From Adhaeribacter aquaticus DSM 16391 (GTDB taxonomy: Bacteria; Bacteroidota; Bacteroidia; Cytophagales; Hymenobacteraceae), in contig NZ_KI421517.1 of the NCBI RefSeq assembly GCF_000473365.1, positions 4,006,001-4,070,000 on the forward strand: 64,000 nt of DNA. Direction: 5' to 3'. This document shows, piece by piece, positions 1 through 64,000 of the stretch. Positions within the stretch are counted from its first letter, which is position 1, and every line of letters starts with the position of its first letter. A program made the translations under genes and the position numbers. The notes beneath the pieces are model-generated. The model made no database searches. It saw only the letters and a list, made by a program, of their open reading frames with translations, and was not told where the DNA came from.

Positions 1-1508
1 ACAGTGTAGTTCCGGCCATTTTACCTCCTGATCAATTATTTGGACCGCTATTCCACGATGTTCAGATGAATCATGTTTTTCCTGATTCTATAACTTTTGC
101 AGACTGTTACCCAATACGATCTCCAGAAGAAATTCTAAGTTTATATGAAATTGAAAAGCACCAGGAGGATTTTAACCTTTTTAATTTTGTCTCAGCGTAT
201 TTTCAGATTCCGGAGCCTATAACTACTGGTTATACAAGTAACCAATCTTTACCGGCTACGGAGCATATAGATCTGCTTTGGCCCTTGTTAACGAGGCAAT
301 CCCAACCAAATTGCTCTATGTTGCCGGTTCCCAAATCATATATTGTTCCTGGAGGCCGGTTCAGAGGACTATATTATTGGGACAGCTACTTTACGATGCT
401 GGGTTTACAAACGGCAGGAAAGTATGAACTGATAAGAGATATGATTGATAATTTCGCTTATCTGATTGATGCGTATGGCCATATTCCAAACGCAAACCGT
501 AGTTACTACCTTACCCGATCCCAGCCTCCTTTTTTTGCTTTGATGATAAAAATCCTTGCTGAAATAGATGGACCGGAAGTCTTTGCCAAATACCTTCCGC
601 ATATGCAAAAAGAATATAATTATTGGATGGACGGGTACTTTCGCCTTTCCGACAGGGAAACTTCTTTTCGTAGAGTAGTATTACTTCCAGACGGCAGCAT
701 ACTAAACCGTTACTGGGATGATCTTGCTGCCCCTCGGCCTGAGTCTTACCATGAAGATGTACAAATGGCCCATTACTCCGCGCCTTTTGGTGTGGCGCCT
801 GGAACATTTTACAGACACATAAGGGCAGCTTGTGAATCTGGCTGGGACTTTTCTTGCCGATGGTTTAGGGATGTTAACCATATGGAAACCATTCATACCA
901 CCGAAATCATACCTGTAGATCTAAATTGCCTGCTATACGAACTTGAACGAACGTTATCAGAAGCTTATAACCAAAGTTCCTTTACAGATCCTTCTAAATA
1001 TTTTCTTCAAAAGGCAGAGAAACGAAAAAATGCCATAATTAAATATTTTTGGAATAGTGATAAAAAGTTTTTCATGGATTATGATTCAGCCTTGAACAAA
1101 TCCACGACTGTATTATCGTTGGCAGGAATATTTCCATTATTCTTCAAGATAGCCACTGACATACAAGCAAATCATGTGCACGAACATGTTACAAAAAGCT
1201 TTTTAAAAAAGGGGGGCGTAGTTTCTTCTCTCCACGAGAGTGGACAGCAGTGGGACACCCCTAATGGTTGGGCTCCATTGCAATACCTAACTTATAAGGG
1301 CCTCCACAACTATAATTTTTATGAGACAGCAGGAGAATTGAAAAATAGGTGGATAGCCCTTAATGATAAAGTTTTTAAAGAAACTGGCAAAATGATGGAA
1401 AAATACAATGTTGTAGACATTGATTTGCCCGCCGGAGGAGGAGAATACCCCAATCAGGATGGCTTTGGGTGGACCAACGGCATATATTTATGGATGCTAA
1501 ACAATTAA
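1..1508 (+). CDS. treA: Alpha,alpha-trehalase (GH37), 5' end outside window
   Basis: Hydrolyses trehalose to two glucoses. The reading frame is open from base 3, and residues before the first visible ATG (base 66) read GPLFHDVQMNHVFPDS, which is trehalase sequence, so the gene begins upstream of the window. Seen: signature 1 as PGGRFRGLYYWDSY, the GWDFSCRW segment that carries the family's catalytic Asp, signature 2 QQWDTPNGWAP, and the C-terminal GGGEYPNQDGFGWTNG with the catalytic Glu region. Odd: signature 1 normally has Glu where this protein has Gly (PGGRFRE to PGGRFRG), a change that one A-to-G transition explains. Periplasmic or cytoplasmic location cannot be judged without the N-terminus. 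The gene symbol is by family only. Confidence 0.93.
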   Translation, partial: SVVPAILPPDQLFGPLFHDVQMNHVFPDSITFADCYPIRSPEEILSLYEIEKHQEDFNLFNFVSAYFQIPEPITTGYTSNQSLPATEHIDLLWPLLTRQSQPNCSMLPVPKSYIVPGGRFRGLYYWDSYFTMLGLQTAGKYELIRDMIDNFAYLIDAYGHIPNANRSYYLTRSQPPFFALMIKILAEIDGPEVFAKYLPHMQKEYNYWMDGYFRLSDRETSFRRVVLLPDGSILNRYWDDLAAPRPESYHEDVQMAHYSAPFGVAPGTFYRHIRAACESGWDFSCRWFRDVNHMETIHTTEIIPVDLNCLLYELERTLSEAYNQSSFTDPSKYFLQKAEKRKNAIIKYFWNSDKKFFMDYDSALNKSTTVLSLAGIFPLFFKIATDIQANHVHEHVTKSFLKKGGVVSSLHESGQQWDTPNGWAPLQYLTYKGLHNYNFYETAGELKNRWIALNDKVFKETGKMMEKYNVVDIDLPAGGGEYPNQDGFGWTNGIYLWMLNN

Positions 1509-2115
1509 TTAAAACAATTTTTACCTGGAATACCTGTATAATTATCAAACAAGTTTAAGATAAAAGCCTAAAAGCCTAAAAGCCTGCATATAACAAATTT
1601 TTAAGGTAATAATAGTTCTGCTCGTAACTGCTCATAAAATGAATCTTCCGGGCTCTGGTAAACCTAAATTCTAACTTACGGCTCTTGAACATGTTGGTCA
1701 TCAGTTCTATCGGGCGTAATAAGTCCAGGTCGGTATGCCAGGCGGAAACAAGTTTGATTAAATCCGGCTCCGCTAAAATATATCGCTACGCAATTTCACG
1801 CCATATTGGGGCATTATTTGCTTTGTCGGCTTGCTGATTTAGAAAAAGGGAAAGCCCCTGCCAAAAGGGATTATATGAAAACCAAAATAATGAGTTATAA
1901 AACAATGCCTCCTCATGAAGAATTTGTTGCCTTAAACTGTTCGGTTTCTGCTACAAATTTAAAATAGAGATACAGATTTTATTGTTTCGTTTCTTTAGTT
2001 TTTACTGCTTGTAATGCCTTCAGAAGTTAAATAGGCATCAATGGTGTAAAGCCTTACGTAGTTTGTAGGGGAACATAAAAGGTACAATACCTTTGACTTT
2101 TAAACTTTACAAATA
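1509..2115. other. Intergenic stretch with gene remnants
   Basis: No intact gene is seen between the trehalase and the LLM oxidoreductase. The left two thirds hold the decayed minus-strand SDR fragment listed separately. A triple direct repeat of about 9 bp (unit ctaaaagc) lies at about 1560-1585, at the 3' end of that fragment. A further short minus-strand reading frame at about 1995-2090 ends DAYLTSEGITSSKN and could be the C-terminus of another lost gene, but it is too short to identify. Confidence 0.5.
1576..1950 (-). pseudogene. C-terminal remnant of an NAD(P)-dependent SDR/epimerase
   Basis: Read on the minus strand, one frame stays readable for about 125 codons, from a stop at 1951-1953 to a stop at 1576-1578, with a single internal TAG at 1786-1788. 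The translation includes NAPIWREIA, the internal stop, RYILAEPDLIKL and AWHTDLDLLRPIELMTNMFK. I recognise this as the C-terminal part of a Bacteroidota NAD-dependent epimerase/SDR family (the WHTD.D..RPIEVMT..SKSR.LGF pattern). The Rossmann N-terminal half is missing, and the end of the match (KLEFRFTRARK) has drifted. It is therefore a truncated, inactivated gene. Identification is from motif memory; the frame and the stops are seen directly. Confidence 0.6.
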
Positions 2116-3135
2116 GTGGATAAACAAAATATAGCTTATTCTATTTTAGAACTCGCCATTGTTTCGCAAGGGGAAACAATAAAAGAAACCTTGAATAATT
2201 CTTTGGCATTAGCAAAAGAAGCGGAAGCTTGTAATTATAAACGTATTTGGTTTGCAGAACATCATAATTCAGATAATATTGGTAGCAGTGCCACCTCCAT
2301 ACTTATTGGGTACGTAGCAGAAAACACCACAACCATCAGGGTAGGCTCTGGTGGCATTATGCTTCCCAACCATTCTCCTTTAATAGTAGCCGAGCAGTTT
2401 GGAACCCTGGCACATTTATACCCAAAACGCATTGATTTAGGTCTTGGAAGAGCGCCCGGCACAGACCAGGGAACTGCACAGGCCATCCGGTCAGATTTTA
2501 TGCAGGCGGCACAATCGTTTCCCAATGAAGTGGCTAAAATTCAGAAGTATTTTTCTTTAGAGAACAAAAATTCCAGTGTACGGGCAAACGTTGCAGAAGG
2601 CGCAGATGTGCCGTTATACATTTTAGGTTCAAGTACTGACAGTGCCCACCTTGCGGCCAAAAAGGGATTACCCTATGCTTTTGCCAGCCACTTTGCCTCC
2701 ACGCATTTACTTGAAGCATTAAGAATCTATCATCAGGAATTTCAGCCTTCACAAGTTTTAAACCAACCCTATACCATGGCTGGGGTGAATATATATATTG
2801 CTGATTCTGATGAGGAAGCTGAAGCACAATTCACCAGTTTAATAAAGATGTTTGTTGGGGTATTAACCGGAGCCAGACATCCTTTAAACCCACCAACCAA
2901 AATGACGGAAGAGTTAAAAGAGGTCTTTCAACATCCTGCAGTTAACCAAATGCTGAAGTATTCATTTGTTGGCAGTAAGCAAACTGTTAAAAAACAAATA
3001 GAAGCATTCCTGGACCAAACACGTGTAAACGAACTAATTGCTGTAAACGCCATGTACCACCAGGATGACCGATTAAAATCTACCAGGTTATTTGCAGAAA
3101 TTATGACAGAGATAAATAGTCAAACCTTGAATTAG
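2116..3135 (+). CDS. LLM class flavin-dependent oxidoreductase
   Basis: A luciferase-like monooxygenase of the single-component type (YhbW/MsnO8-like), expected to use FMN in the cytosol; the substrate is unknown. It is a (beta/alpha)8 protein of 339 residues, normal for the family. Seen: WFAEHHNSDNIGSSA near residue 45, VGSGGIMLPNHSPL near residue 80 and RIDLGLGRAPGTD near residue 107, all hallmark segments. The start is GTG: the frame has a stop at 2101-2103 and no ATG between it and the conserved N-terminus. A paralogue lies at 36131-37129. It follows a region of gene remnants and appears monocistronic. Confidence 0.9.
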   Translation: MDKQNIAYSILELAIVSQGETIKETLNNSLALAKEAEACNYKRIWFAEHHNSDNIGSSATSILIGYVAENTTTIRVGSGGIMLPNHSPLIVAEQFGTLAHLYPKRIDLGLGRAPGTDQGTAQAIRSDFMQAAQSFPNEVAKIQKYFSLENKNSSVRANVAEGADVPLYILGSSTDSAHLAAKKGLPYAFASHFASTHLLEALRIYHQEFQPSQVLNQPYTMAGVNIYIADSDEEAEAQFTSLIKMFVGVLTGARHPLNPPTKMTEELKEVFQHPAVNQMLKYSFVGSKQTVKKQIEAFLDQTRVNELIAVNAMYHQDDRLKSTRLFAEIMTEINSQTLN

Positions 3136-3373
3136 ATTGACCACGACCCTTTCCAGATACTACCGTTTCTTAAGAAATTTTATCGCATCAAAAACCTTAT
3201 TATTCTACCTGCAATTTTAGCTCGGTTTATCCTTTGGTAAGGAAGGAATACTAAGCTTATAATACTTTACTATTCAAGATTGATAAATGTATTTTGGTCC
3301 ACTATAATTAGTCTTTTAATATGAAAAAGTCCTAAGATTATAATATCAGTTTTCCAATGCGTTTCATCCTTTA

Positions 3374-4204
3374 TTAATCCACCATTCGCTGCCTATATTC
3401 CTTTGGCGAAACGCCCAGAACCTTCCGTACATAACGCGTGAAAAACGATCGGCTGGAAAAATTCATTTCATCGGCAATCTCGGAAATGTTCAGTTTTTTG
3501 TTTTGCAGGAGAATAATTATTCTTTCCCGGGCGTACCGCTGTATCCATTCCGAGGCGGTAATACCGGTATTTTGTTTACATACATAATTTAAATACTTGG
3601 CTGTAATATGAAGCCGACTGGCGTAAAATTGCACCTCGCGCTCTTTCATACAATGTTCCTGTACCAATTGCATAAACCGCTCATAAAGCGACCCACTTTC
3701 CAAAGTTCGTTTCCGATGTTCATATTCATTGGCAAACGTGTGCCACATTTCCAGAATAAATAATTGCATTTGCAACTTCAACACCTCAGAATAAAAACGG
3801 TGACCTGTCTCTCTGAATTTTTCGTACAGGAGTTGAAAATTAGAAAGCACTTTTTGCTTGTCGCTTTTATCATGCAAGTGCAATATTGGGTTTTCTTTGG
3901 AGTGCAATACCACATCAATGCTCCTGCTCTGGTCCGGGATATTTGCAAAGAGGAAATCCTTCTCTACCAATAAAATAGTTGCTTTAATTTTCTTCGTGAA
4001 GGTCAGATCAGCCAGCTTGCTATCGGCAAACCAAAAAACAAATTCGCCGGCGTTACAGTTATAAGGCCGGTCATTAAAAAGAAAGTTAATACTTCCGCCG
4101 TGGCAGTAGATATGGGTATGATACCGTTCGAGAAAATCTTCCGGTAAGTCAATTTGCCCACGGGCCTGGAGCAAGATAATGCTATCCTCTTTTACTTTTT
4201 CCAT
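3374..4204 (-). CDS. AraC family transcriptional regulator
   Basis: A DNA-binding regulator of 276 residues. Residues 1-170 form a cupin-like sensor domain (YHTHIYCHGGSINFLFNDRPY, GEFVFWF), and residues about 170-276 are the double helix-turn-helix (ASRLHITAKYLNYVCKQNTG, then ISEIADEMNFSSRSFFTRYVRK, ending LGVSPKEYRQR). It is transcribed away from the acetyltransferase-hydrolase-cupin-reductase run that begins at 4320, with 115 bp between the starts, the usual layout for a local activator. The inducer is unknown; control of the neighbouring run is inference. Confidence 0.92.
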   Translation of the reverse strand: MEKVKEDSIILLQARGQIDLPEDFLERYHTHIYCHGGSINFLFNDRPYNCNAGEFVFWFADSKLADLTFTKKIKATILLVEKDFLFANIPDQSRSIDVVLHSKENPILHLHDKSDKQKVLSNFQLLYEKFRETGHRFYSEVLKLQMQLFILEMWHTFANEYEHRKRTLESGSLYERFMQLVQEHCMKEREVQFYASRLHITAKYLNYVCKQNTGITASEWIQRYARERIIILLQNKKLNISEIADEMNFSSRSFFTRYVRKVLGVSPKEYRQRMVD

Positions 4205-4289
4205 TTCCTTAAATCTAACTTTAACAATTATAAGAAATATTTGACATTATATGCGTGAAAAGTGTAATAAATAGCGCATTTATAATGGA

Positions 4290-4297
4290 TAAATTTG
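4290..4297 (+). promoter_or_regulatory. Candidate Bacteroidota -7 element
   Basis: TAAATTTG matches the Bacteroidota -7 consensus TAnnTTTG and lies about 22 bp before the ATG of the acetyltransferase at 4320. An AGAGG stretch at about 4312-4316 can serve as the ribosome binding site. No clear -33 TTTG was found, so an AraC activator may be needed (inference). Confidence 0.4.
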
Positions 4298-4319
4298 CCA
4301 TCCAGAACGTTAGAGGAAT

Positions 4320-4889
4320 ATGAAAACGGAAGAACCAGGAATTTTTCAAAGATTGTTAAATGGCGAAGCAGTTCCATTTAGCGATTCGGAATATTTTAAA
4401 ATTGTGGAGGCGTGTAATGACACCCGGAAGCTGCTCATTCAGTTGAACAACGAACCGGATGCCATTGAAATCAGAAAGCTATTGAGCCAAATAATGGCTT
4501 TTAAAGTTGATGCGACTACCACCATTTTCCCACCATTCCAAATTAATTATGGCAGGAATACCAAAATCGGCAAAAATGTATTTATCAATTTCGATTGTAC
4601 TTTTTTGGATTTAGGGGGCATTACTATTGAAGATAATGTCATGATTGCTCCCAAAGTAAGCCTGTTGACTGAAGGCCACCCAGTTTCTATAAACGATAGG
4701 CAAACCCTCTCGGTGGGAAAGATTAACATAAAAAAGAACGCCTGGATTGGTGCCAATGCTACCATTTTACCGGGTGTAACCATTGGCGAAAATTCGGTTG
4801 TGGCTGCCGGGGCAGTGGTTTCGAAAGATGTGCCGGATAATACCATTGTTGGCGGAGTGCCTGCCAAATATATTAAATCGATTGAATAA
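4320..4889 (+). CDS. Maltose/galactoside-type O-acetyltransferase (left-handed beta-helix)
   Basis: An acetyl-CoA-dependent sugar O-acetyltransferase of the LacA/Maa/NodL group, 189 residues, close to the usual length. Residues 1-60 are the helical N-terminal cap. From about residue 75 on, hexapeptide repeats build the beta-helix (IGKNVFINFDCTFLDLGGI, IEDNVMIAPKVSLLTEGHP, then IGANATILPGVTIGENSVV). The His of TEGHP fits the catalytic position of the family. It ends with GGVPAKYIKSIE, the standard tail. It is the first gene of the run opposite the AraC regulator and lies 48 bp before the hydrolase. The true acceptor is unknown. Confidence 0.9.
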   Translation: MKTEEPGIFQRLLNGEAVPFSDSEYFKIVEACNDTRKLLIQLNNEPDAIEIRKLLSQIMAFKVDATTTIFPPFQINYGRNTKIGKNVFINFDCTFLDLGGITIEDNVMIAPKVSLLTEGHPVSINDRQTLSVGKINIKKNAWIGANATILPGVTIGENSVVAAGAVVSKDVPDNTIVGGVPAKYIKSIE

Positions 4890-4937
4890 TTATTGACCGT
4901 TCGGCCTAATACTCCGGACTAATTAAAATTAAAAAAC

Positions 4938-6086
4938 ATGAAAAAGATAACCTTAATAGTTCTTACATACCTAATGATTTTGGGACAGACTTTTGCCCAA
5001 ACTAAAGCAAGTGAAAAATCGACAAAGAAAAAAGCAGAGATAAGTAAAATCGACCATTATACCTTTGTATTAAGCGATAAAGTTACCCGCCAGGAAGTAA
5101 CCTTTATAAACCGTTATGGCATTACACTGAAGGGTGATTTGTATACGCCTAAAAATAGCACCAATCAAAAACTTCCCGCGCTGGTACTGAGTGGCCCGTT
5201 TGGTGCAGTGAAAGAGCAATCTTCCGGCTTGTATGCGAATGAAATGGCTGCCCGAGGATTTATATCGCTGGCCTTCGACCCGTCCTTTACTGGCGAAAGT
5301 GGCGGAGAAGTCCGTAATGTTGCCTCACCCGATATTTTTACCGAAGACTTTAGCGCTGCGGTAGACTATATTGGCTTACTACCTACTGTTGACCGGAACC
5401 GCATTGGTGCAATTGGCATTTGTGGTTTGAGCGGGATGGCCCTTACGGCGGCCACCAGTGATACCCGGATTAAAGCGGTAGCTACGGCTTCCATGTATGA
5501 TATGTCACGGAGCATGAGCCGCAGTCATCAGGATAGTTATACCCCGGAACAGCGCCAAAAAGTGATTGATTACCTGAGTCAGCAGCGTTGGACCGATGCA
5601 GCGAATGGCAAATCTGCCTTAGGCTTACACGAAGTTCCGTTTGACAAAAACGGTAATCTGGTAAAAGGAACGCGGGTACTTCCGGAAACTCTACCCAAAA
5701 GTCCGGATCCGGTTTTAGCAGCTTTCTTCGATTATTACCGGACACCTCGTGGTTTCCACCCCAGGTCTATCAACTCTACCACCGCCTGGACGGCTACTAC
5801 CCCTATGGCCTTCTTTAATTTTCCGATGGCCGCCAACATGGAGCTGATTGCGCCTCGTCCAATAATGCTGATTGCAGGAGAAAATGCCCACTCGCGTTAT
5901 TATTCGGAAGATGTTTACAAAATAGCATCCGGGCCAAAGCAATTAGTGATTGTACCCAAAGCCGACCACGTTGATTTGTACGACCGGGTAAATATCATCC
6001 CTTTTGATAAACTAACTGCTTTCTTCAACGAAAATCTGAAACAAGTTAAATCAACGGAAACGGTGAAGGCAGCAGTGGTTCGGTAA
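4938..6086 (+). CDS. Exported alpha/beta hydrolase (YcjY/DLH-like)
   Basis: A hydrolase of 382 residues with a signal peptide (MKKITLIVLTYLMILGQTFA, cleavage near AQT), so probably periplasmic. The fold is shown by GITLKGDLYTPKN, PALVLSGPFGAVKEQSSG, the elbow IGICGLSGMAL near residue 160 and a late His in PKADHVDLYD. In dienelactone-hydrolase relatives the elbow nucleophile is Cys (GxCxxG). Here both Cys (GIC) and Ser (LSG) are near, so which one acts is unclear. Relatives of this family sit next to cupins and aldo/keto reductases, as here. The substrate is unknown. Confidence 0.85.
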   Translation: MKKITLIVLTYLMILGQTFAQTKASEKSTKKKAEISKIDHYTFVLSDKVTRQEVTFINRYGITLKGDLYTPKNSTNQKLPALVLSGPFGAVKEQSSGLYANEMAARGFISLAFDPSFTGESGGEVRNVASPDIFTEDFSAAVDYIGLLPTVDRNRIGAIGICGLSGMALTAATSDTRIKAVATASMYDMSRSMSRSHQDSYTPEQRQKVIDYLSQQRWTDAANGKSALGLHEVPFDKNGNLVKGTRVLPETLPKSPDPVLAAFFDYYRTPRGFHPRSINSTTAWTATTPMAFFNFPMAANMELIAPRPIMLIAGENAHSRYYSEDVYKIASGPKQLVIVPKADHVDLYDRVNIIPFDKLTAFFNENLKQVKSTETVKAAVVR

Positions 6087-6120
6087 GTAACTTTATTTTT
6101 CACCCTTAATATTTAGCCTG

Positions 6121-6606
6121 ATGAAATATTCCATAATAGCCGCTTTTGCTTTCATCATCTTGTTTGGTACTGGTTGTGCGGCCCAGACAAATAAGCAAGC
6201 CGCTTCTTCTAAAACAAATGCCATTTTCCCAAAAGGGGAATTAGGACCGGCCCAAAACTTTACTGGCAAAGCCTGGAACTATAGCCTGGTTCCGAACGAC
6301 ATCGTGTACAATACCCTGATGGGTAATGTATATTTTGAGCCGGGAGCCCGTAGCAACTGGCATATCCATCCGGCCGGGCAAATTCTGGTTATTACCGATG
6401 GGGTGGGTTACCATCAGCTAAAAGGGCAGCCCCGGCAAACCATTAAAAAAGGCGATGTCATCAAGTGTCCGCCTAATGTGATGCATTGGCACGGTGCTAG
6501 CCCCGATACGGGCATGCAGCAACTCTATATTTTACCTAATACCGAAAAAGGCATTGTGCAGTGGCTGCACCCGGTTACGGATGCCGAATACAGCAATTCA
6601 AAATAG
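6121..6606 (+). CDS. Cupin domain lipoprotein
   Basis: A small beta-barrel cupin of 161 residues with a lipoprotein signal (ILFGTGC lipobox, Cys at about 19), so probably anchored in an envelope membrane facing the periplasm. Metal-binding cupin motif 1 is visible as SNWHIHPAGQ with two His, and motif 2 as GDVIKCPPNVMHWHGASP. These ligands indicate a bound metal, but catalysis is not proven. It lies 34 bp after the hydrolase and 85 bp before the aldo/keto reductase, so it is probably in the same transcript. It may handle a product of either neighbour (inference). Confidence 0.87.
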   Translation: MKYSIIAAFAFIILFGTGCAAQTNKQAASSKTNAIFPKGELGPAQNFTGKAWNYSLVPNDIVYNTLMGNVYFEPGARSNWHIHPAGQILVITDGVGYHQLKGQPRQTIKKGDVIKCPPNVMHWHGASPDTGMQQLYILPNTEKGIVQWLHPVTDAEYSNSK

Positions 6607-6685
6607 ATTTTAAGGCAGTAGTTTAATTATTACTTCTAATAAACAAAAGCCTAATTGCCCATAACACTTTTTTTTGAACAATTAA

Positions 6686-7858
<1,173 letters not shown>

Positions 7859-7940
7859 CCAGAGAAATACCGGCACCCGGTTTCGGACAAAGCTTACCCT
7901 AACGCAAAGTATAATACTAGGTCATTTAAAGCTTAAAATC

Positions 7941-9583
<1,643 letters not shown>

Positions 9584-9631
9584 CATGATTAGTTTAGAAG
9601 GGTGTTTTAATCCAACATCAAAAAAACAAAC

Positions 9632-9921
9632 ATGAATATAACTCGAAAAATATTTTCAGTGAAAAATTTAGAACTCGTAAAACTATGGTTCTGGCAACCT
9701 TGCTTTTCATCGCATGCTTTTGGTCATGTTCAACACCAGAACAAAAAGACGAGGCTCAGCAAGAGGTTTTAGCTGCTCATGAGATGCGGCGGATAGCTAC
9801 GGTCAGTTCTGACAATTTATTCTGTTTAAAAGCTAAGATAAATAGAGCCCTATTAGTATCTATTGGAATATTATGGAAGATTATTAATAACAGCAGCCAC
9901 TTTTTTTTCAATAATGTTTAA
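9632..9921 (+). pseudogene. Broken lipoprotein N-terminus
   Basis: An ATG at 9632 reads MNITRKIFSVKNLELVK. The signal peptide then continues in another frame (TMVLATLLFIACFWSCS, from 9682), as if one base were lost in the A run near 9678-9682. The Cys of FWSCS fits a lipobox. After PEQKDEAQQEVLAAHEMRR the reading turns into low-complexity sequence and ends at 9921. It is probably the N-terminal stub of an exported protein; the helix after the Cys resembles the start of SnoaL/DUF4440-type proteins, which is a guess. Confidence 0.4.
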
Positions 9922-9965
9922 CAATAAAATATTTAAAAAAAAGAAAAACATCTTTGCTTAACTAA

Positions 9966-10023
9966 ACCTAAACGCAAGGCTTGGAGCGACGGCCTCGCCA
10001 GCTGTTTGGCAGAGACGTTAGGT
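9966..10023. repeat. attC-like 58-bp inverted structure (left)
   Basis: The ends are acctaaacg (9966-9974) and cgttaggt (10016-10023), complementary except for one bulged A. The right end contains GTTAGGT, which fits the integron core GTTRRRY. Inside is a small imperfect hairpin (ggc-ctc-gcc with agc/gct outside). Length and ends fit a short attC site, but the inner L boxes are weak and no integrase gene is present. It could also be a decayed terminator. Confidence 0.3.
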
Positions 10024-10157
10024 CTAATTATTATATTATAAAAATGAAAAACCGCTCTTCTCGCCTTGCAGAAAAACATAGGCTGGAGAAGCAGAAATGT
10101 TAAAATATAAATTAGCTAAAGCAGAATTTTGCGATAAGCTAGAAAAACCAGACCCCG

Positions 10158-10607
10158 ATGAACATAATCGAACTAAAAGAAAGACAATACATTTCTCAAA
10201 ATATAGAATCAACTAAAATTTATATTCAATTTGGTAATCTTCTAAAAGAATTAAATAAGAAGCAATTACCTGTTGATATTACTGAACGGATTAATCAAGA
10301 TATAAGAGAAATAAATACTACGAATAAGACAGGTAATGAATTAATCAAATTAGTTAAACAAAAGCAGAAGAAAGTAATAACACTGGTTGAAAAGCAACTG
10401 AAAATTACTCCTAAGAAACACTATTCAAAGCTTTGGTTGGCTAATGGAATGGCCACATTTGGATTACCAATTGGAACAGTTTTTGGCCTAAGTATAGGCA
10501 ATATGGCAATGTTGCCTATTGGTTTGGCAATTGGAGCTGTTGTAGGGTCAGGCATGGACAAGAAAGCTTCAGTTGAAGGGAGACAATTAGATATAGAAAT
10601 TAATTAA
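10158..10607 (+). CDS. Hypothetical protein with glycine-zipper hairpin
   Basis: 149 residues of no family I recognise. Residues 1-95 are charged and helical (coiled-coil-like, rich in Lys, Gln and Ile). Residues about 100-135 are a hydrophobic pair with regular small residues (FGLPIGTVFGLSIGNMAM, then PIGLAIGAVVGSGMDKK), as in glycine-zipper membrane hairpins. It is AT-rich and lies alone between two attC-like structures, which suggests a captured gene. The start at 10158 is the first ATG of the frame before the charged region. A membrane-active or anchoring role is inference only. Confidence 0.55.
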   Translation: MNIIELKERQYISQNIESTKIYIQFGNLLKELNKKQLPVDITERINQDIREINTTNKTGNELIKLVKQKQKKVITLVEKQLKITPKKHYSKLWLANGMATFGLPIGTVFGLSIGNMAMLPIGLAIGAVVGSGMDKKASVEGRQLDIEIN

Positions 10608-10638
10608 TGTTATCTCATATAGATAAGATAGCCGAACC

Positions 10639-10766
10639 GCTAACATAAGCTTAGCAAAAGGTTTGATTGCTGTAACTCAATAGCTTTCCCAATTCAAAAG
10701 TTCAATCTTAATGCGCACTAAAACACTTTAACACAAACATCAAACCTTCGCCAAGCGAACGTTGGC
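10639..10766. repeat. attC-like 128-bp inverted structure (right)
   Basis: The left arm at 10639-10667 and the right arm at 10739-10766 are imperfect inverted repeats of about 28 bp. The inner 10 bp are exact (aaggtttgat against atcaaacctt), GCTT/AAGC matches in the middle, and the outer ends are gctaac and gttggc. The arms enclose about 70 bp. Size and layout resemble long attC sites, but the end core (GTTGGC) departs from GTTRRRY. It follows the glycine-zipper ORF by about 30 bp. Confidence 0.4.
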
Positions 10767-10802
10767 AGCAAGGCGGATCACTGAACCTTAAACATAATCA
10801 TC

Positions 10803-10907
10803 ATGAACCAGAATCTTTCACAGGAAAAAAACAAAGAACTTATGGAGGTTTTGAAGCAAGTTGCTCCTGGGCTTAAATTTCATCAATTATCCAAACTTCC
10901 CAAATGA
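10803..10907 (+). pseudogene. Short N-terminal stub, 34 codons
   Basis: ATG at 10803 opens MNQNLSQEKNKELMEVLK and stops at 10905-10907. The first 18 residues resemble the start of DUF4256-type proteins, but the rest does not, so this is probably the remnant of a truncated gene or a chance ORF. The remaining sequence from 10608 to 11254 has no intact gene. It holds the inverted structure at 10639, this stub, a minus-strand stub at 10965 and the mnmE terminator. Confidence 0.25.
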
Positions 10908-10964
10908 TATCGGCTTTATGAAAAAGGTGGTAATTAGCATAAAAAGTTAGTAGCTGACGTAGAT

Positions 10965-11057
10965 TTACTTGTTTACGCCAGTAGTAACAGTAGTCTTTGC
11001 TATAATTTGTTTTCCGCAGTACTGGCATTTGCGAGTTATTCTGATGTTGCTGCTCAT
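10965..11057 (-). pseudogene. N-terminal stub of a zinc-ribbon/HTH mobile-element protein
   Basis: Thirty codons on the minus strand read MSSNIRITRKCQYCGKQI and then AKTTVTTGVNK before a stop. The CxxC and AKTTVT pattern matches, from memory, the N-terminal zinc ribbon of a Bacteroidota helix-turn-helix family often found beside integrases. The second Cys pair and the rest of the protein are absent, so this is a truncated remnant. It supports past mobile-element activity in this patch. Confidence 0.4.
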
Positions 11058-11138
11058 GTTAATGGACTACTAAGGTCTAGGCAGGTCAGCAAAGGACTGA
11101 AGTGGACATCATTTCGCCACTACCAGGTTTAAAAATGA

Positions 11139-11182
11139 AAAAGGAAGAATTTGTAACAAAAACGCCACAAATTCTTCCTTTT
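11139..11182 (-). terminator. mnmE terminator
   Basis: A perfect 16-bp stem (11139-11154 with 11167-11182) and a 12-nt loop. On the minus strand it is followed by ttcattttt. It lies just past the mnmE stop. Confidence 0.85.
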
Positions 11183-11254
11183 AAACACGTTTTAATCCCT
11201 TTGAATTATTCTAAAAACATATGTTATGATATAAAAGTAGTGTTTTAAGGCAAT

Positions 11255-12643
11255 TTATTTGCCGATACAGAACTTGCTGAAAATGTTTTCCAGCAAATCA
11301 TCAGTAGTAATTTCACCGGTAATTTCCCCTAGAGCATATAATGCCCGCCGGATATCGGAAGCTAAGAAGTCACCGGTAATACCGCTGCTAATACCATTCA
11401 ATACATCATCTAACGCAACATAAGTTTGCTGCAGGTTTTGGTAGTGTCGCAAATTGGTAACAATGGTTTGATTGCCGGTATCCAATTGGTTGCCCTTAAC
11501 TTTTTCGATCAGTTTTTGCTTCAGCAAATCAATTCCAACTTTCTCGGCGGCCGAAATAGCTAAAATATTGGCAACCGGCTTATAATCTTCTAAACGGGAA
11601 GTATCAAATATATCTATTTTATTGGCAACTGCCAGAAGAGGCGTGTTTTCATTTAGTTCTAAGGCCTTGATTTCATTTGCTAATTCCTCTGGCGTAGTGG
11701 ACTGCATATCAAACAAATAAATAACCAAAGAAGCTTCTACTACTTTCTTTAAAGTCCGTTCTACTCCAATGGCTTCTACCTTGTCAGTAGTTTCACGCAG
11801 ACCGGCGGTATCAATAAACCGGAAGCTGATGCCTTCAAGCTTGATTTCGTCTTCAATAAAATCACGGGTAGTGCCCGCAACATCCGAAACAATGGCTTTT
11901 TCCTCGTTTAATAAAACATTAAGTAAGGTTGATTTACCGGCGTTAGGTTTCCCGATAATAACCACCGGTACCCCATGTTTAATAACATTGCCAAATTCAA
12001 AGGATTTTAATAAATCCCGGATCAGCTTCTGTATGTTAAAAATCAGGTTTTGTAAAGCGGTACGATCAGCAAATTCTACGTCTTCTTCGCCAAAATCCAA
12101 TTCTAATTCTATCATAGAAGCAAAGTGGATGAGCTGAGCCCGCAGGGCTTTGATTTCCTGACTAAAGCCGCCCCGCATTTGCTTCATGGCTACTTCGTGC
12201 GATAACTTAGAGTCAGAGGCAATCAAATCAGCCACAGCTTCGGCCTGAGCTAAATCTAAAGTGCCGTTTAGGAATGCACGTTTGGTAAATTCGCCCGCTT
12301 GGGCTAAACGCGCTCCATTTTTTAGAGTGGCTTTTATAATTTGCTCTACAATAAAATCGGAACCGTGGCAGGAAATTTCTACAACGTTTTCTTTTGTGTA
12401 GGAGTGAGGAGCTTTAAATAAAGAAACAACTACTTCATCAATGATTTTGCCTTCTTCGCGAATGGTACCAAAATGTAAAGTATGAGAAGGCTGGTCCTCT
12501 AGTTTTTTACCGTGAAAAATAGTATCGGCAATACTAATGGCAGCGGGTCCGGACAAGCGAATTACGGCAATGGCACCTTTACCATGAGCAGTAGCCAGAG
12601 CTACAATAGTATCGGCATTCTGGGTAGAGTATAGGGTATTCAA
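11255..12643 (-). CDS. mnmE: tRNA modification GTPase MnmE
   Basis: With MnmG it forms the 5-carboxymethylaminomethyl group on U34 of some tRNAs, in the cytosol. It has 462 residues, the usual length. Residues 1-120 are the folate-binding domain (GKGAIAVIRLSGP, HSYTKENVVEISCHGS), followed by the helical domain and the inserted G domain from about 220 (GKPNAGKST, DVAGTTRD, DTAGLRET, NKID). The C-terminus is FCIGK, with the catalytic Cys. It is an independent minus-strand gene with its own terminator. Confidence 0.97.
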   Translation of the reverse strand: MNTLYSTQNADTIVALATAHGKGAIAVIRLSGPAAISIADTIFHGKKLEDQPSHTLHFGTIREEGKIIDEVVVSLFKAPHSYTKENVVEISCHGSDFIVEQIIKATLKNGARLAQAGEFTKRAFLNGTLDLAQAEAVADLIASDSKLSHEVAMKQMRGGFSQEIKALRAQLIHFASMIELELDFGEEDVEFADRTALQNLIFNIQKLIRDLLKSFEFGNVIKHGVPVVIIGKPNAGKSTLLNVLLNEEKAIVSDVAGTTRDFIEDEIKLEGISFRFIDTAGLRETTDKVEAIGVERTLKKVVEASLVIYLFDMQSTTPEELANEIKALELNENTPLLAVANKIDIFDTSRLEDYKPVANILAISAAEKVGIDLLKQKLIEKVKGNQLDTGNQTIVTNLRHYQNLQQTYVALDDVLNGISSGITGDFLASDIRRALYALGEITGEITTDDLLENIFSKFCIGK

Positions 12644-12807
12644 TTATTTGGATAAACTAGATGAACAGGTAAAATTAATATAAATTTTAGTCCTGAATTA
12701 TTAATATTTTAACGGAAACTTTTAACGATTGTGCTAAGCAATAGGAAGCTTCAAGATTATTTAATTCTGCTGGTGCTTTTTTTCGGCCAGTTGTTAACTA
12801 GTTTTAC

Positions 12808-13344
12808 TTATTTTACTGAAGCAGTGGCTGTATAATCCTGAAAGGATTTATTTTTATAATGGTTTTCAGCAAAATATTTTAATAATGTTTTGAAATTAGG
12901 AACATCCAGGTAACCCGGCACTGGGGTAATTATAGCCATGCGTTCATCTAAATATACCGTAGTTGGATAGCTTAACTGTCCTTTTAGTAAAGCCAGGGCC
13001 GCTTCATGGGTACGGTATTGCTCGTTGTATTTATACATTTTGCCATTTACAGTAATGGGAGCCTTTCCTTCTGCATCTAATTTTACGGCATAAAAATGCT
13101 TATTGACATATTTTGCAATTTCCGGATCTGTAAAGGTTTTTTTATCCATAACCTTGCACCAGCCGCACCAATCAGTATACACATCAACCACCATTTTGCG
13201 TGGTTCTTTTTTAGATAGTGCTGCCGCCTCTTCTAAGGTAACCCATTTTATTTTTTCCTTTACAGGATTAATTGGCTTTACCAGAACAGTGAAACTGCTA
13301 AGTAGAGCCAGGTTTAAAACAAAAAAATATATTTTAAATTTCAT
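12808..13344 (-). CDS. Exported thioredoxin-like protein
   Basis: A periplasmic thiol-disulfide protein of about 178 residues. I chose the ATG at 13344 (MKFKIYFFVLNLALLSSFTVLV) because it begins a proper signal peptide; an upstream ATG at 13386 would add 14 residues that spoil it. The redox motif is VDVYTDWCGWCKVMDKKTF. Conserved downstream features are KLDAEGK and YPTTVYLDE with the cis-Pro. It belongs to the thioredoxin_7/DUF255-like group found in Bacteroidota. The partner protein is unknown. Confidence 0.85.
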   Translation of the reverse strand: MKFKIYFFVLNLALLSSFTVLVKPINPVKEKIKWVTLEEAAALSKKEPRKMVVDVYTDWCGWCKVMDKKTFTDPEIAKYVNKHFYAVKLDAEGKAPITVNGKMYKYNEQYRTHEAALALLKGQLSYPTTVYLDERMAIITPVPGYLDVPNFKTLLKYFAENHYKNKSFQDYTATASVK

Positions 13345-13429
13345 ATTGGGATAATCTTCAAAAGCAGGTGTATACCTGGTAAACACCTATTAAGTATACG
13401 CTGGTTCAGTCAAAATATTTTATTTGCTT

Positions 13430-15298
13430 TTAAACTATTAGAACGGGGATTTGGACTTTATGTCTTACTTCATTAATGGTGGTGCCATAAATCATATCTT
13501 TTACCATTTTATGACCATGGGAGCCCATTACAAGTAAATCAGCATTAAATTTTTTAACTATCAAAGGAATGCATTTCTTAGGGTTTCCGAACCCTAGGTC
13601 AGTCCTTATTTTGTAGCCTTGCCGGCGTAAATCAGTGGCATAAATTTCCAGGTTCATTCGGTCTATACTTGATTCCCGGTCGCGTATTTCCAGCCCCATA
13701 ACATGCGCTCCGACTGTTTCTACCACATGTATTAGCAGATAGTCCGCACTTTTCTGACCAATAGCCAAGGCGCTGTTAATGGCATTCATATCTACTTTAG
13801 AAAAATCAAGGGAAATGGCAATACGGGTATAGGGTAGTCTTTCCTGGGACTGATAAGAAACTACTTTTACTGGTTGGCTGGCTCTTTCTTTACGTCGGAG
13901 ATTGGCAATTAGGGGCTGAAGCGAAATATATAATAACAAGAAACCCGCAGCCAGGGCTATGGGTATTACAAGGCCTCCAACCAAAGCGGGGTGTTTTGAT
14001 TTTTGGATCCATCCGGCTATTTCTTCATAAACCATGGTGGCATTCAATACTACAATTACCAAAGCCGAAATCCAGGCGGCAATTTTTACTTTGGGGCCAA
14101 TTGCAAAATTGCCCATCCGGCGCTTGCTACTAACAAAATGAATGAGCGGAATAACAGCAAACCCTAGTTGCAAGCTTAATACCACCTGGCTTAATACTAA
14201 TAATTTACCTGTTTGATCTTCCCCAAAAACAATTATTACAAAAAGGGCAGGAGCTACTGCTATAATCCGGGTTATCATCCGGCGAAGCCACGGCTGAATC
14301 CGGAGATTTAAATAACCTTCCATTACAATTTGTCCGGCCAGGGTCCCGGTTAAGGTAGAGCTTTGACCAGCAGCTATCAGGGCTATTGCAAATAAAATAG
14401 GTGCCCATTTTGTGCCGAGTATTCCTGCTAAAAAGCGGTGTGCATCCTGGATTTCGGAAACAGTGTAGTAGCCATTTTTATAAAAGGCCGTGGCAGCTAA
14501 AATTAAAATGGCTGCGTTTACCAGAAATGCTAAATTAAGCGCAATGGTAGAATCAATTAAATTATATTTTAAAGCTCTTTTTATGCCTTGCTGGCTACGA
14601 TCTATTTTACGGCTTTGTACCAGGGAAGAGTGCAGGTACAAATTATGAGGCATAACAGTAGCACCGATAATTCCAATGGCAATGTAAAGGGCATTATTAT
14701 TGGGTAAAGAGGGAATAAAACCACGTGCCAAAGCCCCCATATCTGGTTTGGCAAAAATCATTTCCATGATAAAAGCAAAACCTATAATACATATTAGCAC
14801 CAGAATAAAAGCCTCCATTTTGCGCATACCCTGGTTTATCAGGTAAAGCAAAAGAAAGGTATCTAGAACCGTTAGACTTACTCCCCAAACCAACGGAATT
14901 CCAAAGAGCAGTTGTAACCCGATTGCCATGCCTAAAACTTCGGCCAGATCGCAGGCCGCAATAGCTATTTCTGCTAAAATATAAAGACATATATTTACCG
15001 TTTTTGGATAAGTTTCCCGCGAAGCCTGGGCTAAATCTTTGCCCCGGACCACTCCCAACCGGGCACTCAGGCTCTGAAGCAAAATAGCCATTAAGTTACT
15101 CATCAGGAGTACCCAGATCAGGCTATACCCAAACTGGCTACCTCCGGCAATATCTGTAGCCCAATTGCCCGGATCCATATAGCCCACGCTAACTAAATAA
15201 GCCGGACCTAAAAAAGAAAGAAGCCTTTTCCAGAAACTTTTGTGAGAGGTGGTATCAATAGAAGCATTAACTTCTTCCAACGATTTACTCTCCGCCAT
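13430..15298 (-). CDS. mntH: Nramp Mn/Fe transporter fused to a universal-stress domain
   Basis: A 622-residue inner-membrane proton-coupled divalent metal importer. The Nramp part (residues about 20-460, 11-12 membrane segments) has DPGNW at 42-46 in TM1 and MPHNLYLHSS in TM6, the metal-site motifs. After a basic linker (LRRKERASQPVK), residues about 480-622 form a UspA domain whose end carries GSHGHKMVKDMIYGTT, the G-2x-G-9x-G(S/T) ATP-binding pattern. Ordinary MntH is about 410-450 residues, so the tail is extra; it may sense ATP or stress (inference). The spacer to the glycosyltransferase (15299-15580) holds no gene. Confidence 0.93.
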   Translation of the reverse strand: MAESKSLEEVNASIDTTSHKSFWKRLLSFLGPAYLVSVGYMDPGNWATDIAGGSQFGYSLIWVLLMSNLMAILLQSLSARLGVVRGKDLAQASRETYPKTVNICLYILAEIAIAACDLAEVLGMAIGLQLLFGIPLVWGVSLTVLDTFLLLYLINQGMRKMEAFILVLICIIGFAFIMEMIFAKPDMGALARGFIPSLPNNNALYIAIGIIGATVMPHNLYLHSSLVQSRKIDRSQQGIKRALKYNLIDSTIALNLAFLVNAAILILAATAFYKNGYYTVSEIQDAHRFLAGILGTKWAPILFAIALIAAGQSSTLTGTLAGQIVMEGYLNLRIQPWLRRMITRIIAVAPALFVIIVFGEDQTGKLLVLSQVVLSLQLGFAVIPLIHFVSSKRRMGNFAIGPKVKIAAWISALVIVVLNATMVYEEIAGWIQKSKHPALVGGLVIPIALAAGFLLLYISLQPLIANLRRKERASQPVKVVSYQSQERLPYTRIAISLDFSKVDMNAINSALAIGQKSADYLLIHVVETVGAHVMGLEIRDRESSIDRMNLEIYATDLRRQGYKIRTDLGFGNPKKCIPLIVKKFNADLLVMGSHGHKMVKDMIYGTTINEVRHKVQIPVLIV

Positions 15299-15580
15299 AA
15301 TAGATTACAAAAGTTATAATAAAAGTGAAATGTTATAATTTTTTAATAATAATATAAGAATACTTAAATACTTTTAAATAGTTTAGGAGGTTTATTGTTT
15401 TTTAGGGATTTAAAATGGGCGGAGGAAATGATAAAATAAATTTGGCCACGGGTTGAGCACCTTTTTACCGAAAATTTATTTAAAAAACGTGTTATAATTT
15501 CCTTTAAGGGTGAATTTAAAAATTAGATTTTTAGGTTATTAATGGTTTTAGTTTAATAACTAAATAATTTTGTTTACCCG

Positions 15581-16714
15581 TTAAAGCACCTTTTGAAACC
15601 AGTTCAATAATTTTTTTTCTTCGGTTTCCCAAAAAGCTTCTCTTAAATCCCTGCCTTTGTAGAATACCTGTTTATAGAGTTCCTCCAGTATCTCTTCCTG
15701 CTTATAAGCCTGGTAATTAATATGGATACCAGCTTGGTAATGATCTATAATGGGTTGCCAATAAGGGTTTTGTTCTACAATTACAGGCAATCCGTTAGCC
15801 ATGTACTCGTAAAGTTTAGTTGGAATGCAATGTGAAATACTGGGATGGGAATGATAGGGGAGTAATCCAAGAGTATTATTTCTAATGGCCTCTGTTATTT
15901 GTGCGTGTGGCACTAATGTTTTACCGCCTATCAAAGTTATGTAAGGCTTATTTTTAATTTGGGTGATTACCTGTTGATATACTTCTGGTTGTGGACAATA
16001 ACCTATAATAGTTAGGGAAACAGCATTGTTGACCTTAAATAAAGCATTGGCTAGTTCAATTGCCTCAAATATGCCATATAATTTAGATATGGTGCCGGAA
16101 TACAATAGCTTAATTGGGGCAGGGTTGACCTGCACGCCCTTGCTGATATAATTAATTGGTTCTTCTAAAGATTCGGGTTTAAACTTATTTTCCAAAATTA
16201 TATAATTATCACGGAGGAAGGTTAATTCCTGCGCATAACTTTTCTCAGCCAGTAAAAACTGTTGAATAAAATAAGAAGCCAGCTTCTCATTTAGCCTAAC
16301 AAAACTACCTAGCAAATCTTTCATAAGATTTGGATAAACACCTTGCGATTTTATATTCAGATAATAATTTTCCTGCACATCATAAATTAGACTACAGGAG
16401 GAAAATAATTTATAAATTAATCCGGCTACTAATAATTCAGGAGTACAAATAATAACTACCTGAGGTTTTACCCGCGCAAGCAGGTACAAAAATTTTAAGG
16501 ACACCAAAAACCGTTTGGGGCTTAGGCGGGGAAAAGAAAAAATGGGATGAAAAAAAACATTGTGAGGGGCATTGGTTGGCAAGGGAGTGGCAAAACCAAC
16601 TACATGAACTGCTGCCTGAGGAATTTTGGCCAGCGATAACCCAAACTTATGGTACATGCGGGTATCGGTAACCGGTTTCAGAATAGAAGCCAGCAGAATT
16701 CTTGTTTCTTTCAT
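15581..16714 (-). CDS. Group 1 (GT4-like) glycosyltransferase
   Basis: 377 residues with a GT-B fold. It transfers a sugar from a nucleotide donor; donor and acceptor are not predictable. The N-terminal domain contains VVIICTPELLVAGLIY and LIYDVQENYY. The C-terminal domain starts near PIKLLYSGTISKLYGIFEAI and has ISHCIPTKLYEYMANGLPVIV, the donor-binding region of the family. No membrane segment is obvious, so it is probably cytosolic or peripheral. It is transcribed away from dapD with only 57 bp between the starts. There is no other glycan gene nearby. Confidence 0.85.
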   Translation of the reverse strand: MKETRILLASILKPVTDTRMYHKFGLSLAKIPQAAVHVVGFATPLPTNAPHNVFFHPIFSFPRLSPKRFLVSLKFLYLLARVKPQVVIICTPELLVAGLIYKLFSSCSLIYDVQENYYLNIKSQGVYPNLMKDLLGSFVRLNEKLASYFIQQFLLAEKSYAQELTFLRDNYIILENKFKPESLEEPINYISKGVQVNPAPIKLLYSGTISKLYGIFEAIELANALFKVNNAVSLTIIGYCPQPEVYQQVITQIKNKPYITLIGGKTLVPHAQITEAIRNNTLGLLPYHSHPSISHCIPTKLYEYMANGLPVIVEQNPYWQPIIDHYQAGIHINYQAYKQEEILEELYKQVFYKGRDLREAFWETEEKKLLNWFQKVL

Positions 16715-16771
16715 TAAAGTAAAAATACTACTTTTACGGCGTTTTTAATATTTATACAAATTCGTCTGAAA

Positions 16772-17590
16772 ATGTCGCTTCAACAAATAATTGAACAAGC
16801 CTGGGAAGATCGTTCCAAGCTGCAAGAAATTCAAACCCTAGATGCTATCCGGGAAGTAGTCGAACTTTTAGATAAAGGCCAGATTCGGGTGGCAGAACCA
16901 GATGGGGAAAATGAGAAATGGAAAGTAAATGAGTGGGTGAAAAAGGCCGTACTGATGTACTTCCCAATCCAGAAAATGGAAACCATTGAAGTAGGTCCTT
17001 TTGAATTCCATGACAAAATTGCCCTTAAGAAAAATTATGCCGAGTTGGGTGTGCGGGTAGTACCTCATGCTATTGCCCGTTATGGCTCTTTCTTATCTAA
17101 AGGAGTAATTATGATGCCTTCTTATGTAAACATTGGTGCTTATGTAGGTGAAGGTACTATGGTAGATACCTGGGCTACCGTAGGTAGCTGTGCACAAGTA
17201 GGCAAGAACGTTCATTTAAGCGGTGGTGTTGGTTTAGGTGGTGTTTTAGAGCCAGTACAAGCTTCACCGGTTATTGTAGAAGATGGAGCATTTATTGGTT
17301 CGCGTTGTATTTTAGTAGAAGGCTGCCATATTGGTAAAGAAGCTGTAATAGGTGCTAATGTTTGCATTACCGGAAGCTCAAAAATTATTGATGTAACCGG
17401 ACCAGAACCTATAATCTACAATGGTTATGTTCCTCCGCGTTCTGTAGTTATTCCTGGTTCATATACAAAATCGTTTCCCGCTGGAGATTACCAGGTGCCG
17501 TGCGCTTTAATAATTGGCCAACGGAAAGAAAGTACTGACCTTAAAACTTCCTTGAACGATGCTCTACGTGATAATGGCGTGGCCGTTTAA
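16772..17590 (+). CDS. dapD: 2,3,4,5-tetrahydropyridine-2,6-dicarboxylate N-succinyltransferase
   Basis: Succinylates tetrahydrodipicolinate in the succinylase branch of lysine/diaminopimelate synthesis, in the cytosol. 272 residues, as usual. Seen: the helical N-terminus (IIEQAWEDRSKL), then left-handed beta-helix repeats from about residue 100 (RYGSFLSKGVIMMPSYVNIG, GTMVDTWATVGSCAQVG, HLSGGVGLGGVLEP), and VIPGSYTKSFPAGDY near the end. It is followed by a strong hairpin terminator and is a single-gene unit. Confidence 0.97.
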   Translation: MSLQQIIEQAWEDRSKLQEIQTLDAIREVVELLDKGQIRVAEPDGENEKWKVNEWVKKAVLMYFPIQKMETIEVGPFEFHDKIALKKNYAELGVRVVPHAIARYGSFLSKGVIMMPSYVNIGAYVGEGTMVDTWATVGSCAQVGKNVHLSGGVGLGGVLEPVQASPVIVEDGAFIGSRCILVEGCHIGKEAVIGANVCITGSSKIIDVTGPEPIIYNGYVPPRSVVIPGSYTKSFPAGDYQVPCALIIGQRKESTDLKTSLNDALRDNGVAV

Positions 17591-17626
17591 GTAGAAAGTC
17601 TAAGGAATAACTTATCAATCATTAAT

Positions 17627-17671
17627 AAAGGCAGGAACAATATTTTATAAATGTTCCTACCTTTATTTTTT
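17627..17671 (+). terminator. dapD terminator
   Basis: Hairpin aaaggcaggaaca / tgttcctaccttt (one C-A mismatch), followed by attttttta on the plus strand. It lies between the convergent dapD and hydroxyacyl-CoA dehydrogenase genes. Confidence 0.8.
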
Positions 17672-17727
17672 AATTGGGTAAAAGAGAGAATGCCAGCCTT
17701 GAGCACTGCCCGCTTTTAGTGTATATT

Positions 17728-18630
17728 TTAAGATTTAAGGCTTTTTTTAAATCTATCGGCAACGATTAAATCTTTGGTGCCATGTTGCCAGGAATAAAAA
17801 CCACTGCCCGATTTTACTCCTTTATGACCCGCCTGAACCATGTTTACTAGCAACGGACAAGGAGCATATTTAGGATTGCCAAAGCCATCATGCAAAACTT
17901 TTAATATATACAGGCATACATCCAGGCCAATAAAATCTGCTAATTGCAGCGGCCCCATTGGGTGAGACATACCTAATTTCATTACTGTGTCTATTTCATT
18001 GACGCCGGCCACTCCTTCGTACAAGGTATAAATGGCTTCATTTATCATGGGCATCAAGATGCGGTTTGAAACAAAGCCCGGATAATCATTTACTTCGGTG
18101 GGTACTTTATCTAATTTTATAGCTAAATCCATTATGGTTTGGGTTACTGCATCCGACGTAGCATACCCTCTTATAACTTCAACCAGCTTCATTACCGGTA
18201 CCGGATTCATAAAGTGCATACCAATTACCTGGGCTGGTCTTTTGGTAGCAGCTGCAATTTTGGTAATGGAAATAGAGGAGGTATTGGTGGCCAGAATAGC
18301 TTCTGTTTTCGCATACATATCCAGCTCCTGAAATATTTTTAATTTCAGCTCTACATTTTCAGTAGCTGCTTCCACAATTAAATCGGCTTCGGAAACACCT
18401 GTCATTAAATCGGTAGTAGTTTTTATGTGTTGTAGAGCATCATCTTTTTGTGTTTCTGTCAGATTGCCTTTTGCTATCATGCGATCTAAATTTTTACTGA
18501 TGGTCTGCAAGGCTTTTTGTAAGGCAGTTTCAGATATATCAATAAGGGAAACTAAAAAACCATGTTGTGCAAAAACATGGGCAATGCCATTACCCATCGT
18601 TCCTGAACCAATAACCGCTATTTTCTTCAT
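17728..18630 (-). CDS. hbd: 3-hydroxybutyryl/3-hydroxyacyl-CoA dehydrogenase
   Basis: An NAD-dependent oxidoreductase acting on (S)-3-hydroxyacyl-CoA, cytosolic. 300 residues in the short single-function form. The Rossmann motif IGSGTMGNGIAHVFAQHG is at 7-24; the catalytic His is in HFMNPVPVMKLVEVI. The C-terminal domain has NDYPGFVSNRILMPMINEA and GMSHPMGPLQLADFIGLD. It could serve beta-oxidation, butyrate or PHB chemistry; no neighbour decides this. Symbol by family. Confidence 0.93.
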   Translation of the reverse strand: MKKIAVIGSGTMGNGIAHVFAQHGFLVSLIDISETALQKALQTISKNLDRMIAKGNLTETQKDDALQHIKTTTDLMTGVSEADLIVEAATENVELKLKIFQELDMYAKTEAILATNTSSISITKIAAATKRPAQVIGMHFMNPVPVMKLVEVIRGYATSDAVTQTIMDLAIKLDKVPTEVNDYPGFVSNRILMPMINEAIYTLYEGVAGVNEIDTVMKLGMSHPMGPLQLADFIGLDVCLYILKVLHDGFGNPKYAPCPLLVNMVQAGHKGVKSGSGFYSWQHGTKDLIVADRFKKSLKS

Positions 18631-18960
18631 GCCGGAATAAATTTAGTTTGTTTTACTTTATACTTTCTCCATTCCCTATAGCTGCCACAGATACTACATC
18701 TTGGGTAAAAAGCCCTTGGTTTAAGGCAAAAAGGCACCCTTGAAAAGAAAGAATATAAATGTTCTAATATAATTATTGTAATATAAAAAAAATAGGTAAA
18801 AAGAATTAACTATATAAATCTTTTATGATATTCAATCGTAAGAGGAATTATATTAGCAGGATACAATTATTAGGAATAACTACTAATTATTAATCAATTG
18901 GTATTGAGCTAATTAAGTAAAATCTAAATATTTACTAGTTTAACTAAACACAAAATAAAA
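18631..18960. other. Intergenic region, 330 bp
   Basis: AT-rich DNA between the start of the dehydrogenase (minus) and the first small membrane peptide (plus). It must hold both promoters, but no clean TAnnTTTG with a -33 box was recognised. No ORF or strong repeat was seen. Confidence 0.4.
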
Positions 18961-19113
18961 ATGGGAAATTTACTTTATCTGATAGCAGTAGTTTTAGTAA
19001 TAATGTGGCTTATTGGTTACGTAGGAATGCACGTAGGTGGTGGCTTAATTCATATATTATTAGTTATTGCTGTTATAGCTATTGTTTTACGCTTAATTAG
19101 AGGCGCAGCCTAA
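18961..19113 (+). CDS. Small membrane protein, DUF5670/lmo0937 type (copy 1)
   Basis: A 50-residue protein beginning MGNLLYLIAVVLVIMWLIGY and ending VLRLIRGAA. It has two membrane segments (residues 4-22 and 29-43) split by a short Gly-rich turn (HVGGG), and a basic C-terminus facing the cytosol. It matches the lmo0937 family of two-helix peptides, whose function is unknown. It is the first of a tandem pair 46 bp apart. Confidence 0.8.
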   Translation: MGNLLYLIAVVLVIMWLIGYVGMHVGGGLIHILLVIAVIAIVLRLIRGAA

Positions 19114-19159
19114 ATTTAAATAAATCTTTACTTTCTGAAACTTAAATAAACTTAAAACT

Positions 19160-19315
19160 ATGGGAAATCTATTGTATATAATCGCGGTGGTATTAGTAAT
19201 TCTTTGGCTTATTGGCTTCTTAGGATTTGGTGATAGTGTGGGAGGTGTTATTCACGTATTATTAGTAATTGCTATTGTAGCCGTACTATTACGTCTGATA
19301 CGAGGAGCAGCCTAA
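19160..19315 (+). CDS. Small membrane protein, DUF5670/lmo0937 type (copy 2)
   Basis: 51 residues, MGNLLYIIAVVLVILWLIGF to LLRLIRGAA. It is nearly identical in layout to the upstream copy, with changes mostly in the loop (GFGDSVGG in place of GMHVGG). It shares a transcript with copy 1 by spacing and is followed by a strong terminator. It is probably a recent tandem duplicate. Function unknown. Confidence 0.8.
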   Translation: MGNLLYIIAVVLVILWLIGFLGFGDSVGGVIHVLLVIAIVAVLLRLIRGAA

Positions 19316-19343
19316 AACAAGATTATTTTAAGCTACATATATA

Positions 19344-19385
19344 AAAAAAGAGAGGCACTTAGTAAGTGCCTCTCTTTTTTTATAT
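19344..19385. terminator. Bidirectional terminator
   Basis: A 17-bp perfect stem (19344-19360 with 19364-19380) with an agt loop. A-rich on the left and T-rich on the right, it serves both the small peptide genes (plus) and the outer-membrane protein gene at 19398 (minus). Confidence 0.85.
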
Positions 19386-19397
19386 TGAAGAAACAGA

Positions 19398-20168
19398 TTA
19401 TTTAAAGTTATAAATAAATCCAGCCCTTAAAATTGGAATAGAATTTCTGGTATTAAAGTTATCAGTGGTATTAACCCGGAACAATACGTACAGATCATAC
19501 CCAAATTTACTGGAAGCCATTTGCCGGTAACCTAATCCGGCTAATGTTTCCTGGATATTCCTTCGGTAGTTATCTACTATTTGCCCAGATGAATTTACCA
19601 AATAGGCCTGTGTATTCAACAAAGCATGTTCAGCATGTATAAGAATAGGACCAAATACAATTACCTGAGTAAAAGCTTTTGCACCATAATCGGAGTAAGC
19701 CATATTATTAATGCCATTGTATTGGTAACTTAACCCGGGGCCTACCGCAAATCTTTTGGTTATGCGGTAGCCTAGCATAGGCGAGGCGCCAATCCGGAAA
19801 TAAGTTCCAAAATAAGAGCTTGAAGAAAACCCCAGAGTAGCGCTACCTGCCAGGAAAAGTTTTTCCTGTAGCGTTTGTTTTACTTTGGGAGTAGCCTCTT
19901 TAACTCTTTCAGGCTCTGGGTTAGAAACCACTGGCGGAGCCGTTCTTTCTGGAGCAGGCGTAACCGGACTAGGAACTTCCCTTCTCGCAGGAGCAGAATT
20001 GATGGCCGGATTACCCGGAGGACCTTGTTCTAATTGCGGTGCCTGATAAGTACTATCAGTAGTTTGGGCTAAACCTGCTTGCGTGCTCCCAAGCAGGACC
20101 ATAAGAAAAAGAGGCAAACTAATGCCTCTTTTAATAGTATTAAATATTGGTAACACAGCTGAAGACAT
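19398..20168 (-). CDS. Hypothetical outer-membrane beta-barrel protein
   Basis: 256 residues with a signal peptide ending at TQAGLAQ. A Pro-rich spacer follows (about residues 40-90, many Pro, Glu and Arg), as in periplasmic linkers. From about residue 105 the sequence has alternating aromatic/hydrophobic strands (GYRITKRFAVGPGLSYQYN, GAKAFTQVIVFGPILIHAEH) and ends in LRAGFIYNFK, a barrel-type C-terminus with a final aromatic. It is probably a small outer-membrane barrel of unknown function. Confidence 0.65.
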   Translation of the reverse strand: MSSAVLPIFNTIKRGISLPLFLMVLLGSTQAGLAQTTDSTYQAPQLEQGPPGNPAINSAPARREVPSPVTPAPERTAPPVVSNPEPERVKEATPKVKQTLQEKLFLAGSATLGFSSSSYFGTYFRIGASPMLGYRITKRFAVGPGLSYQYNGINNMAYSDYGAKAFTQVIVFGPILIHAEHALLNTQAYLVNSSGQIVDNYRRNIQETLAGLGYRQMASSKFGYDLYVLFRVNTTDNFNTRNSIPILRAGFIYNFK

Positions 20169-20219
20169 TTTAATTTTTGCTTAATAACGTCTATAATACG
20201 TATATAGTACTAATTCGAT

Positions 20220-21842
<1,623 letters not shown>

Positions 21843-22120
21843 CTATTTGTTTTCTAGCCGCAAAGGTAAATAAATAATTGATTTTTAAGTTGTCTTGCGG
21901 CGGTGATCTACTATAACTAACAGGCTTTTTAGTTAGTTCAATAAGTTTTAAGGAACCTTAAAGCCGTCTGACCGAATTAATTCTTAAAGGGCCTTTTAAC
22001 CATTTTCTGGGCATTTCGGTATAATAACTAGTTGGAACTTAAACAAATACTTGTTTTTGTTGTATATAAATAAACTCAGCTCTTACATGGCAAAAGTCAT
22101 TAACCTAAATATTTAAAACT

Positions 22121-22579
22121 ATGGAACTAACAAGAATTTCAACAGACAGAATAGGATTTCGTTATGGTGCCATGTCCAGCATCGCGATGATTATTTATTT
22201 CCTAATAATAAATTTATTAGGACTGGAGCATATGGAAGAAGTGCGTTTTGGCAGCCATATATTTATTATTATTGGTACTGTATTAGCCATTGGGTACTAT
22301 AAAAGGAGCCACGATGGCCATATGCAATATTTACCTGGACTAGGTATAGGATTTTTGACCGGTTTATCGGCTTCTTTCTTTTATGCCTTATTTATTATGC
22401 TTTATGCCTATCTGTTTAATCCAGGTTATGAGACAACCTTACGAACCCAGGATTATTTTGGTGCAGAGTTATCCCCGGTAATGCTATTTGGTGGTATTGC
22501 CTTGTTAGGAGTTGCCGTAGGGGCCATGACCGGATATATATTTATGATGTTATATGATAACTCAGGGGGTAGGGATTAA
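22121..22579 (+). CDS. DUF4199 membrane protein (copy 1)
   Basis: 152 residues with four membrane segments (about 18-36, 46-62, 76-98, 120-145). It has the DUF4199 end pattern TLRTQDYFGAELSPVMLFGG and GYIFMMLYDNSGG. Inner membrane, function unknown. The copy at 22944 has the same motifs in the same order (TDRIG.RYG, GLGIGF, TLRTQDYFG, MMLYD.SGG). The 284-bp spacer before it (21837-22120) shows nothing definite. Confidence 0.82.
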   Translation: MELTRISTDRIGFRYGAMSSIAMIIYFLIINLLGLEHMEEVRFGSHIFIIIGTVLAIGYYKRSHDGHMQYLPGLGIGFLTGLSASFFYALFIMLYAYLFNPGYETTLRTQDYFGAELSPVMLFGGIALLGVAVGAMTGYIFMMLYDNSGGRD

Positions 22580-22943
22580 TATTACCCGACCTATAATTTA
22601 GAAAAGGCTGGTAATACCAGCCTTTTTCATTGAATAGTTTTTTAATTCTTTAAAAGTAAATTTTCATCAAATAGCGCTAAAATTATAAAATATTAAAACC
22701 AGGGAAATTAGAAAAATTAAAAAAATTAAAAGAAGGCTCTATAAAGAAAAAAACTCATACCTAATAAAATTTAATTGTAATACGCTTAATTATAATATAA
22801 AAGGTATCACAAGTTTAATAGCAAAATAATATACATTGATTAAACCTTCGATGTATAACCGGAGTATATAAAATAAATCACATTAAACAAGCCTTAAGTA
22901 TTTAAGGTATTTAAAGGAATTGTATTATAATATAATTTATTTT
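22580..22943. other. Intergenic region between DUF4199 copies
   Basis: It starts with the terminator at 22602-22626 and continues as about 300 bp of very AT-rich DNA with runs of a and t. No ORF or known RNA motif was recognised. Confidence 0.4.
22602..22630 (+). terminator. Terminator after DUF4199 copy 1
   Basis: Near-perfect palindrome aaaaggctggta / taccagcctttt around one A, followed by a T run. Confidence 0.75.
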
Positions 22944-23426
22944 ATGGCAACTTCACGAACAGCAACAGATAGAATAGGGCTTCGCTATGGTATTTATACT
23001 GGTATAGCGATGAGTATATATTTTTTAATTTTAAATTTATTTGGTCTACAAAATATAGAAGAAATCAGATTCTTAAATCATATTTTTATAGGTATTGGGG
23101 TAATAATGGCCATTCTTAAAGTCAAGAGAGTTAATGATGGCTCTATTTCCTACCTAAAGGGTTTAGGTATTGGTTTTGTAATAGGTTTAGTATCGTCTAT
23201 TATCTACGGAATTTTTATTTACCTGTATATGACTTTGATTGGTCAGGAATATCAAAATACCTTAAGAACCCAAGATTATTTTGGTTCTGATATTTCACCA
23301 ATTGTTCAGTTTGCTTCTATTACCTTATTAGGAGTAGTGGGCGGTGCCTTTGTAGCTTATATCTTAATGATGCTTTACGATAAATCTGGAGGTGACACCT
23401 CAGCTAGTAAACATTTGAACGTTTAA
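22944..23426 (+). CDS. DUF4199 membrane protein (copy 2)
   Basis: 160 residues from the ATG at 22944 (MATSRTATDRIGLRYGIYTG). A more upstream start at 22920 would add MYYNIIYF, which the paralogue does not have. It has four membrane segments and TLRTQDYFGSDISPIVQFAS with YILMMLYDKSGG, as in copy 1. Its Ser/Thr tail (GGDTSASKHLNV) is longer than copy 1's. It has its own terminator, so the two copies can be expressed apart. Confidence 0.82.
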   Translation: MATSRTATDRIGLRYGIYTGIAMSIYFLILNLFGLQNIEEIRFLNHIFIGIGVIMAILKVKRVNDGSISYLKGLGIGFVIGLVSSIIYGIFIYLYMTLIGQEYQNTLRTQDYFGSDISPIVQFASITLLGVVGGAFVAYILMMLYDKSGGDTSASKHLNV

Positions 23427-23444
23427 TAAATGATACTTAATTAG

Positions 23445-23496
23445 TACAGGGAATAAAAAAGGAGTGTCTTTGAACACTCCTTTTTTATTCCCTGTA
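23445..23496 (+). terminator. Terminator after DUF4199 copy 2
   Basis: An unusually long perfect stem of about 23 bp (tacagggaataaaaaaggag and its complement) with a ctttga loop; the inner part ends in a T run. Confidence 0.8.
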
Positions 23497-23722
23497 TATT
23501 ATTTCCCTCTCTTTCCTTTTAAATAGCCTCTCCATAAACACCTATAATTTCCATATTTAAGTAGATTGAATTTTATTGTAAATAGGACTTAAACAATAAG
23601 TTTGTATAATAGATATAAATAATTTATAGGTTTTGGAATATTATAACTCTGATAAATAACTATATAAAAGGTTGTGCCGTAAAAAATGCTAAAACAGACT
23701 GGAGTAAACTAAATATATAAAT

Positions 23723-24484
23723 ATGAAAAAGTTAATTTTGAGTTCTTTTATGCTGGCATCAGTTTTAGTTGCTACAGCTCAGACGAATTCTACAGAAAGT
23801 CATATTCAGGTGGGCGTTTATAACCCAAGCCGCGTTAGCACACCTGAAGAAGTAAGACAGTTAGCTAATCAATTAGAACTGAATGAAGGGCAATACGTAA
23901 AATTGAGAGATTTAATGCGGTCCCGCCAAGAACAAATTTCCCAAATAAATAGCATGTATGCCAACGACGCCCAAATGCGGGAAAGAAGATTACAGGCAAT
24001 TCAGCAAAATTTTGATTCTAATTTAGCTCAGGCTATTTCTCCAAAACAATTTAATTCATATTTAGCCTTAACTGGACGGGCTACAGATACACAATCTGGT
24101 GGTACACTGGAAATGGGTGCTGTAAACCGCGCTGGGGGAGCTACTACCGATTCAGCTAATTTTGCTACTCCTGGCATGGGAACAAATTCAACTGATTTTT
24201 CCGGAACTACCAGTGGAGAAGTTAAAGTAACTGATGACAAAGTTAAAGTGGAATCGGGAAGCAATGAATTAAAGGTTAAAAGAAATAAAGAAAAAGCTAA
24301 AACCAGCAGCGCCGAGTACAAGGCTGATGCAGATGAAGCAAAATTTAAAACAAATGACGGAGCTTATAAAGCGAAAAGCGAAAGAGGTAAAGCTAAATTA
24401 GAAACTCCCAATGGCAAAGTGAAAGTAGAGGATGATAAGTTTAAAATGGAAACGAAGAACAAAAAAATAAAAGTTAAAGAGTAA
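23723..24484 (+). CDS. Exported protein with 16-residue lysine-rich repeats
   Basis: 253 residues with a signal peptide (MKKLILSSFMLASVLVATAQ). Residues about 35-115 are helical with LANQLELNEGQYVKLRDLM and AISPKQFNSYLAL, the layout of Spy/CpxP LTxxQ-type proteins. A Gly/Thr-rich linker follows. Residues 168-253 are five full 16-residue repeats plus a partial one, each with Lys at positions 1 and 8 and mostly at 10, giving K-x-K steps that alternate 7 and 9 residues apart (KVKRNKEKAKTSSAEY, KAKSERGKAKLETPNG). The alternation of charged and hydrophobic residues suggests stacked beta strands. Periplasmic; function unknown. Confidence 0.75.
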   Translation: MKKLILSSFMLASVLVATAQTNSTESHIQVGVYNPSRVSTPEEVRQLANQLELNEGQYVKLRDLMRSRQEQISQINSMYANDAQMRERRLQAIQQNFDSNLAQAISPKQFNSYLALTGRATDTQSGGTLEMGAVNRAGGATTDSANFATPGMGTNSTDFSGTTSGEVKVTDDKVKVESGSNELKVKRNKEKAKTSSAEYKADADEAKFKTNDGAYKAKSERGKAKLETPNGKVKVEDDKFKMETKNKKIKVKE

Positions 24485-24487
24485 ATT

Positions 24488-24527
24488 AAATAAAAAAGCC
24501 GCTATCTAAATAGCGGCTTTTTTATTT
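24488..24527. terminator. Bidirectional terminator
   Basis: An 18-bp perfect stem (24488-24505 with 24510-24527) and a ctaa loop, A-rich on one side and T-rich on the other. It serves the repeat-protein gene and the convergent lipoprotein gene, whose stop codon it overlaps. Confidence 0.88.
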
Positions 24528-24933
24528 AATCTTTCACAAAAATTATTTCATTTACCCGATCTAAAACATCAAATTTAATAGCTACTTTTTCTACTCCTTT
24601 TATGGCTCTCCTTTCCTGGCATTGCGGTCCTGCCTCAACAAAATAATAATAAATCCGTTGTCCACTAGCTTCCAGGGATTCACCTTCTGGTTTACCAAAA
24701 ATAGTAATTATATCATAATGGTTAAGCCCTATAAGCTTTTTTCTTATCGCTCGGAAACCTGGTAGTAAATTAGGTCTTCTACTACCACAGCTTCGCTCAT
24801 CCTGGCGCCATTCTTCCTGATTGAATCCAGGTAAATCGATTTTTTTGCTATTGCACCCACTTATAATAATTAAAATAAAAAAGTTTAGAAGGGTTACCTT
24901 ATAAGTTTTAAAATATAAAGATTTACCTGGCAT
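24526..24933 (-). CDS. Small lipoprotein, possibly BamE/SmpA-like
   Basis: 135 residues with a lipoprotein signal (NFFILIIISGC). The mature part contains GFRAIRKKLIGLNHYDIITIFGKPEG, then YYYFVEAGPQC and an end of AIKFDVLDRVNEIIFVKD. A helix-helix start with FGKP and a final strand resembles the BamE/SmpA fold, but the match is by pattern only. Two Cys (SCGS, PQCQ) may form a disulfide. Function unknown. Confidence 0.6.
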   Translation of the reverse strand: MPGKSLYFKTYKVTLLNFFILIIISGCNSKKIDLPGFNQEEWRQDERSCGSRRPNLLPGFRAIRKKLIGLNHYDIITIFGKPEGESLEASGQRIYYYFVEAGPQCQERRAIKGVEKVAIKFDVLDRVNEIIFVKD

Positions 24934-25079
24934 ATATTAGGAACTTCTGCAGAAAGTGAAAATTTATTTGAAGGAATTTAATTTTAGGGTAAATTTATAT
25001 TAAAATTTATAATATTAGCCAAAAGGGAACAATTTAAATGCTTTTAAGGTTTTTTAATTGAATGAAAAGAGGAGCTAAC

Positions 25080-25916
25080 ATGAAAAAAACTATCCTAACA
25101 GGCGCAAGCTTTTTAATGTTTGCGTTCGCTATGCCTGCTATGAGTTGGAACCCAAATGTTTCTTCTCAGGAAGTGCCAAATTTTGAAGCGGCTTTGCCTC
25201 TTACTGCTGAAGCAGAAGTAGAACTTGAATCAACTGTCGTAAAAGAATCAGCAGAGGACTCATATGAGAAGTATGTGAATGAAATTTATGATGCTGCTGA
25301 TTTAAGAAGAGCTGGTTTAAAGAAAGATATTTTCAAAAGAGCTATTGTTGGTTATCATAACCTAAAATTAGCCGGACAGGTATCACCTTATAAATCTGTA
25401 TTATCTATCGTAGATTTCAATAAATCTGGCAAAAACAAAAGGTTTTGGACTATTGATCTAAAAGCAAAGAAGTTAGTATTTAATTCTTTAGTAGCTCATG
25501 GTCAGGGAAGTGGCGGCGATAAGCCATTTGCTTTTTCCAATAAGCCTAATTCCCACCAGAGTAGCCTAGGTTTTTATGTTACCGATAAAACGTATTATGG
25601 TGTACATGGTCTTGCTTTAAGATTAGATGGTGTAGACAAAGGCTTTAATACCAATGCCCGAAATCGTGCCATTGTGGTGCATGGTGCCGATTATGTAAGC
25701 AAAGATTTTATTAAGGCTAATGGTTATTTAGGTAGAAGTTTTGGTTGCCCGGTTTTACCAAGTGACCTTACGCCTAAGGTAATAAATGTAATAAAAGAGA
25801 AAACAGTACTTTATATTGAAGGTCCGGAATCTAAATATACTTCTGTTTACCTTAATCGGGATAAAGCTATTGCTCATTATGCTAGCCAGACCGAGAGCTT
25901 ACAAGCTAGTTTATAA
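25080..25916 (+). CDS. Exported L,D-transpeptidase-like protein (YkuD_2 type)
   Basis: 278 residues. I chose the ATG at 25080 because GAGGAG at 25069-25074 lies 5 bp before it and a signal peptide starts there (MKKTILTGASFLMFAFAMPA); the ATG at 25062 would put six residues ahead. The catalytic domain shows SIVDFNKSGKNKRFWTID, VAHGQGSGG, VVHGADYV (His) and GRSFGCPVLP with the nucleophile Cys. Members of the murein L,D-transpeptidase family act on periplasmic peptidoglycan; exact activity of this branch is not established. Confidence 0.88.
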   Translation: MKKTILTGASFLMFAFAMPAMSWNPNVSSQEVPNFEAALPLTAEAEVELESTVVKESAEDSYEKYVNEIYDAADLRRAGLKKDIFKRAIVGYHNLKLAGQVSPYKSVLSIVDFNKSGKNKRFWTIDLKAKKLVFNSLVAHGQGSGGDKPFAFSNKPNSHQSSLGFYVTDKTYYGVHGLALRLDGVDKGFNTNARNRAIVVHGADYVSKDFIKANGYLGRSFGCPVLPSDLTPKVINVIKEKTVLYIEGPESKYTSVYLNRDKAIAHYASQTESLQASL

Positions 25917-25930
25917 TATTTTTGATAAGT

Positions 25931-25972
25931 AAACAAAAGCCACTTTTAAAAGTAGAAGTGGCTTTTGTTTTA
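25931..25972 (+). terminator. Terminator after the L,D-transpeptidase gene
   Basis: A 15-bp perfect stem (25931-25945 with 25956-25970) ending in ttttgtttta; it may work in both directions with the convergent small membrane gene. Confidence 0.85.
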
Positions 25973-25984
25973 TACAACTTTTGG

Positions 25985-26191
25985 TTAGGCCTCGTCTTTA
26001 GTTCCTTTAATCAGGCCTATGCCCGACATAAAAAAAATAAGACCAACAATAAAAGGAACAATAGAATTGAACTTGCCAACTGCAATTCCGCCAACAGAAC
26101 CACCTCCCTGCATGAAGGCAAATGCTCCCCATATAATAAAAAGTATTCCTAATATCGTTAATATAGCACCGAATGTTCTTTTAAGGTTCAT
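25985..26191 (-). CDS. Small two-helix membrane protein
   Basis: 68 residues, two hydrophobic segments (about 5-27 and 42-62) joined by a Gly-rich loop (MQGGGSVGGIAVGK), with a charged end (KGTKDEA). The layout resembles DUF3185-type or similar small membrane proteins; no motif decides. Its 5' region up to 26396 has no other gene. Confidence 0.6.
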   Translation of the reverse strand: MNLKRTFGAILTILGILFIIWGAFAFMQGGGSVGGIAVGKFNSIVPFIVGLIFFMSGIGLIKGTKDEA

Positions 26192-26396
26192 AGTTTCTTA
26201 TGTTATCGTTTAAGGTTAACATTACCTGATTTTCAACGGTTTTACGATTAATTTAACTTCAGGTATATAGAAAATTTCTAATTACTCCATTTGTACCCCA
26301 TTTAGTTGTCTTTATTCTGTATTTCTTTGTTTAGAACACTTTGAGCTTTGAAACTATGGATAACATTTGGCGTTGTTAAGTTAAAAAATAAGAAGA

Positions 26397-27206
26397 ATGG
26401 GTAGTGCATTAAATTACATCATTGCGCTTTTAATAGCTGGTTTTTCTTTGATATCTTATTGGTGCAAAAGAGAAGAAAATACCGTTACCGGCGAAGTTCA
26501 ACATATTGATATGACGGTTGATCAGGAAATTGCTTTAGGTTTGCAAGCTGCTCCGCAAATGGCCCAGCAGTATGGCGGCCTGCACCGCGACGATCAGGCA
26601 ACGGCTAAAGTCAAAAACATTGGGCAGCGCCTGGTGCAGCAAACAAAAGCGGGATCCAGTCCTTACCGGTTTGATTTTCATTTATTGGCAGATGAAAAAA
26701 CTTTAAATGCTTTTGCATTACCAGGTGGCCAAATATTTATAACAGCTGGTTTGCTCCGTAAATTATCAACGGAAGGACAATTAGCCGGAATTTTGGGCCA
26801 TGAAATCGGGCATGTTATTGCCAGGCATTCTGCCGAACAGCTGGCAAAAGCCAAATTAACTCAAGGTTTAGCTGGTGCAGCCGGTATAGCTACTTATGAC
26901 CCGGACCGACCTGCAAGTGCCAGTGGAGCCATTGCTGCCGCCGCTATTGCCAAACTTTTAACTTTAAAGTACGGCCGGGAGGATGAACTGGAGTCAGACT
27001 TATGGGCTGTAAAGTTTACCGCAGAAGCTGGTTATGACCCTAGGGGCATGATTGAAGTTATGAAGATTTTAGGAGCTGCCCGTAATGGAGCTTCTTCACC
27101 TGAATTTTTTCAAACCCATCCCAACCCGGAAAATAGAATTGCCCGTTTAGAAACAGCTATTCAGGAAGAGTTTCCGCAAGGTGTGCCATCAGGTCTGATT
27201 CAATAA
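26397..27206 (+). CDS. M48 family metalloprotease (first copy)
   Basis: A zinc endopeptidase of 269 residues with a hydrophobic N-terminal segment (about residues 4-20) that anchors it; the Cys at about 23 does not fit a lipobox well. Seen: LNAFALPGGQIFITAGLL, the zinc motif HEIGHVIARH, and the third-ligand Glu region EDELESDLWAVKF. BepA/LoiP-like periplasmic quality control is plausible. It ends 14 bp before the lipid kinase, so the two are probably co-transcribed. A paralogue lies at 32114. Confidence 0.9.
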   Translation: MGSALNYIIALLIAGFSLISYWCKREENTVTGEVQHIDMTVDQEIALGLQAAPQMAQQYGGLHRDDQATAKVKNIGQRLVQQTKAGSSPYRFDFHLLADEKTLNAFALPGGQIFITAGLLRKLSTEGQLAGILGHEIGHVIARHSAEQLAKAKLTQGLAGAAGIATYDPDRPASASGAIAAAAIAKLLTLKYGREDELESDLWAVKFTAEAGYDPRGMIEVMKILGAARNGASSPEFFQTHPNPENRIARLETAIQEEFPQGVPSGLIQ

Positions 27207-27220
27207 CAGGTAAAAAATAT

Positions 27221-28132
27221 ATGCAGGCTTTTCCACCTTTTAAAAACCTTCTTTTTGTTTTAAACCCTATTTCCGGCGGACTGGAAAAAGAAACTGTTCA
27301 GGTAGCTTTAGAGGAATTTTGCTCCCAGAATCAGATGGAGTACTTCCTTTTTTTTACCTCCGGCGAAAATGATGATAAAGCTATCCGGAATTTAATTCAG
27401 AAAAATAAATTTGATCTGGTTGTAGCTATAGGAGGAGACGGTACGGTAAGTTTGGTAGCCAATATTTTAAATTATGGCGATATTCCTTTGGGCATTATAC
27501 CATTAGGCTCAGGCAATGGATTATCTAAGGATTTACATATTCCGCAAGCTATTTCAGAAGCCCTAAATGTATTATTAGAAGGCGTAATCAGAAAAATAGA
27601 TTCTTTGGAGTTAAATGGCCAGATTTCCTTTCATTTAAGTGATTTAGGATTTAATGCCCGTATTGTACAGAAATTCAGCGAGGGGGAAACTCGCGGACCG
27701 GCTGCTTATGTAAAAATTGCCCTGCAAGAATATATATACTACGAGCCATTTACCTATACCATTACCACCGACAAGGAAACCTTTCATGGACCTGCATTTA
27801 TGCTTACTATTGCCAATGCTAATGCTTTTGGTAGCAATGCCGCTATTAACCCAGCCGGCATTGTAGACGATGGAAAATTTGAGATTTGTTTAATCGAGCC
27901 CTTTCCTAAACAGGCCGCTTTCGGAGTGTTGTATGATTTATATACCAATGATATTCAGAATTCAGAATATTCGAAAATTTTAACTTGCCGGGAAGCCACC
28001 ATAATAAAAGAAACGGAAGATATTCTGCAAATAGATGGAGAGCCAGTATCGGTAGGGAATGAGATCCGCATCATAATGCATAAACAAAGTTTACCCGTGT
28101 TAGTCCCCAAAGTGCTTCCCAATGAAGCTTAA
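27221..28132 (+). CDS. Diacylglycerol/lipid kinase (YegS/DgkB-like)
   Basis: A cytosolic ATP-dependent lipid kinase of 303 residues with a DAGK catalytic domain: FVLNPISGG near residue 15, VAIGGDGTVSLVANIL near 70 and GIIPLGSGNGLSKDLHIP near 95. It ends with ILQIDGEPV. It probably phosphorylates diacylglycerol or a related lipid. It is co-transcribed with the M48 protease and overlaps the convergent phosphoesterase gene by 4 bp at its 3' end. Confidence 0.9.
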   Translation: MQAFPPFKNLLFVLNPISGGLEKETVQVALEEFCSQNQMEYFLFFTSGENDDKAIRNLIQKNKFDLVVAIGGDGTVSLVANILNYGDIPLGIIPLGSGNGLSKDLHIPQAISEALNVLLEGVIRKIDSLELNGQISFHLSDLGFNARIVQKFSEGETRGPAAYVKIALQEYIYYEPFTYTITTDKETFHGPAFMLTIANANAFGSNAAINPAGIVDDGKFEICLIEPFPKQAAFGVLYDLYTNDIQNSEYSKILTCREATIIKETEDILQIDGEPVSVGNEIRIIMHKQSLPVLVPKVLPNEA

Positions 28133-29310
28133 ACTAATTTTCGCTGATAAACTACCTCCGGGTGGTTTTCCAAAAGCAGATTGGGTTCCAGTGCCCGTAA
28201 CCAAACTTCTTTCTCATAAAAATCAATTGTAAAAAAGCCTCTGTGTTCATGAGTGAAAGCGGCTTTTCCTCCTTTCTTAACGAAAGTAGTTTTAGAGGCA
28301 GAGCCACTTACTAGATAATGGTTTCCTTTAACTGGAAAATATTGCAGGTTATGATCGTGGCCGGCAGCATAAATAAGGTTGTTATATTGGTGCAATAACG
28401 TTAGTAGCTGTCGGCGCATATGCCGGTAACGGGGGTGCGACATGTCTTCGTAAGCCCCAATATATTTACGGTACATAGGATAAATAGAGCCGGCTACAGG
28501 CAACGGAATAAGAAAACGTTTGTTTGCGGCAGTAAGCGGAAAAACATGTTGTTTTAAATTAAATTTGCCACCGTGTTGGGCATTGCTGTACAAAGGGTGA
28601 TGAGCCGCAATAAGTACCTGCTTTTCTTTATTGGCATCTAATAATGCCTTTAATTCTTTAAAAAAATCTTCTTCCGTGTCTACTGTACAGCCATACTGTT
28701 TACCAATAGGGCGTAAGCCACGTTGTACCCACCATTGCGTATTAATAATTATTAATTGTAGCCCGGGCGTAAGCTCTACTGAAACCGGACCCGGGCAACC
28801 ATTCAGCGGTAAATATGATTCAGCATCTTGTAAATAATTTGTAATATAGTCTTGCTGACGCATTAAATAAGAAAAACCATTCTTTCGACCACGGTTCCAG
28901 TCATGGTTACCACTTAAATAAATAGTCCTCCCTTTATGCTCATTTAATACCTGCAACTGGGCATTAATTTTTAATTCGGCGTTAGCTCTTTTATAATCAT
29001 CTTTAGCCGGTAGCCCTTTTGGATATATGTTATCGCCTAAAATAATAATTGTACCTGCCTCACCGGCAAAAGTCATCCAGCGGCGAAGCAATTTCATGAT
29101 CGGGTCATTTTCGGAATCCGTTATGTTGCCTGGGTCACCAATAAGCGCTACTGAATGAATAGGTTTGGCCAGGTTTGATAAAGAAGCCGGCTGCGCCTCT
29201 GCCGGAAATTTGAAGTAAGGTTGCCGCCGGTGCTTGCTCTCCCTAAAATATGCAATGACCAAACCCAAACAAATTAAAATAAATAAAATAAGCAGGGTAT
29301 TATACAGCAT
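28129..29310 (-). CDS. Membrane-anchored metallophosphoesterase
   Basis: 393 residues. One N-terminal membrane segment (LLILFILICLGLVIAYF) is followed by a calcineurin-like domain: ALIGDPGN, ILGDNIYPKG, LSGNHDWNRG, AAHHPLYSN, AAGHDHNLQY give the two-metal site. It probably faces the periplasm. The substrate is unknown; members include acid-phosphatase-like enzymes. It is convergent with the lipid kinase. Confidence 0.88.
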   Translation of the reverse strand: MLYNTLLILFILICLGLVIAYFRESKHRRQPYFKFPAEAQPASLSNLAKPIHSVALIGDPGNITDSENDPIMKLLRRWMTFAGEAGTIIILGDNIYPKGLPAKDDYKRANAELKINAQLQVLNEHKGRTIYLSGNHDWNRGRKNGFSYLMRQQDYITNYLQDAESYLPLNGCPGPVSVELTPGLQLIIINTQWWVQRGLRPIGKQYGCTVDTEEDFFKELKALLDANKEKQVLIAAHHPLYSNAQHGGKFNLKQHVFPLTAANKRFLIPLPVAGSIYPMYRKYIGAYEDMSHPRYRHMRRQLLTLLHQYNNLIYAAGHDHNLQYFPVKGNHYLVSGSASKTTFVKKGGKAAFTHEHRGFFTIDFYEKEVWLRALEPNLLLENHPEVVYQRKLV

Positions 29311-29366
29311 GCAGGTCTTATCAGCGTAAATAAATTTATATTTAATTTACTTACCGGGAAAGTAGC

Positions 29367-30002
29367 TTAAAAGTTGGGAGGAACAATATTTTTAAAGTGC
29401 CCATTCATCCGCACCCGATCTTTTAGCTTTTCTGTTTTTAATAAAACTGGAAGAATTCGTTGTAAATGAGCAAAGACAATTTCCTGGCGAGAGCTTTCAT
29501 CCTGGCATTGCAAAATTTCATACTCCTGCTCAATCGAAAATCCGATGTGATGGGCAATATCAAAGATTTTATAATTGTCAGGCAATTCCATAAATAAATT
29601 GTTTATGCCTAGTATACTATACAACTGCCTGATGCTTTCTGTAATTTTTGCCCGTAACAAAGAATCTTCCCTATTTGAGGTTTTTATATCTTCCACAGTA
29701 CCGGCCGGGTAAAACTTATTAGGAGCCTGTTTAAAAAAATCTACCACTTTTATAATTCCCATGCCTTTGGTTTTTATGTCCATTTCCCCGTTAGCATACG
29801 TTTTTTCAATGCTTAAAATCTTTATTTCGGTGCCTAACGAACTAACCGCATTATTAATAAAAGCAGGAATGCCAAAGGTTTTTTTCTGTTCAAAACATTC
29901 CGAGACAAGTTGTTTGTACCGCGGCTCAAAAATATGCAGGTTTAACTTTTCACCAGGAAATACTACTATACCAAGTGGAAATAAAGGTAAAAAACGGGCC
30001 AT
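29367..30002 (-). CDS. LON substrate-binding domain protein
   Basis: 211 residues comprising only the N-terminal domain of Lon protease (FPLGIVVFPGEKLNLHIFEPRYK near the start, TYANGEMDIKTKGMGIIKVVDF later, then helices with ILGINNLFMELPDN). No AAA or protease part follows. Such stand-alone proteins are common and of unclear role, perhaps as an adaptor (inference). It is transcribed in the same direction as the phosphoesterase, 56 bp upstream of it. Confidence 0.88.
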   Translation of the reverse strand: MARFLPLFPLGIVVFPGEKLNLHIFEPRYKQLVSECFEQKKTFGIPAFINNAVSSLGTEIKILSIEKTYANGEMDIKTKGMGIIKVVDFFKQAPNKFYPAGTVEDIKTSNREDSLLRAKITESIRQLYSILGINNLFMELPDNYKIFDIAHHIGFSIEQEYEILQCQDESSRQEIVFAHLQRILPVLLKTEKLKDRVRMNGHFKNIVPPNF

Positions 30003-30140
30003 GTTGGAAGGCGGGTTGTTTTAGTAAAGCGATTTACGAAATAATTTACTGCAACGCCAGTAAAATACAGCGGGAAATACCTTTAAAGGTAAACCATAAT
30101 TAATTATTACGTTTAAAAAGGGCAACAACCTAAATTATTC

Positions 30141-30148
30141 TATTTTTG
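30141..30148 (+). promoter_or_regulatory. Candidate -7 element for mtgA
   Basis: TATTTTTG fits TAnnTTTG and lies about 29 bp before the mtgA start codon. Confidence 0.35.
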
Positions 30149-30176
30149 CCGCTTCTTTTCAACGATTAAAACTTGC

Positions 30177-30893
30177 ATGAATATAAATCCCCGACTCATC
30201 AGATCGCTCCTTTTTCGGCTTACGCTGAGTTTATTTATATTAAGTATATTTTGGGTATTGGTTTACAAATGGTTACCACCTCCGGCTACCTTACATATGT
30301 TTTCCCGGCGGGCTGAGGCTGGCCGCGAAAATGAAGCAAATAAATATATAAAATACAGGTTTGTTTCTTTAGAAGAAGTATCTCCTAATATGCCTTTGGC
30401 AGTTATTGCAGCCGAAGATCAACTTTTCTTGCAGCACAATGGTTTTGATTTTGAAGCCATACAAGGCGCCTTTAAGCGTAATTTAAAAAGTAAACGAATT
30501 GCCGGGGGGAGCACCATAAGCCAACAGGTTGCTAAAAACGTTTTCCTTTGGCACGGCAGAAGTTACGTCCGTAAAGCCGTAGAAGCGTATTTTACTATGC
30601 TGATAGAGGTAATTTGGGGAAAGAAAAGAATATTGGAGGTTTACCTGAATATTGCCGAAACCGGTAACCAGGTTTTTGGAGTGGAAGCAGCTTCCCGGTT
30701 ATATCTTCATAAACCTGCCGCTTCCTTAACCCAGCAGGAAGCGGCTTTGATAGCCTCAGTTTTACCTAACCCTATTATTTATAAAATAAATCATCCCTCT
30801 GAAGGCGTGCTTCGCAAGCGCCGCCGGGTGTTGAAGGGTATGCGGCAGCTTGGCGGAATTCAGCACGTAAAAGATATAACAGGTAAGCCCTAA
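30177..30893 (+). CDS. mtgA: Monofunctional peptidoglycan glycosyltransferase
   Basis: Polymerises lipid II into glycan strands at the outer face of the inner membrane. 238 residues, the usual size. One N-terminal membrane segment (about 14-32) is followed by a GT51 domain with AVIAAEDQLFLQHNGFDF (catalytic Glu), GGSTISQQVAKNVFLW, and KKRILEVYLNIAETG. No transpeptidase domain follows. It ends 10 bp from the convergent App1 gene. Confidence 0.95.
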   Translation: MNINPRLIRSLLFRLTLSLFILSIFWVLVYKWLPPPATLHMFSRRAEAGRENEANKYIKYRFVSLEEVSPNMPLAVIAAEDQLFLQHNGFDFEAIQGAFKRNLKSKRIAGGSTISQQVAKNVFLWHGRSYVRKAVEAYFTMLIEVIWGKKRILEVYLNIAETGNQVFGVEAASRLYLHKPAASLTQQEAALIASVLPNPIIYKINHPSEGVLRKRRRVLKGMRQLGGIQHVKDITGKP

Positions 30894-30903
30894 TACCTAG
30901 ACC

Positions 30904-32049
30904 TTAGGGTAAGGTATCTGGTTCGGGACTTTTATCTTTTTCTTTTTCTGCCTCAATGGCTGGAATTTCTTCGGCGAAAATTAAACCATTTTTTGCTGCG
31001 TGTTCGGCGGCTTCCACTGTATTGTCAATTAACACCATCTCTACTTTATGCCCTTTTAATTCTTCCGAAACCTGTATTACTATTTTTTCCCGCTCAGGCA
31101 GTTGCACATCTCTTATATAAATGGCTAAAATGCGGGTGGGGTATTTTTTTACTACTTCCTGATATATAACAGGATCTTCCTGGCCACTGTCGCCGATTAA
31201 AACAAAGTTCAACTGGGGGTAAGTTATCAGAATATTTTCTATTTCCTTAAACTTGTGCCCCATGTGGTCACTTGTAAATAACTTGTTGCCTTCTAATCCA
31301 AAATCCCGGAGCAGGAGTGGCCCGGGAGGGATTTCATTAATATCCAAAAAATCATGCAGTAAATCATATAAATTCCAGGGGCTGCTGGAAACATAAAAGA
31401 AAGGATTGTTTCGTTTCCCGTTGCAACCCAGCTGTAATGATTTATAAAATGCCGAAACTCCCGCGAATGGTAATCGGGTAAAGGCATTTTTCAAAAATAC
31501 TTGCCCAGACATAGCTAAGAGGTCTGTTGCAGAAGTTTTGACTATGGTATCGTCTATGTCGCTTATAATGCCATATTCAGCATCCGGCGGGGGTACCAGA
31601 ATTTCCGCCCGAGCCTGTAAACCTTTTGGTATTTCCAGAGGAGCATCTACCAGTTCTACGACTACAAAATGCCATATTTCATCTAATTGTAAGGCCGTTT
31701 TAGGTTCCAGGTTAATGGTGAAATAACCTTCGTGATCGGTAGTGGTTTCATATTCTTCGTCCTGCAGGTAAATTTTAATCCGGGCATTTGGTATTTCATC
31801 ACTTTCGAAACGCCGGTACATGTTTAGCAAATTATGCAGTAACTTATCTTTATCGGATGCGGGTGTTAATCCTTTATCTGCCAGTACGCGACCTTTTATA
31901 TATAAACGTTCTGGGGTGCCGTAGCTCCGGTAGGGCACAATTTGTAATGGCTGGAACAAATTTAGCCTTCTCCGTAAATCAAATATTACGGTATCAATCT
32001 TTTCCTCTATTTGAGCAGCGTACGTGGTAAATGCTTTTTTTAAATCCAT
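30904..32049 (-). CDS. App1 family phosphatase (DUF2183)
   Basis: 381 residues. The catalytic core has YGIISDIDDTIVKTSATDL, a DxDxT-type HAD motif found in yeast App1 phosphatidate phosphatase. FYVSSSPWNLYDLLHDFL and NFVLIGDSGQEDP are further conserved segments. The N-terminal part (about 60-160) is beta-rich. The C-terminus is Glu/Lys-rich. It probably dephosphorylates a phospholipid; the substrate is not proven for bacterial members. Confidence 0.87.
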   Translation of the reverse strand: MDLKKAFTTYAAQIEEKIDTVIFDLRRRLNLFQPLQIVPYRSYGTPERLYIKGRVLADKGLTPASDKDKLLHNLLNMYRRFESDEIPNARIKIYLQDEEYETTTDHEGYFTINLEPKTALQLDEIWHFVVVELVDAPLEIPKGLQARAEILVPPPDAEYGIISDIDDTIVKTSATDLLAMSGQVFLKNAFTRLPFAGVSAFYKSLQLGCNGKRNNPFFYVSSSPWNLYDLLHDFLDINEIPPGPLLLRDFGLEGNKLFTSDHMGHKFKEIENILITYPQLNFVLIGDSGQEDPVIYQEVVKKYPTRILAIYIRDVQLPEREKIVIQVSEELKGHKVEMVLIDNTVEAAEHAAKNGLIFAEEIPAIEAEKEKDKSPEPDTLP

Positions 32050-32065
32050 TTTGCGATGAAATAAA

Positions 32066-32092
32066 AAATCCCAGATGTTTTATCTGGGATTT
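32066..32092 (-). terminator. Terminator of the second M48 gene
   Basis: An 11-bp perfect stem (aaatcccagat / atctgggattt), followed on the minus strand by a T run. Confidence 0.82.
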
Positions 32093-32113
32093 ACTATATT
32101 TTAAACCTTTCGG

Positions 32114-32944
32114 TTACTGATTTAAATTATTATTTAGTTCCTGGAAGCCATTGGAACCGGATGGCGTAGTTTTGCAGCCTTCTTGTTGAGCTTTGGCATT
32201 AATGGCCTGTACCCGGTTTCCTGGGTCAGGATGTGTACTTAAAAATTCAGGAGAACTGACGCCATCTTGCAGGGCTAAGGTTTTTTCAAAAAAGGCTGCT
32301 GCGCTATTACAAGCATAAAAATTGGTACCAGCTAAATATATTACCGAATTATCGTCGGCTTCTTTTTCGTACTCCCGGTTAAATTTTAAGCCTGCCAGGC
32401 CAGTTGCAATCTGTGCCAGGGTACCCGGGTTTTTTCCTAAAGCTACCGATAATAATAAAGCAACACCATATTGGGTTTGTAATTGTTTGGTAGTATGTCG
32501 TTTATCTGCATGGGCAATTTCATGTCCCAGCACACCGGCCAATTGATCTTCAGTGTCTAAAAATTTAATTAGCCCGGTAAATACATATATATGTCCACCG
32601 GGAGTGGCAAAAGCATTTAATGTTTTATCGTCATTAATAATTTTTACATCCCACGGAAATTCACTGTTGTAACTTACTTTGCCCGAGTTTAAAATTCGAT
32701 TTACTATCCGGTCCAGGTTTTGGTAAGCAATGGAATATTTAGGATTGTTTCTTTCAATCAGCTGTCCTTTTGCCCGATAGGTGGAATCTACTTCTGCGGC
32801 AACTTCTAGGCCTAATCTTATATCATCTTCAATGGAAAAAAGCAGGCGGTCTCCGTTTTTATCTTCCGTACAGGACACAGTTAAAGATAAAAACACCCCC
32901 ATAATAAAGAGGTAATAAACTGGTAAAGTAAATATTCTGATCAT
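32114..32944 (-). CDS. M48 family metalloprotease lipoprotein (second copy)
   Basis: 276 residues with a lipoprotein signal (LFIMGVFLSLTVSC, Cys about 25). The zinc motif is LGHEIAHADKRH, and the third ligand lies in EYEKEADDNSVIYL. LNAFATPGGHIYVFTGLI matches the first copy's segment. It is probably a periplasmic protease involved in outer-membrane quality control (BepA/YcaL-like, inference). It lies just upstream of App1 on the same strand, but the terminator between them separates the transcripts. Confidence 0.9.
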   Translation of the reverse strand: MIRIFTLPVYYLFIMGVFLSLTVSCTEDKNGDRLLFSIEDDIRLGLEVAAEVDSTYRAKGQLIERNNPKYSIAYQNLDRIVNRILNSGKVSYNSEFPWDVKIINDDKTLNAFATPGGHIYVFTGLIKFLDTEDQLAGVLGHEIAHADKRHTTKQLQTQYGVALLLSVALGKNPGTLAQIATGLAGLKFNREYEKEADDNSVIYLAGTNFYACNSAAAFFEKTLALQDGVSSPEFLSTHPDPGNRVQAINAKAQQEGCKTTPSGSNGFQELNNNLNQ

Positions 32945-33204
32945 AATGGTGAAAATGAATGCTGCAGCTTTCCATTAACTATAGAAAGCAAGGCTGTGTA
33001 ATAGGAGACAGCTTATATAATGTTTTCTGTTAATTGGAGTCCTGCATCAGTATTACGAAAAAGAGACAAGAATGATCAGGATTTTATATTTGGAAAAGAT
33101 TAATTAGTTGACCAGGAACAATATAAATTTTATTGAATATTACTTTTACCTTCTTATAACCTTTTGATACCTCTTCTGGTTAAATAGTAAATAAAATTTA
33201 GACA

Positions 33205-34281
33205 ATGGCTAATCCAGATGCTTTAGATATCCATGCTGTTTATGCAGATCCTGTTCAGTCGGCTTCAGTAGCTGGTTTGCGGTACTTACCTGATACAGGC
33301 AAAGGAATTAGCCGCAAACCAGCAGATAATGGATTTATTTTTTTTGATGCTAAAGGAGAAGAGGTTGCCGATGAAAAAACATTAGCACGCATTACTAAAT
33401 TAATTATCCCTCCGGCCTGGACAGATGTTTGGATTAGTCCATCACCGAATGGCCATATTCAGGCAACAGGGCGGGACCAAAAGGGGCGTAAACAGTACAT
33501 ATACCATCCAAAATGGCGGGATGCCCGCAGCCTGAATAAATTTGGTCGGATGATTGCCTTTGGGGCAAAACTACCGGAAATCAGAAAACAACTGGAAAAA
33601 GATTTAGCTATTAAAGAACTAAATAAACAGAAAATTACGGCCATTGTGGTAAATCTTTTAGACCACTCCCTTATCCGGATAGGTAATCGCTATTATGCTA
33701 AATCTAATAAATCTTATGGCTTAACCACTCTACGCGATAAGCATGTGACAATTGAAGGCCATAATGTCCGGTTCAGTTTTGTAGGAAAAAAAGGAGTAGA
33801 GCACGAAATTGATATTAAAGACCGGCGACTAGCTACATTAGTTAAAAAATGCAAGGATATTCCAGGTTATGATTTGTTTCAGTACTTTGACGAAGAAGGT
33901 AACCGACATACCCTGGAGTCAGGGGATGTAAATGAATACATCCAGGAAATTAGCCAGGCAGATTTTACGGCTAAAGATTTTCGAACCTGGGGCGGTACCG
34001 TGTTAATGGTGCAATGCCTGGAACAGCTAATTGATGAAAAACCTGAGCTGGAAAAAGATAAAACGGTTAAAGAAGCGTTTAAAACGGTGGCAAAAGGCTT
34101 AGGAAATACCCCATCTGTTTGCAGTAAATACTATGTGCATCCGCAAGTGCTGGATATATTTAAAGAAGATAAATTATTTGACTACCTGAAGAAACATGAT
34201 GCTACTACCAAAGATAATACTTACCTGACACCTACCGAAACTATGGTTTTAGATATGTTAAAATCAGTAGCCAAGGCTTAA
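33205..34281 (+). CDS. DNA topoisomerase IB
   Basis: A type IB topoisomerase of the poxvirus/bacterial kind, 358 residues. It relaxes supercoils through a 3'-phosphotyrosine. Seen: GFIFFDAKGEEV, IPPAWTDVWISPSPNGHIQATGRDQKGRKQY with the catalytic Arg region, RIGNRYYAKSNKSYGLTTLR, DFRTWGGTV, and the active Tyr in SVCSKYYVHPQVL. It is monocistronic; the 260-bp upstream spacer (32945-33204) shows no gene. Confidence 0.94.
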   Translation: MANPDALDIHAVYADPVQSASVAGLRYLPDTGKGISRKPADNGFIFFDAKGEEVADEKTLARITKLIIPPAWTDVWISPSPNGHIQATGRDQKGRKQYIYHPKWRDARSLNKFGRMIAFGAKLPEIRKQLEKDLAIKELNKQKITAIVVNLLDHSLIRIGNRYYAKSNKSYGLTTLRDKHVTIEGHNVRFSFVGKKGVEHEIDIKDRRLATLVKKCKDIPGYDLFQYFDEEGNRHTLESGDVNEYIQEISQADFTAKDFRTWGGTVLMVQCLEQLIDEKPELEKDKTVKEAFKTVAKGLGNTPSVCSKYYVHPQVLDIFKEDKLFDYLKKHDATTKDNTYLTPTETMVLDMLKSVAKA

Positions 34282-34319
34282 CTAGTTATTTTAATGACTT
34301 TTAAGTATTTGCCAGCATC

Positions 34320-34346
34320 GGAAGATTAGCTTAAAGCTAATCTTCC
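34320..34346 (+). terminator. Hairpin after topoisomerase IB
   Basis: A 12-bp perfect stem (ggaagattagct / agctaatcttcc) with a 3-nt loop. There is no T run on the plus strand, so termination is uncertain. Confidence 0.45.
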
Positions 34347-34518
34347 AAAAAGCCAGTTTTTAGGAATCCTTTCAATTTCTGTTTAATTTTGCCTGTCAAC
34401 AGAAACAATATCATCTTGACTCCACCTTGAGTACCATTTATCACCTCCCTTAACCTTTTATTCCAGCCTCAGGTTTGGTACCTAAATTTTATTGTCTATC
34501 TCTTTCATTTTTATCAGG

Positions 34519-36057
34519 ATGAAATATTATTTGCATTTGTTTGATTTTAGTCAAAAAATAAATTTTAAAGTTGAAATATTAGCGGGATTAACGGTGGCCA
34601 TGACCATGATGCCCGAGTCTTTATCTTTTGCTATTTTAGCCGGGTTTCCGCCTTTAGCCGGTTTATATGCTGCTTTTATTATGGGATTGGTTACTTCCCT
34701 ATTTGGAGGCAGACCGGGTTTAATTTCGGGTGGGGCAGGAGCAACGGCAGTAGTCCTGATTGCTTTAATGCAATCCCATGGATTGGAATATGTCTTTGCG
34801 GCCGTAGCCCTGGCTGGTGTTCTCCAAATTTTAGTTGGTATTTTCCGGTTAGGTAAATTTATCAGGTTGGTGCCCCAACCCGTTATGTATGGTTTTGTTA
34901 ATGGTTTAGCGGTTATAATTTTTATGGCCCAATTAGAACAATTTAAAACCGTGGTAAACGGTGAAGTAAATTGGCTGACAGGTACACCACTTTGGATAAT
35001 GCTGGGCCTGGTATTATTAACCATTGCCATTGTAATAGGATTTCCCAAAGTAACTAAAGCAATCCCAAGTTCCCTGGTGGCCATTATTGCCGTTTATAGT
35101 GTAGTGCTGGTTTTAAATATCGATACGAGAACTGTTCGAGATATTGCTTCTGTTGGTGGTGCACTGCCTCCTTTCAACATTCCCTCGGTTCCTTTTACCT
35201 TACAAACCCTGCAGGTTATTTTTCCTTATGCCTTAATTATGGCGGGAGTCGGGCTTACAGAAGGATTATTAACCTTAAACCTGGTAGATGAAATAACTGG
35301 CACCCGTGGACAGGGAAATAAGGAATGCGTTGCCCAGGGGAGTGCCAATATTTTAAACGGATTTTTCTTCGGTATGGGCGGATGCCCCATGATTGCTCAA
35401 ACCCTGGTTAATCTTTCGGCAGGGGCCAGAACCAGGTTATCCGGCATAGTTGCCGCCCTTACTATTTTAGTTATTATTCTGGTTGGGGCTCCGGTTATTG
35501 AAGGTTTGCCCATGGCTGCTCTAACCGGAGTAATGATAATGGTAGCAGTTGGTACTTTTGAATGGATGAGTTTACGCATTATTAATAAAATGCCGCGGCA
35601 GGATATTTTTGTAGGCATGCTGGTGGCGGTGATTACCATTTGGCTACATAACCTGGCTTTAGCTGTTTTAATTGGCGTTATAATTTCAGCCTTGGTATTT
35701 GCCTGGGAAAGTGCTAAACGTATTAGGGCCAGAAAATATACAGATGATAAAGGAATAAAACATTATGAAATATTTGGACCTTTATTCTTTGGTTCTGTAA
35801 CAGCTTTTAATGAAAAATTCGATGTTTTGAATGATCCGGAAGAAGTAATAATTGATTTTAAGGAAAGCCGGGTGGCCGATATGTCCGGGATTGAAGCTTT
35901 AAATAAACTTACCGAACGTTATCATAAGGCTAGTAAAAAATTACATCTACGGCATTTAAGTCCTGATTGCCGGGTATTATTAAATAATGCTAAAGGAGTA
36001 ATTGATGTAAACATATTGGAAGATCCTACCTATCCGGTAGTAACAGATGCTATTTAA
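34519..36057 (+). CDS. SulP family anion transporter with STAS domain
   Basis: An inner-membrane SLC26/SulP transporter (sulfate, bicarbonate or another anion), 512 residues from the ATG at 34519 (MKYYLHLFDF); an in-frame TTG upstream is not needed. Residues about 15-390 hold 12 or more membrane segments, including TVAMTMMPESLSFAILAGFP and MGGCPMIAQTLVNLSAGARTR. Residues about 400-512 are the STAS domain (FFGSVTAFNEKF, VIIDFKESRVADMSGIEAL). The ion is not predictable. Confidence 0.93.
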   Translation: MKYYLHLFDFSQKINFKVEILAGLTVAMTMMPESLSFAILAGFPPLAGLYAAFIMGLVTSLFGGRPGLISGGAGATAVVLIALMQSHGLEYVFAAVALAGVLQILVGIFRLGKFIRLVPQPVMYGFVNGLAVIIFMAQLEQFKTVVNGEVNWLTGTPLWIMLGLVLLTIAIVIGFPKVTKAIPSSLVAIIAVYSVVLVLNIDTRTVRDIASVGGALPPFNIPSVPFTLQTLQVIFPYALIMAGVGLTEGLLTLNLVDEITGTRGQGNKECVAQGSANILNGFFFGMGGCPMIAQTLVNLSAGARTRLSGIVAALTILVIILVGAPVIEGLPMAALTGVMIMVAVGTFEWMSLRIINKMPRQDIFVGMLVAVITIWLHNLALAVLIGVIISALVFAWESAKRIRARKYTDDKGIKHYEIFGPLFFGSVTAFNEKFDVLNDPEEVIIDFKESRVADMSGIEALNKLTERYHKASKKLHLRHLSPDCRVLLNNAKGVIDVNILEDPTYPVVTDAI

Positions 36058-36060
36058 ACT

Positions 36061-36107
36061 GATTAACCCAAAACACCACTTTATCTAAGTGGTGTTTTGG
36101 GTTAATC
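36061..36107. repeat. 20-bp perfect inverted repeat
   Basis: gattaacccaaaacaccact and its exact complement flank a 7-nt loop (ttatcta). It starts 3 bp after the SulP stop and lies before the convergent LLM gene. It probably ends both transcripts even though neither strand has a good T run. Confidence 0.7.
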
Positions 36108-36130
36108 GGTTAGGTTAAGCTATTAATGTT

Positions 36131-37129
36131 TTATTTGTTTAGAGTAAAAGCGTTAGCCAATAATTCGAAGGACCTTTTTCGCTCTTCAAAATTAGCCATA
36201 GTGGTAACTACTATTTCATTTATTCCAAAATTCTGGGCTAACTTTTCTAATTCGGATTTTACAATTTCAGGCGTGCCCGATATTACCCTAGAGGCATTAG
36301 CTTTTATGCGCAATAATTCATAATCTGAAAACACATAATCCTGAATGTCTTCATACGTACTTAAAGAAGAATAATTCCCTCGTTCCATTTGGATAAACCG
36401 GTAGTCCAATACCTTACGCATTTGAAAGGCTTTTTGAGCGGTGTCAGCACACAACACAATAACTGATAAAATGGTGTGTGGTTCCGGAAATTGTGAGGTT
36501 GGTTTAAAATTTTTGTGATAATCCAGAACTACCTGGGGAGTAACATCACCATTGATAAATTTGGCTACGGCTAACCCCATTCCATATTTAGCAGCTATTT
36601 TGCTGCTTCCGCCACTAGAGCTAAGCATCCATTGGCTAGGAGTGGTACTGATTTGTGGAATAGCTACTATTCTACCGTTTTCAGTACTAGCGGTGTCAGA
36701 AAAAAATAATTGTAAATAATCTAATTGCTGCCTATAACTATTTTCACTGAAGTCGTTGGATGGGTTAAGTAAGTAAGCGGTTGTCCGGTCGCCGCCAGGG
36801 GCCCTGCCAATGCCCATATCTATCCGCCCCGGAAATAAAGCTTCTAAGAGCCGGAAGTTTTCTGCCATTTTTAAGGCACTATGGTTGGGCAGCATTATAC
36901 CTCCGGATCCTATTCTTATGCGTTCGGTGGCATCGGCTAGTTTAACCATCAGAATTTCTGGTGCCGAACCAGCAATAGCTGTCATGTTATGATGCTCAGA
37001 AACCCAAAATCGGGTATAACTCAACTGGTCTGCCAGCCGGGCCATCTCTACTGTTTGAGCCAGCGCCTGGCTGGCGGTAATGCCCTTCGCTACCAACGAC
37101 TGATCTAATATACTTAGTTTTAAACGCAT
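36131..37129 (-). CDS. LLM class flavin-dependent oxidoreductase (second copy)
   Basis: 332 residues of the same single-component luciferase-like family as the gene at 2116 (FWVSEHHNMTAIAGSAPEI, IGSGGIMLPNHSAL, RIDMGIGRAPGGDR). Cytosolic FMN enzyme of unknown substrate. It lies near an aldo/keto reductase and an old yellow enzyme on the same strand, so the three form a reductase group, although terminators separate some of the transcripts. Confidence 0.9.
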   Translation of the reverse strand: MRLKLSILDQSLVAKGITASQALAQTVEMARLADQLSYTRFWVSEHHNMTAIAGSAPEILMVKLADATERIRIGSGGIMLPNHSALKMAENFRLLEALFPGRIDMGIGRAPGGDRTTAYLLNPSNDFSENSYRQQLDYLQLFFSDTASTENGRIVAIPQISTTPSQWMLSSSGGSSKIAAKYGMGLAVAKFINGDVTPQVVLDYHKNFKPTSQFPEPHTILSVIVLCADTAQKAFQMRKVLDYRFIQMERGNYSSLSTYEDIQDYVFSDYELLRIKANASRVISGTPEIVKSELEKLAQNFGINEIVVTTMANFEERKRSFELLANAFTLNK

Positions 37130-37250
37130 TCCTTCCGGGAAATATAAAAGTTATATGGGTGCACCTTGTATAAGAAATAAGATCCATACCACCTGAATTA
37201 CTTAATTACAAGCTTTGATTAATTTTATGGCTTAGTAACTTAATACAAAA

Positions 37251-37284
37251 AAAGAGCAGGTAAAATAATTCTCCTGCTTTTTTC
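37251..37284 (-). terminator. Terminator of the aldo/keto reductase gene
   Basis: Stem built on agcagg / cctgct extended by A-T pairs; the minus strand ends in a run of seven T. Confidence 0.7.
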
Positions 37285-37297
37285 CTTTTCTTTAAAA

Positions 37298-38305
37298 TTA
37301 TGCTTGGTTAACCGGAGCTAAGCTAAATCTGTCAGCGGCTTCAGTTACAGCATTTAATTCTTCCGTAGTTAAAGTAAATGCAAAGGCTTTGGCATTGTCA
37401 GTTACTTGTTGTTCATCCCGGGCACCTACCAAAACACACGCTACACCAGGCCGGTTCATGGTCCAGTTAATAACTAACTGACCTAAGGTTGCATCATGTT
37501 TTTCGGCTATGGGTTTTATTTCTTCCAGTAAGGTATGGGTCCGGCGGATATTCTCATCTGTATAATATAAATTGCCTTCCCGGGTATCGCCTTCATTAAA
37601 TTTATGACCAGGTTTAATTTTACCGGTAAGTAAACCTCGTTGTAATGGGCTATAAGGAATTATTCCGAGTCCTTTTTCAATAGCTTGCGGCACCACATCT
37701 TTTTCTATTCCACGATTAATCATAGAATACGGAACCTGGTTTGAAGCTAATTGTATAGTAGCTAAAGCTTCTGCAACCTGAGCGGTATTATAATTACATA
37801 CACCTGCTGCTCTTACTTTTCCTTGCTCTATCAGGCGTTGTACGGCCTCAAAAGTTTCATGGATAGGAGTAGAGGCATCAGGCCAGTGAATCTGGTAAAG
37901 ATCAATGTAATCAGTCTTCAGCCGACGTAAACTGACTTCGCATTCCTGCATTATTTTTTCTTTGGAGGCCCATTTAAACATCCGGAAAGGTTTTCCGTCA
38001 TTATCTACGGAGTCAAAAAAGTATTCGCCTTGCTCGGTTTCCCAGTTCATGCCAAACTTGGTTAAGATTTGGTACTTATCGCGCGATACGCCTTCCATTG
38101 CTTTTCCCACTAATTCTTCGCTTCTGCCAAATCCATAAACAGGTGCGGTATCAATGGTGGTAATACCGGCATCAAAAGCTGCTTTTATGGCACTGATTGC
38201 GGCTTGTTCTTCAGCACCGCCCCACATCCAGCCCCCAATAGCCCAAGCTCCAAAGGCCATAGGTGTAACCATTACATCTGAGTTACCTAGTTTTCTTAAT
38301 TCCAT
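37298..38305 (-). CDS. Aldo/keto reductase
   Basis: 335 residues, cytosolic (no leader), of the YhdN/IolS-like AKR11-13 type. The catalytic tetrad is in TIDTAPVYGFGRSEELVGKAM (Asp, Tyr), ILTKFGMNW (Lys) and LYQIHWPD (His); GLGIIPYSPLQRGLLTGK and VLVGARDEQQVTDNAKAF bind NADPH. Substrate unknown. It is a more distant relative of the exported copies at 6.7-9.6 kb. Confidence 0.93.
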   Translation of the reverse strand: MELRKLGNSDVMVTPMAFGAWAIGGWMWGGAEEQAAISAIKAAFDAGITTIDTAPVYGFGRSEELVGKAMEGVSRDKYQILTKFGMNWETEQGEYFFDSVDNDGKPFRMFKWASKEKIMQECEVSLRRLKTDYIDLYQIHWPDASTPIHETFEAVQRLIEQGKVRAAGVCNYNTAQVAEALATIQLASNQVPYSMINRGIEKDVVPQAIEKGLGIIPYSPLQRGLLTGKIKPGHKFNEGDTREGNLYYTDENIRRTHTLLEEIKPIAEKHDATLGQLVINWTMNRPGVACVLVGARDEQQVTDNAKAFAFTLTTEELNAVTEAADRFSLAPVNQA

Positions 38306-38465
38306 AGTTTTTGGTTTATATTTTTAAAATAAAATAGTAAAAATTGAGGTCCACAATAATTGAATTTGATTTACGTAACGGGTTTTCTGGTACTAAAATA
38401 AATTAAATCCAAAATGCTTTAAAAAATTATTTAATTAATAATGGACAGTACCTGTAAAAGTAAAA

Positions 38466-38498
38466 ACCAGGACGAACTGGCTAAAGATTCGTCCTGGT
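38466..38498 (-). terminator. Terminator of the old yellow enzyme gene
   Basis: An 11-bp perfect stem (accaggacgaa / ttcgtcctggt), followed on the minus strand by ttttta. Confidence 0.83.
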
Positions 38499-38516
38499 AA
38501 AGGAAAACAGGTAAAA

Positions 38517-39626
38517 TTAAACGGCTATTGTAACTTCGGCCAACGCAGGGTAATCAATATATCCCTTTATATCGCTGGTATAGAAGGTAGCCGGATCAGG
38601 CGTGTTTAAATCAGTTTCCTGCTCAAAACGCTGAACTAAATCAGGGTTGGCGATAAACGGTACGCCATAGGCAACCAAATCAGCCAAACCATCGGCAATT
38701 ACCTGGTTGCCAGTTTCCCGGGTAAAGCCTTTGTTAATCATTAAAGTACCCTGGTAAAGGGGGCGAAAATGTTTAGCTATTTCTTTTACCGCAAATGGTA
38801 CCTTGTCTACTGGCGTAAATGGTTCTGATAAATGCAGGTAAGCCAGGTTGTAATCGTTTAGGCGTTTTACAATGTGTTCAAATGTTGGAATCGTTTCTTC
38901 GTCTACAAAAATGCCAAACATACCGTGTAAAGATGGATTTAATCGAACTCCTACCCGGTTTAAATCTATTACTTCCTTCACCGCATCCAACACTTCAAAT
39001 AAAAAGCGAGTGCGGTTCTCTATAGATCCTCCGTATTCATCTGTGCGCTGGTTGGAACATGTATTAAAAAACTGATGGAATAAATACCCGTTCGAAGCAT
39101 GTATTTCAATCCCATCAAAACCAGCTTTTACAGCATTGGCTGCCGCATTTTTAAAGTCCTGAACAATGGCTTTGATTTCTGCTGTTTCTAATGCCCGTGG
39201 CGTAACGGTTTCTTTAAAGCCTTCGGCTGTAAATACTTTATCATTAGGGTTTATGGCAGAAGGACCTACTGGTAGATCTCCGTTATGAAAATCAGGATGT
39301 GAAATCCGGCCTACGTGCCAGATTTGAGCAAAAATTTTCCCTTCTTTATTGTGTACAGCCTGAGTTACTTTTTGCCAGCCAGCTACCTGCGCTTCTGAGT
39401 AGATACCAGGAATGTTGATGTAGCCAACACCCTGGGGGCTGACAGGAGTGCCTTCTGAAATAATTAATCCGGCACTGGCTCTTTGGGAATAATAGGTTAC
39501 TTGTAAGTCACCGGCAGCAGTTTCTGGATTTACTGCACGGCTACGAGTCATAGGAGCCATAACAATTCGGTTCTTTAGTAGTATGGACCCTAACTGAAAG
39601 CTTTTTAATAATGGTTGATTTTTCAT
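38517..39626 (-). CDS. Old yellow enzyme-family alkene reductase
   Basis: FMN enzyme that reduces activated C=C bonds (NemA/OYE type), 369 residues, cytosolic. Seen: RIVMAPMTRSRA, AQIWHVGRISHPDF, GFDGIEIHASNGYLFHQFF, YGGSIENRTRFLFEV and FIANPDLVQRF. Such enzymes deal with reactive electrophiles such as enals, quinones or N-ethylmaleimide. The MarR gene lies 58 bp upstream on the same strand, and the gap carries two TGTAnnTACA boxes. Repression relieved by electrophiles is inferred by analogy with NemR-type systems. Confidence 0.94.
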   Translation of the reverse strand: MKNQPLLKSFQLGSILLKNRIVMAPMTRSRAVNPETAAGDLQVTYYSQRASAGLIISEGTPVSPQGVGYINIPGIYSEAQVAGWQKVTQAVHNKEGKIFAQIWHVGRISHPDFHNGDLPVGPSAINPNDKVFTAEGFKETVTPRALETAEIKAIVQDFKNAAANAVKAGFDGIEIHASNGYLFHQFFNTCSNQRTDEYGGSIENRTRFLFEVLDAVKEVIDLNRVGVRLNPSLHGMFGIFVDEETIPTFEHIVKRLNDYNLAYLHLSEPFTPVDKVPFAVKEIAKHFRPLYQGTLMINKGFTRETGNQVIADGLADLVAYGVPFIANPDLVQRFEQETDLNTPDPATFYTSDIKGYIDYPALAEVTIAV

Positions 39627-39640
39627 ATTTATTATAAAAA

Positions 39641-39668
39641 TGTATGTACAAAACTTGTATATACAAGT
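39641..39668. promoter_or_regulatory. Tandem operator sites before the old yellow enzyme
   Basis: Two boxes of the form TGTAnnTACA: tgtatgtaca at 39641-39650 and the core of the perfect 16-bp palindrome acttgtatatacaagt at 39653-39668 (core start 39656). The core starts are 15 bp apart. The same pair with the same spacing occurs before marR. They are likely sites for the MarR protein. Confidence 0.7.
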
Positions 39669-39684
39669 ATTAAGGTAAAAAAAT

Positions 39685-40134
39685 TTATTCTCTAAGTTTA
39701 TCCAGCAGATTACCTAATAAGGTAGCTTCTTCAGGGGTAAGGTTTTGGTAGCGGGTTTCTATAGCATTAATTATGGGGGCGGTTTTTTCTAGTAAATCTA
39801 AACCAGCCTGAGTAATTAAAATATCTACCTTGCGGCGATTAGAAACACAAACACAGCGGTCTACTAATCCTTTTTCAATTAATTTATCAACTAACCGCGT
39901 AGCATTACTTTCCCTATCTAACATACGGTCCTGTATTAACCCTAGGGTGCAGGGGTTAGGATATTGGCCTTTTAAAATGCTTAAAACATTGTGTTGTTGC
40001 AGAGAAAGATCAAAAGCACGCAGCTGACAAGACAAATCCTTTTGAATCCAGTTGCCGGTAAACATCACGTTCACAGCCATCCGGTGGTAAGGGGTCTTAA
40101 AATTTTGCTGTTTAATCTCTTCTTCCAGTTTCAT
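39685..40134 (-). CDS. MarR family transcriptional regulator
   Basis: 149 residues, a winged-helix dimer. Seen: the helical dimerisation start, then LSLQQHNVLSILKGQYPNPC, DRMLDRESNATRLVDKLIEKG (recognition helix) and the wing DRCVCVSNRRKVDILIT. Two Cys (PNPC, DRCVC) might sense electrophiles (inference). It is the first gene before the old yellow enzyme, and its own upstream region carries two TGTAnnTACA boxes, so autorepression is likely. Confidence 0.92.
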   Translation of the reverse strand: MKLEEEIKQQNFKTPYHRMAVNVMFTGNWIQKDLSCQLRAFDLSLQQHNVLSILKGQYPNPCTLGLIQDRMLDRESNATRLVDKLIEKGLVDRCVCVSNRRKVDILITQAGLDLLEKTAPIINAIETRYQNLTPEEATLLGNLLDKLRE

Positions 40135-40150
40135 AATGCTAAATGCTACG

Positions 40151-40158
40151 CAAAGGTA
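40151..40158 (-). promoter_or_regulatory. Candidate -7 element for marR
   Basis: On the minus strand TACCTTTG matches TAnnTTTG and lies about 17 bp before the ATG of marR. The operator pair at 40171-40197 overlaps the expected spacer/-33 zone, where a repressor would block RNA polymerase. Confidence 0.5.
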
Positions 40159-40170
40159 GAAATTTATTCC

Positions 40171-40197
40171 TGTATATACATCTATTGTAGGTACAAT
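40171..40197. promoter_or_regulatory. Tandem operator sites before marR
   Basis: tgtatataca at 40171-40180 and attgtaggtacaat at 40184-40197 (core tgtaggtaca starting at 40186). Both fit TGTAnnTACA, and the core starts are 15 bp apart, exactly as before the old yellow enzyme gene. Confidence 0.7.
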
Positions 40198-40250
40198 GTT
40201 TTACTATTGTTTTATATTTTATTAAAACCAATACGTTTTTTAAAGGTGAA

Positions 40251-41843
40251 TCAATAGCCTTCCCGGTCGTAAGCATGAACAGCAACATCCTTCGTCGTTT
40301 TATCTTTGGTTTCTTTACCTGCTTTTAATTCAGTCCCATTTTTCGTGTCAAATACTTTAGTTTTTTTCTTTAGTCCTTTAACCCTTGATGTATCAGTTAT
40401 TTTGTCTTCGCCCAATCCGCCATAAATTTCTATTTCGATACCCTTATCCACTTTTCCTTCAATTTCAAATTCATCATCTTCAGCCAACCCATGTAATATA
40501 AGTTTTTTAGTTTCCTGGTGGTTAAATACCCGGTAATAAATACTTCTTGGGTTTTCTTCTTTATCTTCAGGTATAGCGAATACTTCTACCGACGTGGTGT
40601 TATTGTCAATTCTTTTTACAGTAAACATTTCTTGTTCATCGGAGCCAACAATAGTTACTTCCTTTGCCAGGATCTTATAAAAATCTTGTGCCGCCTCCGG
40701 TAGTTGATCTACCCGTTTTTTTAATTTGGAAGAAGTTTTAGCTCCTTCTATTTTTTGAATGGGGTCCGGAAACAAAGAAATTGTTTTTTGTATAACCTCA
40801 TCTGTAATAGAACCTTTCATATCCTCCGCAATTGCAGCCCATTGTTCAGCCGTAACTTCATTTAAAAACCTTTGGTCTAAAAAGCGGGCATTAAAAATCA
40901 ATCCGCTTACATCTTCAATATTATGCCGGAAAGGTTTTAATTTTTGAACCAAAAATTTCCGGCTTACTAGCCAGGGCATGATGCCATCGGCAAAACGGTA
41001 AAATGTTTGATCCCGGTCTTTAGGTACGGGATAAAAAACTTTTGTCTTATTGTCCTTATCGGGATAAATTGCCCAGGTCCACTGACCTTCGTGGCGATCC
41101 CAATCGCCTATTAAAATATCATATAAACGTGCGCGAGCCAAAGCTAATTGATCTACCGAATTTTTATTTGATTTAAAACGGGCCCGTAACATTTCATCAC
41201 TTTCAACCAAATCAGTAGCATTTCCAAATTTTGGTGCCAACGATTTTTTGCCTTCGTATTTTTCTTCCAGCATTACCACCTTGCCCCTGAATTTTTCACT
41301 GAATTCTCCCAAGCCCTGGTAGTTTTTAGGTACATAGTACATTTCAGGATTAGTATAATGAATTTTAGAGGCCTGGGCCAGTGGAGGCAAGGTAAACGCA
41401 GCGTATGGATTACCGGCCGATGTTTGATCCCGCATAATATTGGCCACAAAAGTATTCCGTAAGGATTTAGACAAAGCTAAACTAGGATCTTTATCTAAGG
41501 TTCTTAACGAATAAAGTTTTCCGGCTTTATCTTTTAAAGTTAGACTGGTGGTTTGCATACCTCCCCCTAATTTTACCGGCTCCAGACCACCATGTATTTT
41601 ATGGATATCTATAACTGTTGCTGGCACAGGAGTGGCCCAAACTTGGCGGTAATGCCGGCCCCAAATTATTTCGTGTAACCGGCTTCTTTTATATTGTTTT
41701 CCGGCTGTAACCAAAACAGTATTAGTCGGAGAGGCAGATACGGCCTCATTTTTGGTATAAAGTGCATCCTCTTGAAAAAAATTCTTGCGGGCACAGTTAG
41801 TAAAGAAAATTAGTAAGGTTATACAAAGAAATCTTAGGTACAT
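40251..41843 (-). CDS. Lipoprotein with kinase-like DRH motif (paralogue A)
   Basis: 530 residues with a lipoprotein-type signal (LCITLLIFFTNC, Cys about 17). The body is a Bacteroidota family I know mainly as the N-terminal half of larger proteins ending in a BamA-like barrel; no barrel is present here. Seen: WGRHYRQVWATPV, LRTLDKDPSLAL, LYDILIGDWDRHEGQW (DRH at 249-251) and PVPKDRDQTFYRFADG (DRD at 276-278). The DWDRH plus DRD arrangement resembles the active site of CotH/HipA/FAM20-like kinases (inference). It is divergent from paralogue B with 151 bp between starts. Confidence 0.65.
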   Translation of the reverse strand: MYLRFLCITLLIFFTNCARKNFFQEDALYTKNEAVSASPTNTVLVTAGKQYKRSRLHEIIWGRHYRQVWATPVPATVIDIHKIHGGLEPVKLGGGMQTTSLTLKDKAGKLYSLRTLDKDPSLALSKSLRNTFVANIMRDQTSAGNPYAAFTLPPLAQASKIHYTNPEMYYVPKNYQGLGEFSEKFRGKVVMLEEKYEGKKSLAPKFGNATDLVESDEMLRARFKSNKNSVDQLALARARLYDILIGDWDRHEGQWTWAIYPDKDNKTKVFYPVPKDRDQTFYRFADGIMPWLVSRKFLVQKLKPFRHNIEDVSGLIFNARFLDQRFLNEVTAEQWAAIAEDMKGSITDEVIQKTISLFPDPIQKIEGAKTSSKLKKRVDQLPEAAQDFYKILAKEVTIVGSDEQEMFTVKRIDNNTTSVEVFAIPEDKEENPRSIYYRVFNHQETKKLILHGLAEDDEFEIEGKVDKGIEIEIYGGLGEDKITDTSRVKGLKKKTKVFDTKNGTELKAGKETKDKTTKDVAVHAYDREGY

Positions 41844-41994
41844 ATTTTAATTATATTCTTTTTGTTGTCAGGTTACAAGATCTGACCTTTTTTATAGTTG
41901 AGTAATGATTTACTAAGGGTATTAAACGAAATTTAGAAATTTAAGTATAAGTATTTAACTATATTATTATACGTATAAACGCGTAGGCACTACC

Positions 41995-43596
41995 GTGAAA
42001 AAAATTTTTATATTAATAAGTTTAAGTTTTGCCGGTTTACCTCAATCAAAAGAGTGTCGAGCAGGAGTTTTGGGTCAAGAACACCAGAACAAAGTTTTTC
42101 CTACAGTTAATCCGGATTCTTTAGTAACCGTTACAGCTGGCAAGCATTACCAGCGCAGCAAATTTTACCAGTTATTTTGGGGAAAACATTACCGTGATGT
42201 ATGGGCTACGCCTGTGCAGGCACCAATTCTAAATTTACAGCAAGAAGCAGGAGGACTGACTCCCGTTAAAAAAGGAGGTAGCTTTCAAACCAAAAACCTG
42301 CGGATGGTAAATCCGGAAGGTAAAGAGTTTGTAATTAGATCCATTGATAAAGATCCTTCTAAAGCATTGCCTTCGAAATTACAAAATGGTTTAGTGGGCA
42401 ATTTAATGCGCGACCAAACCAGTGTCATTCATCCGTATGGCGCTTTTATTGTACCTACCTTAGCCCGTGCAGCGGAAATTTATCATACGAACCCTAAGCT
42501 GGTCATTATTCCCGACGATCCAGCTTTAGGTGAATTTCAACAGGAATTTGGCCATATGCTGGCATTAGTGGAAGAAAGGCCGCAGGGGGAAAGGGAGGAA
42601 ATAGAAAGCTTTGGCAATTCTTCCCAGATTATAAGTTCCCGCAAAGCATTTTCTAAAATGGTTGGTTCCGGTTGCTATGCGGTGGATAGCCGCCAATACC
42701 TGAAATCACGGTTGTTTGATATGTGGCTGGGCGATTGGAGCCGGCGCGAAGATCAGTGGCGCTGGAGTACCTTTACCAACGGCAATCAAACTATTTATAA
42801 ACCTATTCCCCGTGATCGCGACCATGCTTTTTTCTTATTTAATGATGGGCTAATTACCTGGTTTACCAGTAAAATAAAAACTAATTACCAAACTTTTGGA
42901 TACCAGATTAAGGATGTAAAAGGATTGAATGGAAGTGCCCGACCAATGGATGAATATTTGTTGGCCATGCTCTCGAAAGAAGATTTTTTAGCGGTAGCGC
43001 AGGAAATGAAGAACCAGCTTTCAGATGCGGTTATTAAAGAAGCGATAGGGGTGTGGCCAGAGAATATTCAGGCCCTGACCGGTAAGGAATTTGAGCAAAA
43101 ATTAATTTCCCGCCGAAACCAAATGCCGCAGGTAGCTGAAAAGTATTATAACTTAATTTCCAAGTATGTAAGTGTAACTGGCTCCGACCGAAAGGATTTA
43201 TTTAAGATTGAACGATTAAACAATCGGGAAACCCGGATTAGTGTACATACTTTGGGAAAAGGGGATTGTGGCGAAATAAAACTAGGGGAACGTATTTTTA
43301 ATACCTCCAAAACAAAAGCGGTATCTATCTACGGCTTTGGGGGCAATGACGAATTTATTATTTCCGGTAAGGTAAAAAACGGAATAAAAGTCCGAATTTA
43401 TGATGGCGAAGGCCAGGATGTTATTAATGACAGCTCACAGGTAAAATCCATCCTGAAGAAAACCCGGATTTACAATTCACCTGATGGGAATACTGTTTCT
43501 GCCGGACCTAAAACGAAAGTAATCAAAAATAAATACCCGCTGGCGCATGAGTACAGCGGAGCGGGCTGGCTGCTTTTGCATAGGCTTCATGATTAA
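41995..43596 (+). CDS. Exported paralogue B with altered kinase-like motif
   Basis: 533 residues, GTG start (no ATG fits the signal MKKIFILISLSFAG). It aligns with paralogue A along its length: FWGKHYRDVWATPV, IRSIDKDPSKALPSKL, LFDMWLGDWSRREDQW and PIPRDRDHAFFLFNDG, ending in GNDEFIISGKVKNGIKVRIYDGEGQD. The motif that reads DRH in A reads SRR here at residues 249-251, so catalysis is probably lost if A is a kinase. It is likely periplasmic or surface exposed. Function unknown. Confidence 0.65.
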   Translation: MKKIFILISLSFAGLPQSKECRAGVLGQEHQNKVFPTVNPDSLVTVTAGKHYQRSKFYQLFWGKHYRDVWATPVQAPILNLQQEAGGLTPVKKGGSFQTKNLRMVNPEGKEFVIRSIDKDPSKALPSKLQNGLVGNLMRDQTSVIHPYGAFIVPTLARAAEIYHTNPKLVIIPDDPALGEFQQEFGHMLALVEERPQGEREEIESFGNSSQIISSRKAFSKMVGSGCYAVDSRQYLKSRLFDMWLGDWSRREDQWRWSTFTNGNQTIYKPIPRDRDHAFFLFNDGLITWFTSKIKTNYQTFGYQIKDVKGLNGSARPMDEYLLAMLSKEDFLAVAQEMKNQLSDAVIKEAIGVWPENIQALTGKEFEQKLISRRNQMPQVAEKYYNLISKYVSVTGSDRKDLFKIERLNNRETRISVHTLGKGDCGEIKLGERIFNTSKTKAVSIYGFGGNDEFIISGKVKNGIKVRIYDGEGQDVINDSSQVKSILKKTRIYNSPDGNTVSAGPKTKVIKNKYPLAHEYSGAGWLLLHRLHD

Positions 43597-43707
43597 GGCA
43601 AGATGGTTTTACAAAATTTAAGTCACTAGTTATAAATTCGTCTACTATCAGTTTTTCTGCTTTCGCAAATATTTAAATTAAAATATGAATAGCTAAAGCT
43701 TAAAACG

Positions 43708-45102
43708 CTAGAAAATGATAACCTTGTCTTTATGACTGGATCGGAGATAGCCCCGGATAATTTGCTGAACATCTTTATTATCCTTGTAAAACTTAATAGC
43801 ATCTTTAAAATCCTGTAAATTATTGGCCGAGAAGGTTTCATCTATATAACCAAATCCCAGATACCGGTTATTTTCTATAACAACCACTGTTTTTTCATTT
43901 GCCTGCCGCCCTTTGCCTATAATAACAAAATTATCGTACTCAAAACTAAAGGATTCAATGGCCGCATCCACCCGGGCATTGTATTCATCCGGCAATTCTT
44001 TGCCTATACATGCACCTTTACACTGGTGTACTTGGTAATCAAAGCAGGCCCCGTTCGATTTATAAAGTCCACTAAGTTTCTGGCACAAGTTGTATTTGGC
44101 TACTTTATGAAACAAAAAGGCTTTGGATTTAAAATGATTCGGTAAGGCTATGATAGGAGATCGTTCCGTAGATACCTTATCAAAAGAAAGACGTTTGTAC
44201 CCCTTTTCATCCACATCTAAATAAATTCCGGAGCTAAATACGCTTCGGCGCTGCTGCCGGTTATACTGAGGTTTTAAGCGTTTTATTTCGTCAGATTCAA
44301 ATAATAAAGCTACTAATTCACTGCCGGTTAGTTCATAGGTGATATCAGCAATCCGGTTTTTAAATTCAATGGACTTTTTACTCTTATAATCTATGTTGAA
44401 ATGCTGAATAATTCTTTTCCGGATGTTAATGCTTTTGCCTACATAAATTATTTCACCATCGCTATCATAAAAATAATAAACACCCGCTGCATCGGGTAAG
44501 GCATCTACTTGTTCCCTGCTAATTGCCGGAGGAAGCAGAGAGGTTTTAACAGCATTTTTAATGACTTTCTCCTGGGAGGTACTTTCTGCTGTGACAGAAA
44601 TTTCCTGTTTATTTATTTTCAGAAGCTTGTCAAATAAAATGGCAGTGGCTTCAGCATCCCCAATAGCGCGGTGGCGCATTTTTAATTCAATATCAATGCT
44701 CTTGCAAAGTTTGCCCAAGCTGTAAGAAGGTAAGCCTGGTATCAAAGAACGGCTTAGCCGCACCGTACATAAAGTTTTGCGTTGATAATTAAATCCCAGG
44801 TCAGAAAATTCTTTTTTAATAAAGGAATAATCAAATCGGACATTATGGGCAACAAATATTTTCCCATCAGTAAACTGCACAATTTCTTTAGCTACTTCAT
44901 GAAATTTAGGTGCGTCCCTTACCATGGCATCTGTAATACCGGTAAGCTGGGTAATGAAAAAAGGTATAGGTCGTTCCGGATTTATTAATGTGTTGTATTG
45001 ATCAACTATTTTCTCACCATCATGAATAAATATGGCTATTTCCGTAATTCGATCTTGTGAGGGTTGCCCTCCGGTGGTCTCAATATCAATGATAGCGTAC
45101 AA
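43708..45102 (-). CDS. DEDDh exonuclease fused to a GIY-YIG (UvrC/Cho-like) domain
   Basis: 464 residues. Residues 1-170 are a DnaQ-like 3'-5' exonuclease (IIDIETTGG, VAHNVRFDYSFI, HRAIGDAEAT). Residues about 200-285 are a GIY-YIG nuclease (GVYYFYDSDGEIIYVGKSI, QYNRQQRR). Further on, four Cys in the pattern C-x12-C-x7-C-x3-C (ending CFDYQVHQCKGAC) match the cluster region of UvrC. A DNA repair role is likely, with the exonuclease trimming near the incision (inference). The family is known as a polymerase III epsilon-like fusion. Confidence 0.88.
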   Translation of the reverse strand: MYAIIDIETTGGQPSQDRITEIAIFIHDGEKIVDQYNTLINPERPIPFFITQLTGITDAMVRDAPKFHEVAKEIVQFTDGKIFVAHNVRFDYSFIKKEFSDLGFNYQRKTLCTVRLSRSLIPGLPSYSLGKLCKSIDIELKMRHRAIGDAEATAILFDKLLKINKQEISVTAESTSQEKVIKNAVKTSLLPPAISREQVDALPDAAGVYYFYDSDGEIIYVGKSINIRKRIIQHFNIDYKSKKSIEFKNRIADITYELTGSELVALLFESDEIKRLKPQYNRQQRRSVFSSGIYLDVDEKGYKRLSFDKVSTERSPIIALPNHFKSKAFLFHKVAKYNLCQKLSGLYKSNGACFDYQVHQCKGACIGKELPDEYNARVDAAIESFSFEYDNFVIIGKGRQANEKTVVVIENNRYLGFGYIDETFSANNLQDFKDAIKFYKDNKDVQQIIRGYLRSSHKDKVIIF

Positions 45103-45225
45103 AACTATTTCTAATTTAAAGAGGGTAAATTTATTTATTAACCCTAAAAAGTATCGTTGGGTTCATAAATTTAGCAAAGCTAATTTTTTTAGCAATTTAA
45201 ACGATTAGGAAATAAATGAAAAATA

Positions 45226-45257
45226 AAAAAGAGCATCCTAATGGCTGCTCTTTTTCT
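45226..45257 (-). terminator. Terminator of the DUF2383 gene
   Basis: A 10-bp stem (aaaaagagca / tgctcttttt) whose T run lies on the minus strand after the DUF2383 stop. Confidence 0.75.
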
Positions 45258-45277
45258 TTAGTTTATAACTTTATATT

Positions 45278-45751
45278 CTAAACCTGCTGTTTCAGCATGG
45301 TTACCCTATTTTTAGCTTCCAAAATTTCGCTGTGTTGTTTTTCCACTACATTCCGTACTTCAGTGGGTAGTGAAGTATTAGAAAGTGCTTCTTCGTAAGT
45401 TTTCAAAGCGGCAGCATCTCCATTTTCACATTCACTTAAAATGGCCTGGCTACTATTACCAGTAATGGCAGATTTTAAATTGATCCAGCCTCTATGAACA
45501 GCCCCGGCAGCATCCATGGCTACGCTTTCTACAGTAGTATTTTGATTGGCTGAGAAACCAAATTGGTTGGCACAAGATTCTAATTCGTTCACAAAAGCCG
45601 CCCGTTGTTGCGACAACCGGCTTAGTTCTGCTTTTACTTGTGGGTTCTCAACACTTTCGGCGGCTGTTTCGTACCCCTTCATGCCGTCTTTTGCAGTTTC
45701 TAATAAGTCGGTTATAGCTTTTATTGCTTTATTATCCTGATTCATATCCAT
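45278..45751 (-). CDS. PA2169-type four-helix bundle protein (DUF2383)
   Basis: 157 residues, all helical, no signal. It begins AIKAITDLLETAKDGMKGYETAAES and contains ELSRLSQQRAAFVNELES, the ferritin-like layout of DUF2383. HRGWINLKSAITG is the family's central segment. Often stress-induced in related bacteria; function unknown. Single gene with its own terminator. Confidence 0.85.
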   Translation of the reverse strand: MDMNQDNKAIKAITDLLETAKDGMKGYETAAESVENPQVKAELSRLSQQRAAFVNELESCANQFGFSANQNTTVESVAMDAAGAVHRGWINLKSAITGNSSQAILSECENGDAAALKTYEEALSNTSLPTEVRNVVEKQHSEILEAKNRVTMLKQQV

Positions 45752-45882
45752 TTTTAATTCTCCTTAGTTTTAGTGTACGTTTCACGCTTTTTACCTTTAA
45801 ATAGGTAAAATTATATACTTTAATTGCCTATTATAAGTTGCACTAAAACTGGGACATAGGAAGAGTTAGCTAGATTTATTAT

Positions 45883-47001
45883 TTATGGATTAATATCTGG
45901 CTTCTTCCTGAATTTTTCAAAAAATTTTTCAAAAATTCCAGGACCATTATTAGCACTACTAACATCGCCCAACAAGAAACCAATTGGTTTAAGCGGTTCA
46001 TAAGAATCAAATAATACTTTAAGCACAGCTATCAAGGGAATAGATAGAATCATCCCGGTGGCACCCCAGATTTCACCTCCTAAAATTAAGGCAAGTATGG
46101 CCGCAAAAGGGTTAATACTTACTTTGGAACCGGTAATGTTAGGGGTAATAAAATTGCCTTCCAGAAATTGAACAAAAGTAAAAATACCAATAACAATTAC
46201 TGCATTACCGATAGAACCAGTGTTTACCAAAGTGTAGAGGGCAGGCAATAAAGCTCCGATTAAAATACCTATGTAAGGAATTATGGTTAAAATAGACGCA
46301 AATGTTCCAAAGAAAAAAGCGTAAGGAACACCCATAAATAATAAACCCATTGTATTTAAAAAAGCTACAATAACTATAACAATCATTAAACCAGATATAT
46401 AACTTTCTACTACTTTCTGGATATTATCTATTGTACTCATAAAGGCGTCCCTTTTTTCCCGGGCTATACATTGAAACATAAACCGCCGGAAATGGTCGCG
46501 GTAATACAACATGCAAAAAATGTAAATCGGAATTATGGTTACAGTACTTAAGGCGCCAGTAGTTAATGAAATGGTACTTCCCAGAAAGCGGGTACCGGTA
46601 TCTCGTATAGTTGATAAGTTTTTGGTAACTAGCTCATTTTTATTCGTAGGCTTAATTCCAAATTTCTGAAAAAGAAACTGTTGGGCATTATCGAAAAAGA
46701 CCATCAGTTTATCAGTTATATTACTAAGTTCTTCGGAAAAGCTCATTAACTGATGAGATAAAAACCAAATAAGAAGCCCTACTACTAAAAACACAATGGT
46801 TATGGCCAATACTATAGATAAAGACCGCGGGATTTTCAGACGTTCCATGCGTTCACAAAGCGGCAAAAGCAACAAGGCAAAAAGCATGGAAAAGCAAAGT
46901 GGGACCAAAAATGACTGGAAAGCCTGGAGCAGCCAGACAAGTAAAATGATTCCTAGTAAGACAACCGTGTATTTAAAATAATTAGGTAATTTTAGCTCCA
47001 T
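45883..47001 (-). CDS. AI-2E family transporter
   Basis: 372 residues with seven or eight membrane segments and a long periplasmic loop (about 85-150). Typical segments: FASILTIIPYIGILIGALLP and NPFAAILALILGGEIWGATG. The family name comes from TqsA-type exporters, but many members move other ions or solutes, so the substrate is open. It ends in a basic tail (FEKFFEKFRKKPDINP). Confidence 0.88.
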   Translation of the reverse strand: MELKLPNYFKYTVVLLGIILLVWLLQAFQSFLVPLCFSMLFALLLLPLCERMERLKIPRSLSIVLAITIVFLVVGLLIWFLSHQLMSFSEELSNITDKLMVFFDNAQQFLFQKFGIKPTNKNELVTKNLSTIRDTGTRFLGSTISLTTGALSTVTIIPIYIFCMLYYRDHFRRFMFQCIAREKRDAFMSTIDNIQKVVESYISGLMIVIVIVAFLNTMGLLFMGVPYAFFFGTFASILTIIPYIGILIGALLPALYTLVNTGSIGNAVIVIGIFTFVQFLEGNFITPNITGSKVSINPFAAILALILGGEIWGATGMILSIPLIAVLKVLFDSYEPLKPIGFLLGDVSSANNGPGIFEKFFEKFRKKPDINP

Positions 47002-47318
47002 TAAAGTAATTGATTACGGGCAGTAGTATTTATTTTATAAAAAAACGAAAAGATTAATCAATAGCTCCTAAATATAGTAAAAATTTAATTTATCCGTTCT
47101 TTATGGCTTTAAAAGGCGGTTTTCGCTTGTTTTATTGAACCTCCAACCCCTAAATTTGGTTACATATAAACAGAAATAAATATTTCTATATAGTTCAGCT
47201 TATTATGTAATTTTGATCGCCTCTCTTCTAAGAAACCACTCTAAATATTTTAGCATTTCAGGTTTTTTTAGTATCTTTAAGTTTAAATTCATTTCATTTT
47301 TACCACTTTTTATAAAGA
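47002..47318. other. Intergenic region with candidate parE promoters
   Basis: 317 bp between AI-2E (minus) and parE (plus). On the plus strand TAAATTTG (47151-47158, with TTG 21 bp upstream) and TAATTTTG (47208-47215) match the -7 consensus TAnnTTTG. No ORF or strong hairpin was seen. Confidence 0.4.
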
Positions 47319-49193
47319 ATGGCAGAAGTAAATAACGCTTATACCGAAGACAGTATTCGCTCGCTTGACTGGCGGGAGCATATTCGTTTACGTCCGGGTA
47401 TGTACATAGGTAAGCTCGGCGACGGGTCCAGCCAGGACGACGGTATTTATATTTTAGTAAAAGAAATTATAGATAACGCCATCGACGAATTTGTGATGGG
47501 CAATGGCAAAACCATTGAAATAAAAATATCCGACCACAAGGTGCAGGTGCGTGACTATGGCCGGGGAATTCCATTGGGTAAGGTAATCGATTGTGTAAGC
47601 AAGATTAACACCGGTGGTAAATACGACAGCAAAGCCTTCCAGAAATCGGTTGGTTTGAATGGGGTAGGTACGAAAGCGACTAACGCTTTAGCTTCTTACT
47701 TTAAAGTGCAATCGGTGCGCGACGGGCAAATGAAGGTTGCTGAATTTGAGCGTGGCGAATTAATCCAGGACCACCCGATTGTAGAAACCACGCAGCGCAA
47801 CGGTACTACTGTTACGTTTGTTCCGGATGATACTATCTTTAAGAACTACCGGTTTATTCCGGAGTACCTGGAAAACCAGGTGCGGAATTACGTATACCTG
47901 AATGCTGGTTTAACCGTGAATTTCAACGGCCAGAAATATTATTCAGAACACGGATTAAAGGATTTATTATCGCATAAAACAGACGTAGAGGCTTTACGCT
48001 ACCCAATTATTCACTTAAGAGGGGATGATATTGAATTAGCCTTAAGCCACGGCGACGAATACGGTGAAGAGTATTATTCTTTCGTTAACGGCCAGTACAC
48101 CACCCAAGGCGGTACGCATTTAGCAGCTTTCAGAGAAGCTATTGCCAGAACGGTAAAAGAGTTCTTTAAAAAAGATTACGAAGCCTCTGATATTCGAGCA
48201 TCTATAATTGGTGCAATTTCTATTCGGGTACAAGAGCCAGTTTTTGAATCGCAAACCAAAACCAAATTGGGTTCTATTGCCATGGCTCATGACGGGCCTA
48301 CCGTTCGTGGTTACATTAATGACTTCATTAAAGAGCATTTAGATAACTTCCTGCACAAAAATCCGGCAGTGGCCGATGCCATGAAGCGCCGGATTGAGCA
48401 AAGTGAGCGCGAACGGAAGGATATGGCCGGCATCAAAAAACTGGCTAACCAACGTGCCAAGAAAGCCAACCTGCATAACCGCAAGCTCCGTGATTGCCGT
48501 GTACATTTTACCGACGAAAAAAGCGATAAACACCTGCTTTCGACATTGTTTATCACCGAGGGTGATTCGGCGAGTGGTTCTATTACGAAATCCCGCAATG
48601 TAGATACGGAAGCGGTATTTAGTTTGCGTGGTAAGCCTTTGAACTGCTACGGCCTGAAGAAAAAAGTGGTGTACGAAAACGAGGAGTTTAACTTGTTGCA
48701 GCATGCCCTTAATATTGAAGAAAGCCTGGAAGATTTGCGCTATAACCGTGTGGTAATTGCTACCGATGCCGACGTAGATGGAATGCACATTCGCTTGCTG
48801 CTGATGACATTCTTCTTACAGTTTTTCCCGGATTTAGTTAAAAATGGACACTTGTTTATTCTGGAAACACCTTTGTTCCGGGTACGCAACAAAAAAGAAA
48901 CCATTTATTGCTACAACGAAACCGAAAAGCAGGCAGCTATGAAAAAGCTGGGGAAGAATCCGGAAATCACCCGCTTTAAAGGTTTAGGTGAGATTTCGCC
49001 GGACGAGTTCGGTAAGTTTATTGGTGATAATATCCGGTTAGAGCCGGTTATTTTAAATGCTGAAAACTCTATCCCTAAAATTTTAAGCTATTTTATGGGT
49101 AAGAATACACCGGAACGCCAGAATTTTATTATTGATAACCTCAAAATTGAGAAAGACATTGTTGAGGATGTAGAGGAAGAAGTTTATGCTTAA
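47319..49193 (+). CDS. parE: DNA topoisomerase IV subunit B
   Basis: The ATPase subunit of the type IIA enzyme that decatenates chromosomes. 624 residues, short as for ParE. Seen: the GHKL ATPase motifs [23 protein letters not shown] and [13 protein letters not shown]; the TOPRIM motif [11 protein letters not shown] and [12 protein letters not shown]; and [13 protein letters not shown]. It overlaps parC by 8 bp (the last codons contain atgcttaa), which implies translational coupling and equal amounts. Length and pairing favour ParE over GyrB. Confidence 0.94.
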
Positions 49194-51882
49194 CGATATA
49201 GATAACGAAGATTTGTTGAGCGCCTCATTTGAAGAAGGCGACGAAAAAATACATACGATAACAGCCGTAGATGGTCTTTATCAAAACTGGTTCCTGGATT
49301 ATGCTTCTTACGTAATTTTGGAGCGGGCAGTACCGGCCATTGAAGATGGTTTAAAGCCTGTTCAGCGCCGTATCCTGCACGCCATGAAGGAAATGGACGA
49401 TGGTCGTTTTAATAAAGTGGCCAACGTAATCGGGCAAACCATGCAATACCACCCGCACGGTGATGCTTCTATTGGTGATGCCATTGTAAACCTGGGCCAG
49501 AAAGATTTATTAATTGAAACCCAAGGTAATTGGGGCGATGTGCGCACCGGCGACAGTGCCGCGGCCGCCCGTTACATTGAGGCACGTTTATCTAAATTTG
49601 CGTTAGATGTAGTTTATAATCCGGATACCACGGTTTGGCAAGCATCTTACGATGGTCGGAAAAACGAACCGGTTACCTTACCGGTTAAATTCCCGCTATT
49701 ACTGGCGCAAGGCGTAGAAGGTATTGCGGTAGGTTTATCGACCAAGATAATGCCACACAACTTTAAGGAGTTGATTAAAGCTTCTATTGATGTGCTGAAG
49801 AATAAGCCAACCCAGCTATTCCCGGATTTTCCGACTGGTGGTATGGTTGACGTTACAGATTACAAAGGAGGCGCCCGCGGCTCCCGTATCCGCATCCGGG
49901 CAACTATTGAAAAGGTAGATAAATCTTTATTGATTATCCGGGACGTGCCTTACGGAACCACGACAACGGCTTTAATGGAGTCGATTGTAAAGGCAAGCGA
50001 GAACAATAAAATCAAGATTAAGAAGGTAATCGATAATACGGCGGCCAACGTGGAAATTCACGTGCAATTGCCCCCTGGCGTTTCGCCTGACTTAACCATT
50101 GATGCCCTTTATGCCTTTACTGATTGCGAGGTTTCAATGTCGCCTAATACCTGTGTGATTATTGAGGATAAACCGCACTTCTTAGCAGTAGACGACGTGC
50201 TGAAAATATCAACTAAGAAAACAGTTGATTTATTGCAGCGTGAACTGGAGATTAAGCTGGCCGACCTGGAGCACAAGTGGCACATGTCGTCACTGGAAAA
50301 AATCTTTATCGAGAATCGGATATACCGCGATATTGAAGAATGCGAAACCTGGGAAGATGTATTATTAACCATTGACAAAGGTTTAGACCCATACAAGCTC
50401 TTGTTGCGCCGGGAGGTAACGCAGGAAGATATTGTTCGCCTGACTGAAATCCGGATTAAGCGAATCTCTAAATTTGACGCTTTTAAAGCCGACGAGTACA
50501 TCAAGAAGCTGGAAGAGGAGATGGAGGAGACGAAGGATAACTTAGCTAATATTGTGCGCTTTGCCATTGCTTATTTCGAGAACTTGCTGAAGAAATATGG
50601 CGCCGGCCGCGACCGTAAAACCCAGATTCGGACCTTCGATGTGGTTTCGGCACAAAAAGTAGCTATTGCTAATCAGAAGCTTTATGTTAACCGCAACGAC
50701 GGATTCGTAGGCTATGGCCTTAAAAAAGATGAGTTTGTGACAGATTGCTCTGACATGGACGATATTATTGCCATTACAAAAGACGGTAAATTCAGGGTAA
50801 CCCGGATTGCTGAGAAAACCTTTGTGGGCAAGGATATTATTTACGCTGGCATCTACAGTAAAAATGATGAACACATGGTGTACAACATGATTTACGTGGA
50901 CGGCCAGTCAGGTATATCGTACGCCAAGCGTTTCTCCGTAAATGGTATTACCCGCGACAAAGAATACGATTTAACCAAAGGTTCCAAAGGTTCTAAAGTT
51001 CATTACTTAACCGCCAATCCCAACAGCGAATCGGAAATTGTAACGGTAAATCTTTCGCCTGCTTCTACAGCTCGCGTAAAAGCTTTCGATTACGATTTTG
51101 CCGAATTGATGATCAAAGGCAAAGGCTCTATGGGTAACATGGTAACCAAATACCCGGTTAAAAAAGTAGTGCAGAAAAGCCGCGGCGAATCAACTCTGGG
51201 CGGACGGGAAATTTACTACGACGAAGTAATTGGTCGTTTAAATACGGAATCGCGCGGACGTTATTTAGGCAGCTTCAACACCGACGATACAATCCTGGTG
51301 CTATATAAAGATGGTTCGTATGAGCAAACTTCGTTTGAGTTGACCAACCACTACGATGTAGCTAATATTGAAATCATTGAGAAGTTTGATGCTGAAAAGG
51401 TGATAACAGCGGTACATTATGATGGTGAGAATAAAAACTACTACGTAAAGCGTTTCCGCATTGAGACCAGCACAGTAGGTAAAAAATTCTCCTATTTAAG
51501 TGACTCTAAAGGTTCTAAGTTAATTGCTATTTCCACGCAAACCGAACCAATGGCCGAAGTGAAGTCCCAAAAGGATAAGAAGAGTGACAAGGAAACCGAA
51601 ACCATTATCCTTAGTGCCTTTATTGATGTAAAAGGCTGGAAAGCAACCGGTAATAAATTAAATTACTTTAAGGTGCATAGTGTTCAGATTCTGAATACAG
51701 AAGAAACACCTCAACCGGAACCAATTGCTAAATCCACTAAAAAGGTACCGAAGCCAATTCCAGTTTCATTGCCTGAAAATGCAGAAGGCATTTTGGAGCA
51801 AGGAGTAACCTATTCTTTAGAAACAAGTAAAACCACTCAACCGGAAGAAAAGCCGAAAAAAAAGCAGTTAAACTTGTTTTAA
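49186..51882 (+). CDS. parC: DNA topoisomerase IV subunit A
   Basis: The DNA-cleaving subunit, 898 residues. The active Tyr lies in [17 protein letters not shown] (normally AAMRYTEARL). The breakage-reunion region has [26 protein letters not shown] and [18 protein letters not shown]. The C-terminal beta-pinwheel is about residues 480-830 and has an acidic/basic, Pro-rich tail ending KKKQLNLF. There is no clean GyrA box, which favours ParC. Start within parE. Confidence 0.94.
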
Positions 51883-51929
51883 TACAAGGTTAACTTTTTA
51901 ATAATTGAATAAATCTGTACTGGGTGGGA

Positions 51930-52733
51930 ATGATATTATTCAAAAAGTTAATGATTGTACTAACGGTTTGCCTTATCAGTATAGGGCAAACCTTAGCTTT
52001 TGTTCCTGCCGATGATTTGATAAAAGAAGCTAACCAGTTATTTAACCAATTTAAAGACAGGGAGGCCTTATCTAAATATCAACAGGTTTTAAACGCTGAG
52101 CCACAAAATTATGAGGCTTTATGGAAAATGAGTCTTTTGCAATTACGCATTGGCTCCAGATACTCTGATGAAACTGAGAAATTAGATTTTTTTGCTGCTG
52201 CAAGAGATTATGCCGAAAGAGCAGTGGCTATTTCTCCAGAAGGAGCCGATGCCCATTACACGCTGGCATTAGCCCTTAATAATTTATCTATGGTTATGGG
52301 GGTTAAAGAACGTGTTTCTAACCTGAAACTAATAAAATTTCATATAGATAAAACCATTGCGCTTAAATTCGAACACGCCTCTGCTTGGCAATTATTGGGA
52401 AGATGGTATTACAAAGCTGCTAATTTAACCTTTCTGGAATGTACTTTTTCAAAATTAATTACAGGTGGATTGCCAGAAGGAGCTACGAATGAGCTGGCTA
52501 TAGAAGCTTTGCGTCAGGCTATTACCTTAAATCCTGGGAACATTAATGGGTATTTAGATTTAGCCTTGATATACCGGGATGTAAAAAATAAATCAGCAGC
52601 CATAGCAGTTCTACAGGAAGCCATCAAGCTGGATCTGGTAACGGCTGAAGATTTGGAAATTAACCGCCGATGTAAATCCTTATTACATGATTTAGGTGGA
52701 GTAGCTTTTCCTAAAGTTACCAATGCCAAATAA
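51930..52733 (+). CDS. Exported TPR protein
   Basis: 267 residues from the ATG at 51930 (MILFKKLMIVLTVCLISIGQ), which gives a clean signal peptide; an upstream GTG at 51924 only adds two residues. It has three or four tetratricopeptide repeats (ALSKYQQVLNAEPQNYEAL, GADAHYTLALALNNLSMVMG, ALRQAITLNPGNINGYLDLA). It is probably a periplasmic protein-interaction protein. It follows parC by 47 bp. Confidence 0.78.
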   Translation: MILFKKLMIVLTVCLISIGQTLAFVPADDLIKEANQLFNQFKDREALSKYQQVLNAEPQNYEALWKMSLLQLRIGSRYSDETEKLDFFAAARDYAERAVAISPEGADAHYTLALALNNLSMVMGVKERVSNLKLIKFHIDKTIALKFEHASAWQLLGRWYYKAANLTFLECTFSKLITGGLPEGATNELAIEALRQAITLNPGNINGYLDLALIYRDVKNKSAAIAVLQEAIKLDLVTAEDLEINRRCKSLLHDLGGVAFPKVTNAK

Positions 52734-53089
52734 TGTATATTTTATATTAGATACAATAGTAATCTGGCAGATCAAATACATCTTGTACAATATAGAATAT
52801 AGGGTAAATTCCTTTCCTGCTTAAAAGTTAATCAAAACTGGTTTTATTTTTATTATTAGGAATAATGATTTTAGTAATAAGGGCTTGTTGTTTCGTCCGT
52901 AATGCATTATATATAAATTTGCTAACAGAATAGAATAACCTACATAATAGAAAGGAGTTTAACTATGGTTGTGGGTTACCCTATTATTTTAGGTTTCACT
53001 ATCACAGGAAGCAGGTAGGACAATTTGGTTTATTGTTATTATATAATATTAAAGTAGTACTTTTGCCTAAAGTATTAGTTTTATTTGGG
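52734..53089. other. Intergenic region with a small leader ORF
   Basis: 356 bp before the TPR lipoprotein. The only structure seen is the 17-codon ORF with a strong ribosome binding site listed at 52965. The rest is AT-rich without a recognised RNA motif; no T-box anti-terminator or leader for thrS was seen. Confidence 0.4.
52965..53018 (+). CDS. Possible 17-residue leader peptide
   Basis: MVVGYPIILGFTITGSR, preceded by AAAGGAG (52951-52957) 7 bp before the ATG. Strong Shine-Dalgarno sequences are rare in this window, which makes translation plausible. It ends 71 bp before the lipoprotein start. It has no run of one amino acid, so classical attenuation is not indicated. Confidence 0.3.
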   Translation: MVVGYPIILGFTITGSR

Positions 53090-54196
53090 ATGCCAAAATT
53101 CCACTATTTCATATTTCTTTTTTGTTTACTTGTAGGAGGGTGTACTTCGGAAACTGTAAACCGGGACCAAATGGTAAATCTAAAAAAGACCTCGGGGAAA
53201 ACACCTATTAAAATAACCGACATAAACTACGCCATTAGTCGGGAAAATAATAATCCGCTTCTTTATGCCAAGCGAGCTAATTTTTTCCAGGAAGAAAAAA
53301 AGTATGCCAAAGCTTTAGCCGATATAAACAGGGCGTTGGAGTTGGACCCGAACAACAACGAATTTCTTTTTAGAAAAGCTTTAATCTTACGGGATGCAGG
53401 AAATGATGAACAAGCCCTGGAGGCTGCCGAGGAGGCGGAAAACCTTGGTTATAAAGGTCCTGAAGTATTTATTCTGCAATCAGAATTATTTATAAGGCTT
53501 AAAAACTATAGCAATTCTTTAGAAAAGGTTAATATTGCGCTCGAATCAGCTCCTTTTAATGAATTTGCTTTATTCTATAAAGGTTTTGCTCAGGCAGAAA
53601 AAGGTGATACTGCTTTTGCCGTGATAAATTATAGGAGAGCCATAAAAAATGCGCCTGCTTTTATTAGCCCGCATTTGCAGCTAGCTAGTATCTATAATGC
53701 TAAAAAAGATTTTAATCTATCGCAGCGGTATATTAAAAACGCCGAGAAATTAGATAATAACAATAGCTTTTTATGGTTCCAGAAAGGAATACGATATAAA
53801 ATTTTAAAGCAGATTGATAGTGCCTTTGTATGTTTAAGCAAAGCAGTTGCTAAAGATAAAAACCTTTATTTGGCGCATTACCAGTTAGGTTTGTTAGAGT
53901 TTAACCGGAAAAATTATGCGGGTGCAGCCACACATATGGCAGCAGCAATTACGCAATCAGAAAACTTAAACAGGATTCGGGAAATATTGGCTGAAAGCCT
54001 GGAGAAATCAGGACAATATAATTTAGCAATAAAAGAGTACAATAAAATATTAAATAAAAATCCGGGTGACATATGGGCTGGTTGGGGTGTTCGGCGCTCT
54101 AATTACGCTATATATAAAACAAAACGCGACAGCTTAAGAAAAGCTGGTAACCAGATTTATACGTTAGAAGAAGATACAACAAATTTTAACTTTTAA
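53090..54196 (+). CDS. TPR lipoprotein
   Basis: 368 residues from the ATG at 53090, chosen because it starts a lipoprotein signal ([10 protein letters not shown], Cys about 17); an in-frame TTG at 53033 would add 19 residues before it. Many TPR units run from about residue 50 to 345 ([56 protein letters not shown]). One base separates its stop from thrS, so it is co-transcribed with the translation operon. Envelope role unknown. Confidence 0.82.
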
Positions 54197-54197
54197 A

Positions 54198-56138
54198 ATG
54201 ATAAATATAACCTTACCGGATGGTTCAGTTCGGCAATACGAAAGTGGCGTAACCGGAATGGGAATCGCTGCCAGCATCAGTGAGGGGTTAGCACGAAATG
54301 TGTTGGCTGTAAAAGTAAACAAAGAAGTTTGGGATCTGAGCCGCCCTATTGAACAAGATGCCCAAGTTCAGTTATTGACCTGGAATGATACAGAAGGAAA
54401 AGCCACCTATTGGCACTCTTCTGCTCACTTAATGGCAGAGGCATTAGAAGCTTTATATCCTGGGGTTAAGTTTGGAATTGGACCGGCCATAGAAAATGGG
54501 TTTTATTACGATATTGATTTAGGAGACCGTACCTTATCTCAAGATGAGTTTGCTGCTATTGAGCAAAAAATGCTGGAGCTTGCCCGGAACAAAAGCGAAT
54601 ATGTTCGGCGCCGGGTTCCCAAAGACGAAGCTATTGCCTATTTCACACAAAAAGGCGATCAATATAAATTAGACCTTTTAGAAGGCCTGGAAGATGGTAG
54701 CATTACCTTCTATAGCCAGGGAAATTTTGTGGATCTTTGCCGGGGACCACATATTCCTAATACAGGTTTTATAAAGGCTGCTAAATTAATGAACGTTGCC
54801 GGAGCGTACTGGCGAGGCGATGAAAAGAGCAAGCAATTAACCCGGGTTTATGCTATTACTTTTCCAAAACAAAAAGAACTTACCGAATACCTGGAGCGCC
54901 TGGAGGAAGCAAAACGTCGTGACCATCGGAAATTAGGTAAGGAATTGGAGTTGTTTGCTTTCTCCGAGAAGGTGGGTATGGGTTTACCTTTGTGGTTACC
55001 GAAAGGCACTATGCTGCGGGAGCGCCTGGAAACCTTTATGCGAAAAGCCCAAACCCGTGCCGGTTATCAGCAGGTAGTAACGCCCCATATAGGCAATAAA
55101 GAATTATATATTACATCTGGTCATTACGAAAAATACGGAGCCGATTCATTCCAGCCGATCCGGACACCTAACGAAGGGGAGGAGTTTTTCTTAAAACCAA
55201 TGAACTGTCCGCACCACTGCGAGATCTACAAAACCAAGCCGCGTTCTTACCGCGATTTACCGGTTCGATTAGCTGAATTTGGTACCGTTTATCGGTATGA
55301 ACAAAGCGGGGAATTACACGGACTTACCCGAGTAAGAGGGTTTACCCAGGATGATGCACATATATTCTGCCGTCCGGACCAGGTAAAAGAGGAGTTTACA
55401 AAGGTTATCGACTTAGTACTTTATGTTTTTAAAGCTTTAGGCTTTGAAGATTATACGGCTCAAATCTCATTGCGTGATCCGGAGAACCGGGCTAAGTACA
55501 TAGGATCTGACGAAGCCTGGGAAAAAGCTGAAAGTGCTATTATTGAAGCAGCTACAGAAAAAGGTTTGCCAACTGTAACTGAATACGGCGAAGCTGCGTT
55601 TTACGGACCAAAGCTGGACTTCATGGTGAAGGATGCGCTAGGCCGGAAATGGCAATTAGGAACAATTCAGGTAGATTATAATTTGCCGGAGCGTTTCCAG
55701 TTAGAGTATACAGCACCAGATAACACCAAACAGCGTCCAGTAATGTTGCATAGGGCACCTTTTGGATCCTTAGAGCGTTTCGTGGCCGTACTAATTGAGC
55801 ATTGCGCTGGCAAATTCCCGCTGTGGCTGAGCCCGGAACAATTTGCTATTTTACCAATTTCGGAAAAATACCACGAATATGCCGAACAAGTTTACCAAAA
55901 ACTGTTGCAGGAGGATATCCGAGGTTTTGTAGATAATCGGGATGAAAAAATAGGCCGAAAAATCAGAGATGCGGAAGTTCAAAAAGTACCTTACATGATA
56001 ATTGTAGGAGAAAAAGAACAGGAGAATGGAGAAATATCCATCCGGAAACATGGAGAAGGCGATATGGGGAGTATGACCGTTGAAGCTTTTATTCAGAATT
56101 TCAAGCAGATACTGGAAGATATTTTCAGTAAAAATTAG
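54198..56138 (+). CDS. thrS: Threonyl-tRNA synthetase
   Basis: Charges tRNA-Thr. 646 residues. Domains: TGS (1-62, [19 protein letters not shown]), the editing domain (about 65-225, [16 protein letters not shown] and [20 protein letters not shown]), the class II core (about 245-535; [15 protein letters not shown] with the zinc Cys, [27 protein letters not shown]) and the anticodon-binding domain (about 540-646). Second gene of lipoprotein-thrS-infC-rpmI-rplT. No T-box upstream. Confidence 0.97.
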
Positions 56139-56202
56139 AATTTTATTTTTAAAATATAGGAAAAAGTCCGATATTCGCGACTTGATTGTAAAAAGTAAGT
56201 AA

Positions 56203-56208
56203 AGGAGG
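56203..56208 (+). promoter_or_regulatory. Perfect Shine-Dalgarno that sets the infC start
   Basis: AGGAGG ends 8 bp before ATC (56217-56219) and 35 bp before the first in-frame ATG (56244). The spacing fits only the ATC. Confidence 0.7.
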
Positions 56209-56216
56209 ATAGAACT

Positions 56217-56774
56217 ATCAATACGAATAATACTAACAGACGAATGCCGCAGCGTGGTGCCGTTGAGGAACCATACAAAATTAATAATCGAATTTTTGCG
56301 AAGCAGGTAAGATTAGTTGGTGATAATGTTCAGACAGGTGTGTATTCCACTGAAGAGGCCTTGCGCATGGCGCGGGAGCAGAATCTGGATTTAGTAGAGA
56401 TTTCTCCTACTGCAGAGCCGCCTGTTTGCCGTGTGGTAGATTACTCTAAGTTTAAATACGATCTTAAGAAAAAGCAGCGGGAAATGAAGGCCAAAACCGT
56501 AAAGGTTGTAACGAAGGAAATTCGTTTTGGTCCTAATACCGATGATCACGACTTTGAATTTAAAGTTAAACACGCCCGGACATTCTTGAACGATGGTGCC
56601 AAAGTAAAAGCCTACGTTCATTTTGTGGGCCGTACTATTGTTTTTAAAGAAAGAGGAGAAGTGTTGTTGCTTAAATTTGCGCAGGCATTAGAAGATGTAG
56701 CCAAAGTAGAGCAACTGCCAAAACTGGAAGGAAAACGCATGTTTTTATTCCTTTCTCCTAAGGCTAAAAAATAA
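56217..56774 (+). CDS. infC: Translation initiation factor IF-3 (likely AUC start)
   Basis: Binds the 30S subunit and checks the initiator codon. The proposed start is ATC at 56217, giving 185 residues: [23 protein letters not shown]. The usual ATG call at 56244 gives 176. The Asn/Arg-rich head before [10 protein letters not shown] is typical for the phylum. The N-domain has [20 protein letters not shown], the C-domain [20 protein letters not shown]. Rare AUU/AUC starts are the known basis of IF-3 autoregulation in other bacteria; here it is inference from the ribosome binding site. Confidence 0.93.
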
Positions 56775-56842
56775 AGAATTACGCTTGGTTGAATTTTTTT
56801 AACCAAGTTTAAGTTTAAATCAATTAAACAACTATATCCAAA

Positions 56843-57037
56843 ATGCCTAAAGTTAAAACTAAATCAGGTGCAAAAAAACGGTTTTCCCTGACAGGTACTG
56901 GCAAAATTAAGCGTAAACACGCTTTCAAGAGCCACATCTTGACTAAGAAAACTACTAAGCAAAAAAGAGCTTTAACCCACATTGGTCTTGTTAGCGATGC
57001 TGACACCAAACGTGTAAAAGCAATGCTTAACATCTAA
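56843..57037 (+). CDS. rpmI: Ribosomal protein L35
   Basis: A 64-residue basic protein of the 50S subunit: [40 protein letters not shown]. The length is standard. It follows infC by 68 bp and precedes rplT by 69 bp, the conserved order. Confidence 0.97.
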
Positions 57038-57106
57038 AATTATTTTTCACCCGGGGCCGGGTAACAAGTATTTGAAAAAATCACCTATCCCCAAAAATTT
57101 AATGAA

Positions 57107-57451
57107 ATGCCAAGATCAGTAAACGTCGTAGCTGCTCGACACAAAAGAAAGCGGATAATGAAACTGGCTAAGGGTTACTTCGGACGTCGTAAAAACGTTT
57201 GGACCGTTGCCAAGAATGCAGTAGAAAAAGGTTTAGTATACGCTTACCGCGATAGAAAGCAAAAGAAAAGAGATTTCCGTGGTTTATGGATTCAGCGTAT
57301 CAACGCTGGTGCTCGTGAATATGGTTTATCTTACTCACAATTTATGGGAGCCCTTAAAAAAGCGAACATTAATTTGAACCGTAAAGTTTTAGCTGATTTA
57401 GCCATGAACAATCCGGCTGCTTTCAAAGGAATAATTGAGAAAGTTAAATAG
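57107..57451 (+). CDS. rplT: Ribosomal protein L20
   Basis: A 50S assembly protein, 114 residues, basic: [59 protein letters not shown]. In other bacteria L20 represses its own operon; no such leader structure was worked out here. Last gene of the operon, followed by a terminator. Confidence 0.97.
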
Positions 57452-57473
57452 TTAATATTTGATTGATTAAGAG

Positions 57474-57503
57474 AGCCTGGTAGCAATACCAGGCTTTTTT
57501 TAT
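57474..57503 (+). terminator. rplT operon terminator
   Basis: A 9-bp stem agcctggta / taccaggct with a gcaa loop and a run of T. Confidence 0.88.
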
Positions 57504-57859
57504 TTTAATATTTTTGATTCAGGCTACGAGCCAGACCAAAAGACGGAAGGCGATACCTTAAATAGGGAATTTAAGATATTTATTTGACTTTTAAATATTC
57601 TTTCATCATACTTGGAAAACTCTAAGTGCCACCAATGCTAAGACAGGCATTATTGCCAAAATTTCCTGTACGGCTATAGTTTATAGGTAATACCATTTAT
57701 GAGGCTTTATAAGGCTCTATAATGCTTTAGTACCCATAGTAAAATAATATACCAATTTAAAGATATTGGTAATTATAAGGGCTTGGAAGGGGATTAATTA
57801 ATTGTATCTTGCGGTTTAAACAATAGGAGAAAGAGTATGTTATGTGCCAATACAATCAT
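57504..57859. other. Intergenic region, about 350 bp
   Basis: Between the rplT terminator and the tRNA terminator. It has short near-repeats of taaggctttataaggctctataatgc-like sequence near 57700-57730, but no gene or clear structure was recognised. Confidence 0.4.
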
Positions 57860-57890
57860 AAAAAAAGCCTTAAGTATAAAACTTAAGGCT
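57860..57890 (-). terminator. tRNA-Met terminator
   Basis: A 10-bp perfect stem (agccttaagt / acttaaggct) with an ataaa loop; the minus strand ends in a T run, 5 bp after the tRNA 3' end. Confidence 0.83.
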
Positions 57891-57894
57891 CTTG

Positions 57895-57968
57895 TAGCGG
57901 GGAGGGGAGTTGAACCCCTGACCTCAGGGTTATGAATCCTGTGCTCTAACCAACTGAGCTACCCCGCC
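57895..57968 (-). tRNA. tRNA-Met (CAT anticodon)
   Basis: A 74-nt cloverleaf on the minus strand without encoded CCA. Acceptor GGCGGGG pairs with CCCCGCT (one G-U end pair); D arm GCTCAGTTGGTTAGAGC; anticodon arm CAGGATTCATAACCCTG with CAT; T arm AGGGGTTCAACTCCCCT. The anticodon stem lacks the GGG/CCC pairs of initiator tRNA, so it is an elongator Met. A tRNA-Ile2 with modified C34 cannot be fully ruled out from sequence alone. Confidence 0.93.
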
Positions 57969-58080
57969 AGCTGAATTGTGGTGCAAATGTATGCATTTGA
58001 ATTTAAGAAACACAACATTTTAAAATAAAATTTTTAATTTATTTGAAGGGAATTAAACCTTCTTTACCTGATACCGTGCT

Positions 58081-58476
58081 ATGAATAAGCATAAATTTAT
58101 TTGCGAATACGCCATCAATGCTTCCCCTAAAATGATATATCCTTATCTAACAAGCCCTTCTGGTTTGGAGCAATGGTTTTGTGATAAGGTTGTAATTAAT
58201 GAAGACCGTCATTATAATTTTATTTGGGATAGTAATAATCATTTCGCCGAAATGACTAATCACAGAACAAATAAGTCGGTACGCTTTATTTTTCTGGACG
58301 AAAATAAGAAACATGGACCAGATTCGAGTTACATGGATTTTACCATTGAAACAAGTGAGCTGACTCAGGAACAATACCTGCGGGTAATAGATTATTCTGA
58401 GGAAGACGATATGGAAGAAATGTCAGAACTTTGGGATGGTTTAATAATCAGCTTACGTGAAATTATTGGCGGCTAG
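58081..58476 (+). CDS. START-like/AHSA1-type protein
   Basis: 131 residues, cytosolic. It opens KFICEYAINASPKMIYPYLT and has PSGLEQWFCDKVVI, the entry pattern of SRPBCC/START-like folds, and ends WDGLIISLREIIGG. This short form is common in Bacteroidota, often beside cell-envelope or lipid genes. The ligand is unknown. It precedes the LptF/LptG-like permease by 83 bp on the same strand. Confidence 0.8.
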   Translation: MNKHKFICEYAINASPKMIYPYLTSPSGLEQWFCDKVVINEDRHYNFIWDSNNHFAEMTNHRTNKSVRFIFLDENKKHGPDSSYMDFTIETSELTQEQYLRVIDYSEEDDMEEMSELWDGLIISLREIIGG

Positions 58477-58559
58477 ATTTCGTTAAGGAATAAAATCCTT
58501 AATGAATTAAAAACTGCTTAAATTTGCCCAGGCAACTTTTTTCTGTTGCTTTAATTTTC

Positions 58560-59978
58560 ATGAAAAAATTAGATAAGCTAATCTTAAAATCTTTTTTAGG
58601 TCCTTTCTTTTTAACTTTTGCGGTAGTTGAATTTATTCTGCTTACCCAATATATGTTAAAATACCTGGACGACCTGGTGGGAAAGGATTTAGGAATACAG
58701 GTTATTATTCAATTATTAGGATATTTTAGTTTGAATATGGCGCCGGTTGCATTGCCGCTGGCTGTTTTAATTTCATCCCTGATGACTTTTGGTAATTTAG
58801 GAGAGCACCACGAATTAACAGCCATTAAAACTTCCGGAATATCTTTATTAAGAATACTTAGGCCACTTTTTATTTTTACAGTTTTTCTTTCTATAGGAGC
58901 CTTCCTTTTTAATGAAAAAGTAGTTCCTAAGGCTAATTTGAAAGCTTATAGCCTTCTTTGGGATATCCGGCAAAAGAAACCTTCTTTGGATATCAAAGAA
59001 AACGTATTTTACAATGGTATTCCGGGTTATAGTATAAAAATAGAGGAGAAACTGGAAGATGGCACTTTTTTGAAAGGTGTAATGATTTACGACCATTCTA
59101 ATGCTTCAGGCAATACCAACGTCATTCTAGCTGATTCGGGCAGGATGTACATGAAATATAACGAGCAGTTTCTGGCGCTTGACTTATATAGCGGTCAGAT
59201 TTTTGCAGAAGAAGGCCAAAGTTCCATGAATTATCAACCCAGTGCAGGAACTGGTTTTGTGAGGCAAAAATTTAAAGAGAATAATCTGCTATTTAATTTA
59301 TCATCGTTTAACCTAGACAGAACCCGGGAGGATTTGTTTAAAGGTAGCAAAATGATGCTTAATATTAAAGAATTAAGAAATGTAACAGACTCCTTACGCA
59401 AACAACTGGGTAATGATAAAAGAAGCGTTTCAAGTCAGTTAATGCCATACTATTCTTATTTTAAGCCTGATTCAAGTATTTTAAAGGCAAATGCCAAATT
59501 ACCCAAAATAGCTAAAAAAGAAGTTCCGGCCCCAACCTTGGATGTTTATTCCATGGCGGCTAACAAAGCCCGGAATGTTCGAAGCTTTACCACGGCTTAT
59601 TCTGAGAAGCTGAAACTAACCTTCCGGGAAGCTAATAATTTTGAGATTGAAATTTTTAGGAAATACACCCAGTCTTTTGCCTGTTTGATTATGTTTTTAA
59701 TTGGCGCCCCTTTAGGTGCTATTATTAAAAAAGGCGGTTTAGGTATGCCCGTAATTATTTCTATTCTGTTCTTTATAATTTTTTATGTACTTACCATATT
59801 AGGTGAAAAATGGGGGAGAGAGGGCTTAGTGTATGTGGCGGCAGGTATGTGGGCAGCTAACTTTATTTTGCTTCCCATTGGTATGTTTTTTTTATACCAG
59901 GCCAGAAATGATTCTAACCTGTTAGAATTTGATTTCTTTAAAAATTTAAGAATGAAGCTGCAAAAGAACAACTTATAA
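58560..59978 (+). CDS. LptF/LptG family permease
   Basis: An inner-membrane component of the lipopolysaccharide export ABC transporter, 472 residues from the ATG at 58560 (MKKLDKLILKSFLGPFFLTF); an in-frame TTG upstream adds 12 unneeded residues. It has three N-terminal membrane segments, a periplasmic beta-jellyroll region (about 125-350) and three C-terminal segments (SFACLIMFLIGAPLGAIIKK is characteristic). Whether it is LptF or LptG cannot be decided. No LptB is nearby. Confidence 0.9.
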   Translation: MKKLDKLILKSFLGPFFLTFAVVEFILLTQYMLKYLDDLVGKDLGIQVIIQLLGYFSLNMAPVALPLAVLISSLMTFGNLGEHHELTAIKTSGISLLRILRPLFIFTVFLSIGAFLFNEKVVPKANLKAYSLLWDIRQKKPSLDIKENVFYNGIPGYSIKIEEKLEDGTFLKGVMIYDHSNASGNTNVILADSGRMYMKYNEQFLALDLYSGQIFAEEGQSSMNYQPSAGTGFVRQKFKENNLLFNLSSFNLDRTREDLFKGSKMMLNIKELRNVTDSLRKQLGNDKRSVSSQLMPYYSYFKPDSSILKANAKLPKIAKKEVPAPTLDVYSMAANKARNVRSFTTAYSEKLKLTFREANNFEIEIFRKYTQSFACLIMFLIGAPLGAIIKKGGLGMPVIISILFFIIFYVLTILGEKWGREGLVYVAAGMWAANFILLPIGMFFLYQARNDSNLLEFDFFKNLRMKLQKNNL

Positions 59979-60048
59979 AGTTAAACTTTTAAGCATATAT
60001 TTATTAATTAAAAAGTATATATTTCTTTCCAAAAAGGAATTAATTTTT

Positions 60049-60056
60049 TAACTTTG
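60049..60056 (+). promoter_or_regulatory. Candidate -7 element for rpsO
   Basis: TAACTTTG fits TAnnTTTG, giving a leader of about 50 nt before the rpsO ATG at 60111. Confidence 0.5.
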
Positions 60057-60110
60057 CGCTTTATATAGAATATACACCTGGAAAAAAAGACAGATAAGTA
60101 TTATTACCCG

Positions 60111-60386
60111 ATGAAATTAACAACCGAAGCGAAACAAGAAATTTTTGAAAAAAACAGTCTGAGCAAAACTACAACCGATACTGGCTCTCCAGAATCGCAA
60201 ATTGCATTGTTCACACACCGTATCAATCACCTGACTGATCACCTAAAATCAAACCAGAAAGATTTTTCTACTCGTCTGGGTCTTTTAAAGCTGGTTGGTA
60301 AAAGAAGAAGATTATTAAATTACTTATCTAAAACTGATATCTCAAGATATCGGGCCATTATCAGCGAATTAGGTATTAGAAAATAA
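60111..60386 (+). CDS. rpsO: Ribosomal protein S15
   Basis: A 30S protein of 91 residues: [20 protein letters not shown], then [20 protein letters not shown] and [20 protein letters not shown]. It is followed by pnp in the widely conserved order, with a hairpin between that may separate or process the transcript. Confidence 0.97.
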
Positions 60387-60391
60387 AAAGC

Positions 60392-60430
60392 AATTAGGGA
60401 ATTCAAAACAAGGGTTCCCTAATTATTTTT
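60392..60430 (+). terminator. rpsO terminator
   Basis: A 10-bp stem aattagggaa / ttccctaatt followed by atttttat. A second GC-rich hairpin (ccaggc / gcctgg) lies at 60474-60491, just before pnp. Confidence 0.75.
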
Positions 60431-60509
60431 ATACCTTTTCGTTCCCATAATCCCTTCTTTAATCGTACCTATTCCAGGCCCCAGGGCCTGGTTTATTAAT
60501 TTAAAACGA

Positions 60510-62645
60510 ATGTCATATAAAGCTATAAATAAAACCATCCAATTGGCTGATGGTCGCGAGATTACCCTGGAAACAGGTAAACTGGCAAAACAAGCAGATG
60601 GCTCCGTAGTAGTAAGAATGGGTAATACCATGTTACTGGCTACAGTTGTTTCTGCTAAAGATGCGAAACCCGGTGTAGATTTTCTGCCTTTATCAGTTGA
60701 TTATCAGGAAAAATTTGCCTCTTCCGGAAAAATACCTGGTGGTTTCTTAAAAAGAGAAGCACGGTTATCAGATTACGAAATTCTTATTAGCCGGTTAGTA
60801 GATCGGATTTTGCGTCCGATGTTCCCGGATGATTACCATGCTGATACCCAGGTTTTAATTAGTTTAATTTCAGCAGATGCTGAAGTTTTACCGGATGCCC
60901 TGGCTGCTTTAGCTGCATCTGCGGCTATCATGGTTTCTGATATTCCTTTCAACGGTCCTATTTCAGAGGTACGAGTTGCCCGGATAGATGGTCAGTTTAT
61001 TATCAACCCAAATTTATCTGATTTAAACAGAGCAGATATTGATATGATTGTTGGCGCTTCTATGGAAGGGGTGGCCATGGTAGAAGGTGAAATGAATGAG
61101 GTTTCAGAAGAGGAAATGCTGGAAGCTATTCAGTTTGCTCATGAAGCTATTAAGGTTCAGTGTCAGGCTCAGATTGATTTTGCTCAGGAATTAGGTTCTA
61201 CTGAAAAACGTGCCTATTCTCACGAGACCCATGATGAAGCACTTAAAGAACAGTTATATCAGGCGGTTTATGAGAAAGCTTACCAAGTTGCTTTAAGCGG
61301 TAACGCCAGCAAAGCCGAGCGTAAAAAAGCTTTTGCAGCCATTAAGCAAGAATTTATTGAATCACTACCGGAAGGAACAGAGATCAATAATGAACTTATC
61401 TCCAAATATTATCATGATGCCGAGAAAGATGCGGTACGGAATGTGGTTTTAAATGAGCGTCGTCGTTTAGATGGCCGTAATTTAGACCAGATTCGTCCAA
61501 TTTGGTCAGAAGTTAATTATTTACCATCTACCCATGGTTCGGCTATATTTACCCGCGGCGAAACCCAATCGCTTACAACGGTTACTTTAGGTACCAAACT
61601 GGATGAGCAGATGATAGATGGGGCCATGTTCTCTGGTTACAACAAATTTATCCTGCATTACAATTTTCCAGCTTTCTCTACCGGTGAGGTAAAACCTAAC
61701 CGTGGTCCGGGCCGTCGGGAAGTAGGTCATGGTAACCTGGCAATGCGGGCATTAAGACAAGTATTGCCGGCAGAAGAAGAAAACCCTTATACTATCCGGA
61801 TTGTATCTGATATTTTAGAATCCAATGGTTCATCTTCTATGGCTACGGTTTGTGCTGGAAGTTTAGCTTTGATGGATGCTGGTGTAAAAGTTAAAGGAGC
61901 TGTTGCTGGTATTGCAATGGGTTTAATAACTGATACAAAAACCGGAAACTTTGCGGTTCTTTCGGATATTTTAGGGGACGAAGATCACTTAGGCGATATG
62001 GACTTTAAAGTAGCGGGTACTAAAGAAGGTATTACTGCCTGCCAAATGGATATTAAAGTCTTAAGCTTAAGTAACGAGGTGTTACAACAGGCTTTAGGTC
62101 AGGCAAAGCAAGGCCGGTTGCACATTTTAGGTGAAATGGCTAAAACCATTACCGAACCAGCTTCTGATTATAAACCACACACGCCACGTTCTCAGAACTT
62201 AATTGTAGATAAAGAATTCATTGGTGCTATTATCGGACCAGGTGGTAAAGTAATCCAGCAAATCCAAAAAGATACCGGCGCTACTATTCAAATAGAAGAA
62301 AAGAACGAAAAAGGTTACGTAAATATATTTGCTACTAACCAGGAAGCCATGCAAGAAGCCGTTAGCAAAATTAAGGCTATTGTATCGGTACCGGAAATTG
62401 GTGAAGTATATGTTGGTAAAGTTAAATCCATCCAAGCATACGGTGCCTTCGTCGAATTTATGCCAGGTAAAGATGGTTTACTTCACATCTCTGAAATTAA
62501 ATGGGAACGTTTAGAAAACATGGAAGGTGTTTTAGAAGTAGGAGAAGAAGTAAAAGTTAAACTGGTGGATATTGATAAAAAAACTGGCAAATTTAAATTA
62601 TCCCGTAAAGTTTTATTGCCAAAACCAGAAGCTACTGAAAAATAA
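60510..62645 (+). CDS. pnp: Polynucleotide phosphorylase
   Basis: A phosphorolytic 3'-5' exoribonuclease of the degradosome, 711 residues. Domains: first RNase PH (about 10-145), helical linker, second RNase PH (about 310-540; [36 protein letters not shown]), KH (about 555-615; [20 protein letters not shown]) and S1 (about 620-700; [29 protein letters not shown]). It lies between rpsO and rpoD. The hairpin before it may be an RNase III or self-control site, as known in E. coli (inference). Confidence 0.97.
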
Positions 62646-62682
62646 GCTGAACATTAGCGAACTAATTTAAGCCAAATTGCAG

Positions 62683-62762
62683 TTACTATTAAGTACCCTG
62701 TAGGATTAAAGTAAAATGCTTCTTTTGCTTTACATTTTTCAATAAACAGGGTACTTAGTAAT
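62683..62762 (+). promoter_or_regulatory. Structured element between pnp and rpoD
   Basis: A long-range stem (agtaccctgt near 62692-62701 with acagggtact near 62746-62755, extended by ttacta/tagtaa with a 3-nt bulge) encloses a second hairpin (taaagtaaaa / ttttgcttta, 6-nt loop). No T run follows, so it looks more like a leader RNA of rpoD or a 3' element of pnp than a simple terminator. Confidence 0.55.
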
Positions 62763-62814
62763 TACATTGATTGTTAAAAAATTATATTTATAAAATTATT
62801 CCAAAAATACTCTA

Positions 62815-63678
62815 ATGAGACAGCTTAAGATCAGTAAACAAATTACCAACCGGGAAAGCCAATCACTGGATAAATATTTACAGGAAATTGGCAAGGTTGA
62901 TTTGCTTACTCCCGACGAAGAAGTAACGTTGGCTCAACGAATCAAGGAAGGTGATCAGTTTGCATTGGAGAAACTGACAAAAGCTAACCTTCGTTTCGTG
63001 GTGTCGGTTGCTAAGCAGTATCAGAACCAGGGACTGTCATTAGGTGATTTGATTAACGAAGGAAACTTAGGTTTGATTAAAGCCGCCAAACGCTTTGATG
63101 AAACACGTGGTTTTAAATTTATCTCTTATGCCGTATGGTGGATTCGTCAGTCTATTTTACAAGCTTTAGCTGAACAATCCCGTATTGTACGTTTACCTTT
63201 AAACCGGGTAGGTTCTTTAAATAAAATTTCTAAGTCTTTCTCTGAGTTAGAACAAAAATTTGAACGGGAACCATCTCCGGAGGAAATTGCGGAAGTATTA
63301 GAATTAACTACTTCAGAGGTTGTTGATACTTTAAAAATTTCTGGCCGTCACGTATCAGTTGATGCGCCTTTTGTCCAAGGTGAAGAAAACCGTTTATTAG
63401 ATGTACTGGAAAACGAAGATGAAGAATCTCCTGACACCGGTTTAATGAATGATTCTTTACGTAAAGAAGTACAAAGAGCATTATCTACTTTAACTAAACG
63501 GGAAGCGGATGTTATAACTTTATACTTTGGCTTAAATGGAGAGCACTCTTTAACCCTTGAAGAGATTGGCGAAAAATTTAATTTAACCCGTGAGCGGGTA
63601 CGCCAGATTAAAGAGAAAGCTATCCGCCGGTTACGTCATACATCTCGTAGCAAAGCTTTAAAACCTTATTTAGGTTAA
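62815..63678 (+). CDS. rpoD: Primary sigma factor RpoD
   Basis: The housekeeping sigma-70, 287 residues, without region 1.1, which is normal in Bacteroidota and much shorter than in E. coli. Seen: region 1.2 ([20 protein letters not shown]), region 2 ([40 protein letters not shown]), region 3 ([16 protein letters not shown]) and region 4.2 ([20 protein letters not shown]). This form recognises the TAnnTTTG -7 box. Confidence 0.97.
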
Positions 63679-63700
63679 TTATAAGTAAGAAATAGTAAAG

Positions 63701-63730
63701 ACCCTAGCCCAACCGGTTAGGGTTTTTTAT
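63701..63730 (+). terminator. rpoD terminator
   Basis: A 9-bp stem accctagcc / ggttagggt (one G-U pair) with a caacc loop, followed by ttttttatttta. Confidence 0.88.
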
Positions 63731-63938
63731 TTTATACATTTTCTTTTATAGTACAAGCTAAGCTGCCTGACTGGCAGAACATAAAATTTCTTAGAATTAA
63801 ATACAAAAGGTACCAGGTGCAATGAATGAAGCCTTTTACCTGATTACAATAGCTCCTGAGTTTATCTGGAACTTAACCTGATAAACTGGCAAATGTTTTG
63901 TAATATTGCAGCCTGAAAAATATAGTGCAGTTATAATA

Positions 63939-64000
63939 ATGGAATCTGAAAATATAAAGTGTTTAATTATTGGTTCGGGCCCAGCGGGCTATACAGCAGC
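63939..64000 (+). CDS. trxB: Thioredoxin reductase, 3' end outside window
   Basis: The first 20 codons read MESENIKCLIIGSGPAGYTA, the N-terminal FAD-binding GxGPAGxxA of TrxB. Only this stretch is visible, so another FAD-dependent pyridine nucleotide oxidoreductase is possible, but GSGPAGYTAA is characteristic. The 5' side (63731-63938) shows no gene. Confidence 0.75.
   Translation, partial: MESENIKCLIIGSGPAGYTA

Follow-up and report, generated by a model that had tools for sequence, protein, structure and literature searches.

Extracytoplasmic protein phosphorylation is established in animals, through FAM20C, and in spore coats, through CotH. Two other groups of kinases enter the comparison below: PI4KII, which are eukaryotic lipid kinases with a DRH-type catalytic loop, and HipA, which are cytosolic toxin-antitoxin kinases. 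We know of no CotH protein with a lipobox, a beta-domain or an Omp85 fusion of the sort described here. According to excerpts of the published work, CotH acts in the spore coat, outside the cytoplasm, and its D228Q and D251A variants are reported to be catalytically inactive (PMC7821199). The atypical kinase FAM20C is secreted and has a paralogue without catalytic activity, FAM20A, in which Gln replaces the catalytic Glu (excerpts of PMC5413348); although one catalytic residue is missing, FAM20A still binds ATP and activates FAM20C, as stated in the accessible parts of two reports (PMC5413348 and PMC4421793). Bacterial pseudokinases of other kinds have been described, as portrayed in extracts of the papers on EcpK of Myxococcus (PMC12004946) and on a histidine-kinase version of ChrS (PMC9491836). 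The literature searched, at the level of titles and abstracts, described no comparable pairing of a kinase with a pseudokinase in the envelope of a Gram-negative bacterium.

Here, we examined two genes, A and B, in a 64,000-nucleotide stretch of DNA from Adhaeribacter aquaticus DSM 16391 (the window). The reading that we prefer, at a probability of roughly 55%, is that they encode an envelope kinase/pseudokinase pair in which B binds, regulates or scaffolds A in the manner of FAM20A. It draws on the predicted fold, the conserved motifs, an Asp-to-Ser change confined to one clade, the dependence of B on A in both occurrence and proximity, and the lipobox seen in A; the twin folds and the consistent loss of one residue suggest an enzyme with a regulatory "dead" partner at the cell surface. 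Both proteins would be exported, A in the form of a lipoprotein, and each is predicted to consist of an atypical CotH/PI4KII-like kinase domain followed by a beta-domain. A, with its presumed active site intact, would most likely move phosphate (or another nucleotide-derived group) onto a protein, lipid or glycan of the envelope. B has kept the presumed nucleotide- and metal-site residues and has lost the catalytic Asp, instead of the Glu that is replaced in FAM20A, and would most likely bind A and regulate or scaffold it, as FAM20A does with FAM20C. We infer that A would be catalytic and B inactive, that the two would be in contact and that regulation would run from B to A.

The gene pair and its predicted fold

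The two genes are divergent, as the original prediction had it, with A on the minus strand and B on the plus strand, and their products are paralogues with about 36% identity. The coordinates of the features are collected in Table 1; the motif residues of both proteins were verified at the codon level.

Table 1. Features of the A/B locus, numbered from the first nucleotide of the window
Feature	Position	Strand	Description and basis
Gene A	40251..41843	-	530 aa, kinase-like, exported; presumed catalytic Asp D249 kept; ORF and AlphaFold model
A signal peptide and lipobox	41793..41843	-	Residues 1-17, end FTNC; translation; orthologue lipobox
A kinase-like domain	40662..41627	-	About residues 73-394; VIA-align ranges to CotH, PI4KII (mostly 73-393)
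A Gly-rich loop GGGMQT	41550..41567	-	Residues 93-98; alignment conservation
A Lys118	41490..41492	-	Candidate ATP-binding Lys; 172/173 alignment rows
A catalytic-loop motif GDWDRHEGQW	41079..41108	-	Residues 246-255, including D249; translation; hhalign to CotH GNWD
A DRD motif	41010..41018	-	Residues 276-278 (D276, D278), candidate metal-binding Asp; alignment; hhalign to CotH DYD
A C-terminal all-beta domain	40254..40661	-	Residues 395-530; DSSP on AlphaFold model; most PDB matches stop before
Divergent intergenic region A/B	41844..41994	.	151 bp between starts
Gene B	41995..43596	+	533 aa, GTG start; kinase-like paralogue, Ser replaces presumed catalytic Asp; predicted pseudokinase
B kinase-like domain	42214..43164	+	About residues 74-390; VIA-align ranges
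B Gly-rich loop GGSFQT	42274..42291	+	Third Gly replaced by Ser; alignment
B Lys119	42349..42351	+	Retained; alignment, translation
B degenerate catalytic-loop motif GDWSRREDQW	42730..42759	+	Residues 246-255 (S249, R251); translation
B DRD motif	42814..42822	+	Residues 274-276 (D274, D276), retained; alignment, translation

The AlphaFold models have a pLDDT of 94.0 for A and 91.5 for B, and kinase-fold proteins top the structural match lists of both, so that each is predicted to have a two-lobed kinase fold and not a fold unrelated to kinases. For A, the top Foldseek match was the CotH kinase structure 5jd9 (E 2.7e-5), and by VIA CotH (represented in the PDB by 5jd9 and 5jda) tied with PI4KIIbeta at Z 14.3 (256 residues at 4.2 Å and 259 residues at 4.7 Å, respectively), followed by CtkA (Z 13.0) and HipA (Z 10.9). 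The structure search with the B model gave CtkA (E 5.5e-5) and CotH (E 2.6e-4), with FAM20-type structures (5yh2, 4kqa and 4kqb) also among the matches, and VIA again placed PI4KII and CotH together at the top (PI4KIIalpha, Z 14.5; CotH, Z 14.4 over 258 residues at 4.3 Å). Judged by the models, A and B have an atypical kinase fold that, among solved structures, comes closest to CotH, PI4KII and CtkA; the low rank or absence of HipA and FAM20 in these lists excludes nothing. Most of the structural matches to A stop by about residue 394, before the C-terminal beta-domain.

No Pfam or NCBIfam model named a domain in A or B, and the ANC1_spectrin row for A and the CHU_C row for B were dismissed as sub-cutoff noise. 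Neither protein had a match in PHROGs or PADLOC. The Pfam scan gave no row for CotH (PF08757), HipA_C (PF07804) or a FAM20 kinase domain in either protein, with HMMER filters that drop most matches above about 0.1, and a search of the organism's own genome for PF08757 gave no match. Searching PDB sequences with A or with a 119-row family profile returned nothing meaningful, and the kinase assignment therefore rests on the predicted structure and the motif register. In hhalign, a CotH profile that matches the 5jd9 chain aligned its GNWD..DYD motif to the GDWDRH..DRD of the family, which makes the former the analogue of the latter. As controls for the profile comparisons we used 14 unrelated families from neighbouring genes. 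Against the 119-row profile, CotH gave an E value of 0.037 and one of the 14 controls did better (0.014); against a 173-row profile, CotH gave an E value of 0.021 and a score of 26.2, ahead of all 14 controls (best E value 0.091, highest score 22.1). Neither comparison was taken as proof of membership. HipA, at 0.076, fell inside the control range although the catalytic motifs line up, with D-x-H in the catalytic loop of both in the alignment made here. The CotH and HipA profiles matched each other with 73.8% probability in the same comparison. Sequence profiles thus assign the family to neither CotH nor HipA; for PI4KII and FAM20, the latter known from animals, no sequence match to A or B was listed. 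Of the likeness to CotH, HipA and FAM20 claimed in the original prediction, the kinase fold of the models and the motif register stood, and the profile comparison did not demonstrate membership by sequence, with CotH at 0.021 and HipA level with the controls.

Conservation of the motifs and the lost aspartate

The motif GDW(D/S)R(H/R)xxQW followed by DRD can be read in both proteins, as had been noted from the sequence. In a family alignment of 173 rows (two of them repeat the window's A and B, and a third is part of a frameshifted copy), the columns D247, W248, R250, W255, D276 and D278 of A are identical in all 173 rows, so the motif shared by A and B is not due to chance. Gly93 and Gly94 are present in 172 rows, as is the Lys118 column, where the sole exception is a gap in the fragment, and the Lys, the Glu, D247/R250 and DRD are each kept in at least 172. 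Column 249 contains Asp in 125 rows, Ser in 48 and no other residue. K118, D249 and D278 are also invariant in a 47-row alignment of A, which, like its 39-row counterpart, excludes any sequence with 90% or more identity to a row already included, together with the fragment from locus L014; the roles of these three residues were assigned through the profile register and their position, not by superposition of coordinates.

The claimed difference between DRH at residues 249-251 of A and SRR at the equivalent positions of B was confirmed by translation and by the family alignment. The rows with Ser form a single clade in the tree (48 rows including the duplicate of the window's B; SH-aLRT 97), and D249 is Asp in every row outside it. 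Poor conservation of D249 and D278, which would have counted against the original prediction, was therefore not observed. The loose motif filter used for the tree had labelled 49 rows as Ser, one of them (L100) a false match that was removed because its aligned motif is DRH. We compared A, B and long-type rows using 156 of the 173, setting aside the 2 duplicates plus 15 others (C-like, third-copy or G072), and at the thresholds of this comparison A and B are consistently distinct at four positions only. D249 is fixed in 51/51 A rows and 58/58 long-type rows and is Ser in 47/47 B rows; G95 is Gly in 51/51 A rows and Ser in 46 of the 47 B rows, the remaining one having a gap, while 47 of the 58 long-type rows are as in A and 10 have Lys. 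We rejected the possibility that B is a decaying pseudogene, given an intact ORF in the window and in most relatives and so few consistent differences from A.

The same data bear on whether B is dead at all. Both proteins could be enzymes if B carries out another reaction or relies on a catalytic residue elsewhere, and kinase-fold AMPylases do exist. B retains Lys119, E193, R250 and the two Asp residues in DRD, the replacement at 249 is always Ser and not a scatter of residues, and close B pairs have a low dN/dS. The lowest pairwise values were 0.064 to 0.109 for B and 0.057 to 0.070 for A, with medians of 0.355 and 0.383 and maxima of 0.772 and 0.814; this estimate of selection is rough because the medians are not low and the lowest pairs have dS of 0.85 to 1.25. 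In some kinases, catalytic residues are found at unconventional positions (excerpts of PMC5413348). However, the Asp missing from B corresponds, in the profile alignment, to that of CotH GNWD, and CotH Asp mutants are reported as inactive (PMC7821199). The Gly-rich loop of B is altered as well (G95S), and several lineages drop B yet keep A. We consider a catalytic B unlikely.

Pairing of A and B across genomes

In a survey of 60 genomes, short A-like and B-like places were picked by hand among the matches listed, with score and location deciding for the six B of lowest score, and the types were later confirmed by profile. B was present in 45 genomes, always with an A within 3.7 kb and in 43 of the 45 within 0.7 kb, in 38 divergent and 7 tandem arrangements; A without B occurred in 8 of the 60 genomes and B without A in none, all among the matches listed. 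One extra B copy without an adjoining A was listed in a genome that also holds an A/B pair. In stretches from 52 other genomes, presumed to be Hymenobacteraceae, DRH was found in 53/53 A-type proteins (a third copy included), whereas 45/45 B-type proteins had SR[R/H]. The proposal of a live/dead pair is partly supported: the D/S split and the pairing recur across genomes, as with a dead FAM20A beside an active FAM20C.

Nearness and co-occurrence are no proof of contact and may instead reflect a retained duplication. A and B are paralogous, and tandem duplication by itself gives nearness, so they could be ordinary redundant duplicates with no functional link. This seems quite improbable to us, since the pair is retained in both arrangements and in differing contexts, and B was listed only in genomes that also have A. 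The genes on the B side of the window were found again in 27, 22 and 22 of 51 loci, a total that counts the window itself, but in none of the 16 from Pontibacter, where the neighbouring genes are different ones. This variation lends no support to an operon that includes a conserved third gene. One neighbour cluster of 31 loci joins a tiny ORF of the window; it seems to be an artefact, produced by spurious ORFs of GC-rich genomes. In Pontibacter, 11 of the 16 loci retain B beside A, the copy in L014 being frameshifted; L056 has a remnant, and no B was found in the fetched DNA of L017, L026, L031 and L067. The loss or breakage of B in several Pontibacter indicates that it is dispensable there.

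Export and the long relatives

Under a crude rule, a Cys lipobox was found in 48/50 A orthologues, the two misses showing a Cys by eye, and in 30/44 B orthologues; the window's own B has none by this rule. Export, which had been proposed for both proteins, is thus well supported for A and less so for the window's B. No supply of ATP is known for the periplasm or the cell exterior, which counts against an envelope kinase.

The original prediction also held that a C-terminal barrel of longer relatives is missing from A and B, and this is the case. The longer paralogues D and E of the same genome both have an Omp85 match, and E also has PF00149; the Pfam scan found neither in A or B. This recalls the Omp85 "Metallo" subfamily, from which A and B differ in both respects (Heinz and Lithgow 2014; the word "kinase" is absent from the part of the text available). 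The long relatives often carry an N-terminal metallophosphoesterase, a feature absent from A and B that the first reading had missed. In a sample of the phylum, 43 of 118 genomes have the kinase-like domain, and outside the window's family most of the matches are in ORFs of >850 aa; Omp85 was matched in 8/8 long or mid-sized members scanned.

These relatives allow a reading in which A and B no longer have enzyme activity, and their kinase fold, retained from Omp85-fused forms, would serve an outer-membrane machine as a module for structure or ligand binding. The frequency of long, barrel-bearing ORFs fits this, as do a degenerate phosphoesterase in one long-form lineage and the general expectation that ATP is not found outside the cytoplasm. 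The fixation of D249 in all A and long-type rows, with Lys, Glu and DRD fixed or nearly so, is hard to explain without catalysis, and we consider the loss of all enzyme activity unlikely.

If the preferred kinase/pseudokinase reading is extended to the long forms, the domain might represent an unnamed extracytoplasmic kinase family of the Bacteroidota, in which a pseudokinase twin, itself never seen without its partner, controls a lipoprotein kinase, and fusions that unite a phosphoesterase, the kinase-like domain and an Omp85 barrel in one protein make outer-membrane phosphorylation reversible; we offer this tentatively and regard it as doubtful in full. Should A be active, the source of the phosphate donor, the modified target and reversal by the Omp85-phosphoesterase fusions become testable questions, and a domain that no Pfam or NCBIfam model names in the scanned proteins would gain a testable function. 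Paralogue E also gave two weak PDC-M03A rows in PADLOC, the better with an E value of 0.0024 over residues 616-763, a range that spans DWDRH at 630.

Predicted fold of the exported pair

The best reading of A and B, the divergent short paralogues of the window, is a predicted envelope kinase-like enzyme (A) and its pseudokinase partner (B). Both open reading frames and their motifs, as described in the original prediction, were confirmed: codons read directly give GDWDRHEGQW and DRD in A and GDWSRREDQW and DRD in B. The genes are separated by 151 bp, and the proteins are 35 to 36% identical. By a crude rule, 48 of 50 A orthologues have a lipobox, and inspection by eye adds the remaining two; in those shown, the next residues are usually A-R or A-K. 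The rule also gave a lipobox in 30/44 B orthologues, 5/5 third copies (extra short paralogues beside an A-B pair) and 0/7 proteins like C, a further short paralogue. The N terminus of the window's B has a short hydrophobic stretch only.

Features of the window, its genome and related loci (L, locus from a related genome; G, sampled genome)
Feature	Coordinates	Strand	Description
Gene A	40251-41843	-	530-aa ORF
A C-terminal beta-domain	40254-40661	-	GGxGxD-type turn, reminiscent of RTX-like repeats
Gene B	41995-43596	+	533-aa ORF, GTG start
Neighbor	43708-45102		Presumably a fusion of a DnaQ-like exonuclease with a UvrC/GIY-YIG-like part; cluster spans 27/51 loci compared, window included
C			Short, 532 aa; TM-like N terminus
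D (L009)	436-3984		Long, 1182 aa; C-terminal Omp85 match; degenerate metallophosphoesterase region
E (L011)			Long, 1261 aa; C-terminal Omp85 and N-terminal metallophosphoesterase matches
L053	1-3276		Long form, degenerate metallophosphoesterase region
L061	1-3396		Long form, degenerate metallophosphoesterase region
L089	670-4359		Long form, degenerate metallophosphoesterase region
L076	1046-4651		Long form, degenerate metallophosphoesterase region
L014 (Pontibacter)	7697-9264		Frameshifted B beside intact A
L056 (Pontibacter)	about 7595-8188		B remnant beside intact A
L017, L026, L031, L067 (Pontibacter)			Intact A; B not found within fetched stretch
L079, L083, L085, L088, L090 (Hymenobacter)	about 7.5-9.3 kb		Third short DRH copy adjoining A-B pair
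L093 (Hymenobacter), G072			Third short DRH copy beside A-B pair
G013:C2	216863-217333		Very distant partial match to kinase-like region, profile positions 204-366 only
G034:C5	8241-8564		Very distant partial match to kinase-like region, profile positions 257-366 only

AlphaFold2 models of A (119 family sequences; pLDDT 94.0, pTM 0.92) and B (84 sequences; pLDDT 91.5, pTM 0.91) establish a kinase-type predicted fold. The top PDB match of A in Foldseek was CotH (E 2.7e-5), and those leading for B were CtkA (E 5.5e-5) and then CotH (E 2.6e-4). With VIA-align, A matched CotH (Z 14.3; 256 residues, 4.2 A), PI4KIIbeta (14.3; 259, 4.7 A), CtkA (13.0; 237, 4.3 A) and HipA (10.9; 213, 3.9 A), and B matched PI4KIIalpha (14.5; 249, 4.2 A), CotH (14.4; 258, 4.3 A), CtkA (13.4; 236, 4.8 A) and Golgi casein kinase (10.4; 232, 5.5 A). 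CotH and PI4KII are tied, and the matched span is mostly residues 31-394 in A and 37-390 in B, with the C-terminal beta-domain barely covered. The kinase-like fold originally proposed is supported by these CotH, PI4KII and CtkA matches.

The sequence link was examined with one alignment of CotH (27 members) and one of HipA (25 members), built from 30 loci apiece within the window's phylum. With a 119-row profile, hhalign placed VDQ..GDWDRH..PKDRDQTF of the family on GNWD..PYDYDNTF of CotH at E 0.037, while one of 14 unrelated controls reached E 0.014; the CotH profile built here matches crystal chain 5jd9. A 173-row profile scored CotH at 26.2 against at most 22.1 for all controls, yet only at E 0.021. 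Because the CotH E-values are weak and a control reached E 0.014, membership of the family in CotH or HipA is not established at the sequence level. PF08757 had no match in the window's own genome.

Catalytic residues and the dependence of B on A

In an alignment of 173 rows, two of which duplicate the window's A and B and one of which is a fragment, R239, D242, D247, W248, R250, W255, D276 and D278 (A numbering) are invariant (173/173). K118 is present in all rows except the fragment, which has a gap there (172/173); E193 is likewise found in 172, with one Gln. Column 249 holds Asp in 125 rows and Ser in 48. A comparison of A (51 rows), B (47 rows) and long-type proteins (58 rows; kinase-like domain fused to an Omp85 barrel), with 15 other rows and the two duplicates left out, gave four positions that discriminate A from B by its thresholds: 95, 102, 249 and 253. 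The long forms are like A at 249 (Asp in 58/58) and mostly so at 95 (Gly in 47, Lys in 10); their commonest residue at 102 and at 253 is the one found in B. B retains the residues presumed to bind ATP and metal.

When one profile for A and another for B were run against 60 genomes of the window's family, the matches listed included 46 B-type places in 45 genomes, 45 of them near an A-type gene; the extra B lacking an adjoining A lies in a genome that already holds a pair. Match ends were within 0.7 kb in 43 pairs and 2.4 and 3.6 kb apart in the other two, and 38 pairs were divergent and 7 tandem. Among the same matches, from which weaker copies may be missing, eight genomes had A without B, seven had neither and none had B without A. 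In stretches from 52 of these genomes (all but the window's own genome and the seven lacking both types), typed by profile score, DRH was present in 53/53 A-type proteins (one a third copy, in G072) and SRR (37) or SRH (8) in 45/45 B-type proteins. These counts and those from the 80 retained loci are not independent, since many species are common to both. Among 51 loci, counting the window, the neighbors on the window's B side are found in 27, 22 and 22, and in 0/16 Pontibacter loci, which have their own neighbors (two clusters in 16/16 and in no other locus); B is tandem there where present, and lost or broken in several. Since B was listed only in genomes with A and has been lost or broken in several Pontibacter, B depends on A, and not the reverse, in the genomes sampled.

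In a tree of the 173 rows (quick method, SH-aLRT support only), all 48 Ser rows form a single clade with support of 97, the A-type short proteins a second and the long forms a third; a tally of 49 Ser rows includes a false row, L100, picked up by a loose motif filter. The lowest pairwise dN/dS values, from pairs with dS 0.85-1.25, were 0.064-0.109 among B proteins and 0.057-0.070 among A proteins. For pairs with dS below 1.5, maxima were 0.772 for B and 0.814 for A, and the medians of 0.355 (B, 329 pairs) and 0.383 (A, 393 pairs) are less trustworthy, given saturation and base composition.

The proposal of an active kinase with a dead partner is supported for fold, conservation (D278 and column 249) and pairing, with a DRH/SR[R/H] split without exception in the proteins surveyed, and activity is a prediction. 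We infer catalysis, a phosphate donor, a substrate and contact between A and B. The main difficulty of the kinase reading is the phosphate donor, because ATP would not be anticipated beyond the cytoplasm. CotH variants D228Q and D251A are reported to be inactive (PMC7821199), and FAM20A lacks one essential residue yet binds ATP and activates FAM20C (PMC5413348, PMC4421793). The likeness of B/A to FAM20A/FAM20C is a functional analogy; the residue lost by B differs from that of FAM20A. Bacterial pseudokinases of other kinds, EcpK and ChrS, appear in the available literature, where, outside bioRxiv and most subscription papers, we recognized no description of this family or of a like bacterial envelope kinase/pseudokinase pair.

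Family architecture and long forms

The window's genome holds five family members, A to E. Their common middle region had no Pfam match above cutoff, and an NCBIfam scan gave nothing for A and B and only sub-cutoff matches for C, D and E, those of D and E at the barrel. At least 574 relatives were confirmed among 593 stretches in a genome-collection scan, of which the best 80 loci, mostly Hymenobacteraceae, were retained, and 43 of 118 genomes sampled from the phylum have a member. This sample includes members of about 850-960 aa, and the three of them scanned had an Omp85 match and no phosphoesterase match. Three architectures of the domain are therefore seen: free-standing, joined to a barrel, or flanked by a phosphoesterase on one side and a barrel on the other. 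Heinz and Lithgow (2014, PMC4104836) described the Omp85 "Metallo" subfamily, into which the long forms fit, and label PF00149 a metalloprotease; the word kinase is absent from the available text.

GDNxY, GNHD and GHxH were not found in the metallophosphoesterase regions of D, L053, L061, L089 and L076, and D and L089 had no Metallophos match. Judged from sequence, these long forms may represent a line of pseudo-phosphatases, a counterpart to the pseudokinase B. The distant matches in G013 and G034 fall within open reading frames about 700 aa long. Residues 616-763 of E have a weak PADLOC match (PDC-M03A, E 0.0024) spanning its catalytic-loop motif.
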